Shown here: in pieces, positions 1 to 64,000 of the stretch
How positions within the stretch are numbered: the first letter of the stretch is position 1
Layout of the letters: each line of letters opens with the position of its first letter
NCBI GenBank assembly: GCA_024508725.1
Contig: JANINS010000003.1
Span: 868,001-932,000 of the forward strand
Length of the DNA: 64,000 nt
Source: Chitinophagaceae bacterium
GTDB lineage: Bacteria; Bacteroidota; Bacteroidia; Chitinophagales; Chitinophagaceae
Reading direction: 5' to 3'
The notes under the pieces: generated by a model
What the model saw: only the letters and a program-made list of their open reading frames with translations
The model's database searches: none
What the model was told of the DNA's origin: nothing
Made by a program: the position numbers and the translations under genes

Positions 1-1
1 T

Positions 2-577
2 GCAGATGAATTCGCTATTCCTTTCGATATATCGATGGAATATTTCAATGGCACTAAACAGGCAGGCGGAAACATGCTTGCTTGGAAAGCTTCCTGCTCT
101 GCTGCAAGCACCATCTTTGAAGTACAGAGAAGTAGTGATAGTAAACAATTCAAAATATTAGGCAGTATTGCTGCCAACAGGGAAAGGTGTGCTTCGCCTT
201 TCAGCTTTAATGATGCGGCACCTGCAGAAGGTATTAACTATTATCGTTTGAAGATGACAGAATCGGATGGACGCATAAGTTATTCATCCATCATTGCCAT
301 CATCAATCGCAATACAGGCATCAGCATCATCTCGCTTAACCCAACCATTGTTGATAAAGGTGTTGCTGTGTTACAGCTTGCATCTGCCCAACAAGGTAAA
401 GCACAGCTCTCCGTTTTTGATCTCAACGGCAGGTTAATGCAACGCCAGCCAGTTAACGTAGCTGCTGGAAGCAATACCATTTCTATTGATGTTTCGAAAC
501 TTGGAGCAGGTAGCTATGTGCTGCAGGTGGCAGCAGGTGACGGAAATACTGCTACTATAAGATTCATAAAACAATAA
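2..577 (+). CDS. C-terminal fragment of a type IX-secreted protein (partial)
   Basis: The reading frame is already open at the left edge, so only the last 191 residues are seen. The final 75 or so residues form a type A sorting domain of the type IX secretion system: an SLNPTIVDKG stretch in the place of the usual YPNP, a DLNGRLM turn, an LGAGSYVLQV strand and a basic end, IRFIKQ. The segment before it (FEVQRSSD ... YYRLKMTESDGRISYSS) is the linker domain also found in the amylase near 32 kb of this window. The protein is therefore exported to the periplasm and carried across the outer membrane. The catalytic or adhesive part lies outside the window, so its function cannot be stated. Confidence 0.85.
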   Translation, partial: ADEFAIPFDISMEYFNGTKQAGGNMLAWKASCSAASTIFEVQRSSDSKQFKILGSIAANRERCASPFSFNDAAPAEGINYYRLKMTESDGRISYSSIIAIINRNTGISIISLNPTIVDKGVAVLQLASAQQGKAQLSVFDLNGRLMQRQPVNVAAGSNTISIDVSKLGAGSYVLQVAAGDGNTATIRFIKQ

Positions 578-600
578 ACAGGTATAAAAAAGATAGAGTC

Positions 601-628
601 GGCTGGTCATATGATCAGCCGTTTCTTT
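601..628 (+). terminator. Intrinsic terminator of the secreted-protein gene
   Basis: A ten-base stem (601-610 with 611-620, one G-U pair) is followed by GTTTCTTTTT. It lies 24 bases after the stop codon. Confidence 0.7.
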
Positions 629-717
629 TTGAAGTATCTGATACAATATAGATAACACGATCATTACTGACCAAGGTTAGCTGAGAGATTAGCTGCTTTC
701 AATTAAGTTTGCACTCA

Positions 718-1566
718 ATGAATCAGGTATCAACGATCTGCATCTGTGGAGCCGGCACCATGGGTAGTGGTATTACACAGGTAGCAGCACAGCATGGTTA
801 CAAAGCCATCCAGTTTGATGTGAACGATCAGATGCTGGAGAAAAGCAGGGCAGGTATTGAAAAGAACCTTGACTTTCTTATCGGTAAAGGCAAACTCGAT
901 GCAGATCAGAAACAACAGATACTTGATCGTATTGTTTTTACCGGCAACTTGGCAGATTGCAAAGCAGATGTGGTGATCGAAGCCATCATCGAGAATAAAC
1001 AAGCGAAGATCGACCTGTTCAATCAACTGGCAGCGATCAATAACAGTGCTACCATCTTTGCTACCAATACTTCTTCTATTTCTATTAACGATATCGCATC
1101 TGGTGTAAAAGAACCATCCAGCGTTGCAGGCATGCACTTCTTTAATCCTGCTCCGCTGATGAAACTGGTGGAAGTAGTAAAAGGAAATGCTACCAGCCAG
1201 GCGGTGATGGACGTACTCGTTGATCTTTCAAAAAAGATGGGCAAAACACCAGTGGTGTGCAAAGATGCTCCCGGCTTTATTGTAAACCGTGTAGCAAGGC
1301 ATTATTATCTCGAAGCAATGAAACTGGTGGAGATGGGTGTGGCTGATGTACAAACCGTTGATGCAGTAATGGAGGCTTCGGGATTTAAAATGGGTCCGTT
1401 TAAACTGATGGACCTGATCGGTATGGACATCAACTACGGCGTGAGTAATATTGTGTGGGAAGCGCTGGGTAAACCTGAACGACTAACACCATCACCTTTG
1501 CAGAAAGCAAAAGTTGATGCCGGTGAACTGGGAAGAAAAACAGGAAAAGGTTTTTATCAATACTAA
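718..1566 (+). CDS. hbd: 3-hydroxybutyryl-CoA dehydrogenase
   Basis: This is a soluble NAD(P)-dependent dehydrogenase that interconverts 3-hydroxyacyl-CoA (typically 3-hydroxybutyryl-CoA) and 3-oxoacyl-CoA in short-chain fatty acid metabolism. The N-terminal Rossmann fold has CGAGTMGSG near residue 10. The catalytic histidine lies in AGMHFFNPAPLMKLVEVV, followed by the C-terminal helical domain with DAPGFIVNRV and a GRKTGKGFY end. At 282 residues it has the normal length. I start it at the ATG at 718: the frame can be extended to a TTG at 709, but the ATG gives the usual short N-terminus. The SDR gene follows 55 bases later. The exact acyl-chain preference cannot be read from sequence. Confidence 0.92.
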   Translation: MNQVSTICICGAGTMGSGITQVAAQHGYKAIQFDVNDQMLEKSRAGIEKNLDFLIGKGKLDADQKQQILDRIVFTGNLADCKADVVIEAIIENKQAKIDLFNQLAAINNSATIFATNTSSISINDIASGVKEPSSVAGMHFFNPAPLMKLVEVVKGNATSQAVMDVLVDLSKKMGKTPVVCKDAPGFIVNRVARHYYLEAMKLVEMGVADVQTVDAVMEASGFKMGPFKLMDLIGMDINYGVSNIVWEALGKPERLTPSPLQKAKVDAGELGRKTGKGFYQY

Positions 1567-1568
1567 AG

Positions 1569-1616
1569 CCCCTCTCCTGTTAGAGAGGGGTTTGGGGTGA
1601 GATCTATACCCCAAAA
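1569..1616. repeat. Double-hairpin intergenic element
   Basis: CCCCTCTC (1569-1576) pairs with GAGAGGGG (1583-1590), and TTTGGGGT (1591-1598) pairs with ACCCCAAA (1608-1615). Two back-to-back hairpins fill the gap between the dehydrogenase and the SDR gene. The architecture resembles the elements near 9.5, 51.9 and 60.7 kb, although the stem sequences differ. Confidence 0.7.
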
Positions 1617-1621
1617 CAACC

Positions 1622-2644
1622 ATGGATACAACAAACAACATATCTCCTGATACTAACTCCAATGATGAGTTGATCCTCGTTACCGGTGGCACCGGGTTGG
1701 TGGGCTCTCATTTAATTACTGCACTTGTTGATAAAGGAAAAAATGTAAGGGCTATTTATCGTTCCACTATTCCGCAATTCAAAGGCAGTGATAAAGTAGA
1801 ATGGATCAAAGCCGATATACTCGACATACTTTCTTTAGAAGATGCGATGCAGGGTGTTACACATGTGTATCATTGTGCAGCGATCGTATCGTTCAGTCCC
1901 AAGAAACAAGAACTGCTCAACCGCACCAACATAGAAGGTACTGCCAACGTGGTGAATGCAAGCATTGATGCCAATGTTCAGAAGTTTCTCTTCGTAAGTT
2001 CTGTTGCTGCCCTTGGCAGGATACGGAAAGACGTGATGGTGAACGAAACGATGAACTGGAGTAAAGAAACAAGTAACAGCGAATACGGCAAAACAAAATA
2101 CCTGGCAGAGATGGAAGTATGGCGTGGGGCTGCAGAAGGTTTGCCGGCTGTTGTAGTAAACCCAACGATCATATTGGGAGAGAGTGACTGGACAAAAGGA
2201 TCGACAGGGATATTCAAAACCATTTATGATGAGTTTCCCTGGTACACAGATGGTGTGAGTGGCTTTGTAGATGTGCAGGATGTTACAGGTGCAATGATGC
2301 TATTGATGGAGAGTGATGTAGTGGGTGAACGTTTTATTTTAAATGGCGATAATGTTTCTTACAAGAAACTGTTTGACATGATCGCTGCCTGCTTTGGTAA
2401 AAAAGCACCGCATAAAAAAGTAACGCCTTTCCTGGCATCATTGGTATGGCGGTACGAAGGATTGAAAGGAATGTTCACCGGTGTTGATCCGCTGCTAACG
2501 AAAGAGACTGCTGCAACTGCACAGGCGAAAGTTTATTTCGATAATACCAAATTACTGAAAGCATTTCCCCGGTTCAGGTACACTGCTATAGATGATACCG
2601 TTAACAGAATATGTAGTTATTTAAAAGAGAAATATAAAAGCTAA
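1622..2644 (+). CDS. NAD-dependent epimerase/dehydratase (extended SDR)
   Basis: This is an extended short-chain dehydrogenase. The cofactor motif TGGTGLVGSHL lies near residue 21, the structural motif YHCAAIVSF follows, an SSVAALG serine segment comes next, and the catalytic SEYGKTKYLAE has the YxxxK pair. VVVNPTIILGE and the variable C-terminal substrate domain complete the 340-residue protein. Such proteins act on nucleotide sugars, dihydroflavonol-like carbonyls or sterol-like substrates, and the sequence does not tell which. The stop codon sits within the first unit of the repeat array that runs to lpxD, so the gene is convergent with lpxD and shares that 3' region. Confidence 0.85.
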   Translation: MDTTNNISPDTNSNDELILVTGGTGLVGSHLITALVDKGKNVRAIYRSTIPQFKGSDKVEWIKADILDILSLEDAMQGVTHVYHCAAIVSFSPKKQELLNRTNIEGTANVVNASIDANVQKFLFVSSVAALGRIRKDVMVNETMNWSKETSNSEYGKTKYLAEMEVWRGAAEGLPAVVVNPTIILGESDWTKGSTGIFKTIYDEFPWYTDGVSGFVDVQDVTGAMMLLMESDVVGERFILNGDNVSYKKLFDMIAACFGKKAPHKKVTPFLASLVWRYEGLKGMFTGVDPLLTKETAATAQAKVYFDNTKLLKAFPRFRYTAIDDTVNRICSYLKEKYKS

Positions 2645-3345
2645 GAGATTAAAGGAGAAAAAGAGTCAAAGAGTTTTATGGCTTCTCTTTTTCTCCTTTA
2701 CTCTTTTATCCTCTTAGCCAAAAATTCTTTTATCGCTTAGCCCAGCTTTCTCAACTTCTCCCATTTCCGGAAGTCGTTTTAAGAAGACGTGAGCTAAGAG
2801 ATGGAAGGAGAGAAAGAGTCAAAGAGTTTTATGGTTTCTCTTTTTTCTCCTTCACTCTTTATCCTCTTAGCCAAAAAATCCTTTTATCGCTTAGCCCAGC
2901 TTTCTCAACTTCTCCCACATCTCCGGAAGTCGTTTTAAGAACACGTGAGCTAAGAGATGGAAGGAGGTAAAGAGTCAAAGAGTTTTGCAACACTTATTGC
3001 TTAAGTCTTTAATCTCCGCAAAATTTGTATGAGGCCATAGAAGCTAAACCATAATGAATAGAGGATATAGCGATCCAGCTCTCTTTTGCTCCTTTACTCT
3101 TTTATCCTCTTAGCCAAAAGCTCTTTTATCGCTTTGCCCAGCTTTCTCAACTTCTTCCACATCTCCGGAAGTCGTTTTAAGAACACGTGAGCTAAGAGAT
3201 GGAAGGAGAAAAAGAGTCAAAAGAGTTGTATGGTTTCTCTTTTTCCTCCTTTACTCTTTTATTCTCTTAGCCAAGAATTCTATTATCTCTTTAGCCCAGC
3301 TTTCTCAACTTCTCCCACATCTCCGGCAATCTTTTTAAAAACACC
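2640..3345. repeat. Tandem array of palindrome plus lpxD 3'-end copies
   Basis: Four units begin at GCTAAGAGAT (2640, 2793, 2949, 3191) and are about 153, 156, 242 and 155 bases long. The third has about 90 bases of extra sequence. Each unit has an inverted repeat (CTAAGAG ... AAAGGAG against CTCCTTTACTCTTTTATCCTCTTAG) and then a 50-base segment matching the last 17 codons of lpxD. The fourth unit ends in lpxD itself. The pseudo-tails are at about 2737-2790, 2891-2945 and 3133-3187. The array fills the whole gap between the two convergent genes, and its palindrome may act as a shared terminator. Confidence 0.9.
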
Positions 3346-4241
3346 AGCTCTTTCTTCTTGGTGAGTGCATCTTCTACCGGAGAACCGAAATATTTTTTCC
3401 CGCCCTCTAATGTTGAACCTACACCACTCTGTGCAAACACTTCTGCATTGGCACCGATAGTGAGTGTTTTGCTTACGCCAACCTGTCCCCAAAGTATCAC
3501 GCCATCTTCAATTGTAGTAGCACCGGCAATAGCAACCTGTGCGGCAAACAAACAGTTCTTACCGATCACTACATCATGACCAATATGCACCAGGTTATCC
3601 ATCTTGGTTCCTTTACCAATTCTTGTTTCGGAACTTACGCCACGATCAACTGTACAATTCGCACCGATCTCCACATCGTCTTCTATCACCACGTTACCGC
3701 CGCTTAGCATTTTCTTGTACCAAACCTCACGGTTCTTTTTTGTGTTGTAGTAAAATGCATCGCTGCCGATAACAGTTCCCGATTGAATGATCACACGATT
3801 ACCGATCTCGGTATTCGGCTGGATAGAAACATTGGATTGGATGATGCAGTCTTTACCGATCTTAACATTATCACCGATAAATACATTCGGCATGATCACC
3901 GTTCCATCCCCGATCACTGCACTATCGCTGATGGATTTTGTTGCAGCAACAAACGGATTGAAATAACGGACGATCTTCTGGTAAGCTTCGAAAGGTTCTT
4001 CACACACCAGTAATGTTTTTCCGGTAGGAACATTTACGTCTTTAGAATTGATGATGATGTGCGTGGCTTCACTCTTCAAACATTTATCGTAATACTTTGG
4101 ATGATCTACAAATACAAGATCACCATTCTCTACTTTATGTATCTCGTTGATGCCTGTTGCCAATGCTTTATCATCACCTACCACTTCTGCATCTATCAAC
4201 TCTGCGATCCATTGTATTGTAACAGGAGCCGGAAATCTCAT
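3291..4241 (-). CDS. lpxD: LpxD-like UDP-3-O-acylglucosamine N-acyltransferase
   Basis: LpxD transfers a 3-hydroxyacyl chain to the amine of UDP-3-O-acyl-glucosamine, the third step of lipid A synthesis, in the cytoplasm. An N-terminal uridine-binding domain (about 1-100) precedes a left-handed beta helix of hexapeptide repeats (VIGDGTVIMPNVFIGDNVKI onward). The helix contains the expected histidine segment NLVHIGHDVVIG, and a short helical tail ends in EKLRKLG. I start it at 4241 (MRFPAP). The frame stays open to 4379, but that extension translates an intergenic repeat. At 316 residues it is shorter than many LpxD proteins, and Bacteroidota often carry two, so it may be the second copy. It lies alone, away from lpxA and lpxC. 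Confidence 0.85.
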   Translation of the reverse strand: MRFPAPVTIQWIAELIDAEVVGDDKALATGINEIHKVENGDLVFVDHPKYYDKCLKSEATHIIINSKDVNVPTGKTLLVCEEPFEAYQKIVRYFNPFVAATKSISDSAVIGDGTVIMPNVFIGDNVKIGKDCIIQSNVSIQPNTEIGNRVIIQSGTVIGSDAFYYNTKKNREVWYKKMLSGGNVVIEDDVEIGANCTVDRGVSSETRIGKGTKMDNLVHIGHDVVIGKNCLFAAQVAIAGATTIEDGVILWGQVGVSKTLTIGANAEVFAQSGVGSTLEGGKKYFGSPVEDALTKKKELVFLKRLPEMWEKLRKLG

Positions 4242-4290
4242 ACTGTAAATTTTTTCAAAGGTAAGATTGGAAATACATCTTACCATATTG

Positions 4291-4500
4291 GCTAAACATT
4301 TACCACATAGGCACATGAGGAACATAGAAACATTGAATAGAAGAGGATTGGATGAAAGCAAATGAACATGAGAAAACATTTACCACATGGGCACATGAGA
4401 AACATAGAAGCGTTGAGTAGAAAAAGTATTAGAAGAGAATTACATCGATGAAAGCAAAGAAAGGTGAGAGAAGATTTTTGCCACATAGCACTTAAGAGAC
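4291..4500. repeat. Three degenerate copies of the ACCACATAGGCACAT element
   Basis: TACCACATAGGCACATGAGG, TACCACATGGGCACATGAGA and GCCACATAGCACTTAAGAGA occur at about 4298, 4381 and 4481. The first two are followed by AACATAGAARCRTTGARTAGA and the third by a shorter match. The same core forms the arms of the palindrome between prfA and msrB (50368-50528). The array occupies the region upstream of lpxD. Confidence 0.75.
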
Positions 4501-4727
4501 ATAGAGTAGTTGATTATAAGAGATATGCAAAAGCACATCATGATAAACAGTCATTGAATCACACAGATAAAAAACACATCAACAACTTTGTTATTTGCGA
4601 TGAATGCATTTGATGTTGCTTGTTGATGAATCAAATTATTTGTTTGATGTTGGATAATAAAAGAGAAGAGTAATGTTGCTAATTCACATTCTCAAAAAAA
4701 TTGTGAATAAAATTCTTTGAAATTTTT

Positions 4728-4758
4728 TTTGCTGAAGAAGAAATCCTTTTTAATATTG
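4728..4758 (+). promoter_or_regulatory. Candidate Bacteroidota-type promoter
   Basis: TTTG (4728-4731), a 19-base spacer and TAATATTG (4751-4758) match the TTTG-N19-TAnnTTTG promoter with one mismatch. Transcription would begin near 4765, directly before the small hairpin transcript described next. Confidence 0.35.
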
Positions 4759-4762
4759 TGTA

Positions 4763-4837
4763 GGGAATTTGATTTCCCGGTACTTACTAACCCATCCATA
4801 TAACAAAGTCCTGATCTCTATCGGGACTTTTTCTTTT
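4763..4837 (+). ncRNA. Candidate small RNA of about 75 nt
   Basis: Between the candidate promoter and an intrinsic terminator lies a segment with no coding frame. It has a 5' hairpin (GGGAA 4763-4767 with TTCCC 4774-4778), a 26-base unpaired stretch and a terminator (AAAGTCCTGAT with ATCGGGACTTT, then TTCTTTT, 4805-4837). The GNAT gene starts about 100 bases further on, so this could also be an attenuated leader. It matches no RNA family I recognise. The remaining bases from 4501 to 4727 are AT-rich and show nothing I can name. Confidence 0.3.
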
Positions 4838-4933
4838 ATATACTTCATGTTTTTTTTCATTGACGATCTTAGTTTACACTGATGTAATTCTCTCTCATGA
4901 ATCCTTTGAAATACCAATAGCAAAACACATCAC

Positions 4934-5395
4934 ATGAAAACGAATAATGCACAGCAGGAATATTTTATCAGTACAGATAAAGCATTGATCAGTATTGATA
5001 CGGTACATGATTATCTCTGTCATCATTCTTACTGGGCAGCAAACATTCCTCTCGAAACAGTACAACGATCGATAGAACATTCGTTGTGCTTTGGCATTTA
5101 TCGAAACAGCATGCAGGTTGGTTTTGCAAGAGTGATCACCGATCATGCAACGTTTGCTTACCTGGCAGATGTGTTTGTTTTGCCCGAACACCGAGGTAAA
5201 GGATTGAGTAAATGGTTAATGCAGGAAATACATGATCATCCTACACTACAGGGACTGCGAAGATGGATGCTGGCAACAAGAGACGCACATGAATTATACA
5301 AACAATTCGAATGGCAGGAAGTGAACGAAGAGCAAAGAGGAAGATTGATGCAACGACTTTTTCCCGACGTTTACAAATCAACTAATAATAAATAA
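4934..5395 (+). CDS. GNAT family N-acetyltransferase
   Basis: This 153-residue protein is a single GNAT domain that would transfer an acetyl group from acetyl-CoA to an amine. The acetyl-CoA loop is visible as VLPEHRGKGLSKWLM (the Q/RxxGxG/A pattern), preceded by the beta strand FARVITDHATFAYLADVFV. The C-terminal part reads MLATRDAHELYKQFEWQEV, typical of small stand-alone acetyltransferases. The acceptor substrate is unknown. Its last 14 bases overlap the end of the convergent phosphoesterase gene. Confidence 0.85.
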   Translation: MKTNNAQQEYFISTDKALISIDTVHDYLCHHSYWAANIPLETVQRSIEHSLCFGIYRNSMQVGFARVITDHATFAYLADVFVLPEHRGKGLSKWLMQEIHDHPTLQGLRRWMLATRDAHELYKQFEWQEVNEEQRGRLMQRLFPDVYKSTNNK

Positions 5396-6299
5396 GTTCT
5401 TTCTTCACCGAACCATCGGTGTACAGATCGATGATCGCATAAGCCGGAGGAAATTCATCCAGCTTTCCTTTCCACCAGTTGCCGGATACTGATCCATTGC
5501 ACATATACTTTACCCCCAGGTAATCTACTTCATCAATATAATGTACATGACCACTGAGGCAGAGTTTTACATTCTGGTATTTGAAAAAAAGATCTTTTAA
5601 TCCTTTGGCATCAGCATGCATTTCTTTCTGCAGCATGTTTCCTTTTGCCGATCTTCTTTCCATCGCATACATCATAGATGCAGCAGAAATGATGGGCACA
5701 TGAGAATACACACAAACCGGTTTGCTAGTATTTGCCAGTTCATTTTCTAACCAATGCCATTGTGTAGTATCCAGTTTGTATCCATCTTCACCCATGCTGT
5801 CGAGTGCAATGAATTTCCATCCACCTCTTTCAAACGAATAATAAGATTGCTTCAATCCAAGCTTCTGCATCGCAGACAACTTACCTTCTTTTGTTTGCAG
5901 GCTTTCTTCAATATCGTGAACGGTCCATACGTCGTGATTACCGATACAACTATACATGGGAATAGAACAACAGCCTATGCTATCGTTCCAAACATCCCAG
6001 CAATCGTTCAGGAAACCTGCTGCTGCATAGTTGGCATCTAATACACTATCACCGGTATTAATGATAAGATCCGGACGATCCTGCATATTGTTGATCTCAC
6101 GGAAAACGGATTTCAATGCTTTTTCTGTAGATGTTTTAGGCTGGGTATGACAATCGGTTAAATGAGCAATGCGAAGTGCACGTGATGCAGGCTGTATCAC
6201 ACCTGATGAAGTGGTGGTTGCAGCAAAGGAAAAATTACCTAATCCCAATGCACCGATACCAAATAAACCGTTTCGTAAAAATGATCTTCTGTCGCCCAT
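5382..6299 (-). CDS. Exported metallophosphoesterase (calcineurin-like)
   Basis: This is a calcineurin-fold phosphoesterase with a dinuclear metal site. Metal-binding motifs appear in order: LTDCHTQ, NTGDSVLDANY, IGNHDVW, YSHVPI and LSGHVHYIDEV. The N-terminus MGDRRSFLRNGLFGIGALGL carries a twin-arginine signal (RRSFLR) followed by a hydrophobic segment, so the folded protein is probably exported by Tat. I chose the ATG at 6299 because it places the twin arginines at the N-terminus. The frame extends to a TTG at 6353, but that start would bury the signal. The likely substrate is a phosphodiester or phosphomonoester; no closer assignment is possible. The 166 bases upstream show nothing I can identify. 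Confidence 0.88.
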   Translation of the reverse strand: MGDRRSFLRNGLFGIGALGLGNFSFAATTTSSGVIQPASRALRIAHLTDCHTQPKTSTEKALKSVFREINNMQDRPDLIINTGDSVLDANYAAAGFLNDCWDVWNDSIGCCSIPMYSCIGNHDVWTVHDIEESLQTKEGKLSAMQKLGLKQSYYSFERGGWKFIALDSMGEDGYKLDTTQWHWLENELANTSKPVCVYSHVPIISAASMMYAMERRSAKGNMLQKEMHADAKGLKDLFFKYQNVKLCLSGHVHYIDEVDYLGVKYMCNGSVSGNWWKGKLDEFPPAYAIIDLYTDGSVKKELIYY

Positions 6300-6465
6300 A
6301 ACCTTAGTTCCCTTAATTCGTCTGTTGAATACATCCGTAAGTTGTAGAACCAATGCTATGCCACTGTTAATGCAGTATTACTTTATTGTTAGATGAGAAT
6401 TGATTTACAATGAGTTTATGGGTGAGCCTGTTAAAGACAGAGGAATATTTTCATCAAAACATTGA

Positions 6466-6975
6466 TCAGTCTATTCGCTTTTTCATAAGCCAGTCTCTTT
6501 GGAGATCGTTACCCAACAAGAAATCATGTTCACCAAATTTTACAAAGCCGGCCTTCTCATAAAAGCGGATGGCTCTATCATTCTTCTCCCACACACCCAG
6601 CCAGATGTATTGCCTGTTCAGTTCTTTTGCTTTATTAATACATGCTTCCATCAAAGCTTTACCTACCCCTTTGCCGATCATCTTTGCATCATTATATATT
6701 CTCGCAAGCTCTATAGCATTGGGGAGCTCTGCAGTTTCAGCATTCCGCAGTCTTGCGTAACCTGCAGGCTCATCATCAGCATAAGCTAACAGAAAAACAT
6801 TCCCTTCAGCTCCAACTTCTGCCATTAATGCTTCTTTGGTAAACTGTTCGTTCATGAACTTGTCCATATCTTCTTTGGTATTGTCGGCAGCAAACGTTTC
6901 ATAGAATGTTTTTCTGCTCATGTCTGCGATAAGGTCAGCATCTGCATAGGTTGCTTCTTTTATAATGATGTTCAT
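6466..6975 (-). CDS. GNAT family N-acetyltransferase
   Basis: This is a second small acetyltransferase of 169 residues, different in sequence from the one at 4.9 kb. It has the N-terminal GNAT strand IIIKEATYADADLIADMSRKTF, the acetyl-CoA loop around KMIGKGVGKALMEACINKA, and the C-terminal IWLGVWEKNDRAIRFYEKAGFVKFG. This end pattern is shared by the GNAT group that includes spermidine and diamine acetyltransferases, but the substrate is not predictable. It stands alone and is transcribed divergently from tadA. Confidence 0.88.
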   Translation of the reverse strand: MNIIIKEATYADADLIADMSRKTFYETFAADNTKEDMDKFMNEQFTKEALMAEVGAEGNVFLLAYADDEPAGYARLRNAETAELPNAIELARIYNDAKMIGKGVGKALMEACINKAKELNRQYIWLGVWEKNDRAIRFYEKAGFVKFGEHDFLLGNDLQRDWLMKKRID

Positions 6976-7000
6976 CTATAGATTTTTTTCTTTATCAGTA

Positions 7001-7040
7001 ACGCAAAGTACGCCGAGATCACGCAAAGGAGACGCAAAGA
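7001..7040. repeat. ACGCAAAG short repeat cluster
   Basis: ACGCAAAG occurs three times (7001, 7021, 7032) within 40 bases in the 106-base gap between the divergent GNAT and tadA genes. It is probably one more low-complexity intergenic repeat; overlap with a promoter cannot be excluded. Confidence 0.45.
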
Positions 7041-7081
7041 ATTGCTTGACCAATTAAGCCTAATGCCTAATTTTAATCACT

Positions 7082-7525
7082 ATGATTTTGGATGATGAAT
7101 ATTTTATGCGGCAGGCTTTGCAACAGGCTGAATATGCTTTTGAGGATGATGAAGTGCCTGTTGGAGCAGTGGTAGTGCTCAATAACAAGATCATTGCAAG
7201 GGCTTACAACCAGGTAGAACGTTTAAACGATCCTACTGCTCATGCAGAGATGATCGCTCTCACCTCGGCTTTTAATTACCTCGGTGCAAAATATTTACCC
7301 GAAGCAACATTGTACGTTACTGTTGAACCATGTTTGATGTGCTGCGGTGCATTATACTGGAGCAAGCTGGGCAGAATTGTGTACGGCTGTTCTGATGAGA
7401 AGAACGGGTATAAACACATCACTCAGGAGAACTGGCCGTTTCATCCCAAGACTACAATCACCAAAGGTGTGTTGGAAGAAGAATGTGCAGCGTTGATGAA
7501 AAGTTTCTTTCGAAGCAAGAGGTGA
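7082..7525 (+). CDS. tadA: tRNA-specific adenosine deaminase
   Basis: TadA deaminates adenosine 34 of tRNA-Arg(ACG) to inosine. The zinc-dependent cytidine-deaminase fold is clear: HAE at residues 54-56 supplies the zinc histidine and catalytic glutamate, and PCLMC at 83-87 supplies the two zinc cysteines. The N-terminal helix MRQALQQAEYA and the segment EVPVGAVVV are characteristic. The length (147 residues) is normal. The gene is monocistronic and ends in a nested inverted repeat shared with the convergent peptidase gene. Confidence 0.9.
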   Translation: MILDDEYFMRQALQQAEYAFEDDEVPVGAVVVLNNKIIARAYNQVERLNDPTAHAEMIALTSAFNYLGAKYLPEATLYVTVEPCLMCCGALYWSKLGRIVYGCSDEKNGYKHITQENWPFHPKTTITKGVLEEECAALMKSFFRSKR

Positions 7526-7611
7526 TAATAAGAAATAAGAAAGGTAAAATGAGGAATAAGGAAGGGGCTGACTTACTCATTTCTTATTCCTCATTACTTA
7601 TTTCTTATTAT
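7525..7611. terminator. Nested inverted repeat between convergent tadA and peptidase genes
   Basis: The outer arms ATAATAAGAAATAAG (7525-7539) and CTTATTTCTTATTAT (7597-7611) are perfectly complementary over 15 bases. The inner arms AATGAGGAATAAG (7548-7560) and CTTATTCCTCATT (7583-7595) are also perfect. The outer arms overlap the stop codons of both genes. It probably ends transcripts from both sides. Confidence 0.7.
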
Positions 7612-9335
7612 AATGTCTCCATTTCGCTTTTTACAAACTCCATCAATGTTTTGATATGTGCCGGTGAGAAATCGAATTTCAATCCTGCAGCTTCGTAGAG
7701 TTCAGGTAATGTTTTCGTTCCACCAAAGCTTAAGGCAGTCATATAATTCTCTAATGCCTTTTGCGGGTTTTGTTTGTACTGCATCCACATACCTATGGCT
7801 CCAAGTTGAGCAATACCGTATTCAATGTAATAGAACGGCACTTCAAATAAATGCAACTGTCTTTGCCAGCTGATCCTGCGGTATTCTTCCAAACCAGAGA
7901 AATCGATCTCCTTAGAAGTGAATTCATTTAATATTCTTTCCCAGTTCTCTGTTCTTTCTGCTATTGTATGATTCGGATGTTCATATACCCAATGCTGAAA
8001 CTTATCGATAGTAGCGATCCATGGGAAAATAGTGATCACTCTTTCCAGTTGATGCTCTTTTGCTCTTTGCAGGTCTTCTTCATTATCGAAGAAAGCTTTC
8101 CAGTGATCCATGCTGAACAATTCCATGGCCATACTGGCTACTTCAGCAATTTCCATCGGGTATTCTTTGAAAGCACTCAGTTCGAGATGATGGGCAAGGA
8201 AAGAATGTACCGCATGACCACCTTCATGCACCATCGTTGTTACATCATGCATCTGTCCGGCTGCATTCATAAAGATGAACGGAGCACCACTTTCTGCTAA
8301 TGGGCAATTATATCCACCCGGAGCTTTTCCTTTCCTGCTCTCGAGATCCAGGTGACCCAACTGTTTCATCTTTGCAATACAATCAGCAAAGAATGGATTC
8401 AGCTCCCTGAAGCACTTTAATGTTTTATCCAGCAACTCATCTCCTGTTGCGAATGGATTCAAGGGCTTCACACCTTCCGGTTCTGCTTCAGTATCCCACG
8501 GACGTAAAGTATCTACACCAAGCTTCTTTCTTTTCTTCTCATAGATCTTATCAACCAAAGGCAATACGTGTTGCTTCACTGCCTCATGAAATTTGTAGCA
8601 ATCTTCTTTGGTGTAATCGAATCTTCCCAGCTCTACAAAACGATAATCCCTGTAGTTATCGAAGCCTGCATTCTTAGCGATCTTATCTCTTCTTTCGATC
8701 AGTTGAGAGTACAGATCGTTCATGGCATCTTTGTCCTGCGCTCTTCGCTCATTGATCTTGCGGTATACTTCTTCCCTCAGCTTTCTATCATGACTTTCCA
8801 GGAACTTGGAAGCTTGTTGCAATGTGTATTCCTGCCCATCAACCGTCACGGTCATTTTTCCTGAGATCACACCATACTGTTGCTGCATCACACTCAACTC
8901 AGATTGCAATGGAATATTATCTTCCCTGAACAGTTCAATGCTCTTTTTTACATTTCTCAGGTAAGTAAAGAACTGTTTCTGATCCAACTCTTTTACAAAA
9001 GGAGAATCATACAACTTCCTGTTCAGCTTATCTGCATAAGGCTGCAGCTTAGGTTGTATTTCCATGCAGAAATAAGTGAACGCTTCTTCCAAAGATTTAT
9101 CGGTAGTATCACATGTCATTTTGATCTGTCTCCAGCAGGCATCTTCACTCACCACCGCTTCCAGTTCACTCATATCATGCAGCCATTGTTCAAGATCAGC
9201 TCTTGAATTGATTGGCCTTTCGAGCAAATTCTTGAAGTAAGGTTCGATCGCTTCCCATGTGGTGAGCGTGAAATCAGCAGGGACAAACTTTCTTGGAAGT
9301 TTCTCAATATTGGCGTTCAGTAATTCTGCATTCAT
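7608..9335 (-). CDS. M3 family oligoendopeptidase
   Basis: This is a zinc oligopeptidase of the M3 family (oligoendopeptidase F-like), a cytoplasmic enzyme that trims short peptides. The long helical protein of 575 residues carries the zinc motif HEGGH in MVHEGGHAVHSFLAHH, followed by the downstream glutamate segment EYPMEIAEVASMAMELFS. There is no signal peptide. I start it at 9335 (MNAELLNANIEK); the frame continues upstream to 9407 but the added residues look like intergenic sequence. It would suit the peptide transporters encoded at 20.7-26.1 kb, although it is not linked to them. Confidence 0.9.
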   Translation of the reverse strand: MNAELLNANIEKLPRKFVPADFTLTTWEAIEPYFKNLLERPINSRADLEQWLHDMSELEAVVSEDACWRQIKMTCDTTDKSLEEAFTYFCMEIQPKLQPYADKLNRKLYDSPFVKELDQKQFFTYLRNVKKSIELFREDNIPLQSELSVMQQQYGVISGKMTVTVDGQEYTLQQASKFLESHDRKLREEVYRKINERRAQDKDAMNDLYSQLIERRDKIAKNAGFDNYRDYRFVELGRFDYTKEDCYKFHEAVKQHVLPLVDKIYEKKRKKLGVDTLRPWDTEAEPEGVKPLNPFATGDELLDKTLKCFRELNPFFADCIAKMKQLGHLDLESRKGKAPGGYNCPLAESGAPFIFMNAAGQMHDVTTMVHEGGHAVHSFLAHHLELSAFKEYPMEIAEVASMAMELFSMDHWKAFFDNEEDLQRAKEHQLERVITIFPWIATIDKFQHWVYEHPNHTIAERTENWERILNEFTSKEIDFSGLEEYRRISWQRQLHLFEVPFYYIEYGIAQLGAIGMWMQYKQNPQKALENYMTALSFGGTKTLPELYEAAGLKFDFSPAHIKTLMEFVKSEMETL

Positions 9336-9414
9336 AGTATAACTTTTTTGAAACCAGCTTTTGTACAAGTGGCGGCGTTTGTTGTTTCCAATTTGCTGCC
9401 TTGACACGCAAATT

Positions 9415-9443
9415 GCTCACTTGTACGTTCGGAAGTAGTAGCA
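9415..9443 (-). repeat. Dispersed GTACAAGTGAG repeat, copy 1 (truncated)
   Basis: On the minus strand this reads GAACGTACAAGTGAGC and is preceded by a CTACTACTTCC segment. The GAACGTACAAGTGAG core is identical to the copies at 26161 and 49228; the rest of the element is missing. Confidence 0.65.
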
Positions 9444-9469
9444 GCTTTCTCGTAGCGAAGTTTTAGAAA

Positions 9470-9585
9470 GGGCTAAAGCCCTGAACTAATATTTTCAATT
9501 TAAAACTCCGGCATAAATGCCGGAGCAACTATCGAAATGCCGGAGCAACTATCAAAGCAAACTATCATAGATGCCGAAGCTGTTA
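9470..9585. repeat. Double-hairpin element with extra partial copies
   Basis: AGGGCTAAAGCCCT (9470-9483) and CTCCGGCATAAATGCCGGAG (9507-9526) are two perfect hairpins. Further truncated copies of ATGCCGGAGCAACTATC follow up to about 9585. The pair matches, in inverted orientation, the element at 51882-51939. Confidence 0.8.
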
Positions 9586-9589
9586 CTCA

Positions 9590-10120
9590 TTATTCTTCTG
9601 TAGTCTTTTTCTTCTTAGGCGCCGCTTTCTTTTTAGGCTTTGCTTCTGCTTCAGGTTTTGCAGCTTCTTCGGCAACCAGCTCCTGCAGTTCATTCAGCGT
9701 AGGCTCTTCAGTGGTTTCTTCAGTTTCCTCTTCATATTCTGTAAGCTTGATCTCCACCTTATTTTCTTTGAGGATGTTGAACCACTTCACCATCTTCTTC
9801 ATATCGCTGCCATACACCCTGTCGAAATCCATTTCAGGATATACTTTCTTGAAGTATGCAGTGATGGCTTTAGGATCTTTATCAGAAGGCAGGCTTTCGC
9901 TGCTTGCTTCCATTGCTTTGAACACATCTACCAGGTTCACATTTTCACGCTCGGTATACACTTCAATACTCTCCAGGTGAGAAAAATTATGTACCCTGCT
10001 GCTCACAAACTTTGTAGTGCCGTCTTCCAGCGACTTTACAATTGCACCATCCGACTTGCTGGACAGCAACTCGTATAAACCTCCCAAACCTGTAACCGAA
10101 ATGATCCTGTTGTAATCCAT
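9590..10120 (-). CDS. DUF5606 domain protein
   Basis: This 176-residue protein begins with the DUF5606 domain, a Bacteroidota-specific family of unknown function (MDYNRIISVTGLGGLYELL ... about residues 1-130). From residue 130 on it is acidic (EEETEETTEEPTLNEL) and then alanine/lysine-rich (KPKKKAAPKKKKTTEE), a disordered charged tail. It has no signal peptide, so it is cytoplasmic. It follows the DNA glycosylase gene by 40 bases on the same strand, so the two are probably co-transcribed. The basic tail could contact nucleic acid; this is inference only. Confidence 0.85.
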   Translation of the reverse strand: MDYNRIISVTGLGGLYELLSSKSDGAIVKSLEDGTTKFVSSRVHNFSHLESIEVYTERENVNLVDVFKAMEASSESLPSDKDPKAITAYFKKVYPEMDFDRVYGSDMKKMVKWFNILKENKVEIKLTEYEEETEETTEEPTLNELQELVAEEAAKPEAEAKPKKKAAPKKKKTTEE

Positions 10121-10160
10121 ATAACTTTATTTGAACTGCAAATATATTCACCTGAGGTTT

Positions 10161-10841
10161 TCAAAAACCTTTGTATTTAGCAAAAGTGGATAGATATTTA
10201 TCAATATAATCCTGCTTGTATTTCAATTTATACTGCATTATGAACCTTGGATGAGCAACAGCTTCTACATTTTTAAACCACTGGTATTCTTTATTCAAGG
10301 CTGTGAGGTATTTAAGGTTCTCGCCTTCTCCAATACAGAAACACACATCCCTGTTCAATCCAAAGGCCGACTGCTTTTCCATGCAATCCACCACAAAAGG
10401 TTTGATCTTTTCTTTTAACTGCTTATCATCGTAATAATTAAGGTTCTTTCCGTCTTTTACAAAACCCAGCGGGCTCACTGCAGAAATGTAGATGTCTTTA
10501 TAAAAAGCTTTCACGCCACCATAAGCCGCCATCATCTCGTACATAAAAACAGAAGAGAGTTCCTGTTTCTTCTGCCAGTTGTTTTTGATGCCGCAGTCGT
10601 TCTTTAATCGTATTGGATCGGTAAACGGAAGACCGGTTATACCTCCACCAAATCTACCGGGATTGATGCCAATGAGCAGGAAACGCTCCTTTTTATCGTT
10701 ATAAAATTTCCTGTAAAAAGCAGTACATATTCTTCTTACTTCTTCATCTTTATGTACATCCAATACTTCTATTCCTTTACTTAGTTTCAGCGGGAACTTC
10801 AGATCAAACAAAAAGTTAGTGATATTATCTGCCCAGGTCAT
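10161..10841 (-). CDS. SMUG2-like uracil-DNA glycosylase family protein
   Basis: This is a member of the uracil-DNA glycosylase superfamily, SMUG2 type, which removes damaged or deaminated bases in base-excision repair. The active-site loop is GINPGRFGGGITGLPFTDP at about residue 57, with the ISAVSPLGF segment and the late VAHPRFIMQYK motif carrying the histidine of motif 2. Its length is 226 residues. The pattern NPG in place of the classical UDG water-activating motif is normal for this branch. The gene is first in a pair with the DUF5606 gene. Confidence 0.85.
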   Translation of the reverse strand: MTWADNITNFLFDLKFPLKLSKGIEVLDVHKDEEVRRICTAFYRKFYNDKKERFLLIGINPGRFGGGITGLPFTDPIRLKNDCGIKNNWQKKQELSSVFMYEMMAAYGGVKAFYKDIYISAVSPLGFVKDGKNLNYYDDKQLKEKIKPFVVDCMEKQSAFGLNRDVCFCIGEGENLKYLTALNKEYQWFKNVEAVAHPRFIMQYKLKYKQDYIDKYLSTFAKYKGF

Positions 10842-10893
10842 AAAATTTACTCTGATTTGTTTCCTGTATATTCATATTCAAAACTAACTCCAC

Positions 10894-11301
10894 ATGACTT
10901 TCAAAAATGCGATCAGCTGGTTTGAAATTCCTGCGACCGATCTTGAGAGGGCTGCCAGATTCTACGAAACGATATTCGGCATTACTCTGATCCCAATGGA
11001 ACTGCCCAATTTTAAAATGCGGATGTTTCCACTGGAGGATATGATGGGTGTTGGAGGTGCTATCGTAACGATAGAGAACGAGGTGAATACGCAGAACTTT
11101 TACAAGCCTTCATCTACTGATGGTGTTTTGATATACCTGAATGGGAACCCAGATGTGCAGATCGTATTAGACAAAGTAGAAGCTGCAGGAGGAAAGATCA
11201 TCGTTCCTAAAACAGAAATTGCACCTGACTATGGCTTTATGGCAATCATTATTGACACTGAAGGAAACAGGATTGGTTTACACAGCATACCACAACAATG
11301 A
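10894..11301 (+). CDS. VOC family protein
   Basis: This is a small vicinal-oxygen-chelate (glyoxalase/bleomycin-resistance) fold protein of 135 residues with two beta-alpha-beta-beta-beta units. It opens with ISWFEIPATDLERAARFYETIFGI and ends with MAIIIDTEGNRIGLHS, the usual VOC signatures. Members are metal-dependent isomerases, dioxygenases or binding proteins, and the substrate is unknown. Its stop overlaps the start of the next gene by four bases (ATGA), so it is translationally coupled to the SDR gene. Confidence 0.88.
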   Translation: MTFKNAISWFEIPATDLERAARFYETIFGITLIPMELPNFKMRMFPLEDMMGVGGAIVTIENEVNTQNFYKPSSTDGVLIYLNGNPDVQIVLDKVEAAGGKIIVPKTEIAPDYGFMAIIIDTEGNRIGLHSIPQQ

Positions 11302-12116
11302 GTTTCAAGAACAAAACAGTTTTTATTACAGGAGCCAGCAGGGGAATCGGCAAAGCGATCGCATTAAAGCTTGCCGCAGAGGGTGCTAATATAGTTGTTG
11401 CCGCAAAAAGCGTGGAAGAGAATCCAAAACTTGGCGGCACTATTTTCTCAGCGGCTGAAGAAATGGAAAAAGCCGGAGGTAACGCACTGGCTGTTCAACT
11501 GGATATTCGGGATGAAGAACAGATAAAGCAGGCTGTTGAAAAAACAGTGGATGCCTTTGGTGGAATAGATATCCTGATCAACAATGCATCTGCGATACAG
11601 TTAACCAACACTGAACAAACCGAAGCCAAACGCTTCGACCTGATGCACGACATTAATGTGAGAGGTACATTTCTAATGACGAAACATTGTATTCCTCATT
11701 TAAAAAAAGGAAACAATGCACATATTCTTACACTTTCTCCTCCATTAAACATGGACCTTAAATGGTTCAAAAATCATATTGCATATACGCTGAGCAAGTA
11801 CAATATGAGCATGATGACGTTAGGCTGGAGTGAAGAGTTGAAACAATACGGTGTAGCTGCCAACGCTCTATGGCCAAGAACTACTATCGATACAGCAGCA
11901 GTAAGAAATTTGTTGGGTGGCGATGCTTTGGCAAAGATGAGCCGCAAGCCAGAGATCATTGCAGACGCTGCATATTATATTTTGAATAAGCCATCGGCTG
12001 AATGCACCGGCAATGCTTTTATAGATGAAGATGTTTTAGCAAAAGAAGGGATCACAGATCTTTCAGCATATGCTGTTATGCCTGGTGCACAGCTTTATAA
12101 TGATCTATTTTTATAA
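11298..12116 (+). CDS. SDR family oxidoreductase (HSDL2-like)
   Basis: This is a classical short-chain dehydrogenase of 272 residues. The motifs are the cofactor loop TGASRGIGKAIALKLA at about residue 10, NNASAIQ, the serine in LTLSPPLN and the catalytic YTLSKYNMS (YxxxK). The GTIFSAAEEMEKAGG stretch and the AECTGNAFIDEDVL ending resemble the hydroxysteroid dehydrogenase-like protein 2 group, whose substrates are lipids. It overlaps the VOC gene and is followed two bases later by a lipoprotein gene, so the three form one operon. Confidence 0.9.
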   Translation: MSFKNKTVFITGASRGIGKAIALKLAAEGANIVVAAKSVEENPKLGGTIFSAAEEMEKAGGNALAVQLDIRDEEQIKQAVEKTVDAFGGIDILINNASAIQLTNTEQTEAKRFDLMHDINVRGTFLMTKHCIPHLKKGNNAHILTLSPPLNMDLKWFKNHIAYTLSKYNMSMMTLGWSEELKQYGVAANALWPRTTIDTAAVRNLLGGDALAKMSRKPEIIADAAYYILNKPSAECTGNAFIDEDVLAKEGITDLSAYAVMPGAQLYNDLFL

Positions 12117-12117
12117 A

Positions 12118-12588
12118 ATGAAAACACTTTTATCGATAGTTGTGTTGGCAATACTCTGTTCATGCAATGACGCATCTGAAAAACAACCATTGAACAGGTT
12201 TGAAAAGCTGTCTGGTTTATGGCAGGCACATAACAGCGAAACGTATGTGTACGAAGAGTGGAGTAAACCAGCAAACGGTGTTATGTATGGCAAAGGCTAT
12301 GTATTGAATGAATCAGATACCATTCTGAATGAAAGAATTGAATTGAAAAAAATGGGGGATTCAATTTTTTATATACCCACCGTAGTTGGTCAGAATAACA
12401 ATCAACCTGTTCGGTTTAAGCTAATAAACAACAGCGATTCCGCTTTTATTTTCGAAAACCCGGATCATGATTTCCCGCAACGAATTACCTATCGCTTTAT
12501 TGGAAAAGATTCTATCACTGCAAGGGTGCAGGGAATTATAAATGGAGAACCAAGATCAGAAGAATTGTATTACACCAGGATACAATAG
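12118..12588 (+). CDS. Small lipoprotein, DUF6265-like
   Basis: This is a 156-residue exported lipoprotein. The signal MKTLLSIVVLAILCSCND has a lipobox ending at cysteine 16 or so. The mature part (LSGLWQAHN ... YEEWSKPANGVMYGKGYV ... FENPDHDFPQRITYRF) resembles DUF6265, a beta-rich domain of unknown function. I start at 12118; the frame extends upstream into the preceding gene. Only one base separates it from the SDR stop, so it is the third gene of that operon. Confidence 0.8.
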   Translation: MKTLLSIVVLAILCSCNDASEKQPLNRFEKLSGLWQAHNSETYVYEEWSKPANGVMYGKGYVLNESDTILNERIELKKMGDSIFYIPTVVGQNNNQPVRFKLINNSDSAFIFENPDHDFPQRITYRFIGKDSITARVQGIINGEPRSEELYYTRIQ

Positions 12589-12700
12589 CTTATTCACTGC
12601 TATTCAAAAGCCTACACATAATATATCGGAATATTTTACTATCATATCAAGAAGGTAAAATCAACTTACTAAATCCAATATATTTGTCTCACTCTTGCTT

Positions 12701-14074
12701 ATGAGACCCTTTATTTTAATGCTGTTCGGCCTGGCAATATCATATACAGGCATAGCACAAAAAACTGCTGTATATCCTTTTTTAAAAGATGACTCAACAG
12801 TCAAAACCGATTATTACAATCGTACGTTAGCCTCCAAGAAAAAACTGCTGGCAGATCTGCCAAAAGATCACACAAAAGATTATAAAGAAATTTATGAATG
12901 GAGGTCTGATGCCATTGCAGATATGATGAAAAGCTCAGCCATCTTAACAGCACCTGAAGCTCATACTTACCTGCAGTCTGTATTAAAAAATATTGTAAAC
13001 AACAATCCCGAACTGAAAAACATCGATCTCAGGGTGGTTTTTAACCGGGATATTGTTCCAAATGCCTTTAGCGTTGGTGAAGGTACCGTGATTGTAAACG
13101 CAGGTTTTTTTATTTACCTGGATAACGAGGCACAACTTGCATTTACGCTTTGCCATGAATTAGCACATCAATACCTGGAACATAGCAATAAAAAGATCAG
13201 GAATACTATTGAGCTGATGCATAGTGACGAAGTAAAAAAAGAAAGTAAAGCACTCGCAAAGCAAGAATACGGTCAGGGTCAAAAGCTGGAAGAACTGGTA
13301 AAGAAATACAGTTTTATGAGAGGCAGGTTTAGCCGGGAAGCCGAAACGGAAGCCGACAGAATTGGATTGCAGTTCATGAAAAGATCGGGATACGATGTTT
13401 ACCAGGCGAAAACCTGTTTGCAATTGCTTGATGTGATCGACGATACTACTTTTTATCAGCCGGTTAAACTGAAAGAGATATTCCAGTTCGATGATTATGT
13501 TTTTAAAAAGAAATGGATCGAGAATGAATCTTCCATTTTCGCTGCAATGAATGGTAGTGGAGATAATATCCTTACGAAGGCAGAAAAAGATTCGATGAAA
13601 ACGCATCCTGATTGCCAGCAAAGGATCGTAAACCTGGAAGATTCGATCAGTAAACTCCATGGTGGTAAAAAGTTTACTGACGAAGCCACCTTCAGAAAGT
13701 TGCAGAAACAATTCGTAGCCGAATTGGTTGAAGAAACTTATCAGAACGAGCACCTGGGATATCATTTGTATCTCTCATTACAGCTCATGCAAAAAGAAGA
13801 ATACAGGCAATATGCTGTATTTACTACGGTAAGAACATTGAACCGTTTGTACGAAATGCAGAAAACACACAGACTTGGCACAGTAACTACCAAAGAGTCT
13901 AGATTCTTTAAAGAAGATTACAACCTGCTGCTAAGAATGATCGATCGGCTGAAGCTCGAAGATATCGCCAATCTCAGTTACTACTTTGGAAAGAAGTATG
14001 GCAACATCCTTTCAGGTAACAACGAATTTGAAAAAGAACTCCGTAAAGCGGAAAAATTAAAATCTGAAAATTAA
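12701..14074 (+). CDS. Exported M48 family metallopeptidase
   Basis: This is a zinc protease of the M48 (Ste24/HtpX/BepA) family. A signal peptide (MRPFILMLFGLAISYTGIAQ) directs it out of the cytoplasm. The catalytic motif HELAH lies at residues 152-156, and the third-ligand segment SREAETEADRIG is near 211-222. The C-terminal 200 residues are helical with no second domain I recognise. Secreted M48 proteins act in envelope protein quality control in other Gram-negatives (BepA, YcaL), which is the likely setting here. I start at the ATG at 12701; an upstream TTG at 12695 is in frame. The next exported gene follows after 10 bases. Confidence 0.88.
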   Translation: MRPFILMLFGLAISYTGIAQKTAVYPFLKDDSTVKTDYYNRTLASKKKLLADLPKDHTKDYKEIYEWRSDAIADMMKSSAILTAPEAHTYLQSVLKNIVNNNPELKNIDLRVVFNRDIVPNAFSVGEGTVIVNAGFFIYLDNEAQLAFTLCHELAHQYLEHSNKKIRNTIELMHSDEVKKESKALAKQEYGQGQKLEELVKKYSFMRGRFSREAETEADRIGLQFMKRSGYDVYQAKTCLQLLDVIDDTTFYQPVKLKEIFQFDDYVFKKKWIENESSIFAAMNGSGDNILTKAEKDSMKTHPDCQQRIVNLEDSISKLHGGKKFTDEATFRKLQKQFVAELVEETYQNEHLGYHLYLSLQLMQKEEYRQYAVFTTVRTLNRLYEMQKTHRLGTVTTKESRFFKEDYNLLLRMIDRLKLEDIANLSYYFGKKYGNILSGNNEFEKELRKAEKLKSEN

Positions 14075-14084
14075 ACACTCAATA

Positions 14085-15647
14085 ATGACTACTGCAATGA
14101 AAAAGTTAACCATTCTGCTTTGCTTGTATGTATGTGTGTTTGCAGCTTCTGCCCAGAAGATGACAATCGACAACGTACGTGCAATGCAACTTCGTAACAA
14201 CGACGCTATTAAAGAAGGCTCTGATGTAAAAGGATATTATTTCTTTTATGTGAGCGACAAGATCGACAAAAGAACCAACGAATACACACTAAGGATCGTT
14301 GATAATAACCTGAGAGTATTGAAAGACATTAAGTTCCAGGATTCTAAAGATGTACAGATCCTCGAATCTTCTTTCAACGGTACCGACCTGATCTTTCTTT
14401 TCTACAATGAAAAAGAGAAAACTTTTGAATACCAGGTATATGGTGCTGACGGACAAAAGAAGCCGTTCAGTTACAGAAGAGACCTCAGCAAAAAAGAAGT
14501 AAAATACCTGGAGCAAAGTTATTTGATGAACGACGACGACCAGAGTTACAAAGGCTTGTATGCCATCGACGGTAAAGGTTTCATCAGCAACATGCCTAGC
14601 AGGGAAGACAAAGACTATACTTTCCAGATCGATTTCTTCTCAACAGAAAAAAGAAAACAATGGACGTACATTCCAACTGAGGGCGCTAAAAGATTTATGG
14701 GAGATTACCTGGGTTGCGCCAATGGTGTTGTTTACCTTGAAGTATTGAAATTTGGTAGTGTAACTGATCAGAAGCCTGACTCTTACATCGTTGGTCTTGA
14801 CTTCGAAACCGGTAAACAATTGTTCGAGAATAAAACAGATGGCAAATACCGTTTCTATCCTGCCAGCCTTTCTCAAACAAACACTGGCCAGTCGTTCTTA
14901 TACGGTGAATATTTTGATGCTACTGCCAATATCTTCAAAGACAAATCGCTTGGTTTTGCATTCTGGAGCATAGATGCAAAAGGAAAAGTGATCAATGAAA
15001 AATATGTTGGATGGGCTACCGATATGAGCAAATACCTGAACGTAAGTTCTAAAGGTAAGATCGAAGATTTTGGTTACATGTATGTGCACAACATGGTGCA
15101 AACAGCTGATGGAAGCATCTATGCAATAGGTGAAGGTTACCAGAAAGTAGTGAGTGGCTGGGGCGTTGCTTCAAAGATCTTAAACCGTGGTGGCGGTGGT
15201 ACCAGCGTAATGAAGATCAAAGTAACTGACCTTATCATGATCAAGTTCGATAAAGACTTCAATGTAAAAGATGCTAAGATCTACGAGAAGAATTCTAACA
15301 GTATTGAAATGCCAAGCGGTGCAGAGTTTGTAAGTGCTGCTTATCTTGGAAAGATGGTAAAGTATAGCCCCATTGTTGGTGGTTTTGACTATGCCTATAC
15401 TCAAACGAATAAAGATGCAAGTTCTTTTACGATCTGCTATTCTGATTATGTAAAAGGAAAAGATTACAAAGGCGGAACTTTTAATTCCATCAGTTATAAT
15501 GATGGTAAGGTTACCACTGATAAGATACCTACCAAATCAGATGCAACATTGTCTTTAGTCCTTCCTGGTAAACAAGGACAGGTGTTGATCATGGAATACT
15601 ACAGGAAAGATAAAAGAGCTGAGTTCCATTTTGAAAAACTGAACTAA
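14085..15647 (+). CDS. Exported 520-residue protein of unknown function
   Basis: A signal peptide (MKKLTILLCLYVCVFAASAQ, from the second ATG at 14097) precedes about 495 residues rich in beta strands. Repeated short motifs of the type DNNLRVLKDIKF, DKDFNVKDAKIYEKN and YAIDGKGFI suggest a beta-propeller-like or repeated sheet fold. It resembles the DUF6770 family, but I am not certain of that name. No catalytic motif is visible. It starts 10 bases after the M48 protease gene, so the two are likely one operon and may cooperate in the periplasm or at the cell surface. Confidence 0.75.
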   Translation: MTTAMKKLTILLCLYVCVFAASAQKMTIDNVRAMQLRNNDAIKEGSDVKGYYFFYVSDKIDKRTNEYTLRIVDNNLRVLKDIKFQDSKDVQILESSFNGTDLIFLFYNEKEKTFEYQVYGADGQKKPFSYRRDLSKKEVKYLEQSYLMNDDDQSYKGLYAIDGKGFISNMPSREDKDYTFQIDFFSTEKRKQWTYIPTEGAKRFMGDYLGCANGVVYLEVLKFGSVTDQKPDSYIVGLDFETGKQLFENKTDGKYRFYPASLSQTNTGQSFLYGEYFDATANIFKDKSLGFAFWSIDAKGKVINEKYVGWATDMSKYLNVSSKGKIEDFGYMYVHNMVQTADGSIYAIGEGYQKVVSGWGVASKILNRGGGGTSVMKIKVTDLIMIKFDKDFNVKDAKIYEKNSNSIEMPSGAEFVSAAYLGKMVKYSPIVGGFDYAYTQTNKDASSFTICYSDYVKGKDYKGGTFNSISYNDGKVTTDKIPTKSDATLSLVLPGKQGQVLIMEYYRKDKRAEFHFEKLN

Positions 15648-15673
15648 GCAATCATTACCCGATAAATAAAAAA

Positions 15674-15698
15674 GGCTGAAGTGATTCAGCCTTTTTTT
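15674..15698. terminator. Bidirectional intrinsic terminator
   Basis: GGCTGAA-GTGA-TTCAGCC (15674-15691) is flanked by A-rich sequence on the left and seven T on the right. It ends the exported-protein gene and, read in the other direction, the FkbM gene. Confidence 0.85.
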
Positions 15699-15699
15699 A

Positions 15700-16473
15700 T
15701 TAGTACGTTGCATGAAAATCGAACCAGCTGGCACCACTCAATGGTTGCTTTTTATCGTACTGGTAAAATGCGCTGTATAATTCTCTTACTTCATCTGCAC
15801 TCAGCCATTCACCTGCTGTATCTTCTGCAAAGGGACCAGAAGAACCATACATATGTTTAAAAGGAATGAATTTCTGTACTCTTAACTGGATGCCGTTCTT
15901 GATGATCTCGTATTTGGGAAACCATGCTTTCTTTTCCTGTTCAATATTGATCGGCTTGAAGTTATTCGCCTGGTTCAATAATTTGAACTTGGTATAGCCT
16001 TTCTGCACCAGTATTTCCATCCAGTTGAGATACACTGCTTCGCAGGAAACATATTTCGGTTTAAATTCAGGTACAATGTCGTGCAAACAATAATGATCAA
16101 ATCCTTCGATATCTACTTTCAGGTAATAAGGAACACCATACTCCTCGAACAATGATCTTGTTGTAACACAGGGCACATCAATAACATGATACGCTGTATT
16201 GTTCCTGGTGCCTGTTGCTTTATCAAAAGAACTCCACTCAGACAAACGATGATTCACATAGAATGGAAGCACTCCCTCTTTGTCTGCAATACCGGCATTG
16301 AGAATGATCAACTGCTTTTGATCAATTGCTTTTTTAAATTTCGCTGAATTTTCTTTGGCAAGAATCGGATTCGCTTCAACCGCTAATACCTTATATCCTT
16401 TGGCCAGGTAATGACGTGTGTCTTCACCGATGTGCATTCCTATATCGAAGATCCAGTCGTTGCTACGTTTCAT
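15700..16473 (-). CDS. FkbM family methyltransferase
   Basis: This 257-residue protein is an S-adenosylmethionine-dependent methyltransferase of the FkbM type. The cofactor motif WIFDIGMHIGEDTRHYL is followed by the acidic-loop residue in VLAVEANP, and the typical FkbM strand YLKVDIEGFDHYCL is present. Such enzymes usually methylate sugar hydroxyls in polysaccharides or glycolipids. It lies 14 bases after mreD on the same strand, so it is probably the last gene of the mre operon, where a cell-wall polymerase gene is more usual. Confidence 0.85.
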   Translation of the reverse strand: MKRSNDWIFDIGMHIGEDTRHYLAKGYKVLAVEANPILAKENSAKFKKAIDQKQLIILNAGIADKEGVLPFYVNHRLSEWSSFDKATGTRNNTAYHVIDVPCVTTRSLFEEYGVPYYLKVDIEGFDHYCLHDIVPEFKPKYVSCEAVYLNWMEILVQKGYTKFKLLNQANNFKPINIEQEKKAWFPKYEIIKNGIQLRVQKFIPFKHMYGSSGPFAEDTAGEWLSADEVRELYSAFYQYDKKQPLSGASWFDFHATY

Positions 16474-16487
16474 TGGGGAGAGATATT

Positions 16488-17021
16488 CTAAGCAATATTT
16501 GTTCGGTATTTCGCCTTACGATAAAACAGCATTTCTATAAGGAAGATGAGCATAATACTGATGGCAGTAGTTCCGGTAACTTTTCCAAGGAAATAAAGAA
16601 AGTTGCCAAACTGCAACCACTCTAATAACACCAGGTATGCATGATGCATAAAAGTAAGTATCAGCACATATACAAAATATGGAGCCCATCCCATGCTTTT
16701 TAAACTTGGCTCAACATAACTCAACTCTGTTGTTTCCTGTGGTAATAAAAGATTCAGCAGGAAAGGTCTTATGTAAGCGATCAATAAACACGGAGCTGCA
16801 TGTAACCCTGGTGTACTGGTAAAAAAATCCATGCTCAGTCCAAATGCAAAAGCGATCAGCAGCAAAGCCATTCTTGAGATACTGAACGGCAGCCATAACA
16901 AGAATAGAAAATAAACATAAGGCACAATAAACTGGTGCAATGGCGGAACTTTGTTCAACACAAAAGCCTGCAGCAACAGGAACAATACAAAGCGGAATAT
17001 GTTCTTAACTACGTCTGTCAT
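16488..17021 (-). CDS. mreD: Rod shape-determining protein MreD
   Basis: MreD is the small integral membrane subunit of the elongasome. The 177 residues contain five or six hydrophobic segments (VLFLLLQAFVLNKVPPL, VYFLFLLWLPF, MALLLIAFAFGLSMDFF, APCLLIAYIRPFLL and others), with the GLSMDFFTSTPGLHA segment typical of the Bacteroidota form. Its start overlaps the end of mreC by four bases (ATGA), so translation is coupled. Confidence 0.88.
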   Translation of the reverse strand: MTDVVKNIFRFVLFLLLQAFVLNKVPPLHQFIVPYVYFLFLLWLPFSISRMALLLIAFAFGLSMDFFTSTPGLHAAPCLLIAYIRPFLLNLLLPQETTELSYVEPSLKSMGWAPYFVYVLILTFMHHAYLVLLEWLQFGNFLYFLGKVTGTTAISIMLIFLIEMLFYRKAKYRTNIA

Positions 17022-17875
17022 TGATTGGCTTTCTTTATCTCTTCTTCTAATTGTTTCTGCTCAGTAAATAAAAGATTATCTACAAGATACACGTATTGAA
17101 TGGCAGAAAAATTCGTTGCAGGTCGCACCTTCAGCGTAAAGAAGTTACTCGAAGGATCTGCTTCAATGGCTGTGATTCTACCCACCATCAATCCATAAGG
17201 AAACACTGATGAGTATTGGCTGGTGAGCACTGTATCTCCCTTCACTACTTTCGCACTCTTTGGAATATTCTTTAACGTAAGCTCCAAAGGATCTTTTCCA
17301 TCCCACTCCAACGTTCCTGCATTATTATCTTTCTTCAACATGCTGCTCACTTTACTATTTCGGTGCAGCAGGCTCATGATGATACTGTAGTTCTCACTGG
17401 TACTCATCACTACTCCAACAATAGAATTACCCGGAGCAACAACAGCCATTCCTTTCTTTACACCTTGTTTCGTTCCTCTTTCGAGTGTAATATAATTTGT
17501 TTGTGAGCTGATGGAGTTATTGATCACCTTAGCCGGAAGCCAGGTGAACTTTCTTACTTTACCTGTTGTGTCTTTTATAAGACTATCGATGAAGAATGAT
17601 TTACTTGTATCCGGACCACTAAAATTAGAAGCCAGCATGTTTCGAAGTGCATTGTTCTCTTCTACCAAACGTTTGTTCTCATTCTTCAACCTGAAGTATG
17701 ATTCAACTGAGTTGTATTGCTTATCCGTCCAACCAGTTACTTCCATTGAAACATTGGAGAACACAGCTTCGTGTGTTTTATTATAACTTACCAGGATGGC
17801 AATACAGATCACCTGTAATACCAGGAAGATGAGAAAGTTGAGATACCGACGTATGAATAGAAATATATTCCGCAC
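17018..17875 (-). CDS. mreC: Rod shape-determining protein MreC
   Basis: MreC is a bitopic protein of the elongasome that links MreB to cell-wall synthases. One transmembrane helix near the N-terminus (FLIFLVLQVICIAILVSY) is followed by a coiled-coil region (YFRLKNENKRLVEENNALRN) and the two beta-barrel-like domains, with ITLERGTKQGVKKGMAVVAP and VVKGDTVLTSQYSSVFPYG. Its length of 285 residues is normal. It is separated from mreB by 93 bases that hold a strong hairpin. Confidence 0.92.
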   Translation of the reverse strand: MRNIFLFIRRYLNFLIFLVLQVICIAILVSYNKTHEAVFSNVSMEVTGWTDKQYNSVESYFRLKNENKRLVEENNALRNMLASNFSGPDTSKSFFIDSLIKDTTGKVRKFTWLPAKVINNSISSQTNYITLERGTKQGVKKGMAVVAPGNSIVGVVMSTSENYSIIMSLLHRNSKVSSMLKKDNNAGTLEWDGKDPLELTLKNIPKSAKVVKGDTVLTSQYSSVFPYGLMVGRITAIEADPSSNFFTLKVRPATNFSAIQYVYLVDNLLFTEQKQLEEEIKKANQ

Positions 17876-17904
17876 TACTTTTTAAAGTTCAAATTCCAAA
17901 AAAC

Positions 17905-17952
17905 AAATTCCAAATTCCAATTGAAGAAGCTCCTCACTGGAATTTGGAATTT
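17905..17952 (-). promoter_or_regulatory. Perfect 15-bp hairpin between mreB and mreC
   Basis: AAATTCCAAATTCCA (17905-17919) is exactly complementary to TGGAATTTGGAATTT (17938-17952), with an 18-base loop. An additional AAATTCC copy lies just upstream at 17891. It sits inside the apparent operon, 17 bases after the mreB stop, and could lower mreC-mreD-fkbM expression relative to mreB or protect the mreB mRNA end. Confidence 0.65.
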
Positions 17953-17968
17953 TATCATCGGGATTTTA

Positions 17969-18994
17969 TTATCTCATTATAAATGGAAACTTACTGTAAT
18001 TCTTCAATGCTATTCCAGTACCACGCACCACGCTCTTCAACGGATCATCAGCTACATGTACCGGAAGTTTGATCTTCTGGCTAAGGCGTTTATCCAGTCC
18101 TCTTAGCAAAGCACCTCCACCGGTCAAATACAAACCTCTTCTGTAAATATCAGCAGCCAATTCAGGTGGTGTTGTTTCAAGTGCTTTTAATATCGCCTCT
18201 TCAATTTTAAAGATGCTCTTATCCAAAGCTTCTGCAATTTCCTGGTAACTCACCATGATCTGTTTAGGGATACCGGTAACAAGATCACGACCGTTTACCG
18301 GAATATCATCAGGAGGTGTTTCCAGATCTTTCATTGCAGCACCGATCTGAATCTTGATCTGCTCTGCCGTTCTTTCACCGATCAACAAGCTATGGTAACG
18401 ACGAAGTGCTTCCATTATGTCTGCAGTGAATTCATCACCGGCAATTCTTATCGACTGATCACAAACGATACCAGCCAATGCGATCACGGTAATACCTGTT
18501 GTACCACCACCAATATCAATGATCATGTTACCAACCGGCTCTTCTACATCGATACCAATACCCAAAGCTGCAGCCATCGGCTCATGCAATAAGTAAACTT
18601 CTTTTGCACCGGCTTGTTCAGCACTGTCACGAACAGCTCTCTTTTCTACCTCAGTGATTGAAGAAGGAATACAGATCATCATTCTCCAGCTTGGCGGAAA
18701 CAACGGCTTCTTGGGATAGATCATTTTGATCATCTCCCTGATCATTAGTTCGGCAGCGTTAAAGTCGGCGATAACACCATCTTTCAACGGACGAACAGTT
18801 CTGATGCTTTCATGCGTTTTTTCGTGCATCATCAATGCCCTTTTTCCAACAGCGATCACATGTTTTGGATTATTCCTGTCGAGGGCAACGATAGAAGGTT
18901 CATTTACTACGATCTCTTCGTTATGTATGATGAGGGTGTTAGCCGTACCCAGATCTATTGCAATATCCTGTGTAAACCAATTAAATAGTCCCAT
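17969..18994 (-). CDS. mreB: Rod shape-determining protein MreB
   Basis: MreB is the bacterial actin homologue that organises lateral wall synthesis under the inner membrane. The 341 residues show the actin-fold nucleotide motifs IDLGTANTLI (phosphate 1), MIDIGGGTTGITVIAL as IIDIGGGTTGITV (phosphate 2) and YLTGGGALLRGLDK (adenosine). The N-terminal MGLFNWFTQD is a plausible amphipathic membrane anchor. It is the first gene of the mre operon, and its promoter can be recognised upstream. Confidence 0.95.
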   Translation of the reverse strand: MGLFNWFTQDIAIDLGTANTLIIHNEEIVVNEPSIVALDRNNPKHVIAVGKRALMMHEKTHESIRTVRPLKDGVIADFNAAELMIREMIKMIYPKKPLFPPSWRMMICIPSSITEVEKRAVRDSAEQAGAKEVYLLHEPMAAALGIGIDVEEPVGNMIIDIGGGTTGITVIALAGIVCDQSIRIAGDEFTADIMEALRRYHSLLIGERTAEQIKIQIGAAMKDLETPPDDIPVNGRDLVTGIPKQIMVSYQEIAEALDKSIFKIEEAILKALETTPPELAADIYRRGLYLTGGGALLRGLDKRLSQKIKLPVHVADDPLKSVVRGTGIALKNYSKFPFIMR

Positions 18995-19031
18995 TTATAT
19001 AAAAAGTTCTAATGCGTGTTTTGAATGCATG

Positions 19032-19062
19032 CAAAGTGAAAGAATAAAGTTGAATCCGCAAA
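19032..19062 (-). promoter_or_regulatory. Promoter of the mre operon
   Basis: Read on the minus strand, TTTG (19062-19059) is followed after 19 bases by TCACTTTG (19039-19032), one mismatch from the Bacteroidota TAnnTTTG box. It lies about 38 bases upstream of the mreB ATG. The rest of the 308-base gap to purD holds a dispersed repeat and the purD hairpin. Confidence 0.55.
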
Positions 19063-19130
19063 ACTTGAAATCATTGATTTTTCAGGGGTTTAGCAAAATT
19101 TCAACAAGGTTTTTCAGGGTTGTAACCGGC

Positions 19131-19180
19131 TGTTGAATTTCTACTGAACTTTCGTTGTGTCACTCACTTCGAGGTTCCGT
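19131..19180 (-). repeat. Dispersed repeat, copy 2
   Basis: On the minus strand it reads GAAGTGAGTGACACAACGAAAG followed by TTCAGTAGAAA, combining the AGTGAGTGACACAAC core of the 26161 and 49228 copies with the CAACGAAAG end of the 38284 and 52000 copies. Confidence 0.75.
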
Positions 19181-19273
19181 TCTTTACGCTGCTTTTTTCC
19201 AGCGGCTGTAGGAAACAATCGTGCCAGTTATTACCACCAGGCTGTAGAACAAAAGCTGTGTTACCCGATATTT

Positions 19274-19302
19274 CAAAGTCAGACCGGGACGGTCAGACTT
19301 TG
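19274..19302. terminator. Hairpin at the end of purD
   Basis: CAAAGTCAGACCG and CGGTCAGACTTTG form a 13-base stem with one A-A mismatch around GGA (19274-19302). It directly abuts the purD stop codon. There is no strong T run, so it may be an RNA-stabilising palindrome rather than a full terminator. Confidence 0.6.
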
Positions 19303-20574
19303 TTACCTGAACTCGTAGCCAATATCCTTCCGGTAGTTCATTCCTTCAAAACTGAGTCCTGACAATACTTCTTTTGATCTTTCCACCGCTTCTGTTATAG
19401 AATTACCGTAAGAAGTTACCGCCAACACCCTTCCACCGTTGGTAAGAACGGAATCAGCTTCCAATTTAGTACCTGCATGAAAAATTATACTGTCTGCAGG
19501 TTGCTTATTACTTAATCCGCTTATCTGCTTATTCTTTTCATAATCTCCCGGGTATCCTCCACTCACCGCTACAATGGTTGCGATGCTTCTTTCATCATAT
19601 TCGATATTTACCTCATCCAATCTTCCTTTGTGCATGGCTAAGAAAAGTTCTGCCAGGTCATTTTTTAGCCTTGGCATCACCACTTCCGTTTCAGGATCTC
19701 CCATACGACAGTTGTATTCAATAACGTAAGGCTCTCCACTACAATTCATCAATCCAAAGAATACGAAACCATAGTATTCAATGTTCTCTTGATGCAATCC
19801 ATTTATTGTTGGACGAATGATCTTTTCTTCCACTTTTTTCATGAAAGCATTATCCATGAACGGAACAGGTGTTACACAGCCCATTCCGCCAGTGTTTAGA
19901 CCGGTATCGCCTTCACCAATTCGTTTGTAATCTTTTGCATGACCAATGATCTTATAATCATTTCCATCCGTCAATGCAAAAACACTCACTTCTATTCCCT
20001 GTAAAAATTCTTCTATTACTACTTTACTCGAAGCTTTACCAAATTGTTCATTGATGATCATCTCTTCGAAAGTGCTCAATGCTTCTTCCTGAGTTGGAGC
20101 GATCACCACCCCTTTTCCTGCAGCAAGTCCATCGGCTTTAAGAACGATCGGTAAAGAATGATTACGGATGTATTGTTTTCCTTCTTCAAAATTCTCCCTG
20201 GTAAACTCAGCATAGCCTGCAGTAGGAATGTTGTGTCTTTGCATGAAGTGCTTGGAGAAAGCTTTGCTTCCCTCAAGCTGTGCTCCATTTTTTGAAGGAC
20301 CGACAACGATAATATTCTTATTGTTTTTGAAATGATCGTACACGCCGTTCACCAATGGTTCTTCAGGTCCAACAACGATCAATTTTATTTCGTGTTCAGT
20401 TACCGCTTTTTCAATTGCAGCAAAATCATTCACACCAATATTGATGTTTGTTCCCACGGTGGCCGTTCCTGCATTTCCCGGAGCGATGAAGAGATTTTTG
20501 CAAAGTGAAGACTGGCGAAGTTTCCAGGCTAAGGCATGTTCTCTTCCGCCAGAACCTAAAAGAAGAATGTTCAT
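19303..20574 (-). CDS. purD: Phosphoribosylamine-glycine ligase
   Basis: PurD (GAR synthetase) joins glycine to 5-phosphoribosylamine with ATP, the second step of purine synthesis, in the cytoplasm. The ATP-grasp protein of 423 residues has the N-terminal loop MNILLLGSGGREHALAWKL, VVGPEEPLVNG, the nucleotide loop VLKADGLAAGKGVVIA and the metal-binding FGLMNCSGEPYVIEYNCRMGDPETE. All expected motifs are intact. It stands apart from other purine genes in this window. Confidence 0.97.
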   Translation of the reverse strand: MNILLLGSGGREHALAWKLRQSSLCKNLFIAPGNAGTATVGTNINIGVNDFAAIEKAVTEHEIKLIVVGPEEPLVNGVYDHFKNNKNIIVVGPSKNGAQLEGSKAFSKHFMQRHNIPTAGYAEFTRENFEEGKQYIRNHSLPIVLKADGLAAGKGVVIAPTQEEALSTFEEMIINEQFGKASSKVVIEEFLQGIEVSVFALTDGNDYKIIGHAKDYKRIGEGDTGLNTGGMGCVTPVPFMDNAFMKKVEEKIIRPTINGLHQENIEYYGFVFFGLMNCSGEPYVIEYNCRMGDPETEVVMPRLKNDLAELFLAMHKGRLDEVNIEYDERSIATIVAVSGGYPGDYEKNKQISGLSNKQPADSIIFHAGTKLEADSVLTNGGRVLAVTSYGNSITEAVERSKEVLSGLSFEGMNYRKDIGYEFR

Positions 20575-20677
20575 ATGGGTGCGAATGTAAATGTGTTTTT
20601 GATGTTTGCTATTTGTTTATTGGAATTTGTTCTTATTTTGAGCCATTAACCAACTGAATATTTTCAATTGAACGATT

Positions 20678-22219
20678 ATGCCTGAAATCAAAGCGTCTGA
20701 CGAGATCAGAGTAACGCCTACCGGGTCGAAAGGTCACCCAAAAGGATTATACGTGTTGTTTGCGACAGAAATGTGGGAGCGATTCAACTATTATGGAATG
20801 AGAGCCATCCTTGTGCTCTTCATGACAAAAGCACTGTTGTTTACCGATGCTTTTGCATCTAATCTTTATGGAAGTTATACCGGACTTGTTTACCTCACTC
20901 CATTGATTGGTGGATATATCGCCGACCGTTACTGGGGTAGCAAACGATCGATCATCGTTGGAGGTTTGCTGATGGCTATTGGTGAGTTCTTGCTTTTCTT
21001 CTGCGGATCACTTTACGAAACATCGTCATCTACATCAACCTTCCTGTTTTTCTCAGGTCTTGGTTTCATGATCGCAGGTAATGGATTTTTCAAACCGAAT
21101 ATTTCTTCTTTGGTAGGTCAGCTTTATCCAAAGGGCGACAGAAGAATTGATGGTGCTTATACCATTTTCTACATGGGTATTAACGTTGGTGGAGCCCTTG
21201 GACCTTTCATCTGCGGAATCGTTGGAGATACCGGTAATCCTGCAGATTTTAAATGGGCATTTCTTGCTGCCGGAATAGGCATGTTGATCAGTGTGATCGT
21301 TCAAAAATTATATCAGGATAAATACATAGTGAGCCCTGAAGGAAAAGCATTGGGAGAACCATCTGCAACAGCTTCTAAGAACTGGCGTAATCCTATTTTG
21401 ATGATACTTGGATTGCTTGTGTTTGCTGGAATTGCAATCGGTGTTTTATATATTGATGCCACCAAATTCAGCTTCTTATCATACTTGTTACTGGCTGCGG
21501 TTTTATTTATTGCTTTTGTTTTATTTACAGATAAATCGCTGCAGAAAGAAGAAAAGAACAGGATCACTGTGATATTCATCGTAGCATTCTTTGTGATCTT
21601 CTTCTGGTCAGCATTTGAACAGGCAGGCGCTTCTTTAACATTCTTTGCTGACAGGCAAACGCAAAGAGATCTTGGATGGTTCACTGTACCGGCAAGTCTT
21701 TTCCAATCACTCAACTCGATCTTTGTTATTGCATTTGCTCCATTGTTTGCATGGCTTTGGCTAAAGATGGGTAAGAGAGAACCTGCTGCGCCAACGAAAA
21801 TGGCACTGGGTTTATTTCTGCTTTGTATTGGTTATTTATGGATCGCCTTTGGAGTAAAGGATGTTGCCCCTGAAGCAAAAGTGAGTATGATCTGGCTTAC
21901 CGGTATGTATGCATTGCACACCTGGGGTGAACTGTGTTTATCGCCTATCGGACTTTCACTTGTAAATAAACTGGCTCCTTTAAAATTTGCTTCATTACTG
22001 ATGGCAGTGTGGTTTCTTGCCAATGCTGCAGCCAACAAATTAGCCGGTGTATTGAGTGCATTATATCCCGACAATGGAAAAACAACATCATTCCTCGGGT
22101 ATCAAATGAATAATATGTACGACTTCTTTATGTTGTTTGTATTTATGGCAGGAATTGCATCTATTATCCTGTTCTTACTCTCGAGCAAGCTGCAAAAAAT
22201 GATGCATGGCGTGAGATAA
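20678..22219 (+). CDS. Proton-coupled oligopeptide transporter (POT family)
   Basis: This is an inner-membrane peptide:proton symporter of the POT/PTR branch of the MFS, importing di- and tripeptides. The ExxERF motif is EMWERF at residues 31-36, and the signature FYMGINVGGALG lies near residue 165. About 12-14 transmembrane helices cover 513 residues. It is the first of three consecutive peptide transporter genes, each ending in its own hairpin, so they form a functional cluster with separate 3' ends. Confidence 0.92.
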   Translation: MPEIKASDEIRVTPTGSKGHPKGLYVLFATEMWERFNYYGMRAILVLFMTKALLFTDAFASNLYGSYTGLVYLTPLIGGYIADRYWGSKRSIIVGGLLMAIGEFLLFFCGSLYETSSSTSTFLFFSGLGFMIAGNGFFKPNISSLVGQLYPKGDRRIDGAYTIFYMGINVGGALGPFICGIVGDTGNPADFKWAFLAAGIGMLISVIVQKLYQDKYIVSPEGKALGEPSATASKNWRNPILMILGLLVFAGIAIGVLYIDATKFSFLSYLLLAAVLFIAFVLFTDKSLQKEEKNRITVIFIVAFFVIFFWSAFEQAGASLTFFADRQTQRDLGWFTVPASLFQSLNSIFVIAFAPLFAWLWLKMGKREPAAPTKMALGLFLLCIGYLWIAFGVKDVAPEAKVSMIWLTGMYALHTWGELCLSPIGLSLVNKLAPLKFASLLMAVWFLANAAANKLAGVLSALYPDNGKTTSFLGYQMNNMYDFFMLFVFMAGIASIILFLLSSKLQKMMHGVR

Positions 22220-22243
22220 GAACAAATTTTGAAATACTTTTAC

Positions 22244-22276
22244 GAAGGGTGACCAACAACGTCACCCTTCTTTTTT
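22244..22276 (+). terminator. Terminator of the first POT gene
   Basis: GAAGGGTGAC (22244-22253) and GTCACCCTTC (22261-22270) form a perfect ten-base stem followed by six T. Confidence 0.9.
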
Positions 22277-22295
22277 AAAACGACTACTTGTTATT

Positions 22296-23924
22296 ATGTG
22301 GAAGAAACATCCTAAAGCACTGCCTTACCTGTTCTTTTCTGAAATGTGGGAGCGATTTGGTTATTACCTGATGATCGGGATTTTTACCTTGTATTTAAAA
22401 GATGTGAAGCAGGGATTTGCCATGACTGAAGCTGAGTCTGCAGACCTTTACGGAACTTTTATTGCACTTGTTTTTCTTACACCTTTTCTTGGTGGATTGC
22501 TGGCTGACAGGTATCTCGGTTACCGAAAATCTATCATTGCCGGTGGACTGATGATGGGTGTTGGTTATTGCATGATGGGGATTCACAGTTTGCCAATGTT
22601 ATACATTGCCATGACGCTGGTAATTGTTGGTAACGGATTCTTCAAACCAAATATCTCAACACTGCTTGGTAATGTTTACACCACTCCTCAATACCAACAC
22701 CAGAAAGATGATGGCTACAACATCTTTTACATGGGTATTAATGTAGGTGCTTTCATCTGTAACTTTTTTGGTGCGGCACTCTACAACATTTTTGGCTGGG
22801 CAGAAGCTTTTATCGCTGCAGGTGTGGGAATGTTTATTGGTGTGATCGTATTCCTTATCGGAACAAAACATTACAAAGCATTTGACATAAAGAAAGGTGT
22901 GGGACCGAATGATATGTCGATGAGTAAGATCGTTCTGCTGATACTTGTTCCATCGATCGTTGCAGGTATTGTAGGATGGTTAATACCAGGAACATTGGTT
23001 GGCTCTGACTCAACAGATGCATTCATTTTTGCCTGTGTGCCTGTATTGTTTTTCTATGGCTCTCTTTACTTTAAAGCAAAACCAGAAGAGAAAAGACCTA
23101 TCGCTGCATTGCTTGCTATTTTTGCTGTAGTGATACTTTTCTGGGCTGTCTTCAAACAAAATGGTTCTGCACTCAATACCTGGGCAGATCGTTATACAGA
23201 CCGTGAAATGAGTGGAACAGCCAAGCAGGTATTTGAAACATTCAGTTTATCGCAACCGGTGAAATACCAGAAAGATTCTGTGGCTTTGTATGATGAACAA
23301 TTCAGGTTGCAGAAAAAAGATGGACAAGTTGTAAAAGAATATAACTATCCAACCTACTTCAGGAACATTCCTGCAGATCAACGTCCAACAGATGGCAACG
23401 ATGTGAGTTTATGGGCTACCAATCTTAGCCAGTCGATCAATCCTGGCTGGGTGATCTTCCTTACGCCATTAATTGTAGCTTTCTTCGCTTACCTGAGAAG
23501 AAGAAATAAAGAACCATCAACTGCCACAAAAATTGCGTTTGGTTTACTAATCTCCGGACTTTCTGCTTTAGTGATGGTTGCAGCTGTAGCAGCCAATAAC
23601 AATGGTGGAGAAAAAGCCAGTGTGTTATGGTTGATCAGCAGTTATGGTGTGATAACGATCGGGGAACTTTTATTAAGCCCGATGGGATTATCATTGGTTT
23701 CAAAACTCAGCCCGGTACGTATTACCTCGCTGATGATGGGTGGTTGGTTTGTATCCACTTCTATCGGTAATAAATTATCAGGCGTTTTAGCAACGATGTG
23801 GGATACTTACGACGATAAGAAGAACTATTTCCTGTTGAATTTCTTTTTACTTGTTGCTGCAGCGATCATGTGTTTCGCTATGTTGAAATGGCTGAACAGG
23901 ATCATGAAAGAAAAAGGGCTTTAA
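22296..23924 (+). CDS. Proton-coupled oligopeptide transporter (POT family), second copy
   Basis: This is another POT-family peptide symporter of 542 residues. EMWERF is at residues 16-21, DGYNIFYMGINVGAF is the family signature, and NGFFKPNISTLLGN is conserved. It differs from its neighbour by a hydrophilic insertion of about 85 residues after FKQNGSALNTWADRYT (VFETFSLSQP ... SLWATNLSQSIN), which would form a large loop. The insertion is common in the Bacteroidota subgroup. The two paralogues probably differ in peptide preference. Confidence 0.92.
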   Translation: MWKKHPKALPYLFFSEMWERFGYYLMIGIFTLYLKDVKQGFAMTEAESADLYGTFIALVFLTPFLGGLLADRYLGYRKSIIAGGLMMGVGYCMMGIHSLPMLYIAMTLVIVGNGFFKPNISTLLGNVYTTPQYQHQKDDGYNIFYMGINVGAFICNFFGAALYNIFGWAEAFIAAGVGMFIGVIVFLIGTKHYKAFDIKKGVGPNDMSMSKIVLLILVPSIVAGIVGWLIPGTLVGSDSTDAFIFACVPVLFFYGSLYFKAKPEEKRPIAALLAIFAVVILFWAVFKQNGSALNTWADRYTDREMSGTAKQVFETFSLSQPVKYQKDSVALYDEQFRLQKKDGQVVKEYNYPTYFRNIPADQRPTDGNDVSLWATNLSQSINPGWVIFLTPLIVAFFAYLRRRNKEPSTATKIAFGLLISGLSALVMVAAVAANNNGGEKASVLWLISSYGVITIGELLLSPMGLSLVSKLSPVRITSLMMGGWFVSTSIGNKLSGVLATMWDTYDDKKNYFLLNFFLLVAAAIMCFAMLKWLNRIMKEKGL

Positions 23925-23942
23925 TATTGGATACTTTATCAG

Positions 23943-23972
23943 AATGGCGATGATTGTTCATCGCCATTTTTA
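23943..23972 (+). terminator. Terminator of the second POT gene
   Basis: AATGGCGATGA-TTGT-TCATCGCCATT is a perfect 11-base stem (23943-23968) followed by a T-rich run. It contains an ATG that is in frame with the next gene, but that codon is buried in the stem. Confidence 0.9.
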
Positions 23973-24006
23973 TTTCTTTATTTTTAGTGCAACCAAAATC
24001 AACCAA

Positions 24007-26094
24007 ATGGCAGTGCAAAAGGAGTTCAAACCATTTATACCTGATGATGCAAGAGTAAAGGAGTTCACCGTCAAGTCTGTTTTGATGGGAGCCATCTTCG
24101 GTATCATCTTCGGAGCTGCAACCGTTTACCTCGCTTTAAAAGCTGGTCTTACCGTTTCTGCTTCTATACCTATTGCGGTGATCTCGATCTTGCTTGGAAA
24201 ACTTTTCCTAAAGACTACAATTCTTGAGAACAACATTATCCAGACAACAGGTTCTGCAGGTGAAAGTATTGCAGCAGGAGTTGTGTTTACGCTTCCCGGA
24301 TTTTTGTTTTTAACCGACCCTGCAAGTGCAGATTTCTTTAATTACATTACCATTCTAACGCTTTCGATTTTTGGAGGAATACTCGGAACGTTGATGATGA
24401 TACCATTGCGACGTTCATTAATTGTAAAAGAGCACAACACACTTCCTTATCCTGAAGGAACCGCTTGTGCCTCTGTACTGAAAGCAGGAGAAAAAGGTGG
24501 AAGCCTCGCTAAAACAGCACTCTTCGGAGTTGCATTTGCATTTGCTTATGCCATGCTTCAAAAAGTATTTCACGTAATTGCCGAGTTACCTGAATGGACT
24601 ACTAAACAAACGAATAAATATTTCCCATCAGCCAAATTAAGCAGCGAGATAACGCCTGAATATTTAGGTGTGGGATACATTATCGGACCAAAGATCGGCG
24701 GCATCTTAGTAGCTGGTGGTGTACTTAGTTGGTTTGTATTTATTCCATTGCTCTCATCGTTAGTGCCTGCAGATGCTGTTGCTGCACAGTTACATAAACT
24801 TGGTTACCTTGCTGATGTTTCAAAAGCCGGCGGACCTGGTGACTGGGATCCTGTAACACACAGCTTTGGTGATTATTCAACTGCTTTATACAGGGCTTAT
24901 ATAAGAGTGATTGGTGCCGGTGCAGTTGCTGCAGGTGGATTTATCACGCTGATCAAAACCATTCCAACGATCATCTCTTCGTTCAGAGGCAGCATTGGAT
25001 CATTAAAAAAAGGTGGAGATGCAGTTGCAACAGCAGTTCCAAGAACAGAAAGAGATCTGTCGATGAAAGTTGTGGGAATTGGAAGCCTTGCTTTGATCGT
25101 TTTGATGACAGTGCTTCCACAAGTACCGGGAGATAATGTGGGAAGTAAATTGCTTTTGGGAGTTCTCGTGATCATCTTCGGAGCTTTCTTTGTTACGGTA
25201 TCATCAAGAATAGTTGGTTTAATTGGTTCTTCGAATAACCCGATCAGCGGAATGACCATTGCAACTTTGATGGGAACATGTCTGGTGTTTATTGCAGTGG
25301 GTTGGACAGGTAAGATCTATGAACCCATGGCATTGGTTGTTGGTGGAATGATCTGTATTGCTGCAGCAAATGCCGGAGCAACTTCACAGGATCTTAAAAC
25401 AGGATATATCGTTGGCGCTACACCAAAGTATCAGCAGATCGCTTTGTTTGTAGGAGCTGTAGTGTCTTCTTTAGCTATTGGATTTACGGTTAAAATACTT
25501 GACACTCCAACGCAAGCTATGTTGAGCCAGGGAATACATCATGCCATTGGAACAGATGCTTATCCTGCACCACAAGGAACATTGATGGCAACATTGATCA
25601 AAGGAATCCTTTCTTACAATCTTGACTGGCAATTTGTTTTAGTGGGAGCTGCTATTGCAATCGTGATGGAGTTATGCGGAATTAAAGCATTGAGCTTTGC
25701 AATCGGCATTTATCTTCCGCTTAGTACTACTTTACCCATATTTATTGGTGGAGCGATCAGGGGTTTGGTTACCTGGAGAAAAGTGAAAAAAGATGAACCG
25801 GTTGGTGACGAGGAAGAAGATCTTGGCAGAGGTAATTTATTTGCCACAGGTTTGGTTGCAGGAGGAGCCGTTGCAGGTGTGATCGTTGCTATTTTATCAG
25901 TAAATGAAAATGTTGCAGCAACATTAGCAAAGTGGAGTGCTGAACATGGATTATCAAATGCCTTAGGTGGAGCAAATGGCTACATGCTTTTGGGTGTACT
26001 GTTCTTTGCTTTGATGGGATTTGTGCTGTATCGCATTGCGATGAAGAAAGATGAACATGCTCCGGGCATTAGTGCTAATAATCCGAAGATGTAA
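24007..26094 (+). CDS. OPT family oligopeptide transporter
   Basis: This is a polytopic inner-membrane protein of the OPT family (695 residues, about 15 hydrophobic segments), which imports oligopeptides or metal-peptide complexes with protons. Typical segments are [59 protein letters not shown] and [18 protein letters not shown] start at 24007 ([10 protein letters not shown]), because the in-frame ATG at 23944 is part of the upstream terminator stem. With the two POT genes it completes a peptide-uptake cluster. Confidence 0.9.
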
Positions 26095-26115
26095 AAAGCG
26101 AATCAACACTAAATA

Positions 26116-26145
26116 AAAAGAGCTCACTTTAAGGTGGGCTCTTTT
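26116..26145 (+). terminator. Terminator of the OPT gene
   Basis: AAAAGAGCTCACTT and AGGTGGGCTCTTTT form a 14-base stem with G-U pairs (26116-26145), ending in TTTT. Confidence 0.75.
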
Positions 26146-26160
26146 GTTGAGTAATGTTAT

Positions 26161-26204
26161 GAACGTACAAGTGAGTGACACAACCGGTGTTTAATAGTAG
26201 CACC
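26161..26204 (+). repeat. Dispersed repeat, copy 3
   Basis: GAACGTACAAGTGAGTGAC-ACAAC (26161-26184) is identical over 24 bases to the copy at 49228. It is followed by TTTAATAGTAGCACC, matching the TTAATAGTAGCA tail of the 52000 copy. It sits between convergent genes. Confidence 0.85.
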
Positions 26205-26222
26205 ATAGATGATCAAATAAAA

Positions 26223-26248
26223 AAACCGCTCCACAAGTGAAGCGGTTT
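26223..26248 (-). terminator. Terminator of the starch-utilisation operon
   Basis: AAACCGCT (26223-26230) pairs with AGCGGTTT (26241-26248) with an interrupted extension. On the minus strand it is followed by seven T. It lies 32 bases beyond the SusE stop. Confidence 0.85.
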
Positions 26249-26279
26249 AAGTTTCCATCAATTATAGAACCAGAGAGAC

Positions 26280-27353
26280 TTAATTCTTCTTGATCGTGTA
26301 ACTATAGTTTCCGGCAACACCGATATCGAGTGTAATGGTATAATTACCTGCAGTTGTAATGTTTAGGTTGTCTCCACCATAATCTGGTTTACCATCCGGT
26401 GCTCCATTAGAACCACCGCCATCACCAAAGTTGATTGGCCAATCATTATTCGCCCTGAACTTGAATTCACCAGCCGGCATGTTCTGCGTTATCGTCCACT
26501 CACCTGTAGCTGCATTGAATGTTAATGGAACGCTGGTAGCCCATCCATTAAAAGCACCGATGATACCCCATGTGTTGATCTTATCTGCACTCCACGTCAT
26601 ATTAACCGTGTTGGCACGAAGCAGGTACACACCAGCTCCCTGTGTTAGTTGCAAATTACTGCCACCATTTGTTAGAGTGGTTGAGCTGGAAGCTCCGTAA
26701 TCTCCAAATGCCCAGTCGTTACCTTTTACGAGCTTAAATTCAGGAGAAGGATCATTAAAGTTTATGTATCCTTCGTAATTAGTAGAAGTGTTAGCGGTAG
26801 CTGCTTTGTCAACAATCTTTGGTGCTGTTGACGGACTCCATCCCTGGAAATTTCCCGCTACCCAAAGAGCTTGGGGAAAATTGTAAACGATGATATCCTT
26901 GTAAGGAGTTACAGTAAGTGTTAATGTGTTTGAATACACCAGAAGACTATCTGTTCCGGCAGAAACTTTTACTCTTGCTTCAACAGTTGATGTGGTACTA
27001 TGAGCAACGATCTTTAAAAGCTCCTTATTGATCTCAGTAACCGTAAACGTCTTTGTTTTGTTAGCACCCATTGCTATCTCTGTAGTGGACGCTCCGGCGA
27101 AATTGGTTCCAGCTTTTGAGAGTTGCAAACTATAAGTTAATGGTGCTTTGTAGCCAAGATCTGCACTTGTCCAGTTGAATGTTACTGCCGTATTTGCAGC
27201 ATTAGCTTGCAGCAATGCTAAGGTTGTTGTAGTTGCTGAAAGCGTAGGCTTTGCATTTACAGAAACAACAACCTGGGTTTCATCTTTCTTGCAAGACCAT
27301 AAAGCTATGGCTGCAACAAAGACTGTGAGTGTTATTTTTAATATAGATTTCAT
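26280..27353 (-). CDS. SusE/SusF-like starch-binding lipoprotein
   Basis: This is a surface lipoprotein that binds starch and holds it near the SusC/SusD pore. The signal MKSILKITLTVFVAAIALWSC has its lipobox at residue 21. An Ig-like SusE domain spans about residues 25-150, followed by two carbohydrate-binding modules. The first is WVAGNFQGWSPSTAP (about 170-240) and the second GIIGAFNGWATSVPLTF (about 255-357), ending in the NYTITLDIG strand. The paired tryptophan-containing motifs fit glucan stacking. It is the last gene of the operon, 18 bases after SusD. Confidence 0.88.
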   Translation of the reverse strand: MKSILKITLTVFVAAIALWSCKKDETQVVVSVNAKPTLSATTTTLALLQANAANTAVTFNWTSADLGYKAPLTYSLQLSKAGTNFAGASTTEIAMGANKTKTFTVTEINKELLKIVAHSTTSTVEARVKVSAGTDSLLVYSNTLTLTVTPYKDIIVYNFPQALWVAGNFQGWSPSTAPKIVDKAATANTSTNYEGYINFNDPSPEFKLVKGNDWAFGDYGASSSTTLTNGGSNLQLTQGAGVYLLRANTVNMTWSADKINTWGIIGAFNGWATSVPLTFNAATGEWTITQNMPAGEFKFRANNDWPINFGDGGGSNGAPDGKPDYGGDNLNITTAGNYTITLDIGVAGNYSYTIKKN

Positions 27354-27371
27354 AACAAGTATTTAAGTGGA

Positions 27372-28961
27372 TTAATAACCCGGATTTTGAGTTAGGTTTG
27401 TATTTGCTGTGAGATCTGTAACAGGCAGTGGATACAGTTTCAGATGAGCCGGCATTGCACGTCCGTCTTTCACTCCACCTTTCCATGGCCAGAGATAAGT
27501 ACCTTCTACAAACCTGTCGAAACGGATAAGGTCTGTACGACGATGGCCTTCCCAATACAATTCTCTTGCTCTTTCATTTAGTATGAAATTAAGATCCAAC
27601 TGTGCTGCTGTGATATTACCAGATACATTTCCATACGCTCTTGTACGAAGTGCATTGATGTAACCCAAAGCTGTTGTTGCATCTCCACCTGTACCACCAC
27701 GAAGCACTGCTTCTGCATAGATCAGGTACATTTCAGGTAAACGGAAAATAGGGAAGTCAACATCTACAAAATCTCCTGAAGGATCTGAACCAGCTACACC
27801 AGCTCTTGTTACATTCCTGAATTTAGTGATCGCAAATCCATCAACAAACTTGCTAAGGTCATTGATATCAAGATTGTTTTGCTGGAACTGTGCTCTCTTA
27901 TCTGCCGTACCATTGTAATCAGGGAAGAGGTTAGGAATATTTTTCGTGGTTCTGATTCCATACCAACCACCGTTGATTCCGAAGTTAGCAGGATTCATAT
28001 TGTCTCCTACTGCGGCATGTGTAAGGAAGGTTGTTCCTCCATAGTTCTTCGTTTTCAATCCATCGTAGTTGATGGTTAAGATGAATTCGTTTGTGTTGAG
28101 ATGATTATCTGCAAGCATTAACTGGCGATAGTCAGAATGCAATGTATAACCAGCATCGATCACTTTCTTAGCATAAGTGATGGCTTCAGTATACTTTGGT
28201 GTACCGGTGTACACATTTGCATTCAGATATAATCTTGCCAATAAAGCCCAGGCAGCAGCTTTATCTGCACGTCCATATTCATTTGCTTTGGCAGCAGTTA
28301 GTTCAGCTTCGATCGCTTTCAATTCACTTTCAACATAAGTAAATAAAGCAGAACGGCTTGCCACCTGTGTTGGAGGTGTTGAACCGATTGCATTTGCTTC
28401 TGTTATAAAAGGAGGACGTCCAAAAAGATCCATAGCCACCCAATACTGGTAAGCTCTTAAGAAACGAGCTTCTGCTCTGTATTTTTTAATGTTATCAGCA
28501 TCAGCACCGGTAATCCCTCTTTCCGAGATCTTTGCATCTGTAGATTCCCTGATAAACTCGTTTGCAAGAGTGATCTGGTAAACGATCCTGTTATACAAAC
28601 CGATCAACATTGGATTGTTTGATGACCAGTTCATGTTATGGAAATCCTGGATACCCGGATCATTCCATGCAACAACTGCTTCATCTGTTGAAAGTTCCTG
28701 TGCTTTCCAGTACAAACGAAGAAAATCTGATGTTCCTTCATCAATACCTCTTACGTCACCACTACCTGCAGGTCCGTTATTACCAGTTAATGCAAAAGCT
28801 CCGTACACTTTAGCAAGTGCCTGTTTATAACCTGTAGGTGTTGAATACACTGTAGCAGATGTAACTGCATTTTGCGGCAGCCTGTCGAGGTCTTTTGTAC
28901 AACCCGTGAGGTATACCACACAAGTTGCTATCACCGCTATTTTGAAAAAATTGAATTTCAT
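27372..28961 (-). CDS. RagB/SusD family nutrient-binding lipoprotein
   Basis: SusD proteins are surface lipoproteins that cap the SusC channel and capture glycans. The 529-residue protein has a lipoprotein signal ending in CVVYLTGC, an N-terminal SusD-like part (LDRLPQNAVTSATVYSTPTGYKQALAKVYGAF), tetratricopeptide-like helices (RAEARFLRAYQYWVAMDLFGRPPFI) and the conserved ending LNFILNERARELYWEGHRRTDLIRFDRF. It sits between SusC and SusE, as in other starch loci. Confidence 0.94.
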   Translation of the reverse strand: MKFNFFKIAVIATCVVYLTGCTKDLDRLPQNAVTSATVYSTPTGYKQALAKVYGAFALTGNNGPAGSGDVRGIDEGTSDFLRLYWKAQELSTDEAVVAWNDPGIQDFHNMNWSSNNPMLIGLYNRIVYQITLANEFIRESTDAKISERGITGADADNIKKYRAEARFLRAYQYWVAMDLFGRPPFITEANAIGSTPPTQVASRSALFTYVESELKAIEAELTAAKANEYGRADKAAAWALLARLYLNANVYTGTPKYTEAITYAKKVIDAGYTLHSDYRQLMLADNHLNTNEFILTINYDGLKTKNYGGTTFLTHAAVGDNMNPANFGINGGWYGIRTTKNIPNLFPDYNGTADKRAQFQQNNLDINDLSKFVDGFAITKFRNVTRAGVAGSDPSGDFVDVDFPIFRLPEMYLIYAEAVLRGGTGGDATTALGYINALRTRAYGNVSGNITAAQLDLNFILNERARELYWEGHRRTDLIRFDRFVEGTYLWPWKGGVKDGRAMPAHLKLYPLPVTDLTANTNLTQNPGY

Positions 28962-28985
28962 TTTATCTAGATTTTGAGATAATTA

Positions 28986-31946
28986 TTAGAAGTCAAGGCT
29001 AATTCCTGCTGAATAAATTCTTGGTCTAGGATATATATTTTTATCAAGACCGCTGCTTGCTTCAGGATCTAAGCCTCTGTATTTTGTAATCACAAATACA
29101 TTCTGAACACTTGCAGAGACACGCATATTTGCTTTGTTACGCAATACTTTTCCTACATTATACCCTAAGTTAATATTATCCATTCTCAGGAAAGATGCAT
29201 TCTCTACATAATAATCAGAGAAAGACTGGTTGTTATAGAAATTTGTTTCTAAAACATTCCTTGATCCGTTTGACAGGAAGTTAGCAGGATTCAATATCTC
29301 TCTTTTAATTCCTCTTGCAGAGAAATAGTTGTTGTACAGATAATTATTGAAAGTTCCTCTCAGTACAAAACCTGCAGAGAATTTTTTGTATGTAACACCT
29401 GTGCTGATACCAAGCAGATAGTTCGGCTCTCTTGATTTATAACGGTAACGATCCTGGTCGTTGATCAATCCATCACCATTCTGATCTACATAAGCACCTT
29501 CAATAGGTTTACCATTTGCATCATATACCTGCTGGTACACATAATAAGCAAATGTGTTGTAACCAACAGAGTTGATCATGATCTTATTACCAGTTCCTCC
29601 TTCAATATCATCACCGGCAAGATTTCCTTTAAAGTTTGGATCTACCTGTTTGGTGAGATTAGTGATCTTGTTTTTATTGTAAGTGAAGTTTACATTAAGA
29701 TCCCATGTTAGGTTCTTTGTTTTAACCGGTACGGTATTTAAGGTAACCTCGATACCATTGTTCTCGATATTTCCTACGTTAGTCAACAATTCATTGCTGA
29801 AGTTTGATCCTGCAGGAACCGGTACTACGGCTAACAGATCTTTTGTTTTCTTGAAATAATAATCAATGCTACCAGATATTCTTCCTTTCAAAAACCCAAA
29901 ATCCAACCCTGCGTTTGTAGTAGTAGTTTCTTCCCATTGAAGGTTTGCATCATACGCATCAGGCCTGAACATATAGTAGAACTGGTTCCCGAACTGGTAC
30001 ATTGCAGTATTGGTACTCTGATAATAGTTAGGAATGTAGCTATAGTAATCTATACCTTCCTGTTGACCGGTAATTCCATATCCAACTCTCAGTTTCAGGT
30101 CAGAGAAAAGATTTGAATTCTTCAAGAAGCTTTCTTCTTTTATTCTCCAGGCAAAAGCTGCAGAAGGGAAAGTACCCCAACGATTGTCTTTGCTGAACTT
30201 AGAAGAACCATCACGGCGAACCGTTAAGGTTAACAGGTATTTGTTCATCAATGTATAATTCACCCTGCTGTAAAGCGAGATCAAAGTATATCTTGGATTA
30301 TCTGTTGGAAATACCGGTGTACTTCCAGGGATCAAAGTACCATTAGCTCTGTAAGATGGAAAGTTGTAGATCTTTGTAAGGAAATCCTGGTAACCATAAC
30401 CCGCGATCGCATCGATACGGCTTTTAATAGAAGGAATATCCTTTGCATAATTGAGGTAAAACTCTAACAACTTATTTTCTTTACCCTGCTTATACTCTGT
30501 TCTTTCACCACCTTGTGTGTATTTAGAAGCTGCACTATCCGGAACATAAACATTTCCTGTTCCTTCAGCAATATCATACCCCAGGTTAAGATTTGCTCTT
30601 AATTCCGGTAACCAGTGTAGTTTATAATCGAACTGAATATTACCGATGCTGCGTTGCACTGTACTCCTGTCGTCCCTGAGATTGATCAGTGCAAGCGGGT
30701 TTCTTGGAGACAAAGTATTTGGTTTATTCGTAGCAGGATCTAACCACTCAAAATATCCACCAATACGTGTTTTACCACTGTAAACGGGTTGAGTTGGATC
30801 GAATGTTACAGCGTTTCCAATAGCACCTCTGTCAGCAAAATTATTATGAGTGATACCGCCTTTTAAACTGATGTCAACCTTTAAATGATCTTTAAAGAAT
30901 TTCGGACTTGCATTGATGCTTAAAGATGTTCTGTTATAATTATCTCTCAACAAAACACCATCCTGGTTGAGGAAACCGAAAGAAACACGATACGGCATCG
31001 TTTTGAAAGAACCTGAAACACTCAGGTTATTATCCTGGCCGAAAGCAGTTCTATATACCTCATCCTGCCAATCGGTGCTTGCAAAACCTACTAATGCTTT
31101 TTGTTGTGCATTACCATAAGTGTTTACAAGATTTCTAAATTCCTGGGCAGACAAAACATCTACTTGCTTTGGATTGATAGATGCAGAAAATTGAGTACTG
31201 AAATAAATTCTTGGTTTACCTCTTACACCTTTTTTAGTAGTGATGATGATCACACCGTTTGATGCTCTTGATCCATAGATAGCTGTTGCAGAAGCATCTT
31301 TTAAAATGCTGATGCTTTCAATATCATCTGGATTGATGAGGTTTAATGGATTGGAAGAGCCTGGTAATCCACCACTGGTGATAGGCACACCATCAATAAC
31401 GATCAATGGATCGTTGCTTGCATTTAAAGAAGCACCACCACGAATTCTGATACGGCTACCTTCACCAGGTGCACCGTTGTTAGAAGTGATCTGCACACCG
31501 GCAACTTTACCGGCGATCAATTGTTCTGGAGAAGTAACCAATCCCTGCTGGAAGTCTTTCTCTGTTACTGATACAACAGATCCTGTAAGATCTTTTTTCC
31601 TTTGTGTACCATAACCGATCACCACCACTTCATTCAGGTTGGCACCAGCTCCTGCAACAAGCGAAACATTTACGGTTCCGCTACCAATTGCAACTTCTTG
31701 CGTGGTGTATCCTAATGACGAGATAACCAGCGTAGTTGCATTAGCAGGTACAGAAAGACGAAAAGATCCGTCTGCAGCTGTTTGTGCACCCCTGGTAGTT
31801 CCTTTAACCATTACAGTAACACCAATTAATGGCGTACCATCTTTTGAATCAGTTACCTTACCGGTAACCACTTTGTCCTGAGCATTTGCAAATGCCATAA
31901 ATGCTAATGGCAGGACAAAAGCCATAAACAATCGCTTGAGGTTCAT
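28986..31946 (-). CDS. SusC/RagA family TonB-linked outer membrane protein
   Basis: This is a TonB-dependent outer-membrane transporter of 986 residues for oligosaccharide import. The signal peptide (MNLKRLFMAFVLPLAFMAFA) is followed by a carboxypeptidase-like domain (VTGKVTDSKDGTPLIGVTV), the SusC box around VVIGYGTQRKKDLTGSVVSV, the plug domain with VIDGVPI and SILKDASATAIYGSRASNGVIII, and a long beta-barrel ending in phenylalanine (ISLDF). Forty-two bases separate it from the amylase gene upstream, consistent with one transcript. Confidence 0.95.
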   Translation of the reverse strand: MNLKRLFMAFVLPLAFMAFANAQDKVVTGKVTDSKDGTPLIGVTVMVKGTTRGAQTAADGSFRLSVPANATTLVISSLGYTTQEVAIGSGTVNVSLVAGAGANLNEVVVIGYGTQRKKDLTGSVVSVTEKDFQQGLVTSPEQLIAGKVAGVQITSNNGAPGEGSRIRIRGGASLNASNDPLIVIDGVPITSGGLPGSSNPLNLINPDDIESISILKDASATAIYGSRASNGVIIITTKKGVRGKPRIYFSTQFSASINPKQVDVLSAQEFRNLVNTYGNAQQKALVGFASTDWQDEVYRTAFGQDNNLSVSGSFKTMPYRVSFGFLNQDGVLLRDNYNRTSLSINASPKFFKDHLKVDISLKGGITHNNFADRGAIGNAVTFDPTQPVYSGKTRIGGYFEWLDPATNKPNTLSPRNPLALINLRDDRSTVQRSIGNIQFDYKLHWLPELRANLNLGYDIAEGTGNVYVPDSAASKYTQGGERTEYKQGKENKLLEFYLNYAKDIPSIKSRIDAIAGYGYQDFLTKIYNFPSYRANGTLIPGSTPVFPTDNPRYTLISLYSRVNYTLMNKYLLTLTVRRDGSSKFSKDNRWGTFPSAAFAWRIKEESFLKNSNLFSDLKLRVGYGITGQQEGIDYYSYIPNYYQSTNTAMYQFGNQFYYMFRPDAYDANLQWEETTTTNAGLDFGFLKGRISGSIDYYFKKTKDLLAVVPVPAGSNFSNELLTNVGNIENNGIEVTLNTVPVKTKNLTWDLNVNFTYNKNKITNLTKQVDPNFKGNLAGDDIEGGTGNKIMINSVGYNTFAYYVYQQVYDANGKPIEGAYVDQNGDGLINDQDRYRYKSREPNYLLGISTGVTYKKFSAGFVLRGTFNNYLYNNYFSARGIKREILNPANFLSNGSRNVLETNFYNNQSFSDYYVENASFLRMDNINLGYNVGKVLRNKANMRVSASVQNVFVITKYRGLDPEASSGLDKNIYPRPRIYSAGISLDF

Positions 31947-31988
31947 AATTGAAGGTTTACTTTTTAAAATATAAGAGTTTTGGTTTTG

Positions 31989-34900
31989 TTATTTAACGAT
32001 CTGGACCGGGTAAACTGCTGAACCTTCTTTTCCCATAAGCTTCAAGAAGTAAACTCCGTTTGCTATTCCAGTTATGTTTAGTTTTATTTCGTTTGTTACA
32101 GAGGAGATATTCCAGCTATTATACAGTTTGCCGCTGGCATCAGATAGTGAAACAGATAACACTTTGTTTCCGGGTGTTGCCAACTTTATGGAAATATGAT
32201 CTCCTTTAACAGGATTAGGATAGATCGACGCCGAAATACTTTTCAATGCATTGACTTCAACAACTTTCGAATAACTGAATCTGCCATCCTTATCAACCAT
32301 TTTTAAACGGTAATACATTTTTGATTTAGATCGAACCGCTCTGTTATCGTAATCACTTTGTGAATAAGCATTTACTCCTGTAACGTTTTTTGCATTCACT
32401 GTTCCAGCCAAACTGAATTCAGTTCCGTTAAACGAACGTTCCACTTCAAAATGACTAACGTTGTTTTCATTGGTCGTGATCCAGTTCAATTGAATGGATT
32501 CTGCAGTTCTCTTTCCTTCAAAAGACAACAGCGTTAATGGCAAAACAAAGCTGGCATCCCTATCCAGGTAAACATGATATTCTCCGGGTTGCAGTGTTAT
32601 ACTTTGAGCAAAACCTGTAGCAGTAATACTTCCACCGTTTACAAAGTCGTACCATGTTCCTGCAGACTGGAACTGAACGGTGCTGGTAACAGGGTTTACA
32701 TCGAAATTACCGATCACACAAATGTTCAATGCTCCTGATGATACCTTCAAGAACTTAAATGCACCACCTAAGGCGAATTCAATTGTACCAGTTGTAAATG
32801 CAGGTAAATACGGAGCATACTTACGTAACCTGAATAATTTGGCGTAAACATTATAAAGTGCTACCCGGTTACTGTTGTTTTTATAATCCCACTTAACCGG
32901 TTTTGGCGAAGTTCTGCAGCCATTGTTTATAGTGAATCCATCATCACATGTATTAATAGAATAATCGTAACCTAACTCACCAAACTGCCACATCATTTTC
33001 GGCCCAGGTATCATTGCCCAAAAAGCAGTTGCCATTTCGTTACGTTTTAACCCGGTGCTCAATGATCTTACATCGTAACTGCCACTTGAGTTTCCGTAAA
33101 CAATATTTTTGAACATCAATCTTTCTTCGTCATGGCTTTCCTGGTAAGTAATAAGATTAGGAACTGTCCAATTCCTATTCGTGTAAATACCATATTCGAA
33201 ATTGGAACCTGGTAAGAAACCCATAGTAGCTTCGTTGAAACTATGGTTGAGATTTCCCCATAATAACATTCCGTAGTTCGCTAATTCAATCTCTTCGTTA
33301 TTCGTTGCAAAATGTTCAAGAATGCAATAAGAATTGGGTGAAACAACCTGCATGCTGTCGTAGATGCGTTTCCAGGTAGCGATACGGCTTGCATCATACG
33401 TTGAATTAAAAGCAGCTTCTGTTGAATAGTAATTTTGTGTAAATCCTTTAGCAAGATCCCATCTAAAGCCATCGATCTTATAATTCGTTAACCAATGACG
33501 GATCACTCTGCTGACAAGATATTTTGTTGCATCAGATTCATGATTAAAATCGTACCCAACATTATACGGATGTTTTGCATCAGGATTGTGATACGGACTG
33601 TTCGCTGCAGGTTTATTATTCGCTGCATCCCAATACATACGAACAGTTGGCGATAAACCGAAAGCATGATTCATGGCTATATCCATGATCACTGCAATAC
33701 CGTTTGCATGACAAGCATCGATAAATTGTTTGAAAGCAGTTTCTGTTCCGTACATCTTATCAGGAGCGAAGAAAAAATCAGGATTATAACCCCAGCTGTT
33801 GTTGCCTTCAAACTCATTGACCGGCATCAACTCAATCGCATTTATACCAAGTCGTTTAAGATAAGTAAGAGTGTCTTTAAGTGTTTGCCAGTTCTGAGCC
33901 GATACAAAATCTCTCACTAACAATTCATAAATGATCAGGTTTCTTTTATCAGGACGATTGAAGTTGGTAACATTCCAGTTGTAAGCTGGTTTTGCTGTTT
34001 GCAATACGCTTACAATATTTGATTGTCCGGAAGGGTATGGTTTTAAAGATGGATAATTAGCAGCCGGAATGTATTGATCATTCCATGGATCAAGAATTTT
34101 TTCGCTGTAGATATCTGCAACTTTCAGATCACCATCGATCAGGTATTGAAAAGCATATTCTGTTCCTGGAGTAAGGCCGGTAAGAGTGATCCAGTAACGG
34201 TTTCCATCAGGTGTTCTGTACATCTGGTAACTACCTGTCTGTGTCCAGTTATTGAAATCGCCAATTACTGCAGCTCTTGTTTTATTGGGTGCATACAACA
34301 CGAGTGTTGCAGAAGTATTATCAGCGTGATAATTGATGCCGTCTACCGTGTTAGCAGGTTGTGCCTGTGTTACAACGGGTGTGTTTACAAACACCGTTAT
34401 CACATCAGTTACCGTTCCATTTGAATTAGTAGCTTCTATAGTGATCTGATTGTTGCCACTAACTGCATTCACCCCACCAGCAATTGAAGTGGTATTTGTA
34501 ACGGTGTACTTCACATCTCCATTTACAATGATCTTTAGATTGGCCGCTTCACTTGATGAGCCTTCTATCTGTATCAGATCTCCTGCACTTACATTCAGTG
34601 TTTCTGGGGTTGGTGTGTATTTAGGTTCTTTATATGGCCGATCTATTCTTGCAAATAATCCGGCATCATACACAGGAACATACATATCAGTTCCATCAGC
34701 GTTTGCCAGTTTCTTAGAGCCGTTTCCGCTTCTAAATAAAATAGCAATCTTTAAAATCTTTTCCGAAGGATCGCTAATACCGAAAAATGTTCTCAGATCA
34801 GAACTGATGGTAAACTTCCATTTATTGGTAGAAATATAAGCTGCCTGAGCTGCAGCATTGGTTGTTCCCCATCCAAACGGTACATATTTCCAGTTAGAAG

Positions 34901-35126
34901 GTCCGGTACTGTAATTTGTGATCACACCTATATGAACATAAACATCAGAAGCGGTATGATTCAGTAAACCCTGGTTTCCTTTAGTGGCATCGGCAGTAAT
35001 CTCAATTGTTCCGGAAGACTCAGTTATAAATGAAGGTGACCAGCTTAATAGTTGTGCTTTTACTGATGAAGAGATCATCAATACAGCAAGCAACATTAAT
35101 GAGACATTAAGTAGCCTTTTTATCAT
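31989..35126 (-). CDS. Secreted GH13 alpha-amylase with type IX sorting domain
   Basis: This 1045-residue enzyme hydrolyses alpha-glucans. Its parts in order are a signal peptide (MIKRLLNVSLMLLAVLMISS), an N-terminal beta domain, a bacterial Ig-like stretch, a CBM48-like module (AAVIGDFNNWTQTGSYQM), the GH13 barrel, a C-terminal beta domain, a linker domain (HFEVERSFNGTEFSLAG) and a type A sorting domain (ASIYPNPVKGDHISI ... YPVQIVK). Catalytic residues are the aspartate in IDGFRWDLAKG, the glutamate in YCILEHFA and the aspartate in ESHDEERL. I start at 35126; the frame runs to 35183, but that would include an operator. It is the first gene of the sus-like operon. Confidence 0.93.
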   Translation of the reverse strand: MIKRLLNVSLMLLAVLMISSSVKAQLLSWSPSFITESSGTIEITADATKGNQGLLNHTASDVYVHIGVITNYSTGPSNWKYVPFGWGTTNAAAQAAYISTNKWKFTISSDLRTFFGISDPSEKILKIAILFRSGNGSKKLANADGTDMYVPVYDAGLFARIDRPYKEPKYTPTPETLNVSAGDLIQIEGSSSEAANLKIIVNGDVKYTVTNTTSIAGGVNAVSGNNQITIEATNSNGTVTDVITVFVNTPVVTQAQPANTVDGINYHADNTSATLVLYAPNKTRAAVIGDFNNWTQTGSYQMYRTPDGNRYWITLTGLTPGTEYAFQYLIDGDLKVADIYSEKILDPWNDQYIPAANYPSLKPYPSGQSNIVSVLQTAKPAYNWNVTNFNRPDKRNLIIYELLVRDFVSAQNWQTLKDTLTYLKRLGINAIELMPVNEFEGNNSWGYNPDFFFAPDKMYGTETAFKQFIDACHANGIAVIMDIAMNHAFGLSPTVRMYWDAANNKPAANSPYHNPDAKHPYNVGYDFNHESDATKYLVSRVIRHWLTNYKIDGFRWDLAKGFTQNYYSTEAAFNSTYDASRIATWKRIYDSMQVVSPNSYCILEHFATNNEEIELANYGMLLWGNLNHSFNEATMGFLPGSNFEYGIYTNRNWTVPNLITYQESHDEERLMFKNIVYGNSSGSYDVRSLSTGLKRNEMATAFWAMIPGPKMMWQFGELGYDYSINTCDDGFTINNGCRTSPKPVKWDYKNNSNRVALYNVYAKLFRLRKYAPYLPAFTTGTIEFALGGAFKFLKVSSGALNICVIGNFDVNPVTSTVQFQSAGTWYDFVNGGSITATGFAQSITLQPGEYHVYLDRDASFVLPLTLLSFEGKRTAESIQLNWITTNENNVSHFEVERSFNGTEFSLAGTVNAKNVTGVNAYSQSDYDNRAVRSKSKMYYRLKMVDKDGRFSYSKVVEVNALKSISASIYPNPVKGDHISIKLATPGNKVLSVSLSDASGKLYNSWNISSVTNEIKLNITGIANGVYFLKLMGKEGSAVYPVQIVK

Positions 35127-35143
35127 AGCAGCAATCGAGTAAA

Positions 35144-35158
35144 GTGTAAAAAATACAC
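35144..35158. promoter_or_regulatory. Operator-like palindrome GTGTA-N5-TACAC, proximal site
   Basis: GTGTAAAAAATACAC is a perfect five-base inverted repeat with a five-base spacer, 18 bases upstream of the amylase ATG. It shares the layout of the sites at 35168 and 36072 and is a candidate binding site for the adjacent NUDIX-type regulator. Confidence 0.6.
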
Positions 35159-35167
35159 AATCGTTAA

Positions 35168-35184
35168 TGTGTAAATCGTACACA
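35168..35184. promoter_or_regulatory. Operator-like palindrome TGTGTA-N5-TACACA, distal site
   Basis: TGTGTAAATCGTACACA has perfect six-base arms. Its centre is 25 bases from that of the proximal site. It lies in the 123-base gap between the regulator and the amylase. Confidence 0.65.
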
Positions 35185-35249
35185 ATTTAGGAAGTTTCTG
35201 GATTTTCCAAAAAAATGTTAAGGGAATAATTAAAATTTAAGGCTTGTGC

Positions 35250-36002
35250 TTACCCAAAATCGATCCCGATCCACTTTCGTTTGTTCTTTTCGTACTTCTC
35301 GAAATTGAAACGATATAGCTTTCCCGGACGATGGGGTACGTCTTGTTCGTACTCGCCGATATCTTCTAAAAAGTCCATAGAGAAGAACTTTTTCCTGAAA
35401 TTTCTTCGATCGAGGTTTACGCCAAGAATGGCTTCATAAAGGTTTTGCAGCTCCCGAAGCGAGAATTTGTCGGGCAATAAGTTGAATCCAAGTGGATGTT
35501 CCTGGATACGCTTCTGCAACCACGAATAGCAAACATCCAGTATCTCTTTATGGTCGAATGCCATGTCTTTGATAGAATTTACTGAATGCCAATGCAGCTC
35601 ATTATCGGTTGATTGCAATTTGTGGTGCTGTATATTAAGCAATGAACAATAAGCGATAGTAATTACTCGTCCGCCAGGGTGGCGATTGGGTTTGCTGAAA
35701 GCCCTCACCTGCTCAAGATACACATCGTTCATACCGGTTCTCTCTGCCAAAACCCGGTAGGCTGCATCGTCGAGTTCTTCATTATCGTCTGCAAAATCTC
35801 CTAATAACGACCATTTATCTTTATAGAATTCAAGATCCGATCGGATGAGCAGCACTTTCAGTTCATTTTCTTCAAAACCAAATATCACACAGTCAACAGT
35901 AATGGGTACTCGTGGGTAGCTTGCAACAAGCTTATTTACATCTTTAATTAAACCTCCATTCTCGTTACGGTAAGCAGTTATCACGGCAGGTTCCTTCTTC
36001 AT
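35250..36002 (-). CDS. NUDIX-domain transcriptional regulator (NrtR/AraR-like)
   Basis: This 250-residue protein joins an N-terminal NUDIX fold (about 35-165) to a C-terminal winged-helix-like domain (about 170-245: FSLRELQNLYEAILGVNLDR and NFRKKFFSMDFLEDIGE). The NUDIX box is degenerate: where hydrolases have REUxEE this protein reads RVLAER, so two metal-binding glutamates are missing. This suits the NrtR/AraR type of regulator, in which the domain senses a ligand rather than hydrolysing one. It lies directly upstream of the starch operon, with matching palindromes before that operon and before itself, so it is probably its regulator. Confidence 0.85.
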   Translation of the reverse strand: MKKEPAVITAYRNENGGLIKDVNKLVASYPRVPITVDCVIFGFEENELKVLLIRSDLEFYKDKWSLLGDFADDNEELDDAAYRVLAERTGMNDVYLEQVRAFSKPNRHPGGRVITIAYCSLLNIQHHKLQSTDNELHWHSVNSIKDMAFDHKEILDVCYSWLQKRIQEHPLGFNLLPDKFSLRELQNLYEAILGVNLDRRNFRKKFFSMDFLEDIGEYEQDVPHRPGKLYRFNFEKYEKNKRKWIGIDFG

Positions 36003-36071
36003 AAATATTACCAGGGGTTGTTCAAAAGCAATCGTAGCAATCAGCCTACAAGGTAAACATTTTTACCAAAT

Positions 36072-36086
36072 GTGTACATTTTACAC
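36072..36086. promoter_or_regulatory. Operator-like palindrome GTGTA-N5-TACAC before the regulator gene
   Basis: GTGTACATTTTACAC is a third perfect copy of the palindrome, 70 bases upstream of the regulator ATG and 57 bases upstream of ligA. It suggests autoregulation; an effect on ligA is possible but less likely. Confidence 0.6.
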
Positions 36087-36142
36087 CATGCATTCAGCTC
36101 CTGAAGGCTTTCCGCTTAATTTTAGCACTTCGAAAAATTGAT

Positions 36143-38251
36143 ATGTACAACGGCAACCAGGTAAAGCAACTACAACAGCATACAGAAGAGCTGATCGTAT
36201 TTCAGAAACATGATGAAGATGCGAAAGACAATATTGATATTCTGAAAAATGTATTGCGATTTCATGAATACAGGTACTATGTGATGAATGATCCCCTGCT
36301 CACTGATTTTGAGTATGATCAATTATACAAACTGCTCGAAAACACAGAGAAATTACATCCTGAACTCGTTACGAAAGATTCTCCTACTCAACGTGTAGGT
36401 AGCAGCCTTAATCAATCTTTCCCTACTGTACAGCATTTAGTTCCGATGTTGAGCCTGGAGAATAGTTATAATGAAGATGATTTGATCGACTGGGATCGTA
36501 AAGCAAGAGAACTTACAGGATTAACCGAAGTAGAATATTGTATTGAGCCAAAGTTCGACGGAGCAAGTATTTCATTGATATACGAGGATGATGTTTTTAC
36601 ACGTGGTGCAACAAGAGGTGATGGCGTTCATGGTGAAGATGTAACCAACAACATGAAGCAGATAAGGTCTATTCCGTTAACTGCAAAGTTTTCAGAATAT
36701 GGTATTCAGCAGATAGAAATAAGAGGTGAAGTGATGATGAGTAAAGCATCGTTCAAACATTACAACGATATGCTGGCTGAACAAAACCTTCCACCACTGG
36801 CGAATCCCAGAAACGCAGCCTCGGGAAGTTTGAGAATAAAAGATCCAAAAGAAGTTGCGAGAAGAAGACTCGAAGCTTTTTTATACAATATCAGCTACTA
36901 CCATCTTGAAACAGACGATAAATTTCCGAAGGAATTAATGAGCCATAGTGGTTGTTTAGAACTATTATGGAATTGCGGATTCAGAAGTCCGCAAAAAGAG
37001 AAAGTAGTAGTAAAAGGAATCGATGCTGTGATCAAACATTGCCACGAATACGAATTGAAACGTGATGATCTTCCATATGAGATAGATGGTATGGTGATCA
37101 AAGTGAATAACGTTGAATTGCAGGAGATCATGGGAATGACAACGCATCATCCACGTTGGGCAATGGCATTCAAGTTCAAAGCAAGACAGGCAAGCAGTAA
37201 ATTAAGAGCTGTAGAATTCCAGGTAGGTAGAACAGGAGCCATAACACCAGTTGCTAAAATTGATCCGGTGCCGATCGGTGGTGTAACTGTTGGATCAATT
37301 TCGTTATTCAACGAAGATGTGATCAAAGAAAAAGACCTGATGATCGGTGATACCGTTTTAGTTGAACGAGCAGGTGATGTGATTCCATACATCGTTCGTT
37401 CCAATGCAGAACTAAGAACAGGAAGTGAACAACCAATTTCATTCCCGAAACATTGCCCGGTTTGCGAGAGTAAGTTGATGAAAGAAGAAGGTGAAGCCGT
37501 TTGGAGATGTGTGAATATCGAATGTCCCGCACAGGTGGTAGAAAGAATGATCCATTTTGTAAGTAAAGATGCGATGGATATTAAAAGCTTTGGTGAAGCC
37601 AATGTTAGAAAATTCTATGAGAAAGGATGGCTGAAAGATATTCCGGGCATTTATAATTTACCCTTTGAAGAAATCGGTAAACTCGAAGGCTTCGGGCAAA
37701 AAAGTATCGATAAATTAAAAGACGCTATCGAAGCATCCAAACAACAACCTTTAAATCGTTTGATCTTTGCATTAGGTATTCGCTATGTTGGCGAGACCAC
37801 TGCAAAAACACTGGCTAATGCAGTGCATCATCTTTTAGATTTTGCATCAATGAGTGAAGAGCAATTACAGCAAATGGAAGATGTAGGTGTAAAAGTTGCC
37901 AACAGCATTCATCTTTTCTTTAGTAATGAACAAAACATTCAAATGCTGAAACAGCTGGAGCAGCTTGGATTGAAGATGACGAACGAAAAGAAATCATCTT
38001 CAACTGATAACACTTTACACGGACAAACTTTTCTCTTCACCGGAACCATGAACAAACTAAAACGCAGCGAAGCAGAAGCCATGGTAGAAGAACATGGAGG
38101 AAAACTGCTGAGTGGCGTCAGCAGCAAATTGAATTACCTCGTGGTTGGTGAAGATGCAGGAAGCAAGCTGGAGAAAGCAAAAAAGATCAATACGATAAGG
38201 ATCATTAGTGAAGATGAATTTCTAATGCTAATAGATTCGAATTACAACTAA
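36143..38251 (+). CDS. ligA: NAD-dependent DNA ligase LigA
   Basis: LigA seals nicks in DNA using NAD in replication and repair. The 702-residue protein has the NAD-binding Ia domain (HEYRYYVMNDPLLTDFEYDQLY), the adenylation domain with nucleophile lysine 137 in EPKFDGASI, an OB-fold, a four-cysteine zinc finger (CPVCESKL ... CVNIECPAQ), helix-hairpin-helix repeats (KLEGFGQKSIDKLKDAI) and a C-terminal BRCT domain (GQTFLFTGTMNKLKRSEAEA). It carries about 25 extra N-terminal residues compared with many bacterial ligases. It is transcribed divergently from the regulator gene. Confidence 0.97.
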   Translation: MYNGNQVKQLQQHTEELIVFQKHDEDAKDNIDILKNVLRFHEYRYYVMNDPLLTDFEYDQLYKLLENTEKLHPELVTKDSPTQRVGSSLNQSFPTVQHLVPMLSLENSYNEDDLIDWDRKARELTGLTEVEYCIEPKFDGASISLIYEDDVFTRGATRGDGVHGEDVTNNMKQIRSIPLTAKFSEYGIQQIEIRGEVMMSKASFKHYNDMLAEQNLPPLANPRNAASGSLRIKDPKEVARRRLEAFLYNISYYHLETDDKFPKELMSHSGCLELLWNCGFRSPQKEKVVVKGIDAVIKHCHEYELKRDDLPYEIDGMVIKVNNVELQEIMGMTTHHPRWAMAFKFKARQASSKLRAVEFQVGRTGAITPVAKIDPVPIGGVTVGSISLFNEDVIKEKDLMIGDTVLVERAGDVIPYIVRSNAELRTGSEQPISFPKHCPVCESKLMKEEGEAVWRCVNIECPAQVVERMIHFVSKDAMDIKSFGEANVRKFYEKGWLKDIPGIYNLPFEEIGKLEGFGQKSIDKLKDAIEASKQQPLNRLIFALGIRYVGETTAKTLANAVHHLLDFASMSEEQLQQMEDVGVKVANSIHLFFSNEQNIQMLKQLEQLGLKMTNEKKSSSTDNTLHGQTFLFTGTMNKLKRSEAEAMVEEHGGKLLSGVSSKLNYLVVGEDAGSKLEKAKKINTIRIISEDEFLMLIDSNYN

Positions 38252-38283
38252 GGAATGACAATGTTGCTGTACATTCTTAGTAC

Positions 38284-38304
38284 AAGAGTGCGACGCAACG
38301 AAAG
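38284..38304 (+). repeat. Dispersed repeat, copy 4
   Basis: AAGAGTGCGACGCAACGAAAG is identical over 21 bases to the inverted copy at 52000-52020. It lies in the 88-base gap between ligA and the DUF2461 gene, preceded by TAGTAC. Confidence 0.85.
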
Positions 38305-38339
38305 TGAAATAGAATTACAAAAAGCCGACATCAACAAAT

Positions 38340-39008
38340 ATGTTACAACCATCTACGCTTAAATTTTTAAAAGAGCTGGCTAAAAACAACCATAAAGAAT
38401 GGTTCGAAGCGAATCGCAAACGTTATGAAACAGCCAGGCAAGATTATATCTCTTTTGTAGATAGTGTGATCAAAGGCTTTTGTAAGAAAGATGCTGATTT
38501 TGAAACGTTGGAAGCAAAGAAATGTTTGTTCCGCATTAATCGTGACGTTCGTTTCAGCAAAGACAAAAGTCCTTATAAAACTAATTTTGGTGCATCGTTC
38601 GAACGTGGTGGAAGGATCTCTCCTTTTGCAGCTTACTATTTACACATTGAGCCGGGAAAAAGTTTTATAGCCGGAGGTGTTTGGCAACCTGATGCTGACC
38701 GAACAAAAAAGATCAGGCAGGAAGTAGATTATAACTGGAGTGAGTTTAAAAAGATCATCACTAACAGGAAATTTGTTTCGCTTTTTGGCGACCTCGAGAA
38801 AACGAAAGAAACCAGCCTGAGTCGTGAGCCAAAAGGTTATGAAAAAGATAATCCGGCGATCGATTATATTAAACTGAAAAGCTGGGTGGTTAGTACTCCT
38901 TTAACTGATGCTGAGATCACCAGTAAAGACATGCTGAAGAAAGTACTTACAGCTTTCGAAACCATGCAACCGATGATCATCTTTTTAAACGAAGCATTAG
39001 ACGAATAA
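38340..39008 (+). CDS. DUF2461 domain protein
   Basis: This is a 222-residue cytoplasmic protein of the DUF2461 family, widespread but without an established function. Recognisable segments are LKFLKELAKNNHKEWFEANRKRYE at the N-terminus, LFRINRDVRFSKDKSPYKTNFGA and YYLHIEPGKSFIAGGVWQPD. It has no signal peptide or membrane segment. It stands between ligA and a terminator and may be read through from ligA. Confidence 0.9.
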   Translation: MLQPSTLKFLKELAKNNHKEWFEANRKRYETARQDYISFVDSVIKGFCKKDADFETLEAKKCLFRINRDVRFSKDKSPYKTNFGASFERGGRISPFAAYYLHIEPGKSFIAGGVWQPDADRTKKIRQEVDYNWSEFKKIITNRKFVSLFGDLEKTKETSLSREPKGYEKDNPAIDYIKLKSWVVSTPLTDAEITSKDMLKKVLTAFETMQPMIIFLNEALDE

Positions 39009-39012
39009 AAAA

Positions 39013-39036
39013 TTGGCTGCATGGAAATGCAGCCAA
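39013..39036 (+). terminator. Hairpin after the DUF2461 gene
   Basis: TTGGCTGCAT-GGAA-ATGCAGCCAA is a perfect ten-base stem with a GGAA loop, five bases after the stop codon. The T run is weak (TAAAAC). Confidence 0.7.
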
Positions 39037-39248
39037 TAAAACCAGACTAAAACTAATGCACAATCTTAAAATATCTTTTTAGGCTTCCATAGATTAAAAA
39101 AACAAGCATCACCACAGTCATCAACCAACGGTATATGTATTCTGAAAGGGAGACATGATGATTGTTCTAAGGATCAATTTTTATGATTATTGATAACTAA
39201 GTGATGCTTGCCCATCATCTTGGAAGTTCCTTTGATTTTTGTTTTTTT

Positions 39249-39274
39249 AAAAGGCCTGATTACTCAGGCCTTTT
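39249..39274 (-). terminator. Terminator of the YceI-porin operon
   Basis: AAAAGGCCTGA-TTAC-TCAGGCCTTTT is a perfect 11-base stem located 13 bases past the porin stop codon. The 212 bases between the two hairpins show no gene. Confidence 0.8.
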
Positions 39275-39286
39275 AATTCACCAGGT

Positions 39287-40699
39287 TTAGAATCCTACTA
39301 CTGCTTCAATTACCCAACCTTTGAACTTACCACCATTACGGAAGTCGTTTCCAAGGAAGCCTTTGTAGTTCTGATTAACATACTCGGCTTTCATCAACAC
39401 ATTCTTAGTAAGAAACCAACCTGCTGCAAAAGCTGTACGATCAATACTCACATCTGCAATCACCCCTGGTCCACTCACTGGAGTTTGAGCCAGTTCAGCA
39501 TTTACTTTGTTATAACGAGCACCTATATAGAATGATTCGTTTTTACCAAATCTGTATAGTCCTTCAGCTGCATACTGAGTAGCTTTTCTTTGATCTACTT
39601 CTGATTTGCTTCTACCTTTTGCACTTTCATAAGTACCGAAGAATTCGAAACCATGAGCTTTTACAAAAGCGTTCAACATTGTAGCAGTGATCTTTTTGCT
39701 AAAACCAGGGTTGAAACGACCTGAAGAGTACATAGCTGTATAAGCTTTGTCTTTACCAGTTGATGCATCGTAAGCAACTTCCATTACGTTTTGGTAGTTA
39801 GAACCAGAGCGGTCTCCGCTGTACAGTGTTAAACCACTACCTGCCTGGCTGCTGTTAGTATAGATGCTACCAGTTAAACGGAAACGCAAGTCATCGCCTA
39901 ATTTCTTGTCAATACCAAGTTTAGCATATAAAGAAGGGTTTCTTTTTACATTCTCATCCTGTGGAGTTTTGAAAGTAGAGTCAACGTGGCCTTTGATCAT
40001 ACCATTGGTAATACCACCAAGTGCGATCAAACCATTCTTTTGGAAGATAACTTCACCACCGATCTCTGTAGCAAATGCATCCATGATGTTTCCTTCCATA
40101 AAAGGAGACTGCAGTGTTTGACCACCATCAGGACGACGGAAGTGAGCATCACCGTAGTTTACTTCATAGTGACCTACTTTGATAGTAGTGTACTTCATCA
40201 AATTATCCAGAACTGCACTCTTAAGGAAAGGAAGTTTATCTATTTGAAAATAACCCCCTTTTACCCAGAATTCGTTATGGTGACGGCTAGACATGTAGTT
40301 CGTAACGTTCATTGAGATACCATCTGCCAACTGAGCATCGATAAACAAGTTAGCCTGAGCAGTCATGAATCCAGGTGTCAACTTCCAAAGCTTGTTTGAA
40401 TTACTCAACACTGCAGGAGCGTTTTCATGCTTAAGATTCTGGTACTGCATTGTAAATCCAGCGCCAAACCTGATTTTCTTACCTTGATAAACCTTGTTGT
40501 TATCTTCTTTAGTTGTTTCGAAAACTCCTATACCATTTTGGCTATAAGGTCTCCAGTAAGCAGGTGCACCATAAGTGAATTTTTCATCTTCAGACTTTTG
40601 GTCTTGAGTTTTCGCCTGCTCTTGTGCTATCGTTGCAAACGGTACCATCATACCTAGTGCAAGGAATAGTTTTGCTGCGTTTGTGATATACTTTTTCAT
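39287..40699 (-). CDS. Outer membrane porin-like beta-barrel protein
   Basis: This is a 470-residue exported protein. The signal peptide (MKKYITNAAKLFLALGMMVPFATIAQ) precedes a charged linker and a series of alternating beta strands (IRFGAGFTMQYQNLKH, KVGHYEVNYGDAHFRRPDGG, FEFFGTYESAKGRSK, SFYIGARYNKVNAEL) ending with WVIEAVVGF, whose final phenylalanine fits outer-membrane assembly. This matches a phosphate-selective-porin-like or general porin barrel, but the substrate is unknown. It follows the YceI gene by 40 bases on the same strand. Confidence 0.75.
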   Translation of the reverse strand: MKKYITNAAKLFLALGMMVPFATIAQEQAKTQDQKSEDEKFTYGAPAYWRPYSQNGIGVFETTKEDNNKVYQGKKIRFGAGFTMQYQNLKHENAPAVLSNSNKLWKLTPGFMTAQANLFIDAQLADGISMNVTNYMSSRHHNEFWVKGGYFQIDKLPFLKSAVLDNLMKYTTIKVGHYEVNYGDAHFRRPDGGQTLQSPFMEGNIMDAFATEIGGEVIFQKNGLIALGGITNGMIKGHVDSTFKTPQDENVKRNPSLYAKLGIDKKLGDDLRFRLTGSIYTNSSQAGSGLTLYSGDRSGSNYQNVMEVAYDASTGKDKAYTAMYSSGRFNPGFSKKITATMLNAFVKAHGFEFFGTYESAKGRSKSEVDQRKATQYAAEGLYRFGKNESFYIGARYNKVNAELAQTPVSGPGVIADVSIDRTAFAAGWFLTKNVLMKAEYVNQNYKGFLGNDFRNGGKFKGWVIEAVVGF

Positions 40700-40739
40700 G
40701 TGATAATTTTTAATGTGAGTAGTTGCGTTTGCAGTTGTT

Positions 40740-41324
40740 TTATTTAGTGATCTTTAAATTATAGTGGATAGTGATCTGATCTCCGGTTTTAATTGCACCG
40801 AACATTACAGTTGGAGGAGTTACTTTCCAATCAGTCATTTTGATCACTTTGCTACCAGAACATGTAAAGCTCTTATCTGCAGCATTGTATTTAAGTGTAG
40901 CAGAAAGATCAGTTAATCTTGTAGTTCCGGCAATTGTAAGGTTACCTTGTCCTTTAAAGTTGTAAGTAGTAGCATCTACGGGAGTAATAGTACCAGTTGT
41001 CATATAAAAACTGATGCTTGGGTTTTTCTTAGTGTCTAAAGCTTTGTAACCATTTTTGTCTAATCCGCTGGTACCGCTTTTCAGTGTTTCAGCTGCAAGT
41101 ACAAAACTAAGATTAGAAACGCTGGTAAGTTTTTCGCCGGTCATAACCAGGGTAGCATCACATTTGCCTGCTGCAGATTTCATTTCCCAGTCGTGTAAAG
41201 TAGAAGTACCATTAATAGCAACATTTGCATTAGAAGCTCCGAATTTTAATTGAGCTACTGCGAAACCAATTGTCAGTACCATAGCTGCGATGGCCAGTGA
41301 CAGAATTTTAATCTTTTTCATCAT
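40740..41324 (-). CDS. YceI family periplasmic protein
   Basis: YceI proteins have a lipocalin-like barrel that binds isoprenoid or polyprenoid chains in the periplasm. The signal peptide (MKKIKILSLAIAAMVLTIGF) is followed by the characteristic NVAINGTSTLHDWEMKS, an SNLSFVLAAETLKSG segment and a C-terminal ITIHYNLKI. I start at 41324 (two adjacent ATG codons at 41324 and 41321); the frame is open to 41369 but that part lies in the promoter region. It is the first gene of a pair with the porin. Confidence 0.9.
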   Translation of the reverse strand: MMKKIKILSLAIAAMVLTIGFAVAQLKFGASNANVAINGTSTLHDWEMKSAAGKCDATLVMTGEKLTSVSNLSFVLAAETLKSGTSGLDKNGYKALDTKKNPSISFYMTTGTITPVDATTYNFKGQGNLTIAGTTRLTDLSATLKYNAADKSFTCSGSKVIKMTDWKVTPPTVMFGAIKTGDQITIHYNLKITK

Positions 41325-41371
41325 GTGAGGTTTTATCGTTAAATAATGTGGGTTTATTCCGTTTGACAAGT

Positions 41372-41379
41372 CAAAAGTA
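41372..41379 (-). promoter_or_regulatory. Minus-7 box of the yceI-porin promoter
   Basis: On the minus strand TACTTTTG matches TAnnTTTG exactly, 48 bases before the yceI ATG. No TTTG box is found at the usual distance upstream, so the promoter probably needs an activator. Confidence 0.5.
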
Positions 41380-41400
41380 TCCTGAGCATCAGGCTATAAT

Positions 41401-41437
41401 CATGAGTTATGTCAACGTGTGTCATGAGTTTTATCAA
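41401..41437 (-). promoter_or_regulatory. Tandem Crp/Fnr-like boxes before yceI
   Basis: On the minus strand TTGATAAAACTCATG and TTGACATAACTCATG repeat with a period of 22 bases (two helical turns), directly upstream of the minus-7 box. Each resembles a TTGAT-N4-ATCAA site with a degenerate right half. The rest of the region up to 41562 includes a small CTGAC-GAGG-GTCAG palindrome near 41449 and nothing else I can name. Confidence 0.5.
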
Positions 41438-41562
41438 GCCGAAACCTGACGAGGGTCAGTACAAACACCTCTTATATAATAACACTTACATAAAATGTTA
41501 GTTATTAGTAGATTATAAGTGAGTGTTTATGGACCTGAGCTTGAAAATATCGCTTCAACACC

Positions 41563-41579
41563 CGTTGCGTCGCACTCTT
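41563..41579 (-). repeat. Dispersed repeat, copy 5
   Basis: CGTTGCGTCGCACTCTT is the complement of AAGAGTGCGACGCAACG, identical over 17 bases to copies 4 and 8. It lies 73 bases upstream of the first PH-domain gene. Confidence 0.8.
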
Positions 41580-41652
41580 CAACACCAGAAATTCTAGTGA
41601 ACTTGTCCTAAAACACTGGTTACAGGTCTTGGTTGTACCCTAAATTTGATTT

Positions 41653-42171
41653 ATGCAATTCCAAAACCTGCAGGTCGACTGGCAGCAACTACCACAGGCT
41701 GCTTCAGTTGAAATGAAACCTATTGAGAAAGCTTATTTAAAAGTGCTTTACATTTCATGGAGCCTGGCCCATCTTCTATACCTGGCAGTTCTTATTACCT
41801 GCATCTGGTTCATTGAAAAGCTGCAGGAACCGATGTGGATCAGCATCTGTATTGCAGGATATATTTTATTTACAGCTAGCGTTTTTATTATTGGAACCGC
41901 ATCGTTTAAAAGAAAAGCCTACGCCGTCAGAGAAAAAGATGTGATCTATCGTACCGGTTGGATATTTCAGAAACTACACATCATCCCCTTTAACCGTGTA
42001 CAGCATTGCGTGGTTCAATCAGGACCTGTTGAAAGAAAATTTAAGTTAGCCAGCATCAGCATTTATACAGCGGCATCAAACATTCACGATATATCTATCA
42101 AAGGTTTACAACCAGATGAAGCCGAGTCGCTCAAGTCATTCATCATGCAGCAAATTCAACCACTTAACTAA
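41653..42171 (+). CDS. PH domain-containing membrane protein (YdbS-like)
   Basis: This 172-residue protein has two adjacent transmembrane helices (LYISWSLAHLLYLAVLITCIWFI and WISICIAGYILFTASVFIIG) and then a bacterial pleckstrin-homology domain of the DUF304/YdbS type (YRTGWIFQKLHIIPFNRVQHCVVQSGPVERKF). Its last base overlaps the first base of the next gene (TAATG), so the two are coupled. The pair corresponds to YdbS-YdbT of Gram-positive bacteria, membrane proteins whose biochemical role is unsettled. Confidence 0.88.
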   Translation: MQFQNLQVDWQQLPQAASVEMKPIEKAYLKVLYISWSLAHLLYLAVLITCIWFIEKLQEPMWISICIAGYILFTASVFIIGTASFKRKAYAVREKDVIYRTGWIFQKLHIIPFNRVQHCVVQSGPVERKFKLASISIYTAASNIHDISIKGLQPDEAESLKSFIMQQIQPLN

Positions 42172-43625
42172 TGGTGAACTGGCAGCAACCACAAAGACAG
42201 TCTGCAGTAGGGATTTTCCTGTTTGCCGGTAAAGCTTTCAGGGAAACGATCGCTGTTATACTCATCACGTTTGGGTCTCTTATAAGAAAACAGAAATCAA
42301 CTTCTGCCTACCTGATCGCTATTGCTTTACTTGCAGTTTTTATTTTCGGAAGAGCATTACTGGAATACCTGTACTTCCGGTTTTATATACTCGATGGACA
42401 ATTGGTAGTGAAGAAGGGCTTATTCTCAAAAAAACACATCGCAATTCCCTTCGAAAGAATACAAACCGTTCAACTGGAACAAAATCTTTTTCACCGGATC
42501 ATCCACCATTACCGTGTATCAATTGATACTGCAGGTACAGAAAAATCAGAAGTAACCATTCATGCATTGTCGTATAACAAAGCACTAAGTCTTAAAGCAG
42601 CGCTTACCGAACATAACCTGGCTTCTCAACCAGAAACATCTGCCACAGAAACACAGGATCACATCATCAGCCTTTCGTTTAAAGACCTGATGAAACTTGC
42701 CATCTCACATAACCATCTTGAAACGGTAGGGTTGATCATCGCTTTTGCGATTGCCCGTTTCCAGGATATAAAAGAGATGTTTGGTATTGATGCATATGAT
42801 TACCTGGAAGAACAGGGAAAAGGAGTTGCGGTAACATCTCAGATCATTGCTATATCCATCTTCTTTGCACTTGCATTTGCCATTATGATCTCAGTGTTAA
42901 GGATCGTTTTAAAGTTCAGCGATCTGCAGATCACTCTTTCCGGTAAAGGATTTAATCTTAAGCATGGTTTACTTCATTCCAAACAACAATTTATCGGCTC
43001 TAATAAAATACAGTATATACAATGGAGTGCTAACTGGATCAGGAGAAAACTTGGGATGTACGTGTTTCATGTAAAAACCACCGGAGAAGAAGATCTGAAG
43101 AATAAGCAAAGGATACAGGTTCCTGTTACAAGAGTTGAGTTTCTTAAAACGTTGTCGGCGTATTACCAACCTGATCTACCTTCCTCCGAAGGCGATAAAA
43201 ACAATATTCAAAAAGTATATGCCTTCAGAAAAACACTGTTGATCGGCTTTCCCGTAACAATTGTTATAACAGCAGCTTTGTATTTCGCCATTGATTGGTG
43301 GTGTTTACTTTGGCTGCTTTGGCTAATCTACTTCCATATTAAAAACCTGATCTATCGGAAAAACTTTAGTTATTGGGTAAATGATGATGCTTTAGAGATC
43401 GCATCAGGTGTTTGGGGAAGAAAAAGATTGATCTTAAACTGGCATAAGATGCAGGTTGTAAGCATCAGCCAAGGTATTTATCAAAGGTCTCATCGTTTAG
43501 CTGATCTTATCATTCATACTGCAAGTGGTGATGTTACAATCCCATATATTTCATTACAGGAAGCACAAATACTAAGTGATTACGCTGCATATAAAGCAGA
43601 AAGTTCTCAGAAAAGATGGATGTGA
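42171..43625 (+). CDS. PH domain-containing membrane protein (YdbT-like)
   Basis: This 484-residue membrane protein carries three PH/DUF304 domains, each after a hydrophobic hairpin. The domains begin around LVVKKGLFSKKHIAIPFERIQTVQLEQNLF, FNLKHGLLHSKQQFIGSNKIQYIQWSANWI and LEIASGVWGRKRLILNWHKMQVVSISQGIY. The strong internal resemblance shows domain triplication. It works with the preceding YdbS-like protein, to which it is translationally coupled. Confidence 0.88.
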   Translation: MVNWQQPQRQSAVGIFLFAGKAFRETIAVILITFGSLIRKQKSTSAYLIAIALLAVFIFGRALLEYLYFRFYILDGQLVVKKGLFSKKHIAIPFERIQTVQLEQNLFHRIIHHYRVSIDTAGTEKSEVTIHALSYNKALSLKAALTEHNLASQPETSATETQDHIISLSFKDLMKLAISHNHLETVGLIIAFAIARFQDIKEMFGIDAYDYLEEQGKGVAVTSQIIAISIFFALAFAIMISVLRIVLKFSDLQITLSGKGFNLKHGLLHSKQQFIGSNKIQYIQWSANWIRRKLGMYVFHVKTTGEEDLKNKQRIQVPVTRVEFLKTLSAYYQPDLPSSEGDKNNIQKVYAFRKTLLIGFPVTIVITAALYFAIDWWCLLWLLWLIYFHIKNLIYRKNFSYWVNDDALEIASGVWGRKRLILNWHKMQVVSISQGIYQRSHRLADLIIHTASGDVTIPYISLQEAQILSDYAAYKAESSQKRWM

Positions 43626-43629
43626 TGAT

Positions 43630-44352
43630 CTACCTGTAATTGTATACCCGTTTGTACGGATAAAAACTGCCGTAATCTTCGAGCGACAGATTACCTTTCT
43701 TATCAGTATCGTAAGTAAAGCTCCCGCCATTGAATTTTTTTAGCGTACTGCCAGAAAACAATCTTGGTAAAAGGAAAGCTTCGAACTGGAATACAGGACT
43801 GCTATAAATAAACAGCAACGGATTTGTTGACCGAAACACATTTGTTATCGGGTAATACAAAAAAGATCCCGATAGCACCGGTGGACCATATTCTGTACAT
43901 ACATAATAATCGGTGATGTTTGTTCCTGAATAAACCGGGATAAAATTGTAATGAGAAGTTGCATCAAAAACTGCTGAATCTAAAAAGTCAGATCCATTTT
44001 TGTAATAAAACTCCACACTGCTCACCAATGAATCTTTACCATTATACAACTTATACTTTTTAATGCTAAGTGGCAGGCTGGCATTTTTCATTTGGTAATC
44101 GATATGAGTGTAGCCAGTGCTTGCATGTAAGTCTGCACGAATAAAGTTGTTGCCGTAACTATAATTGGCAATGATGTATGGAGCTCCTGCTCCGGAATCT
44201 ACTTTTATCTGGTTGATGTATTTACCATTGTAGGTAACGCTGTACTTATTATCATTATCACTGAATGATGCAAGTTGCGATACACTGCTTTGCTCTTTTT
44301 CGCAAGAGTATAATAAGCAGAGCAGGCATGCCAGCAATAAGCAGCGATTCAT
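43630..44352 (-). CDS. Lipoprotein of unknown function
   Basis: This 240-residue exported lipoprotein has the signal MNRCLLLACLLCLLYSCEK, with the lipid-bearing cysteine near residue 17. The mature part is tyrosine-rich and beta-like (YSVTYNGKYINQIKVDSG, YSYGNNFIRADLHASTGYTHIDY, SFTYDTDKKGNLSLEDYGSF), a pattern of repeated sheet edges common in small Bacteroidota lipoproteins. I start at 44352; a second ATG is six bases upstream. The gene converges with the PH-domain pair and is separated from the DUF892 gene by a terminator. Confidence 0.75.
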   Translation of the reverse strand: MNRCLLLACLLCLLYSCEKEQSSVSQLASFSDNDNKYSVTYNGKYINQIKVDSGAGAPYIIANYSYGNNFIRADLHASTGYTHIDYQMKNASLPLSIKKYKLYNGKDSLVSSVEFYYKNGSDFLDSAVFDATSHYNFIPVYSGTNITDYYVCTEYGPPVLSGSFLYYPITNVFRSTNPLLFIYSSPVFQFEAFLLPRLFSGSTLKKFNGGSFTYDTDKKGNLSLEDYGSFYPYKRVYNYR

Positions 44353-44385
44353 AGTCATGGAAAGGAAAGATACTATACCAAAAGC

Positions 44386-44412
44386 AAAAGCCACTCGTTA
44401 TGAGTGGCTTTT
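44386..44412 (-). terminator. Terminator between DUF892 and the lipoprotein gene
   Basis: AAAAGCCACTC-GTTAT-GAGTGGCTTTT is a perfect 11-base stem, 17 bases after the DUF892 stop. Confidence 0.85.
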
Positions 44413-44429
44413 TTATATCAACCTAGTAT

Positions 44430-45206
44430 TTATCGCTTGGCAGATACCGTTTTTTTGGTACTGCTTTTCCCTTTCGATGCTGGTGTAGTTTGTGTTTTAG
44501 AAGTTGAACGCTTAGTATTAGCACTTGTTCTTGAACCTGAGCTTCTACCTGGAGTGGCACTGCTTCTTGAACTGCTTCCTGTTGGTAAAACAGAACGGCC
44601 TTCACTTCTTGAAGTGCTCCTGCTTTCAGCGCTATTTCTTTGAGAACGATTACTTGTACCCATGGTTTCTGCTTCCTGGTTAACACCACCAAACACTGCC
44701 AAATCTGTTAACAGGATATCTGCTTCATATTCTTCTTCCAGTGTTTCATCAAGCAGTTTTACAACTTGTGCAAGGCCCAATTCCTGAGCATATGCTTTAA
44801 GCGTACCATAAGAGCAGATTTCGTAATGCTCTACTTTCTGGCACGAAGCAATGATAGCTGCATCCAGTACTTCCGGGTCGATATCTTCTTTCATAATGCT
44901 GTTGCCTTCTGAAATAATTCCAGACATGCCTTTACATTTTTGTCCGCTGCTGAACAATCCAAACAAACCACCTTTTTTACCAGTGCCTTTTTTGTCTTCA
45001 CCCACTTTTAAAAGTTGCTGCACTTTATCTAAACGCTGCTTTTGTTTTTTAGTGATTTTAAGATGATCCTCTAAAGCTTTTTTGAGCTTTGGATTTGTTG
45101 CAGATTCTATCATCATTGGAAGGGCTTCGATGATCTGCTCTTCGGCAGAATAAACATCCATCACTTCGTGTATGAGTAATGCCCTTAGATCCTGGAGTTT
45201 TTCCAT
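44430..45206 (-). CDS. DUF892 (YciF-like) ferritin-fold protein with basic tail
   Basis: The first 170 residues form a DUF892 domain, a ferritin-like four-helix bundle related to YciE/YciF: LRALLIHEVMDVYSAEEQIIEALPMMIESA, then EDIDPEVLDAAIIASCQKVEHYEICSYG and LLDETLEEEYEADILLTDLA. The glutamates and histidines of these helices could bind a di-metal centre. About 70 further residues are almost entirely Ser, Arg, Thr, Lys and Gly, a histone-like disordered extension that is not part of the core family. YciF-type proteins are stress-induced. It is monocistronic. Confidence 0.87.
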   Translation of the reverse strand: MEKLQDLRALLIHEVMDVYSAEEQIIEALPMMIESATNPKLKKALEDHLKITKKQKQRLDKVQQLLKVGEDKKGTGKKGGLFGLFSSGQKCKGMSGIISEGNSIMKEDIDPEVLDAAIIASCQKVEHYEICSYGTLKAYAQELGLAQVVKLLDETLEEEYEADILLTDLAVFGGVNQEAETMGTSNRSQRNSAESRSTSRSEGRSVLPTGSSSRSSATPGRSSGSRTSANTKRSTSKTQTTPASKGKSSTKKTVSAKR

Positions 45207-45342
45207 AACTAACTTTTTATTAAGGAAAGGTCATAAAAACTATGCCGCAACAGCTGGTGAGTGTCTCGTATTAATTTTTGAAGAAACAGAAATAAGATGA
45301 TCAGAACACCAATCCAGGATGTTCATTTAAGTTCCTTCTGTT

Positions 45343-45362
45343 GAAGTGTGCGACGCAACGAA
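45343..45362 (+). repeat. Dispersed repeat, copy 6
   Basis: GAAGTGTGCGACGCAACGAA shares the TGCGACGCAACGAA core with copies 4 and 8. It is the only feature I recognise in the 222-base gap upstream of the SLC13 transporter gene. Confidence 0.75.
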
Positions 45363-45428
45363 CGATGCACAAGGAGTTGAAAGCTCAGTTCATAAAACTC
45401 ATTATCTTCATTTTCAACAATCCCCGTA

Positions 45429-46868
45429 ATGAAGAAAGGCAAACATCTTGCAGCTTTACTTGCCGGAATATTCGTGTTCATCATTGTTATTTGGTGGAAT
45501 CCATTTGGATTGAACAACACCGCTGCACAGGTTCTTGCCATCGCAGCTTTAATGATCACCTGGTGGGTGACAGAAGCTTTGCCAATGCCTGTTGTGGCTT
45601 TACTGCCCCTGATTTTATTTCCATTATCAGGCATTGCTAAGATGGAGGAAGTTGCTGCACCTTATGCAAACTCTGTAATATTTCTTTTCCTGGGTGGATT
45701 TATGATTGGTCTTGCCATTGAAAAATGGAACCTGCATAAACGTATTGCGCTGTCTATTGTTAAGCTCACGGGAACCAGTGGAAACAGGATCGTTCTTGGA
45801 TTTATTCTCGCCACTGGTTTTATGAGTATGTGGCTGAGCAATACTGCAACAACGATGATGATGTATCCTATTGCCATGAGTGTGATACAGGTAATGGAAA
45901 CTAATAGCAAAACAAAAGGGAACCTGAATAATCTTGCCGTTTGCTTGTTGCTTGCCATTGCTTATGCCAGCAATTTTGGCGGGATTGCCACCATTATTGG
46001 AACACCACCCAATGTTGCTTATGTAGCTTTTTTAGAGAAACACAATGGTTACACTTTCCAGTTTGTGGATTGGATGAAGCTGTGCATGCCGATATCATTA
46101 ATACTTCTTTTCAGTTTATACATTGTGATGACCAAACTATTGTATCCCACAAAGATCAAACATGATGATGCAGCGAAAGAGATGATCGCATTCGAGTTAA
46201 AGCAGATGGGAAGATTGTCTGTTGCTGAGAAAAGAGTAATGGTGGTATTTGCAACGACTGCCTTACTATGGATAACGAAAGACCTTGTGAATGCCGGGCA
46301 GAGTTATTTTAAACTCGACGATACAATGATCGCTGTGTTTGGTGCTGTGTTGTTATTTATGTTGCCTTCTGGTAATACAACAAGCAAGGCATTACTTGAA
46401 TGGCACGACACAAAAAACATGTCATGGGGAATTCTATTGTTATTTGGAGGAGGAATTACGCTGGCCAATCAATTAGAAAAGGCTGGTTTGATACAAAGTC
46501 TTGGACACTGGATGGCAGGTTTTGCAACAGGTGGATTGATGCTGGTGTTCATTGTAGCTGTGATATCCATATTTATCAGCGAGGTGATGAGCAATATAGC
46601 ACAGGTGATCGTCTTTGCTCCGGTTGTGGCAGGAATGGCGGAAGCTTTGAAGATCGATCCATTACAAATTGGAGTTGCTATGACGCTTGGTGCAAGTTGT
46701 GCCAGTATGTTACCAATGGGAACTCCACCAAATGCAATTGTCTTCGCCAGCGGCAGATTAAAATTAAAACACATGACCACCACAGGTCTTGTGATGAATA
46801 TTATTTCTGCTGTGTTGATCACGTTATTCTGCTGGTATTTACTTCCGGTGTTGGTGAAAGCAATTTGA
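45429..46868 (+). CDS. SLC13 (DASS) family sodium/anion symporter
   Basis: This is a polytopic inner-membrane symporter of the DASS/SLC13 family (479 residues), importing dicarboxylates, citrate or sulfate with sodium. The two substrate-binding motifs are visible as WLSNTATTMMMYPIAMS with IGTPPNVAYVAF in the first half, and ISEVMSNIAQ with MLPMGTPPNAIVFASG in the second half. The N-terminus MKKGKHLAALLAGIFVFI begins the first helix. The substrate cannot be told apart from sequence alone. It is upstream of recO, with a palindrome between them. Confidence 0.9.
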   Translation: MKKGKHLAALLAGIFVFIIVIWWNPFGLNNTAAQVLAIAALMITWWVTEALPMPVVALLPLILFPLSGIAKMEEVAAPYANSVIFLFLGGFMIGLAIEKWNLHKRIALSIVKLTGTSGNRIVLGFILATGFMSMWLSNTATTMMMYPIAMSVIQVMETNSKTKGNLNNLAVCLLLAIAYASNFGGIATIIGTPPNVAYVAFLEKHNGYTFQFVDWMKLCMPISLILLFSLYIVMTKLLYPTKIKHDDAAKEMIAFELKQMGRLSVAEKRVMVVFATTALLWITKDLVNAGQSYFKLDDTMIAVFGAVLLFMLPSGNTTSKALLEWHDTKNMSWGILLLFGGGITLANQLEKAGLIQSLGHWMAGFATGGLMLVFIVAVISIFISEVMSNIAQVIVFAPVVAGMAEALKIDPLQIGVAMTLGASCASMLPMGTPPNAIVFASGRLKLKHMTTTGLVMNIISAVLITLFCWYLLPVLVKAI

Positions 46869-46871
46869 TTT

Positions 46872-46931
46872 TTCGCACAGAGAAAAACAGAGCAAGTGCG
46901 TTTCTCTGTTATCTCCTTAGCTCTGTGCGAA
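46872..46931. repeat. Inverted repeat between the SLC13 gene and recO
   Basis: TTCGCACAGAG (46872-46882) and CTCTGTGCGAA (46921-46931) are perfectly complementary, and a second inner pair (ACAGAG with CTCTGT) is nested inside. It could end the transporter transcript and leaves little room for a separate recO promoter. Confidence 0.65.
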
Positions 46932-46952
46932 CAACTCTGTTAACTTTGGTCT

Positions 46953-47696
46953 GTGAGCCAGGTACACAAAACAAAAGGTATTGTGCTTCGTACTGTGAAG
47001 TATGGAGAAACAAGTGTGATCGCTTCTGTGTACACGGAATTATTTGGTGTGCAGAGCTACATCGTAAAGGGAGTTCGCCAAACGAATAAGAAAGGTTCAA
47101 ACAAAGCCAGCTTCTTTCAACCTGCTGCTATTTTGGAGATGGAGGTGTACAATAATGAATTCAAAAATCTTCAATTCATAAAAGATTACCAGTGGGATCA
47201 TATTTATACATCAGTGTTCTTTGATGTGGTGAAGAATGCTGTTGCCATGTACATGATAGAACTGCTGCAGCACAGCTTAAAGCAACCCGAAGCCAATCCT
47301 GAATTATTCTACCTGATCGAAGATTCATTAAAGCAATTGGATAAAGGAAGTGAAGCTTTGGCAGCTAACCTTCCACTCTACTTTACCTTACATCTTGGAA
47401 CTGAATTGGGTTTTCAAATTCAAGGTGAATACAGCAGTTCAACTCCTGTGCTTGATCTTGCAGAAGGACAATTCGTAACTGAACATCCCGATCATCAACA
47501 ATACATTGATGGAGAACTGGCAAAGATCACTTCTGAGATCAACGCCATAACTTTTTATACCGATCTGGAACAGGTAAAACTTGGCAGGAATACACGCCGG
47601 CAATTATTAGAGGCGTATCAAAAATACATACTACTGCATGTACAGGACTTTGGCGAAATGCGAAGCTGGAAAGTGTTGCAGGAAGTGTTAGGCTGA
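46953..47696 (+). CDS. recO: DNA repair protein RecO
   Basis: RecO loads RecA onto gapped single-stranded DNA with RecR. The 247-residue protein has the N-terminal OB-fold motif TKGIVLRTVKYGETSVIASVYTELFG and SYIVKGVR, then a helical domain. It begins with GTG at 46953, because no in-frame ATG precedes the conserved TKGIVLR motif. The zinc cysteines found in some RecO proteins are absent, as is usual in Bacteroidota. Its end overlaps the convergent small membrane gene by nine bases. Confidence 0.92.
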   Translation: MSQVHKTKGIVLRTVKYGETSVIASVYTELFGVQSYIVKGVRQTNKKGSNKASFFQPAAILEMEVYNNEFKNLQFIKDYQWDHIYTSVFFDVVKNAVAMYMIELLQHSLKQPEANPELFYLIEDSLKQLDKGSEALAANLPLYFTLHLGTELGFQIQGEYSSSTPVLDLAEGQFVTEHPDHQQYIDGELAKITSEINAITFYTDLEQVKLGRNTRRQLLEAYQKYILLHVQDFGEMRSWKVLQEVLG

Positions 47697-47903
47697 TTTT
47701 TTAATTTTCTGAGGAATTAAACCAGTCAGCGCATGCCATGCAAATCCAAAACAAATAATAAGTAGCGTGTACAACATCCAATCCATCGGTTCGAGAAAAC
47801 GAAAACCGATTTTACCGTTGTTGAGAGATAAATAAATGTCCAGTGTTTTGTAACCACAGAAGGTACACATTGCAGCAAGTGCAAGAAGAAAAACAGCTTT
47901 CAT
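47688..47903 (-). CDS. Small membrane protein of unknown function
   Basis: This 71-residue protein has two hydrophobic segments (VFLLALAAMCTFCGYKTLDIYL and MLYTLLIICFGFAWHALTGLI) and a basic end, PQKIKKSA. It is plausible as a real gene because it starts with ATG and lies immediately after the amidohydrolase gene on the same strand, 12 bases downstream. I do not recognise its family. Confidence 0.55.
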   Translation of the reverse strand: MKAVFLLALAAMCTFCGYKTLDIYLSLNNGKIGFRFLEPMDWMLYTLLIICFGFAWHALTGLIPQKIKKSA

Positions 47904-47915
47904 TTGGCAATAGTT

Positions 47916-49088
47916 TTAGATCAGTCGTTCACTAAAACTAAGATTTTCATCGAAATGAACAACACCCGGTGTCTTTCCTTTTTCTAAACTTCCAAGTGTT
48001 CGATTCATATCAAGGGCTTTTGCTCCGTTTAAAGTTGCCCAACTGAGGATTTCTTCTAATTCGATATCAGGAAAATACTTCCTGATCGTTTTGATCTCAT
48101 CAGCAATATTCAAACTCCAGTTGCTGGCAAGGCTGTCTGTGCCGAGAACTATGTTGCAATCGTTTTTTCTAAATAGTTCAATCGGCGGAAGAGCATCTTC
48201 AATGTATTGATTGGCATTGATGCAAAGGCAGAAAAAAAGTTGACAGTTGACGGTTGACAGTTGACGGGCAAAATCAATATCTGCCTGCTTTGTAAAAGTA
48301 TCATGTACAAGCAGGATATTTTTCGCTTCGGTGAGTTTTTCGAAGTACGATTGTAAACTTGATCTTTTTGTTGGTTGGTGATGGCTGTTGTCGATCTTCA
48401 TCAACTCATACATCCTGTTGAAATCGCCGGTTCCCTGAACGAAAAACTCATCTTCAAAAGCAGTTTCCTGGTTATGGATGGAAACAACTTTGCCTTCAAA
48501 ATACGGCTGAATGGTTTGCCAGAGATTTTCAGAGACTGAATAGGGAGCATGGGGAACAATGGAACAGTTGACGGTTGACAGTTGACGGTTGACGGTTTCG
48601 TACTGCTCAAGTAACGTTTTTGCTCTCTCAAATCTTGACTCTGCAATAGATGGCAACCATCCACTGCTTTCAATGAAATTATAATAAGCTAATCTTGCTT
48701 TTTGCTTTTGCGGAATGGTGAGTGCATTATTACAAATGTCACCAACGGCTACAATTCCATTCTGCAGCATTTCATCTTCTGCATCTGAAATAGCCCGCAA
48801 AATTTCTTCTTCCGGATGATGCCTTTCGGTAACGATCTTCCAAACAAAATCAACCAGACCTGTTTTTTCAGGGATGATACCTTTCATGTGACTTAATTCC
48901 AGGTGGCAATGGCAATTGATAAAGCCGGGTGAGATGATTCCATCGAGCTTCTGAATATCGTCTCCGGCTTCTGATGCTGAAACAATGGCTTCGATCGTGC
49001 CATCTTCTTTGGTTATGAGGACTTGTTGCTGATCAATAAATTTTCTGCCGTCGAATATCTTTTCTGCCTGGAATTTGCGGAAAGTCAT
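47916..49088 (-). CDS. Amidohydrolase family protein with in-frame heptamer arrays
   Basis: This is a metal-dependent hydrolase of the amidohydrolase superfamily, chlorohydrolase/aminofutalosine-deaminase-like branch, 390 residues. Metal and catalytic residues are intact: HCHLELSH (H60, H62), a histidine in VPHAPYS (180), one in SIHNQE (205) and the aspartate of LGTDSLASN (318). Two 28-base arrays of GTTGAC(A/G) lie in the coding sequence and give the same peptide, RQLSTVNC, at residues about 168-175 and 275-282, each just before a strand carrying active-site residues. The substrate is unknown; a deaminase of a purine-like or futalosine-like compound is most plausible. Confidence 0.88.
   Translation of the reverse strand: MTFRKFQAEKIFDGRKFIDQQQVLITKEDGTIEAIVSASEAGDDIQKLDGIISPGFINCHCHLELSHMKGIIPEKTGLVDFVWKIVTERHHPEEEILRAISDAEDEMLQNGIVAVGDICNNALTIPQKQKARLAYYNFIESSGWLPSIAESRFERAKTLLEQYETVNRQLSTVNCSIVPHAPYSVSENLWQTIQPYFEGKVVSIHNQETAFEDEFFVQGTGDFNRMYELMKIDNSHHQPTKRSSLQSYFEKLTEAKNILLVHDTFTKQADIDFARQLSTVNCQLFFCLCINANQYIEDALPPIELFRKNDCNIVLGTDSLASNWSLNIADEIKTIRKYFPDIELEEILSWATLNGAKALDMNRTLGSLEKGKTPGVVHFDENLSFSERLI
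48239..48266. repeat. Coding heptamer array, 4 units of GTTGAC(A/G)
   Basis: The plus strand reads GTTGACA GTTGACG GTTGACA GTTGACG. It lies inside the amidohydrolase gene and encodes RQLSTVNCQ on the minus strand. Confidence 0.9.
48567..48594. repeat. Coding heptamer array, second copy of 4 units
   Basis: The plus strand reads GTTGACG GTTGACA GTTGACG GTTGACG. It is in the same gene and the same codon phase as the array at 48239, encoding TVNRQLSTVNC. Confidence 0.9.
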
Positions 49089-49142
49089 GCGGTAAAGTTA
49101 AAGGGCTGAGGGGATGGTAAATGGCATAAATTTGCCCGCTGT

Positions 49143-49212
49143 AAATTCAAAAGGAAAAAGTCAAAACTGTGAACTCTCCCTTTTTGAATTTTTAATTTTG
49201 AATTTTGACTTA
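49143..49212. repeat. Imperfect inverted repeat before prfA
   Basis: AAATTCAAAAGG (49143) pairs with CCTTTTTGAATTT (about 49179) with one bulge, and GTCAAAA-like and TTTTGACTT segments pair outside it. It sits in the 212-base gap between the divergent amidohydrolase and prfA genes. Confidence 0.55.
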
Positions 49213-49227
49213 GCCGAGTAAAGTTCT

Positions 49228-49271
49228 GAACGTACAAGTGAGTGACACAACAGAAGATTCATAGTAGTGCC
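49228..49271 (+). repeat. Dispersed repeat, copy 7
   Basis: The 24-base core starting at 49228 is identical to the copy at 26161, and both are preceded by GTT(A/C)T. The tail TTCATAGTAGTGCC corresponds to TTTAATAGTAGCACC. It lies 30 bases upstream of prfA. Confidence 0.85.
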
Positions 49272-49300
49272 TCAGCCGGCTAAATAAAAAAGAAGATTTC

Positions 49301-50365
49301 ATGTTAGATCAATTAGATGCAATAAAAGCCAGATTTGAACAGGTGGGTGTGGCTTTAACAAACCCTGAGATCGTGAATAATCAAAAGGAGTTTGCGAAGA
49401 TGAGCAAGGAATATCGTGACCTGGAAAAGCTGGTGAAACCTTATGATGAATATCGTAGGGTGATGGATGATTTCAATTTTGCCAAGGAAAGCCTGAACGG
49501 AACCGACGAGGAAATGAAAGAACTGGCAAAAATGGAACTGCCTGCTTTGGAAGAAAGAAAAGAGATCCTGGAAAAAGAATTGACCCGTTTGCTGATACCG
49601 AAAGATCCGGAAGATGATAAAAATGCAGTACTGGAAATTCGTGCAGGAACCGGTGGTGATGAAGCATCATTGTTTGCCGGTGACCTGTTAGATATGTATT
49701 TACGTTACTGCTCTAAGAAAGGATGGAAAACCGCTGTGGTAAGTGAAAGTGAAGGAACGGCTGGTGGCTTTAAAGAAGTTGTGGTAGAAGTGCAGGGTGA
49801 AGATGTGTACGGAACATTGAAATTTGAAAGTGGAGTGCATCGTGTGCAAAGAGTTCCGGCTACAGAAACACAAGGTCGTGTACATACTTCTGCTGCAACA
49901 GTAGCAGTAATGCCTGAAGCGGAAGAAGTGGATTTTGAACTGAACCCTGCCGATGTAAAAATGGAAACAGCACGAAGTGGTGGTGCCGGTGGTCAGAACG
50001 TAAATAAGGTGGAAACAAAGGTGATGCTAACACACATTCCAACAGGAACAGTGGTAGTTTGCCAAACGGAAAGAAGCCAGCTTGGCAATAGGGAAAAAGC
50101 GATGACCATGCTTAGAACCAAACTATACGAAGAACAGGTGAGAAAGCATGAAGAAGAGATTGCACGTCACAGGAAAACGTTGGTGAGTACCGGTGACAGA
50201 AGTGCCAAGATCAGAACATATAATTATCCTCAGGGAAGAGTTACAGATCATAGAATTGGATTTACTGTTTACAATCTTGACTCCGTAATGAATGGCGAGA
50301 TCGATGATTTTATCGAGCAGTTGCAGATGGCAGAAAATGCTGAGAAAATGACCAAACAAAATTGA
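49301..50365 (+). CDS. prfA: Peptide chain release factor 1
   Basis: RF1 recognises UAA and UAG and triggers peptide release on the ribosome. The 354-residue protein has the N-terminal helical domain, the stop-codon tripeptide PAT at 186-188 ([20 protein letters not shown]) and the catalytic GGQ at 230-232 ([11 protein letters not shown]). The PAT motif identifies RF1 rather than RF2. The gene is single and convergent with msrB. Confidence 0.96.
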
Positions 50366-50367
50366 TG

Positions 50368-50528
50368 TACCACATAGACACATAGGAACATAGCTTCCAC
50401 AATTAAGAGAAAAAGAGTATAAAAAAAGAGATAAGGAGAAACCCTCATCTCTTTTCTTTTTTATAACTCTCATTTATCTCAAAGCCCCTAGTAGAACGTT
50501 TTCTATGTCTCTACTGTGCCTATGTGGT
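50368..50528. repeat. 161-base nested palindrome between prfA and msrB
   Basis: The outer arms ACCACATAGACACATAGGAA (from 50369) and the complement of CTACTGTGCCTATGTGGT (to 50528) carry the ACCACATAGGCACA element seen upstream of lpxD. Inner arms GAGTATAAAAAAAGAGAT and ATCTCTTTTCTTTTTTATAA (about 50413-50468) form a second stem. The element fills essentially all of the gap between the convergent genes. Confidence 0.85.
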
Positions 50529-50534
50529 GAACTG

Positions 50535-51095
50535 CTACGGATTTTTCCCTTCGTATTTTTTCTCTGCTTCCTTCGCCTTCTCAAAATCCAGTACTACACC
50601 ATTGATGCAATATCTTAATCCTGTTGGTGGTGGGCCATCTTCAAACACATGTCCTAAATGAGCTTTACACCTGCCACACTGCACTTCGGTTCTTTCCATT
50701 CCATGAGTGTTATCGGGAGTGTAGATAATAGATGATTTACTGATGGCCTCATAAAAACTCGGCCAGCCACATCCACTTTCAAACTTAGTATCGCTTTTGA
50801 ACAAAGCATTACCACAGGCTGCACAATAATAAGTGCCACTGTCTTTTAATGTTTCAAACGGACTGGTAAATGGTCTTTCCGTACCTTTTTGCCGGGCGAT
50901 ATAATACACATCAGCCGGAAGTGCTTTCTTCCATTCCTCTTCCGTCATCACCACTTTCGAAGTATCCGTTCTCGAATAAACCGGGTTATTGTTCTTTTTG
51001 GTCGTATCCATTTTAGGTGTTTTATTGGTTTGAGACGTACAGCTCACCGTTGACAAAGCAAGCACAATTAATAAACTCCACTTATTCATAAACAT
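50535..51095 (-). CDS. msrB: Exported peptide-methionine (R)-S-oxide reductase
   Basis: MsrB reduces the R form of methionine sulfoxide in proteins. The 186-residue protein has a lipoprotein-type signal (MNKWSLLIVLALSTVSCTSQ) and a linker, so this copy works in the envelope. Zinc cysteines appear as YYCAACGNALF and VQCGRCKAHLGHVF, and the catalytic cysteine is in RYCINGVVL. GCGWPSFYEAI is the family motif. Two ATG codons (51095 and 51089) are possible starts. Confidence 0.93.
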   Translation of the reverse strand: MFMNKWSLLIVLALSTVSCTSQTNKTPKMDTTKKNNNPVYSRTDTSKVVMTEEEWKKALPADVYYIARQKGTERPFTSPFETLKDSGTYYCAACGNALFKSDTKFESGCGWPSFYEAISKSSIIYTPDNTHGMERTEVQCGRCKAHLGHVFEDGPPPTGLRYCINGVVLDFEKAKEAEKKYEGKNP

Positions 51096-51237
51096 ACGTG
51101 TTTGATAAAGTTACGAGCAACACCCAAGGATGGATGTGTAAGGTTTAAACGGCCTTATATTAGAATCCTTTCAACGCTGACGCTAATTAGTTGTTTATTA
51201 ATTCTTCAGCCTTATATTTGAGCCTTAGCAAGCAACA

Positions 51238-51816
51238 ATGTTTAACATTATTTTGTTCGGACCTCCGGGAAGTGGAAAAGGAACCCAAAGCGAAAGACTC
51301 ATTTCCAAATATGGTTTTAAACACCTGTCTACTGGTGATTTGCTTAGAAGCGAGATAGCCAAACAAACCCCATTGGGTATTGAAGCTAAGAATTTCATGG
51401 ACAAAGGTCATCTTGTGCCTGATGAAGTGGTGATCGGAATGATCAGCTCGGCTTTGGATAATCATCCTGATGCAAAAGGATTTCTGTTCGATGGTTTTCC
51501 AAGAACCGAAGCCCAGTCACAGGCTTTGGACAAACTCTTAAAGCTCAAGAACACGCAAATTGGTGTTGTACTGGCTTTGGATGTAACCGAAGAAGAGCTG
51601 GTAAAAAGATTACTTAATCGTGGCCTCACCAGCGGAAGAAGTGATGATACCAATGAAGAGATCATCCGTAACAGGATCGTAGAATATCATAAAAAAACAT
51701 CAGCCGTGGCTGATTACTACAAGCAATTCGATAAAGTGGTGTACGTGAAGGGTGAAGGCTCTGTAGATGAGATCTTTGATGCTTTATGCAGCGAGATCGA
51801 TCAAAGATTGTCTTAA
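51238..51816 (+). CDS. adk: Adenylate kinase
   Basis: Adenylate kinase interconverts ATP plus AMP and two ADP. The P-loop GPPGSGKGT is at residues 8-16, AMP-binding LSTGDLLRSEI follows, then FLFDGFPRTEAQ and the LID region RLLNRGLTSGRSDDTNEEIIRNR. At 192 residues it is the short form without the zinc-binding LID. It is a single gene with its own terminator. Confidence 0.97.
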   Translation: MFNIILFGPPGSGKGTQSERLISKYGFKHLSTGDLLRSEIAKQTPLGIEAKNFMDKGHLVPDEVVIGMISSALDNHPDAKGFLFDGFPRTEAQSQALDKLLKLKNTQIGVVLALDVTEEELVKRLLNRGLTSGRSDDTNEEIIRNRIVEYHKKTSAVADYYKQFDKVVYVKGEGSVDEIFDALCSEIDQRLS

Positions 51817-51844
51817 TTACATCGTAACCAATACCAACTGCCCG

Positions 51845-51872
51845 GTCCTGCAACAAGTTTGCGGGACTTTTT
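51845..51872 (+). terminator. Terminator of adk
   Basis: GTCCTGCAA (51845-51853) pairs with TTGCGGGAC (51859-51867, one G-U pair) and is followed by TTTTT. Confidence 0.85.
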
Positions 51873-51881
51873 ATTTACTTG

Positions 51882-51939
51882 CCTCGGCATTCATGCCGGG
51901 GTTCAAAAGTAGTCTTATCAATATCAGGGCTTCAGCCCT
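51882..51939. repeat. Double-hairpin element, inverted relative to the 9.5-kb copy
   Basis: CCTCGGCATTCATGCCGGGG (51882-51901) and AGGGCTTCAGCCCT (51926-51939) are two hairpins with a 24-base spacer. Reversed, their order and spacing equal the element at 9470-9526. Confidence 0.85.
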
Positions 51940-51999
51940 TTAAATGTATTGTTTTACTTTTTCAATTTTTATGCCCTTAGCTTCTTTGCTACTATTAAG

Positions 52000-52072
52000 C
52001 TTTCGTTGCGTCGCACTCTTCGGCTACAGCAGCTATACTGTACACAAACAACCGAAGCAATCTTGTACGTTC
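52000..52072 (-). repeat. Dispersed repeat, copy 8
   Basis: CTTTCGTTGCGTCGCACTCTT (52000-52020) is the exact complement of copy 4 over 21 bases. On the minus strand it continues as CTTAATAGTAGCAAAG. CTTGTACGTTC at 52062-52072 is the complement of the GAACGTACAAG start of copies 3 and 7. With the double hairpin it fills most of the 313-base gap upstream of the next gene. Confidence 0.85.
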
Positions 52073-52129
52073 GTTAATTCATTCAGCAGATTGAAGCATA
52101 CTCACTAACTTAGTTCCACAACTTATAAT

Positions 52130-52594
52130 ATGATCGCTGAAAAAGCTGCTTTTCTTCAAAACGACGTGGTTCCGAAACTTCGTTCTGCCGATCCTTCAAC
52201 ACCACCCAAATGGGGAAAGATGAGCTTTCAGCACATGGTAGAACATATGGTGCTGGTAATGAAGAATGCCAATGGCAAACTCAAAACCACCGAAATGAAA
52301 ACGCCGGCAGACCAAATACCGGCTTTTCAGCAGTTTATCATGAGCGACAAAGCTTTTCGGGAGAATACCAAATCACCCGCTTTTCCTGAAGAACCTTTGC
52401 CATTACGTTTTGAATCTGCCGACCTGGGCATCAACAAACTCGAAACAGAAATAAACGACTTCTTTAAAGTCTACAACGAAACGCCAGATCTCAAGATCAC
52501 CAATCCTGTGTTTGGCGATCTTGATTATGAACATGCGGTAACATTATTGTATAAACATGCCAATCATCACCTGAAACAATTCGGATTAATATAA
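52130..52594 (+). CDS. DUF1569/DinB-like protein
   Basis: This 154-residue cytoplasmic protein is a four-helix bundle of the DinB-like superfamily, closest to DUF1569. The histidines that could bind a metal are in MSFQHMVEHMVLVM, LDYEHAVTLLYKHANHHLKQFG. Its reaction is unknown; the superfamily includes thiol-dependent transferases. It starts at ATG 52130 and is followed by a lipoprotein gene after 10 bases, probably in the same transcript. Confidence 0.75.
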   Translation: MIAEKAAFLQNDVVPKLRSADPSTPPKWGKMSFQHMVEHMVLVMKNANGKLKTTEMKTPADQIPAFQQFIMSDKAFRENTKSPAFPEEPLPLRFESADLGINKLETEINDFFKVYNETPDLKITNPVFGDLDYEHAVTLLYKHANHHLKQFGLI

Positions 52595-52604
52595 AAACTG
52601 ATGT

Positions 52605-53078
52605 ATGAAAAACTGGACCCTCGTTTTTTTAGTGCTCATCACAGCTTGCAAATGCAATAACGGTAAAAACAAGCAAACAGCAGAAGACACCTTATTGGTG
52701 ATACCTGATACATTACTGGTGTACGATGTAAACTCCGAAGCAAAGACCATGAAGAAATACACTGAAATGCCGGACTCTGCTTTCACTGCAATAAGAGTGA
52801 TCAATGGACTGAATGAAAAATATCCTTCTGTTCAACTGCAGTTTGTTAAACAAAGCAACGATACGGTGTATGTGTCTGTTCCAAACAACCAACATCTGGC
52901 AGAGCAAATGGGCAGTGCAGGTTCTGCTGCATGGTATGCCGATGCTGTGATCAATTTAACTTCTATCCCGGGAGTGAATTATGTGAACATTGACATGCAG
53001 CGTGGCAGTCATGCAGCACCAGGAACGTTTGGAGAGAATAGTTATAAGGAGTATAGGGTGGATACGTTAGCTCGTTGA
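52605..53078 (+). CDS. Small lipoprotein of unknown function
   Basis: This 157-residue exported protein has the signal MKNWTLVFLVLITACKCNN, with the lipidation cysteine at 15. The mature part has no family I recognise. The segment QQ-less NQHLAEQMGSAGSAAWYADAVINL and NYVNIDMQRGSHAAPGTF suggests one alpha/beta domain. It lies 10 bases downstream of the DinB-like gene. Confidence 0.65.
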   Translation: MKNWTLVFLVLITACKCNNGKNKQTAEDTLLVIPDTLLVYDVNSEAKTMKKYTEMPDSAFTAIRVINGLNEKYPSVQLQFVKQSNDTVYVSVPNNQHLAEQMGSAGSAAWYADAVINLTSIPGVNYVNIDMQRGSHAAPGTFGENSYKEYRVDTLAR

Positions 53079-53127
53079 TTGTTATTGTATGAAATAAAGA
53101 GAAGTAATTTGATTGCTCTAGTTGCAT

Positions 53128-55245
53128 CTAAAACACCTGGTACACCACCCAACTCACCACATAAGCCAGGAAAGTCATATAAGCTAACTGAATGGCCGGC
53201 CATTTCCAGCTACGGGTTTCTCTTTTTACAATAGCAAGTGTACTCATACATTGCATGGCAAGTACATAAAACACCATCAGCGAAAGTGCTGCAGGCAAGG
53301 TGTACACTTTAGAGCCATCCGGACGAACAGCAGATTGCATCTTTTGCCTTAAGGAAGAATCATCATCTTCCTCAACACTGTATAATGTAGCCATGGTTCC
53401 TACAAACACCTCTCTTGCAGCAAACGAAGTGATCAGTGCAATACCTATCTTCCAATCATAACCCAATGGAGCAATAGCAGGTTCGATCGATCTTCCTAAA
53501 ATGCCTGCATAAGAATTCTGCAGCTTCTCTGACTTGTACTGTTTATTGATCGCTGCTTTCTGCTCTTGATTTGTTGCAGTTTGTTGCATGGCAGCATACT
53601 TGCTTTCCACCACATCCATTTTTCCAGACGGGCCATAAGAACTCAAAAACCACAGCAACAAACTAATAAGCATGATCACTCTACCGGCATCATACACAAA
53701 TATTTTTGCCTTCTCCACCATCGTTACACCTACATTTTTCCAACGAGGTTCACGATACATCGGTAGTTCTAGAATAAAAAAGCTTTTTTCTTTCAGGTTA
53801 ATGAACCATTTCATCACATAACTAACGATCAAAGCCATCACTGTTCCCAACAGGTACAGGCCCATCATCACCAAACCCTGTAAACTCAAAAAGCCTAAGT
53901 AGTATGTATCCGGAATTACCAAAGCGATCAATATCGTGTACACCGGTAATCTTGCACTGCAACTCATCAACGGCGTAACCATTATGGTGAGCAGGCGTTC
54001 TTTCCTGTTCTCGATATTCCTTGCACTCATGATTGCCGGAACCGCACAGGCAAAACCACTGATCATCGGCATCACACTTTTTCCATTCAATCCTACTTTA
54101 CGCATGAGCCTGTCAGTTAAAAAACTGATCCTTGCCATGTAGCCTGAATCTTCCAAAATGGTAATAAGTCCAAACAAGATCATGATCTGAGGAACAAAAA
54201 CAAGAATACCGCTCAAGCCGGCAACAATTCCGTTGATGAGCAGGTTACTCCACCATGCCTCCTGTAAATTATCGTTGAGGTAACCGGTAACTTTTGAGAA
54301 GCTCCAGTCGATCGCATCCATTGGGTACGAAGCCAGCCAGAAAATACTTTGAAATAAAAGGAACAATACCGAAAGCAATATCACGTAACCCCAAACACGG
54401 TGCAGCAGCACATTGTCTAACCGCTCAGTGAATATTTTTTTCTGCAGGGGATCAGGTTCTATCACATGCTGTTGCATGATCTGCCTGATGTGTGTGTATC
54501 GCTGCATTATCTCTTCAGCCTGTGTTTTCGTTGGATTGAACTTATTATCGATCTCTATCTGCTCGATCGTCTCCTGCATCTTATCATCAAACGGGAAACT
54601 CTCGTGGTTAATGAGGTAATGGATCGATGCATAATCACTCAACTGGGGAAATATCTTTTGAATACTTTCAATTGGCTTTGGCGCCAGCTCTTTGTTCTCA
54701 ATAAAATTCCTTGCCGGAACTTTCAGGTTCAGTTTAACTAACTGAGCCAATGTTTTCCTGAGCTGTGTAAGTCCTTTGTTCTTACGTGGATTCACAGAAA
54801 CAATAGGAACACCTAACTCAGTTGCCAGTCCTTCTACATCTATCTTGATTCCCTTTTTCGCAGCGATATCGTTCATCGTTAAAGCCACAACAACAGGAAT
54901 TTTCAGGTCAATGATCTGGCTGCAGAATAACAGATTACGCTTCAGGTTACTGGCGTCGGCAACAAGCACAACCACATCAGGCTTTACCTCACTATCCATT
55001 CCCATCATCACCTTATAAGCCACCCATTCGTCTGCTCTTCTTGGGTACAAACTGTATGTTCCGGGAAGATCAATAATCTCGGCCTCAATGCTTTCGTCTA
55101 AGGCAATATGCCCTGTTTTCTTGTCAACGGTAACGCCTGGAAAATTTCCCACCTTTTGATTCAGGCCGGTGAGGGCATTGAACAAAGAAGTTTTTCCGCT
55201 GTTGGGATTTCCAACTAAACCAATATGTAAACCAGGGGCAGGCAT
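53128..55245 (-). CDS. feoB: Ferrous iron transporter FeoB
   Basis: FeoB imports ferrous iron through the inner membrane with an N-terminal GTPase. The 705-residue protein has G1 GNPNSGKTS (12-20), G3 IDLPGTYSLYP, G4-type LTMNDIA, then two gate domains with SGYMARISFLTDRLMRKVGLNGKS and MSCSARLPVYTILI, and a polytopic C-terminal half. I use the ATG at 55245; the frame reaches a TTG nine bases upstream. No feoA gene lies beside it in the window. Confidence 0.95.
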   Translation of the reverse strand: MPAPGLHIGLVGNPNSGKTSLFNALTGLNQKVGNFPGVTVDKKTGHIALDESIEAEIIDLPGTYSLYPRRADEWVAYKVMMGMDSEVKPDVVVLVADASNLKRNLLFCSQIIDLKIPVVVALTMNDIAAKKGIKIDVEGLATELGVPIVSVNPRKNKGLTQLRKTLAQLVKLNLKVPARNFIENKELAPKPIESIQKIFPQLSDYASIHYLINHESFPFDDKMQETIEQIEIDNKFNPTKTQAEEIMQRYTHIRQIMQQHVIEPDPLQKKIFTERLDNVLLHRVWGYVILLSVLFLLFQSIFWLASYPMDAIDWSFSKVTGYLNDNLQEAWWSNLLINGIVAGLSGILVFVPQIMILFGLITILEDSGYMARISFLTDRLMRKVGLNGKSVMPMISGFACAVPAIMSARNIENRKERLLTIMVTPLMSCSARLPVYTILIALVIPDTYYLGFLSLQGLVMMGLYLLGTVMALIVSYVMKWFINLKEKSFFILELPMYREPRWKNVGVTMVEKAKIFVYDAGRVIMLISLLLWFLSSYGPSGKMDVVESKYAAMQQTATNQEQKAAINKQYKSEKLQNSYAGILGRSIEPAIAPLGYDWKIGIALITSFAAREVFVGTMATLYSVEEDDDSSLRQKMQSAVRPDGSKVYTLPAALSLMVFYVLAMQCMSTLAIVKRETRSWKWPAIQLAYMTFLAYVVSWVVYQVF

Positions 55246-55375
55246 TATTGGCAAATGTAACTTACCGGCATGGGTGAGGATTACGAGATTGGGAGATTAA
55301 CGAAGGTTTGGGTGCATGATTCTCATCAGCTCTTCAGTATTCTACACCTATTTTTGTATGTATAATTCAGCACAC

Positions 55376-57016
55376 ATGAGTCGATTCTTCTTTTTAGCTT
55401 TCATCCTTACCGCTTGTTCTTCGCCAAAAGGCAATAAAAGTTTGGACGACAGCAAGGCAGAGGCAAGATTGTTAACGAATCTGAAAAGTCATGTGTATTT
55501 CCTGGCTGATGATAAACTCGAAGGCAGACAAACCGGAACAAAAGGAGAAGAACTGGCAATGGAATACATCGCCAATCAGTATAAAGAGATTGGGTTAGAG
55601 CCGAAAGGAACAGATGGTTTTATTCAACAATTCGAGATCAATGAAGGAAAACAGGTAACACCCAATTCTTATTTTAAGATCAATGGAAAGTTACTCGAGT
55701 TAAACACGGAATATTTTCCGCTTGCATTTTCTGCACAAACAAATGTTTTAGGAAAACAGGCTGTATCGTTAAGAGAATCGAATGAGCCCTGGTTTGTAGA
55801 TGTAAAAGGCTGGTTAGATGAAAATAAAACCAATCCGCATTTCGATATCAACGATGCAGTTGCAAAAGAAGCAACAAGAGCTGCAGGAAAAAGAGCAACT
55901 GCACTCATCTTATTTAATAGCGGAAAGGAAGTTGATAATATTCAATTCAATAAAAACGATAAAACTACCACTGCTCCCATTCCTGTTTTATACATCACAG
56001 CTCCTGCAGTAAAAAAATATCTGTCAGACAAATCGGCTGAGTTGGAAATGGATATGGCCATTCAGATGTCGGAAAGAAAAAGAACAGCAAGGAATGTGGT
56101 GGCTTTTTTGGATAACGGTGCTGCAAACACTGTGATCCTTGGTGCACATTACGATCACCTCGGTTATGGCAGTGATAAAAATGCTTTGGATACATTTAAT
56201 GCTGTTCATAATGGTGCTGATGATAATGCAAGTGGAACTGCAGCATTGATAGAGCTGGCAAGATTGCTTAAAAAAGATGCACCAAAAAATAACAACTATC
56301 TCTTCATTTCTTTTTCCGGAGAAGAGTTGGGATTATTTGGAAGTAAGTATTGGTTAGAACATCCATCAATAAACATCACACCCAATTACATGATCAACAT
56401 GGATATGGTGGGTAGATACGATACAGTACATAAGCTTACTGTTGGTGGATTTGGAACTTCACCCGTATGGAGTCAAACGCTTTCAACATCAAATCCTGGT
56501 TTAATAGTTAAGTACGATAGCAGTGGAAGCGGACCAAGCGATCATGCATCTTTTTACAGGAAAGATATTCCGGTGTTATTCTTTTTCACAGGAAGCCATA
56601 GTGACTATCACAAAGCAACGGATGATGCAGATAAGATAAACTTTGATGGACAAAAAGACATTGTAAAATTTGTGTACAATGTGATCAAAGCAACTGATGA
56701 TAAAGGCAAACTTGCTTTCCTGAAAACACGTGAACCTGAAATGGGTAAGTCAACAAGATTTACCGTAAGCCTTGGAGTAATTCCTGATTATGGCTATACC
56801 GGAACAGGTGTAAGAATTGACGGTGTAAGTCCTGGAAAACTGGCTGAAAAGATCGGACTGAAAGCAGGTGATGTGTTATTGCAGCTCGGCGATTTTAAAT
56901 TTGTGGATGTAATGAGTTACATGACTGCTTTAAGCAAGTTCAAAAAAGGTGATAAAACGAAGCTCACCATCAAACGAGGCAGTGAAGAGAAAACTTTCGA
57001 TGTAGAATTTCAATGA
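55376..57016 (+). CDS. Lipoprotein M28 family metallopeptidase with PDZ domain
   Basis: This is a zinc aminopeptidase-type enzyme of the M28 family. The signal MSRFFFLAFILTACSS gives a lipoprotein. A protease-associated-like insert follows, then the peptidase core with metal motifs GAHYDHLGYG, NGADDNASGT, SFSGEELGLFG, MDMVGRYD and SDYHKATDD. The last 80 residues form a PDZ domain (GVRIDGVSPGKLAEKIGLKAGDVLLQLGD). I start at 55376, because the upstream residues look like a leader. Its ATG is preceded by TATTTTTG, a fit to the minus-7 box. The next gene overlaps it by four bases. Confidence 0.9.
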   Translation: MSRFFFLAFILTACSSPKGNKSLDDSKAEARLLTNLKSHVYFLADDKLEGRQTGTKGEELAMEYIANQYKEIGLEPKGTDGFIQQFEINEGKQVTPNSYFKINGKLLELNTEYFPLAFSAQTNVLGKQAVSLRESNEPWFVDVKGWLDENKTNPHFDINDAVAKEATRAAGKRATALILFNSGKEVDNIQFNKNDKTTTAPIPVLYITAPAVKKYLSDKSAELEMDMAIQMSERKRTARNVVAFLDNGAANTVILGAHYDHLGYGSDKNALDTFNAVHNGADDNASGTAALIELARLLKKDAPKNNNYLFISFSGEELGLFGSKYWLEHPSINITPNYMINMDMVGRYDTVHKLTVGGFGTSPVWSQTLSTSNPGLIVKYDSSGSGPSDHASFYRKDIPVLFFFTGSHSDYHKATDDADKINFDGQKDIVKFVYNVIKATDDKGKLAFLKTREPEMGKSTRFTVSLGVIPDYGYTGTGVRIDGVSPGKLAEKIGLKAGDVLLQLGDFKFVDVMSYMTALSKFKKGDKTKLTIKRGSEEKTFDVEFQ

Positions 57017-57450
57017 TCAAGTATCGCCTCAATACCGATGAATTAACTGACGACTTCTTTGATGAAACAAGGTTGTTCGGGATCATTGCACCCATTCGTA
57101 ATTACCAGTTTTGCTGGCATTTGAATAATGTAACGGGTTATGATTTTAGATTGAATCCTGAAATAGAGATACAGCTTAAGAAAAAAGAAAGAAATTATTT
57201 CTTCTCTATTTATGAATATGCAGAGCCCGCCAATGCATTAACGCATTATATCTATCACAATCATTTTGATGGAGAATATCTGTTGCCTGAGTTTAGACAC
57301 ATGGATTTTTTATGGCTGATGAAAGGCAATATTTACGATGAAGAACGTTGCAGCTGGTTAACTCAAACAGTAAAGCAGATCAATGGTGTGCAGATGGTGG
57401 CTGAATTAACGAATGAAAAGATCAGGAACAAGGGAAACATGATCTTTTGA
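57013..57450 (+). CDS. IPExxxVDY family protein
   Basis: This 145-residue cytoplasmic protein belongs to a small Bacteroidota-specific family named after its C-terminal motif. The motif appears here as LPEFRHMDFLWLMKG, with the first isoleucine and the VDY changed to leucine and MDF. The function is unknown. The gene overlaps the M28 peptidase by four bases (ATGA) and is therefore co-translated. Confidence 0.8.
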   Translation: MIKYRLNTDELTDDFFDETRLFGIIAPIRNYQFCWHLNNVTGYDFRLNPEIEIQLKKKERNYFFSIYEYAEPANALTHYIYHNHFDGEYLLPEFRHMDFLWLMKGNIYDEERCSWLTQTVKQINGVQMVAELTNEKIRNKGNMIF

Positions 57451-57496
57451 ATCTAGAACAAGGAACAAGGAGTTTTGAATTTCGAAATAGAAAACT

Positions 57497-57730
57497 ATGT
57501 GGCAGCATATCAATAACAAACTCTACCGTAAATTCCAGTTCAAAGATTTCTCTGAAGCTTTTGCTTTTATGACAAGAGTTGCTATGGAAGCAGAGAAGAT
57601 GAATCATCATCCTGAATGGAAAAATGTATGGAATAGTGTTGAGATCTGGCTGTCAACTCATGATGCAGGTGACATTGTTACCGAGAAAGATGAACAGCTT
57701 GCAAAAGCAATTGATCAACTACTGCAATAA
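57497..57730 (+). CDS. 4a-hydroxytetrahydrobiopterin dehydratase (PCD)
   Basis: Pterin-4a-carbinolamine dehydratase recycles the pterin cofactor of aromatic amino acid hydroxylases by dehydrating 4a-hydroxytetrahydrobiopterin. The 77-residue protein is compact but has the active-site motif [30 protein letters not shown] and a terminal helix. It starts at ATG 57497, 46 bases after the IPExxxVDY gene, and may be in the same operon. Confidence 0.88.
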
Positions 57731-57768
57731 AAAAGGAGCTGGAAGAAATTCCAACCCCTTTTTATCCT
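57731..57768 (+). terminator. Terminator of the M28-PCD operon
   Basis: AAAAGGAGCTGGAA-GAAA-TTCCAACCCCTTTT forms a 14-base stem with two mismatches (57731-57762) and a T run. Confidence 0.75.
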
Positions 57769-58049
57769 ACCCTATGCTGCTGTAATTTTCAAGCCGGTTA
57801 GCAACGGCTCAATTCGTTTCACTAAGTGCGTTTCATTTTATATAAGTTCAAGTACTGTGCCAGCGGAAATGCAAGCTAGTTCTACCTTTCAGCCGGTAGC
57901 ATTATGTTATTGGATATCAGAAAATAAGCAGACGCTTTTATTTTACTGTAACAATGTGTGGAAATTTGAGATAGTGTAGAATCAACGATAAATATCTACA
58001 GGAGATTCCTCAAGCAGCTATGTGAATGATGCATATTGCTCCGCTAGGA
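57769..58049. other. Gene-free interval
   Basis: These 281 bases between the terminator and the CTAAGAG element show no coding frame, RNA structure or repeat that I can name. Confidence 0.5.
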
Positions 58050-58197
58050 GCTAAGAGATAAGAAGTCGGTCTTCTCTTTGCGCCTCTCTATTTTTCTAAA
58101 GACCTATAAACCTTTGCTATGTACCAAAAGATGAAGGAACGAATAAGACTAAGAACTAGCTTTCTCTTTAGCTCCTTTTCTCTTTTCAACTCTTAGC
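58050..58197. repeat. CTAAGAG palindromic element at the end of the dehydrogenase gene
   Basis: GCTAAGAG (58050-58057) pairs with CTCTTAGC (58190-58197), and on the minus strand the right arm continues as CTAAGAGTTGAAAAGAGAAA. This resembles the unit of the array at 2640-3345 (CTAAGAGATTAAAGGAGAAA), and in both cases the arm sits on a stop codon. The central part differs. Confidence 0.65.
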
Positions 58198-59270
58198 TAT
58201 AATTTCTCGTAAAGTGCTCTCAGCTTCTCTCTTGTCATGATCTGCTCCCAGTCTTTTCCCAACGCATTTTCCCAAAGCGGCTTCATACCAAGCGATACAT
58301 CAATCATGGTATCGAATTGTTCGTCTGTAAGTCCTGCACAAATGCCGGTTGGTATATCGATATTATTTCTCACCACCATCTCTTTGAACTCTTCAACGCC
58401 TTTTGGATAATACTCTTCAAGATGATTCATCACGATACAATTACCAATACCATGTTTCGTTCCCAGCAAATAACTCAAACCATAACTCACAGCATGAGCA
58501 ACACCCACCTGCGAATATGCAATGCTCATTCCACCAGCATAAGAAGCCATCATTAGTTTATCATCACATTCTTCATCCCACACCTGCTTCTCCAGGAAAA
58601 CGTATTGACAAAGTTCTAAAGCTTTCTCACCATAACTTTTACTAAACTCGTTAAGATAAGTTCCTTCCAGGCTTTCGATGCAATGAATGTAACAATCCAT
58701 GCCTGTATAGAATCTTTGATTATGAGGAGCACCAGCAGTGAGTTCAGGATCCAGTACGATCTGATCGAATGGGGTAAAATCACTGTTCATTCCCAACTTT
58801 CTTGTTGGACCAGTTAATACCGTTGTTCTTGAAACTTCTGCACCGGTTCCGCTGAGTGTTGGAATACCAACTTTATACACTCCCGGATTTTTTACAAGAT
58901 CCCATCCCTGGTAATCTGCTGAAGAACCAGGATTGGTCATCATTAACGAAACTGCTTTGGCAAGATCCATTGTTGAACCTCCACCAATACCAATAATTCC
59001 ACTCACAGTTCCAAACTGTTCTTTCAACATATTGGCAAGAGCATCTACATAAGTTGTTTTTGGTTCGTAAGTAACATCGGCAGCAAACACCTTATCTCTT
59101 CCCCTCACCGGAATTCTGCTTAGCAATGGTTTATCCTCAAAATAATGATCCACTAAAAAGATCATCGGTGCGTCACCTTTTCGATGTGGAGCAATGATCT
59201 CATCTAACTGGTTGAAACTGCCTCTTCCATACACCACATAATCTACCATCTTAAAGTTTCTGAATTTCAT
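58197..59270 (-). CDS. Iron-containing alcohol dehydrogenase (KdnB-like)
   Basis: This 357-residue enzyme is a group III (iron) alcohol dehydrogenase. The nucleotide motif GIGGGSTMDLAKA is near residue 97, and the metal ligands are in GMDCYIHCIES, AHAVSYGL and KHGIGNC. The N-terminus MKFRNFKMVDYVVYGRGSFNQL resembles KdnB, the 3-deoxy-D-manno-octulosonate 8-oxidase that makes the precursor of 8-amino-Kdo, but the partner aminotransferase KdnA is not in the window. A general alcohol dehydrogenase remains possible. It is monocistronic. Confidence 0.85.
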   Translation of the reverse strand: MKFRNFKMVDYVVYGRGSFNQLDEIIAPHRKGDAPMIFLVDHYFEDKPLLSRIPVRGRDKVFAADVTYEPKTTYVDALANMLKEQFGTVSGIIGIGGGSTMDLAKAVSLMMTNPGSSADYQGWDLVKNPGVYKVGIPTLSGTGAEVSRTTVLTGPTRKLGMNSDFTPFDQIVLDPELTAGAPHNQRFYTGMDCYIHCIESLEGTYLNEFSKSYGEKALELCQYVFLEKQVWDEECDDKLMMASYAGGMSIAYSQVGVAHAVSYGLSYLLGTKHGIGNCIVMNHLEEYYPKGVEEFKEMVVRNNIDIPTGICAGLTDEQFDTMIDVSLGMKPLWENALGKDWEQIMTREKLRALYEKL

Positions 59271-59378
59271 ATCGCTAAAGTTTCGCTAATGAGTATTAAT
59301 GTTTACTAATAAGCTGCGAATTTCCTGATTTGTATTCAATTCTCTCATAAAAAGGCTGACAGTTTCGTTATTATTGCG

Positions 59379-60434
59379 ATGATGAAAAAGTTTTTGCTGC
59401 TGCTCATGTTCTTGCCTGTGCTTTCAAAAGCACAAGACCTTACCGGTGTTTGGGTTGGATACATACACAACGATACCACGAACATGAATCTTTATTACGA
59501 AGTGGTGATCACCCAGGCAAAAGGTAAACTGAAAGGATATTCGTACACCAATTTTGTGTTAGAGGGACGAGAGTTGACCGGTGTAAAAACGCTTGATATT
59601 TCAAAGCAGGGCGATAAGATCTATATAGAAGATGATAACCTGATCTTCAATGATTATCCCTTTGCACCACCGAAAGGTGTTAAGCAGTTGAGTGTATATG
59701 AATTGATCGCAGATGATGTGCTGGAAGGAAAATTTATGACGTCGAGAACCAAACAATATGGCAAACAGGTTACCGGAACGATCTATTTGCAACGGGTGAA
59801 AGATTTTGAAGCAGCGAAGATATTTCCCATGCTCAGGAAAATGGACCTTCTTGCAACCATTTCCTTCATTGAGCCGAAAGAAGATGTAGCAAAAGCAAAT
59901 ATTTCAAAGCCTGTAATTCCTGAAAGAAAGCTTGAACCAACAAAGATCGAAGCGCCGGAAGTTCGAGAGGAATCTGTTACTTCAAATCCGGTATCAAAAG
60001 TTGAAACTAACCCTGTGGTAGCAACTTCGCCAGCCACAAATAATACAGCTCCGAAAACTACAGTACCCGATATTAAGAAAGAACTGGAAAAGAGAAAAGT
60101 AGAAACGATAGAGACTGTTTACTTCAGTGCAGATAGTTTGATCTTAGAAGTATATGATAATGGTTATGTGGATGGCGACTCAGTAAGTGTATTGGTAAAT
60201 GATAAAGAGTTTTTGTCGCATGTAAAACTCACAGCATCAGCCGTAAGAAAAACGATATACATCACACCCGAAATGGGAGATTCTTTAAAGCTGATACTGT
60301 TTGCCGAAAACCTTGGAACGATCGCTCCGAATTCCGGAATGGCTGTGATCTATGAAGGCAAGAAACAATACAAGATCGCTTTCTCAGGTGACCTTCAAAA
60401 AAATGCAGCCATTATTCTTCGAAGAAGAAAATGA
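59379..60434 (+). CDS. Exported protein with unassigned C-terminal beta domain
   Basis: A signal peptide (MMKKFLLLLMFLPVLSKAQ) precedes an N-terminal beta domain (LTGVWVGYIHNDTTNMNLYYEVVI ... YLQRVKDF, about 20-150). A proline, threonine and glutamate-rich linker (about 165-235) follows, then a C-terminal domain of about 105 residues: FSADSLILEVYDNGYVDGDS, VSVLVNDKEFLSHVKL, ILFAENLGTIAPNSGMAVIYEG and FSGDLQKNAAIILRRRK. I have no name for this last domain but its DNGYVDGD and AENLG motifs look conserved. The gene is convergent with a small membrane protein gene. Confidence 0.8.
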   Translation: MMKKFLLLLMFLPVLSKAQDLTGVWVGYIHNDTTNMNLYYEVVITQAKGKLKGYSYTNFVLEGRELTGVKTLDISKQGDKIYIEDDNLIFNDYPFAPPKGVKQLSVYELIADDVLEGKFMTSRTKQYGKQVTGTIYLQRVKDFEAAKIFPMLRKMDLLATISFIEPKEDVAKANISKPVIPERKLEPTKIEAPEVREESVTSNPVSKVETNPVVATSPATNNTAPKTTVPDIKKELEKRKVETIETVYFSADSLILEVYDNGYVDGDSVSVLVNDKEFLSHVKLTASAVRKTIYITPEMGDSLKLILFAENLGTIAPNSGMAVIYEGKKQYKIAFSGDLQKNAAIILRRRK

Positions 60435-60641
60435 TCATTCCAATAGTTTGTACACCAGGAAAGCCGGCCAAACCAAAGCTTTAAGAAAAGCTACTACGCC
60501 TGCTCCAAAATTATCTACCTGCTGAACGTAATAAATAAACGCTCCAACAAAACCGGTGAACCAGATAAATCCTGAATCGGGGCCTTTTGGTTTTGGCTTC
60601 CAGCTTTTTTCCTTCTTAGGGGCATGGTGTTGTTGTGTCAT
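60435..60641 (-). CDS. Small membrane protein of unknown function
   Basis: This 68-residue protein has a lysine-rich N-terminus (QQHHAPKKEKSWKPKPKGP) and a hydrophobic C-terminal half (FIWFTGFVGAFIYYVQQV and VVAFLKALVWPAFLVYKLL). I start at the ATG at 60641; a GTG at 60659 is in frame. Its stop directly adjoins that of the convergent gene. The family is unknown to me. Confidence 0.6.
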   Translation of the reverse strand: MTQQHHAPKKEKSWKPKPKGPDSGFIWFTGFVGAFIYYVQQVDNFGAGVVAFLKALVWPAFLVYKLLE

Positions 60642-60712
60642 AACGACGCTTTTGCCCACAAGTTTGGAAAATGCTAATCCCTAAGCAATGAGGAAAGTCA
60701 TTTCAGCAATCG

Positions 60713-60754
60713 CCAGCCTCTGGCTGGTGAAGATATTTTTCAGCCTCAGGCTGA
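60713..60754. repeat. Double-hairpin element, third copy type
   Basis: CCAGCCTCTGGCTGG (60713-60727) and TCAGCCTCAGGCTGA (60740-60754) are two adjacent hairpins of six-base stems with triplet loops. It follows the response regulator stop by seven bases and may end its transcript. Confidence 0.75.
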
Positions 60755-60760
60755 TTTCAC

Positions 60761-61159
60761 TTACGCTGGAACAGCATCATTCAACTGATCCATGATCGCA
60801 TTGAACAATTGCTCCTTTTTGAAAGGCTTTTCCAGGTAAGCATCAGCTCCATTCTCGAGTGCAACATCTTTTGCAGCACCATCGAAACCAGAGATCATGA
60901 TCACTTTTAGATCTGGATAATTCTTTTTAAGTGTAGGAATGTAATCGATACCAAATCCGTCAGGAAGCTTGTTATCAAGAATAACGATAGAAGGCTGTTC
61001 TTTTTCGAGATATTCGGCTGCGAGTTTCAGGTTTTTCACATGATCCAGCTCGAGGTTTTTACCAGTGAGGATAATATTCAACAATAAACACATGTCGCCC
61101 TCATCTTCAACGATCAAAACTCTTTTCGGCTGTTTGCTTTCGCTTGTAGTCTTAGACAT
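60761..61159 (-). CDS. Single-domain response regulator
   Basis: This 132-residue CheY-like receiver domain has no output domain. The phosphoacceptor aspartate is D62 in IVILDNKLPDG, the acidic pair is in LIVEDEGDM, the threonine/serine position is in MISGFDG and the lysine is in YLEKPFKK. It would act as a phosphorylation-dependent adaptor for a histidine kinase encoded elsewhere. It follows the CHAT gene by 192 bases on the same strand. Confidence 0.92.
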   Translation of the reverse strand: MSKTTSESKQPKRVLIVEDEGDMCLLLNIILTGKNLELDHVKNLKLAAEYLEKEQPSIVILDNKLPDGFGIDYIPTLKKNYPDLKVIMISGFDGAAKDVALENGADAYLEKPFKKEQLFNAIMDQLNDAVPA

Positions 61160-61351
61160 AATTGGTTGATTAACAGTGATAGATTAGGATTATTTGTTTT
61201 CAGCTAGGTGGTATATAATTCTAAAACTGTTCCAGAAATGGGAGCGGCATTTTGTGGAAGAAAGAACCGGAAGTACAAGAGTCACGCTAAAGACGTGATA
61301 AATACGACACAACAAAAGATCAATCGGAGAACTGAAGCTGGAACCATAACA

Positions 61352-64000
61352 TCACTCTACTAAAACAAAGGCTGCCCAATCTGAAACACTGTACTTTTTA
61401 CTCATGAACAATTGGGTAGATTGCAATGCTGCCGCAGGATCTTTCAACCGAAACAACGCTTTATAAAATTGTTGCATGAACACGGCTGTAGGTTCATCGG
61501 GAACTTTCCAAAGACTGATGAGCAGGAATCTTGCTCCGCCCAATTTAAGTGCTCTTGACAAACCATCGACTCCCAAATTATTTCTAAGATCTCCTAAACC
61601 TGTTTCGCAGGCACTAAGGGTGATGAGATAACATTTTCGCAGATCGGTGTTGGCTAGTTCAAAACCCAATAAATGACCTTCGGAGTGTGTGGTATCATCC
61701 GGATCAGGAAAATTAGCATGACTTACTGCAATTCCGCAACGCATCATGGGATCGTTTTGAACAGCTTCAAGATTCCACCTCTTGCTATAGAAATTTTTTG
61801 CGGCTGAGCTGTCAACATAAAACCCGTGTGTAGCAAGATGAATGAAATTGTATTCACTTAATTTATTTATCAGTGAATCATGAAGATCAACACCAGAAAA
61901 CACCGTAACATTTTCACCGGCTGATTTGAAGGTTGGTAGAAGATCATCAACTTCTTTTTTTGTTGCAGGAAGATATTGCCATGAATAATTTGTTGCAAGG
62001 AGCCTGTCTGTTGTTGATTGAGCAGGTTGATCGCCATAGTTAAGTCCGCCAGCCAATAATGCTTTACCATTTTGCGGAAAGTCTTTTTGCTTTTGATGTA
62101 AAACATAACTACCTGAAAGTTGTTTGAGTTTTATGGTAGAAAACAGTGGCTTGTGTTGATACTCTAGTGCAGCGATCGATATCCTGTTTAGTAATCCGTC
62201 GGGAACGATCAATAGTTCGTTTTTAGCGGATAGATATTGCCAGAGTGACGAAAGCACTAAAGTTCCAATCTTATCTTCAGAACCTGGCTTGAACTTTTTT
62301 ACTGTCGTATCTTTTTTAGTGAGTGTTAATCCTCTTGTGTTTGTTGCACTTAAAACACCGGATTGTGGTGAAGCCGCAGGATCTTTGAGCAGCTTCAACA
62401 TTGCCTGCTCGTTAAAAAGCTGAACAGTTTTCAATTGATTGTTAGATATCACATAAGCTGAATACACAGAGGCAGAATCTGTAAGCCATCTTGTATAACG
62501 AACAGCTTCCACATATACCTGGTTTGATTTTAATGTAGCAGCAATTTTTTTCCAACCTGTGAAAGCTGCCAATGAATCAAGGTTTGCATTTTGTAAAACA
62601 GTTAACCAGGAGAGTTGAGCACCGTCAGACAGTGATAGCTCAAGATCTTCCTGGCTCAACATGCGATATCGTGAGATCGTAAGATTAGACCTGTTTCGAA
62701 GATCACGAATATCTTCAACTATAGATCTCATCTCTTTGCTTTTTGCTAAAGCTTCCGTAGGTAATAAATTAGCATCGACGAGTGCATTTTTAAGGTAAAG
62801 TGATTGATCAATCATCTTTTTTTTGAGAGCGGTATCATCGTCCACCAGGCCACTCATCAATATTTCATGATATACATCAAAATAAACACTCAGCTTTTGC
62901 TCGTATAACCTGATTCTATCTTCTGGTGTTAACATGAAGAAAGTGTGCTGAAGATGTCTCCCGGTATAAAATAGCATATTATGCAGGACATGTTTCAGTA
63001 ACACTTTTTCTGTTCGATATTCAGCAACGAAGTACAACAGTTGCAGGTCGTAATAAAAAGGAGCATTTTCCCAATGATTATCCTGTTCTAATATCCGCAA
63101 TGCTTCTAATGAATAATCTCTTGCAATTTCCCACTTTCCACGTCTTGCCATGTATTGCATGGTTACAAACTGAAGTTGCGGCCATTGCGTTGATGTTTCC
63201 AGGAGTGAAACAGAATCATTGCCGATTGGAGAAAGAGCTTCCAGTAAAATGTTTAATGAATCTGCTGCTACATCTGTTTTCTTCTGAGCAAGTAGTGTGT
63301 AAACCTCCTGCAGCCTGGCTTCGATGAACCAGTACCAATAGTCCATCTCGGCCTTTGCAGCCATCTTTGGACGGGGGTACCACTTTTTCAATAAGTCTGA
63401 TCTTCGTAAAGCAGATTCATATTTTCCTTGTAATCTATCTGCCTTTGTTCTCAGGTAAAATAAATAAGCAGTGCTGCCCGAAACTTCTGCTTCTGTACAT
63501 TGCTTAAACTTTGCAATAAACTCAATCCCTGCTTTGGCCACTGCTGATGCTTCTTTACCATTACCCATGTTGATGTATAACTCTGCAAGCTTTGAATGAA
63601 GGTTGGAAATATCAGCACAAGAAACCGTAGGATTAACATTCGCTTTTAATGCAGGTTCAACATCTTTTGGAAGCAGGCGATTAAAAAGAAAATCTTTTAG
63701 AGGAAGTATAGCCTGGCCTTCTCTGTGATCGTTTATACTCCAGTCCGCATACGCTAATACTGCTTCCTTATATATCTGGAAGAATAATGTTCTGCGATAA
63801 GGAATGAAATTGTTATCGCCATATATATTATTGTTAACAAGCGAATCAGTTTCGCTGTTCAATTGTGTAAACAGATCTGTAAAATCTTCTCTGGAGATTT
63901 CTTTGGTTCTATTGTAATAAGGAATTTTTAGCCATTCTTTGTATCGGCTGTTCAACGATATCCAGGTAGAAAAAATTCTTGCTAAACGATGATCAGTTGT
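61352..64000 (-). CDS. TPR-CHAT domain protein (N-terminus cut by the window)
   Basis: The reading frame is open to the right edge, so the start is outside. About 883 residues are seen. The N-terminal part is built of helical repeats of the TPR type (SKLAELYINMGNGKEASAVAKAG, YALF-like ALRRSDLLKKW, WEIARDYSLEALRILEQ). The last 300 residues form a CHAT caspase-like protease domain with the catalytic histidine in FIHLATHGFYVD and cysteine in LSACETGLGDL. The ending NLGVDGLSRALKLGGARFLLISLWKVPDEPT is typical. A separase-like cysteine protease is the established activity of the domain. Confidence 0.9.
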   Translation of the reverse strand, partial: TTDHRLARIFSTWISLNSRYKEWLKIPYYNRTKEISREDFTDLFTQLNSETDSLVNNNIYGDNNFIPYRRTLFFQIYKEAVLAYADWSINDHREGQAILPLKDFLFNRLLPKDVEPALKANVNPTVSCADISNLHSKLAELYINMGNGKEASAVAKAGIEFIAKFKQCTEAEVSGSTAYLFYLRTKADRLQGKYESALRRSDLLKKWYPRPKMAAKAEMDYWYWFIEARLQEVYTLLAQKKTDVAADSLNILLEALSPIGNDSVSLLETSTQWPQLQFVTMQYMARRGKWEIARDYSLEALRILEQDNHWENAPFYYDLQLLYFVAEYRTEKVLLKHVLHNMLFYTGRHLQHTFFMLTPEDRIRLYEQKLSVYFDVYHEILMSGLVDDDTALKKKMIDQSLYLKNALVDANLLPTEALAKSKEMRSIVEDIRDLRNRSNLTISRYRMLSQEDLELSLSDGAQLSWLTVLQNANLDSLAAFTGWKKIAATLKSNQVYVEAVRYTRWLTDSASVYSAYVISNNQLKTVQLFNEQAMLKLLKDPAASPQSGVLSATNTRGLTLTKKDTTVKKFKPGSEDKIGTLVLSSLWQYLSAKNELLIVPDGLLNRISIAALEYQHKPLFSTIKLKQLSGSYVLHQKQKDFPQNGKALLAGGLNYGDQPAQSTTDRLLATNYSWQYLPATKKEVDDLLPTFKSAGENVTVFSGVDLHDSLINKLSEYNFIHLATHGFYVDSSAAKNFYSKRWNLEAVQNDPMMRCGIAVSHANFPDPDDTTHSEGHLLGFELANTDLRKCYLITLSACETGLGDLRNNLGVDGLSRALKLGGARFLLISLWKVPDEPTAVFMQQFYKALFRLKDPAAALQSTQLFMSKKYSVSDWAAFVLVE

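Follow-up and report, generated by a model that had tools for sequence, protein, structure and literature searches.

The window, by which we mean the whole 64-kb stretch of DNA analysed here, carries on its minus strand a group of genes that, in the order of transcription, encode a regulator, a GH13 amylase, SusC, SusD and a SusE-like protein (Table 1). The amylase gene (ATG at 35126) is presumed to be the first gene of the target operon, which would run on through susC and susD to the SusE-like gene, and the regulator gene (ATG at 36002) is divergent from ligA, whose ATG is at 36143.

Table 1. Genes and predicted operators of the locus, with positions counted within the window.
Feature	Position	Strand	Basis
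NrtR-family regulator, inactive Nudix sensor domain and winged helix, 250 aa	35250..36002	-	Pfam, PDB match, AlphaFold model
GH13 alpha-amylase with CBM48 and type IX secretion tail	31989..35126	-	Pfam Alpha-amylase, CBM_48, Por_Secre_tail
SusC-type TonB-dependent transporter	28986..31946	-	TIGR04056, 776.6 bits
SusD-type starch-binding lipoprotein	27372..28961	-	Pfam SusD_RagB; NF033071 SusD 1.6e-127, under its cut-off
SusE-like outer membrane glucan-binding protein	26280..27353	-	Pfam SusE 2.8e-20
Operator 1, GTGTAAATCGTACAC, predicted; distal site of the tandem pair upstream of the amylase	35169..35183	.	Exact motif match
Operator 2, GTGTAAAAAATACAC, predicted; 17 nt upstream of the amylase ATG	35144..35158	.	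Exact motif match
Operator 3, GTGTACATTTTACAC, predicted; regulator-ligA divergent gap	36072..36086	.	Exact motif match

Only three exact matches to the dyad GTGTA-N5-TACAC occur in the window and all of them fall within 1 kb, against a chance expectation of 0.02 per window and a maximum of one (100 dinucleotide shuffles of the 64 kb). Two form a tandem pair, separated from the amylase ATG by 17 and 42 nt and with starts 25 bp apart, and the third lies 69 nt before the ATG of the regulator and 56 nt before that of the divergent ligA, a position from which autoregulation of the regulator gene is possible. An earlier note on this DNA had reported three perfect palindromes here. All three are real, with 35144 and 36072 correctly placed, but the remaining one starts at 35169 rather than 35168, and whilst the GTGTA and TACAC arms are exact in every case, the palindromy is confined to these five-base arms and does not extend into the N5 spacers.

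By its sequence and fold features the window protein is a member of the NrtR family, and since it belongs to this family the type of regulator is already known (PMC4666351). Pfam assigns it NUDIX, NrtR_WHD (1.1e-26) and AraR_C (5.3e-12) domains, all above cut-off, which confirms the winged-helix-like C-terminus that had been noted earlier, and in both the Pfam assignment and the AlphaFold model its 250 residues are fully covered by the Nudix domain and the winged helix. The best sequence match in the PDB is BtAraR (5bs6, E 9.3e-55). The model, built with 27 sequences (pLDDT 84.6, pTM 0.80), has AraR as its closest PDB fold and NrtR as its second closest, with a TM-score of 0.78-0.81 to 5bs6; sequence identity is 41% to BtAraR and 29% to SoNrtR, the NrtR of Shewanella oneidensis. 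Within the Nudix box, GX5EX7REUXEEXGU, the glycine has become D69, RE reads R83-V84 and EE reads E87-R88, so that the intact REUXEE is replaced by RVLAER, exactly as the earlier note had read it, and Arg88 is invariant in all 100 orthologues read. The same note had taken the protein for a sensor and not a hydrolase. The box has lost the glycine and two glutamates (D69, V84, R88), and the window protein is very probably a sensor-regulator and not an enzyme; loss of Nudix glutamates is among the features that PMC4666351 describes for NrtR and AraR sensors.

The nearest named relatives by regulator gene are Chitinophagaceae. We placed the protein in a quick tree of 70 rows, including 16 of the 80 close orthologues, in which long branches were flagged. 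There it forms one clade with its close and distant family orthologues (SH-aLRT 100), and BtAraR, itself flagged as a long branch, forms a separate clade with 21 relatives (SH-aLRT 100). The NAD-type NrtR profile NF050029 scores 138.7 on the regulator against a cut-off of 400. On the sequence evidence of clade and pocket, the regulator clade is distinct from AraR and is neither AraR nor NAD-type.

To describe the pocket we used BtAraR numbering, with the ligand- and DNA-contact residues as given for BtAraR in PMC4666351 and with counts taken over 80 close and 20 distant orthologues. Arg86, Phe129 and His131 are retained in all 100, and the regulator has thereby two of the BtAraR arabinose contacts, Arg86 and His131. 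The third, Arg34, which is described as contacting O4 of arabinose (PMC4666351), is Ser in all 80 close and 18 of the 20 distant orthologues and Cys in the other two distant ones, and the positions of Gly48 and Leu67 are occupied by Asp and Arg, respectively, in 100 of 100. The Leu67 position is that of SoNrtR Lys76, a phosphate contact, and a phosphorylated sugar is therefore a possible effector. One might equally look to ADP-ribose or another nucleotide as the effector, with a regulon that tracks NAD or energy state and not glucans, given that the residue at the Lys76 position, where SoNrtR contacts the ADP alpha-phosphate, is the invariant Arg88 and that pfkA, a candidate target considered below, is energy-linked. 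The ADP-ribose contacts of SoNrtR (Arg41, Asn43, Lys76 and Arg98) are, however, Ser, Leu, Arg and Gly in the window protein, and ADP-ribose is an unlikely ligand because the first, second and last of these have been replaced. Moreover, the candidate regulon consists of alpha-glucan genes and pfkA. We therefore hold a nucleotide effector to be highly improbable and prefer a sugar or sugar phosphate.

Of the DNA contacts of AraR, the main ones are kept. Every one of the 80 close and 20 distant orthologues has the same residues Arg180, Asn181, Lys184 and Arg205, and so does the window protein; of the two remaining positions Lys179 is Arg in 98 orthologues and Lys in two, and Lys204 is His in all 100; the window protein itself has Arg and His at these places. 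The DNA in the BtAraR crystal includes GTGTTACTTTTACAC, a single mismatch from GTGTA-N5-TACAC, and the contacts in that structure are described as defining GTGT (PMC4666351).

Conservation of the sites was examined first around the regulator gene in named relatives (80 loci, of which L082, under 150 bp, was dropped), where the amylase adjoins the regulator in 29 of 80. In related genomes, where the earlier note had proposed looking for the palindrome, a perfect site lies within 300 bp after the regulator in 26 of the 29 loci with an adjacent amylase and in none of the 50 without. Allowing one mismatch within the same distance raises the former to 28 of 29, the last locus having a perfect site at 346 bp, and gives a site after the regulator in two of the 50. 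Upstream of the regulator, sites with at most one mismatch are present in 20 of the 29 amylase-adjacent loci (none perfect) and in 16 of the 50 others (5 perfect).

Across the family, 141 amylase places were listed; at 130 of them we examined the preceding 350 bp, and we classed the genomes by the score of their best regulator (strong, at least 400 bits; 340-400; 230-340; no orthologue). Of the 46 places with a strong orthologue, 45 have a site before the amylase when one mismatch is allowed, and in 39 the site is perfect; six control dyads at the same 46 promoters average 0.83 on the same terms. The proportion is 7 of 10 (1 perfect) for regulators of 340-400 bits, 18 of 53 (6 perfect) for those of 230-340 bits, and 3 of 21 (2 perfect, 1 with one mismatch) where there is no orthologue. 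The Nudix regulator and the palindromes, which the earlier note had connected, are thus tied together by comparison between genomes, and sites kept in genomes that lack the regulator, which it had named as evidence against the connection, are confined to those last 3 of 21 places, an outcome that speaks for the connection. Could such sites be chance or structural sequence that no regulator reads? They lie in AT-rich intergenic DNA, and in the whole genome the motif has 8 perfect matches and the reversed pattern still has 4, in statistics that rest on pattern searches. Three sites lying in a single kilobase, where 0.02 would be expected in 64 kb, and 39 perfect matches in the 46 amylase promoters against an average of 0.17 for the control dyads, nevertheless make this scarcely credible.

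The exceptions and the structure of the sample deserve some care. G205 and G189, the two genomes with perfect sites and no orthologue, are draft assemblies (290 and 730 contigs, respectively), and other members of their genera do have the regulator gene. With completeness ratings of 98 and 99%, however, they may truly have lost the regulator and kept the sites. Counted by genus, the site is present in 23 of 24 with a strong orthologue and in 3 of 12 without, or, with the two genera of these drafts set aside, in 23 of 24 and 1 of 10 (Fisher 1.8e-6, a value that ignores shared ancestry; the association counts are not independent because the genomes share ancestry). G231 has an amylase 63% identical to that of the window, only a distant NrtR relative and no site before the amylase. 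In 33 strong-orthologue genomes the best regulator copy lies over roughly 2 kb from the amylase or else on a different contig, and the site is found in 32 of these, and after removal of G145 and G065, which have a second regulator copy beside the amylase, in 30 of 31, although different contigs in draft genomes can hide adjacency; adjacency therefore does not explain the association. Eleven places stood outside the main count: eight that start only well within the protein, a fragment from a short contig, the second copy of G078, and G226. In seven of the eleven, a one-mismatch site was present at the G078 second copy, which has a strong orthologue (1 of 1), and no site was found before the amylase in G116 and G222 (no orthologue; 0 of 2) or in G030, G124, G152 and G226 (230-340 bits; 0 of 4, the start in G226 being uncertain); the amylase places of G023 and G153, the second piece of G152 and the third of G075 were left out altogether. 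In G234, which has no regulator match, no site lies upstream of the amylase, and there is one perfect site inside the gene and another about 0.6 kb past its end. Comparative genomics supports a link between the regulator and GTGTA-N5-TACAC, and the three sites of the window are very probably operators of the window protein.

Some more distant loci show variation in the motif. The amylase promoters of L193, L185, L186, L207 and L229, whose regulators score 260-270 bits, have an asymmetric GTGTA-N5-TACAT, and distant orthologues may read a shifted motif. In L460, from another family of the same order, an NrtR relative with Cys, Met, Asp and Cys at the pocket positions adjoins a GH13A-like gene (35% identity) without a GTGTA-N5-TACAC site; this is possibly a further variant with another motif.

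The same genome contains a second NrtR gene (C4:153771), which has an intact Nudix box and adjoins an NMN adenylyltransferase-like gene, and one has to consider whether the palindromes are operators of this NAD-type paralogue, with the window gene as a bystander. The paralogue has the same recognition-helix core, DRRNF, and in two loci of other families (L326 and L333) relatives with an intact Nudix box have GTGTAAAAATTACAC adjoining. Against this, the gap at the paralogue's own locus carries different palindromes, GCGTA-ATTAA-TACGC and GCGTA-AAAAA-TACGC, arranged in tandem at 1372 and 1423 of L010 (L010:1372-1437), and on the strength of this GCGTA-N5-TACGC pattern we rejected the paralogue as the binder of the window sites. 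In addition, 18 genomes have an amylase place and no orthologue of the window regulator (the two drafts excluded), ten of which retain a weaker NrtR relative, and of these ten only G095 has a site before the amylase, with one mismatch. Control by the paralogue thus seems quite unlikely, and the window protein is the better candidate. The apparent half-site of the NAD-type paralogue is one base off that of the window regulator, and given the GCGTA-N5-TACGC sites at its locus the two paralogues appear to read different half-sites.

A second kind of regulator may share these promoters. Near the GTGTA sites, GCAANCGNTTGC, which we take to resemble a LacI-family operator, is found in 10 of the 46 amylase promoters of strong-orthologue genomes against 0.02 in shuffles, with examples among relatives in L190, L205, L208 and L197, and CGATTGC half-sites lie before the amylase (35131) and the regulator (36028) of the window and before the MFS gene described below. 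LacI control was rejected as the whole story: with GCAANCGNTTGC in only these 10 of 46 promoters, a LacI-type regulator would be at most a co-regulator.

Six of the eight perfect sites in the genome precede alpha-glucan genes, pfkA or the regulator, and the other two, which are inside ORFs, are probably background. Three of these six are outside the window. One lies 26 nt ahead of an MFS sugar transporter gene, which has a cyclomaltodextrinase-type GH13 gene and a glgB-like gene after it on that strand; a second is 5 nt from the GH31 gene that it precedes; and the third lies 49 nt ahead of the 6-phosphofructokinase gene, pfkA, and 36 nt ahead of a divergent gene. No NAD gene is among the ORFs listed beside any of the eight. 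Allowing one mismatch genome-wide gives 148 places against 111 for the control, and such a scan is therefore too noisy to name further members of the regulon.

We followed the MFS and PFK genes in samples of 50 rows each, drawn from 153 and 222 genomes with a match, respectively, and made up of the 30 best-scoring loci and 20 chosen to balance regulator presence and absence. Within the MFS sample, sites with at most one mismatch occur in 19 of 20 strong-orthologue genomes, in 3 of 5 and 12 of 16 of the two weaker classes and in 1 of 9 without an orthologue; they are mostly imperfect (5, 0, 3 and 0 perfect). The corresponding figures in the PFK sample are 16 of 26, 2 of 2, 1 of 6 and 0 of 16 (12, 1, 0 and 0 perfect), so the site is missing in 10 of 26 strong-orthologue genomes. 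For GH31 (30 loci of 32 genomes with a match) a site is present in 4 of the 8 genomes with a strong orthologue, in 3 of the 14 with a weaker one and in 1 of the 8 with none. Taken from the distribution of these sites, the MFS transporter operon and pfkA are likely further targets of the regulator, and the GH31 gene is weakly supported as a conserved one. The regulon drawn in the earlier note, that of the starch locus, is apparently incomplete, since the MFS operon, pfkA and perhaps GH31 seem to belong to it as well.

Several other placements of the motif were seen. A gene near the regulator of G141 that is susC-like by eye has two sites in front of it, and another gene of this look in G047 has one. 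A perfect site in G047 (L293) also stands upstream of two divergent genes: one, at 216 nt, for citrate synthase, and the other, at 281 nt, for a secreted protein that is SusE/F-like by eye. In a different family of the same class (f3), an NrtR relative is divergent from pfkA in six genomes (L330, L471, L472, L474, L475 and L476) with a site between the two genes, perfect in two and with one mismatch in four.

Considering the evidence as a whole, we judge it quite probable that the best explanation is an NrtR-family repressor of the starch genes and pfkA that is released by a sugar or sugar phosphate. The protein would be a cytoplasmic transcription factor, presumably homodimeric, from a clade distinct from AraR, in which the Nudix domain would have given up nucleotide hydrolysis and serve as a small-molecule pocket. 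Without ligand, its winged helices would bind GTGTA-N5-TACAC and repress the amylase-susCDE operon, along with the MFS-GH13-glgB operon and pfkA, with the GH31 enzyme gene and the regulator's own gene as weaker candidate targets. When breakdown products of alpha-glucans arrive in the cytoplasm, the pocket would take up a hexose or its phosphate, and the winged helices would rotate in the way that arabinose brings about in BtAraR, so that the operators would be freed. The outcome would be a coupling of alpha-glucan uptake to glycolysis.

The sign of this control merits separate consideration. Sites in the window's own genome start 19-63 nt before the start codons of the amylase, MFS, GH31 and pfkA genes, and TTTG follows within 14 nt of the first operator in 34 of 45 strong-orthologue promoters, where 6.6 would be expected from the same promoters. 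The -7 box of Bacteroidetes promoters is TAnnTTTG, and the first site therefore seems to overlap the promoter. An activator in the manner of SusR, the known regulator of starch use, which PMC3878776 describes as an activator, would sit more easily with the sites found far upstream, as in G145 and G107, where they are 193 and 151 nt, respectively, from the start of the amylase gene. Such activation appears unlikely in view of the promoter-proximal positions in the own genome, the likely-looking overlap with the promoter, and the behaviour of the solved relative BtAraR, which is reported to bind DNA without ligand and to release it with ligand (PMC4666351). Because the sites are near or over the promoter, the relative binds DNA without ligand and the tandem spacing is AraR-like, we favour a repressor over an activator, a choice that draws on site position and analogy.

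Comparison with known systems helps to place the regulator. With BtAraR (BT0354), the L-arabinose regulator of Bacteroides (PDB 5bs6/5dd4/5ddg/5deq; described in PMC4666351), it has in common the domain architecture, the fold, the main DNA-contact residues and a near-identical operator geometry. The tandem spacing is also alike, the 21-bp BtAraR sites being given as 3 bp apart in PMC4666351 and the sites here being 25 bp apart from start to start, and both regulons, that of the window regulator as a candidate, include SusCD loci. The window regulator differs in belonging to a separate clade, in having Ser, Asp and Arg in place of the pocket residues Arg34, Gly48 and Leu67, and in a candidate regulon of alpha-glucan genes and pfkA rather than arabinose genes. 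It is also built like the NrtR of NAD metabolism (Shewanella oneidensis, PDB 3gz5/3gz6/3gz8), from a Nudix sensor and a winged helix, but the ADP-ribose contacts are mostly lost and the perfect sites in its genome are without NAD genes. XylR (BT0791) of Bacteroides, compared here by description only, likewise belongs to the sugar branch of the NrtR family in Bacteroidetes and is assigned to xylose genes; AraR and XylR are the two NrtR-family sugar regulators that the literature, as far as we consulted it, names. SusR (BT3705) controls a starch locus, the role for which the window regulator is a candidate. SusR, however, is a membrane-spanning activator with a periplasmic sensor and a C-terminal DNA-binding domain, an architecture that the window protein does not have, and its predicted sites are described as direct repeats with a long spacer (PMC3878776).

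The earlier note had suggested that control of a starch locus by a cytoplasmic Nudix regulator would be a different way of sensing glucan breakdown products. The AraR branch of the NrtR family has already been assigned SusCD loci in Bacteroides, with supporting expression data, in PMC4666351, and as a new principle for sugar loci of Bacteroidetes the suggestion is not supported in that form. Going by titles and abstract openings, our literature search turned up no paper that connects starch, maltose or phosphofructokinase with a regulator of NrtR or Nudix type; an earlier prediction in RegPrecise or in supplementary material is possible, and NrtR and phosphofructokinase both occur in PMC8965627. 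The window protein appears to be a regulator of familiar type whose apparent role, the control of starch genes together with a key enzyme of glycolysis, we have not found described.

SusR is the textbook model for starch use, and the present work offers a concrete candidate regulator of this process for a large family of Bacteroidota. It would extend the sugar branch of NrtR from pentoses to alpha-glucans and a central glycolytic enzyme; the pocket residues make the question of the effector directly testable, and the operator motif can aid regulon annotation across the Chitinophagaceae. More tentatively, and as a proposal that may well prove wrong, this NrtR clade could have come to regulate the flux through alpha-glucan use and glycolysis in the Chitinophagaceae, as a repressor with a Ser-Asp-Arg pocket that senses a hexose phosphate; the capture of starch, the import of sugar and the phosphofructokinase step would then increase in concert. 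NrtR relatives stand beside pfkA in another family, and Nudix-fold control of the phosphofructokinase step may therefore be old. If this were true, the regulator would have a role comparable to that of Cra or MalT, achieved by unrelated means.
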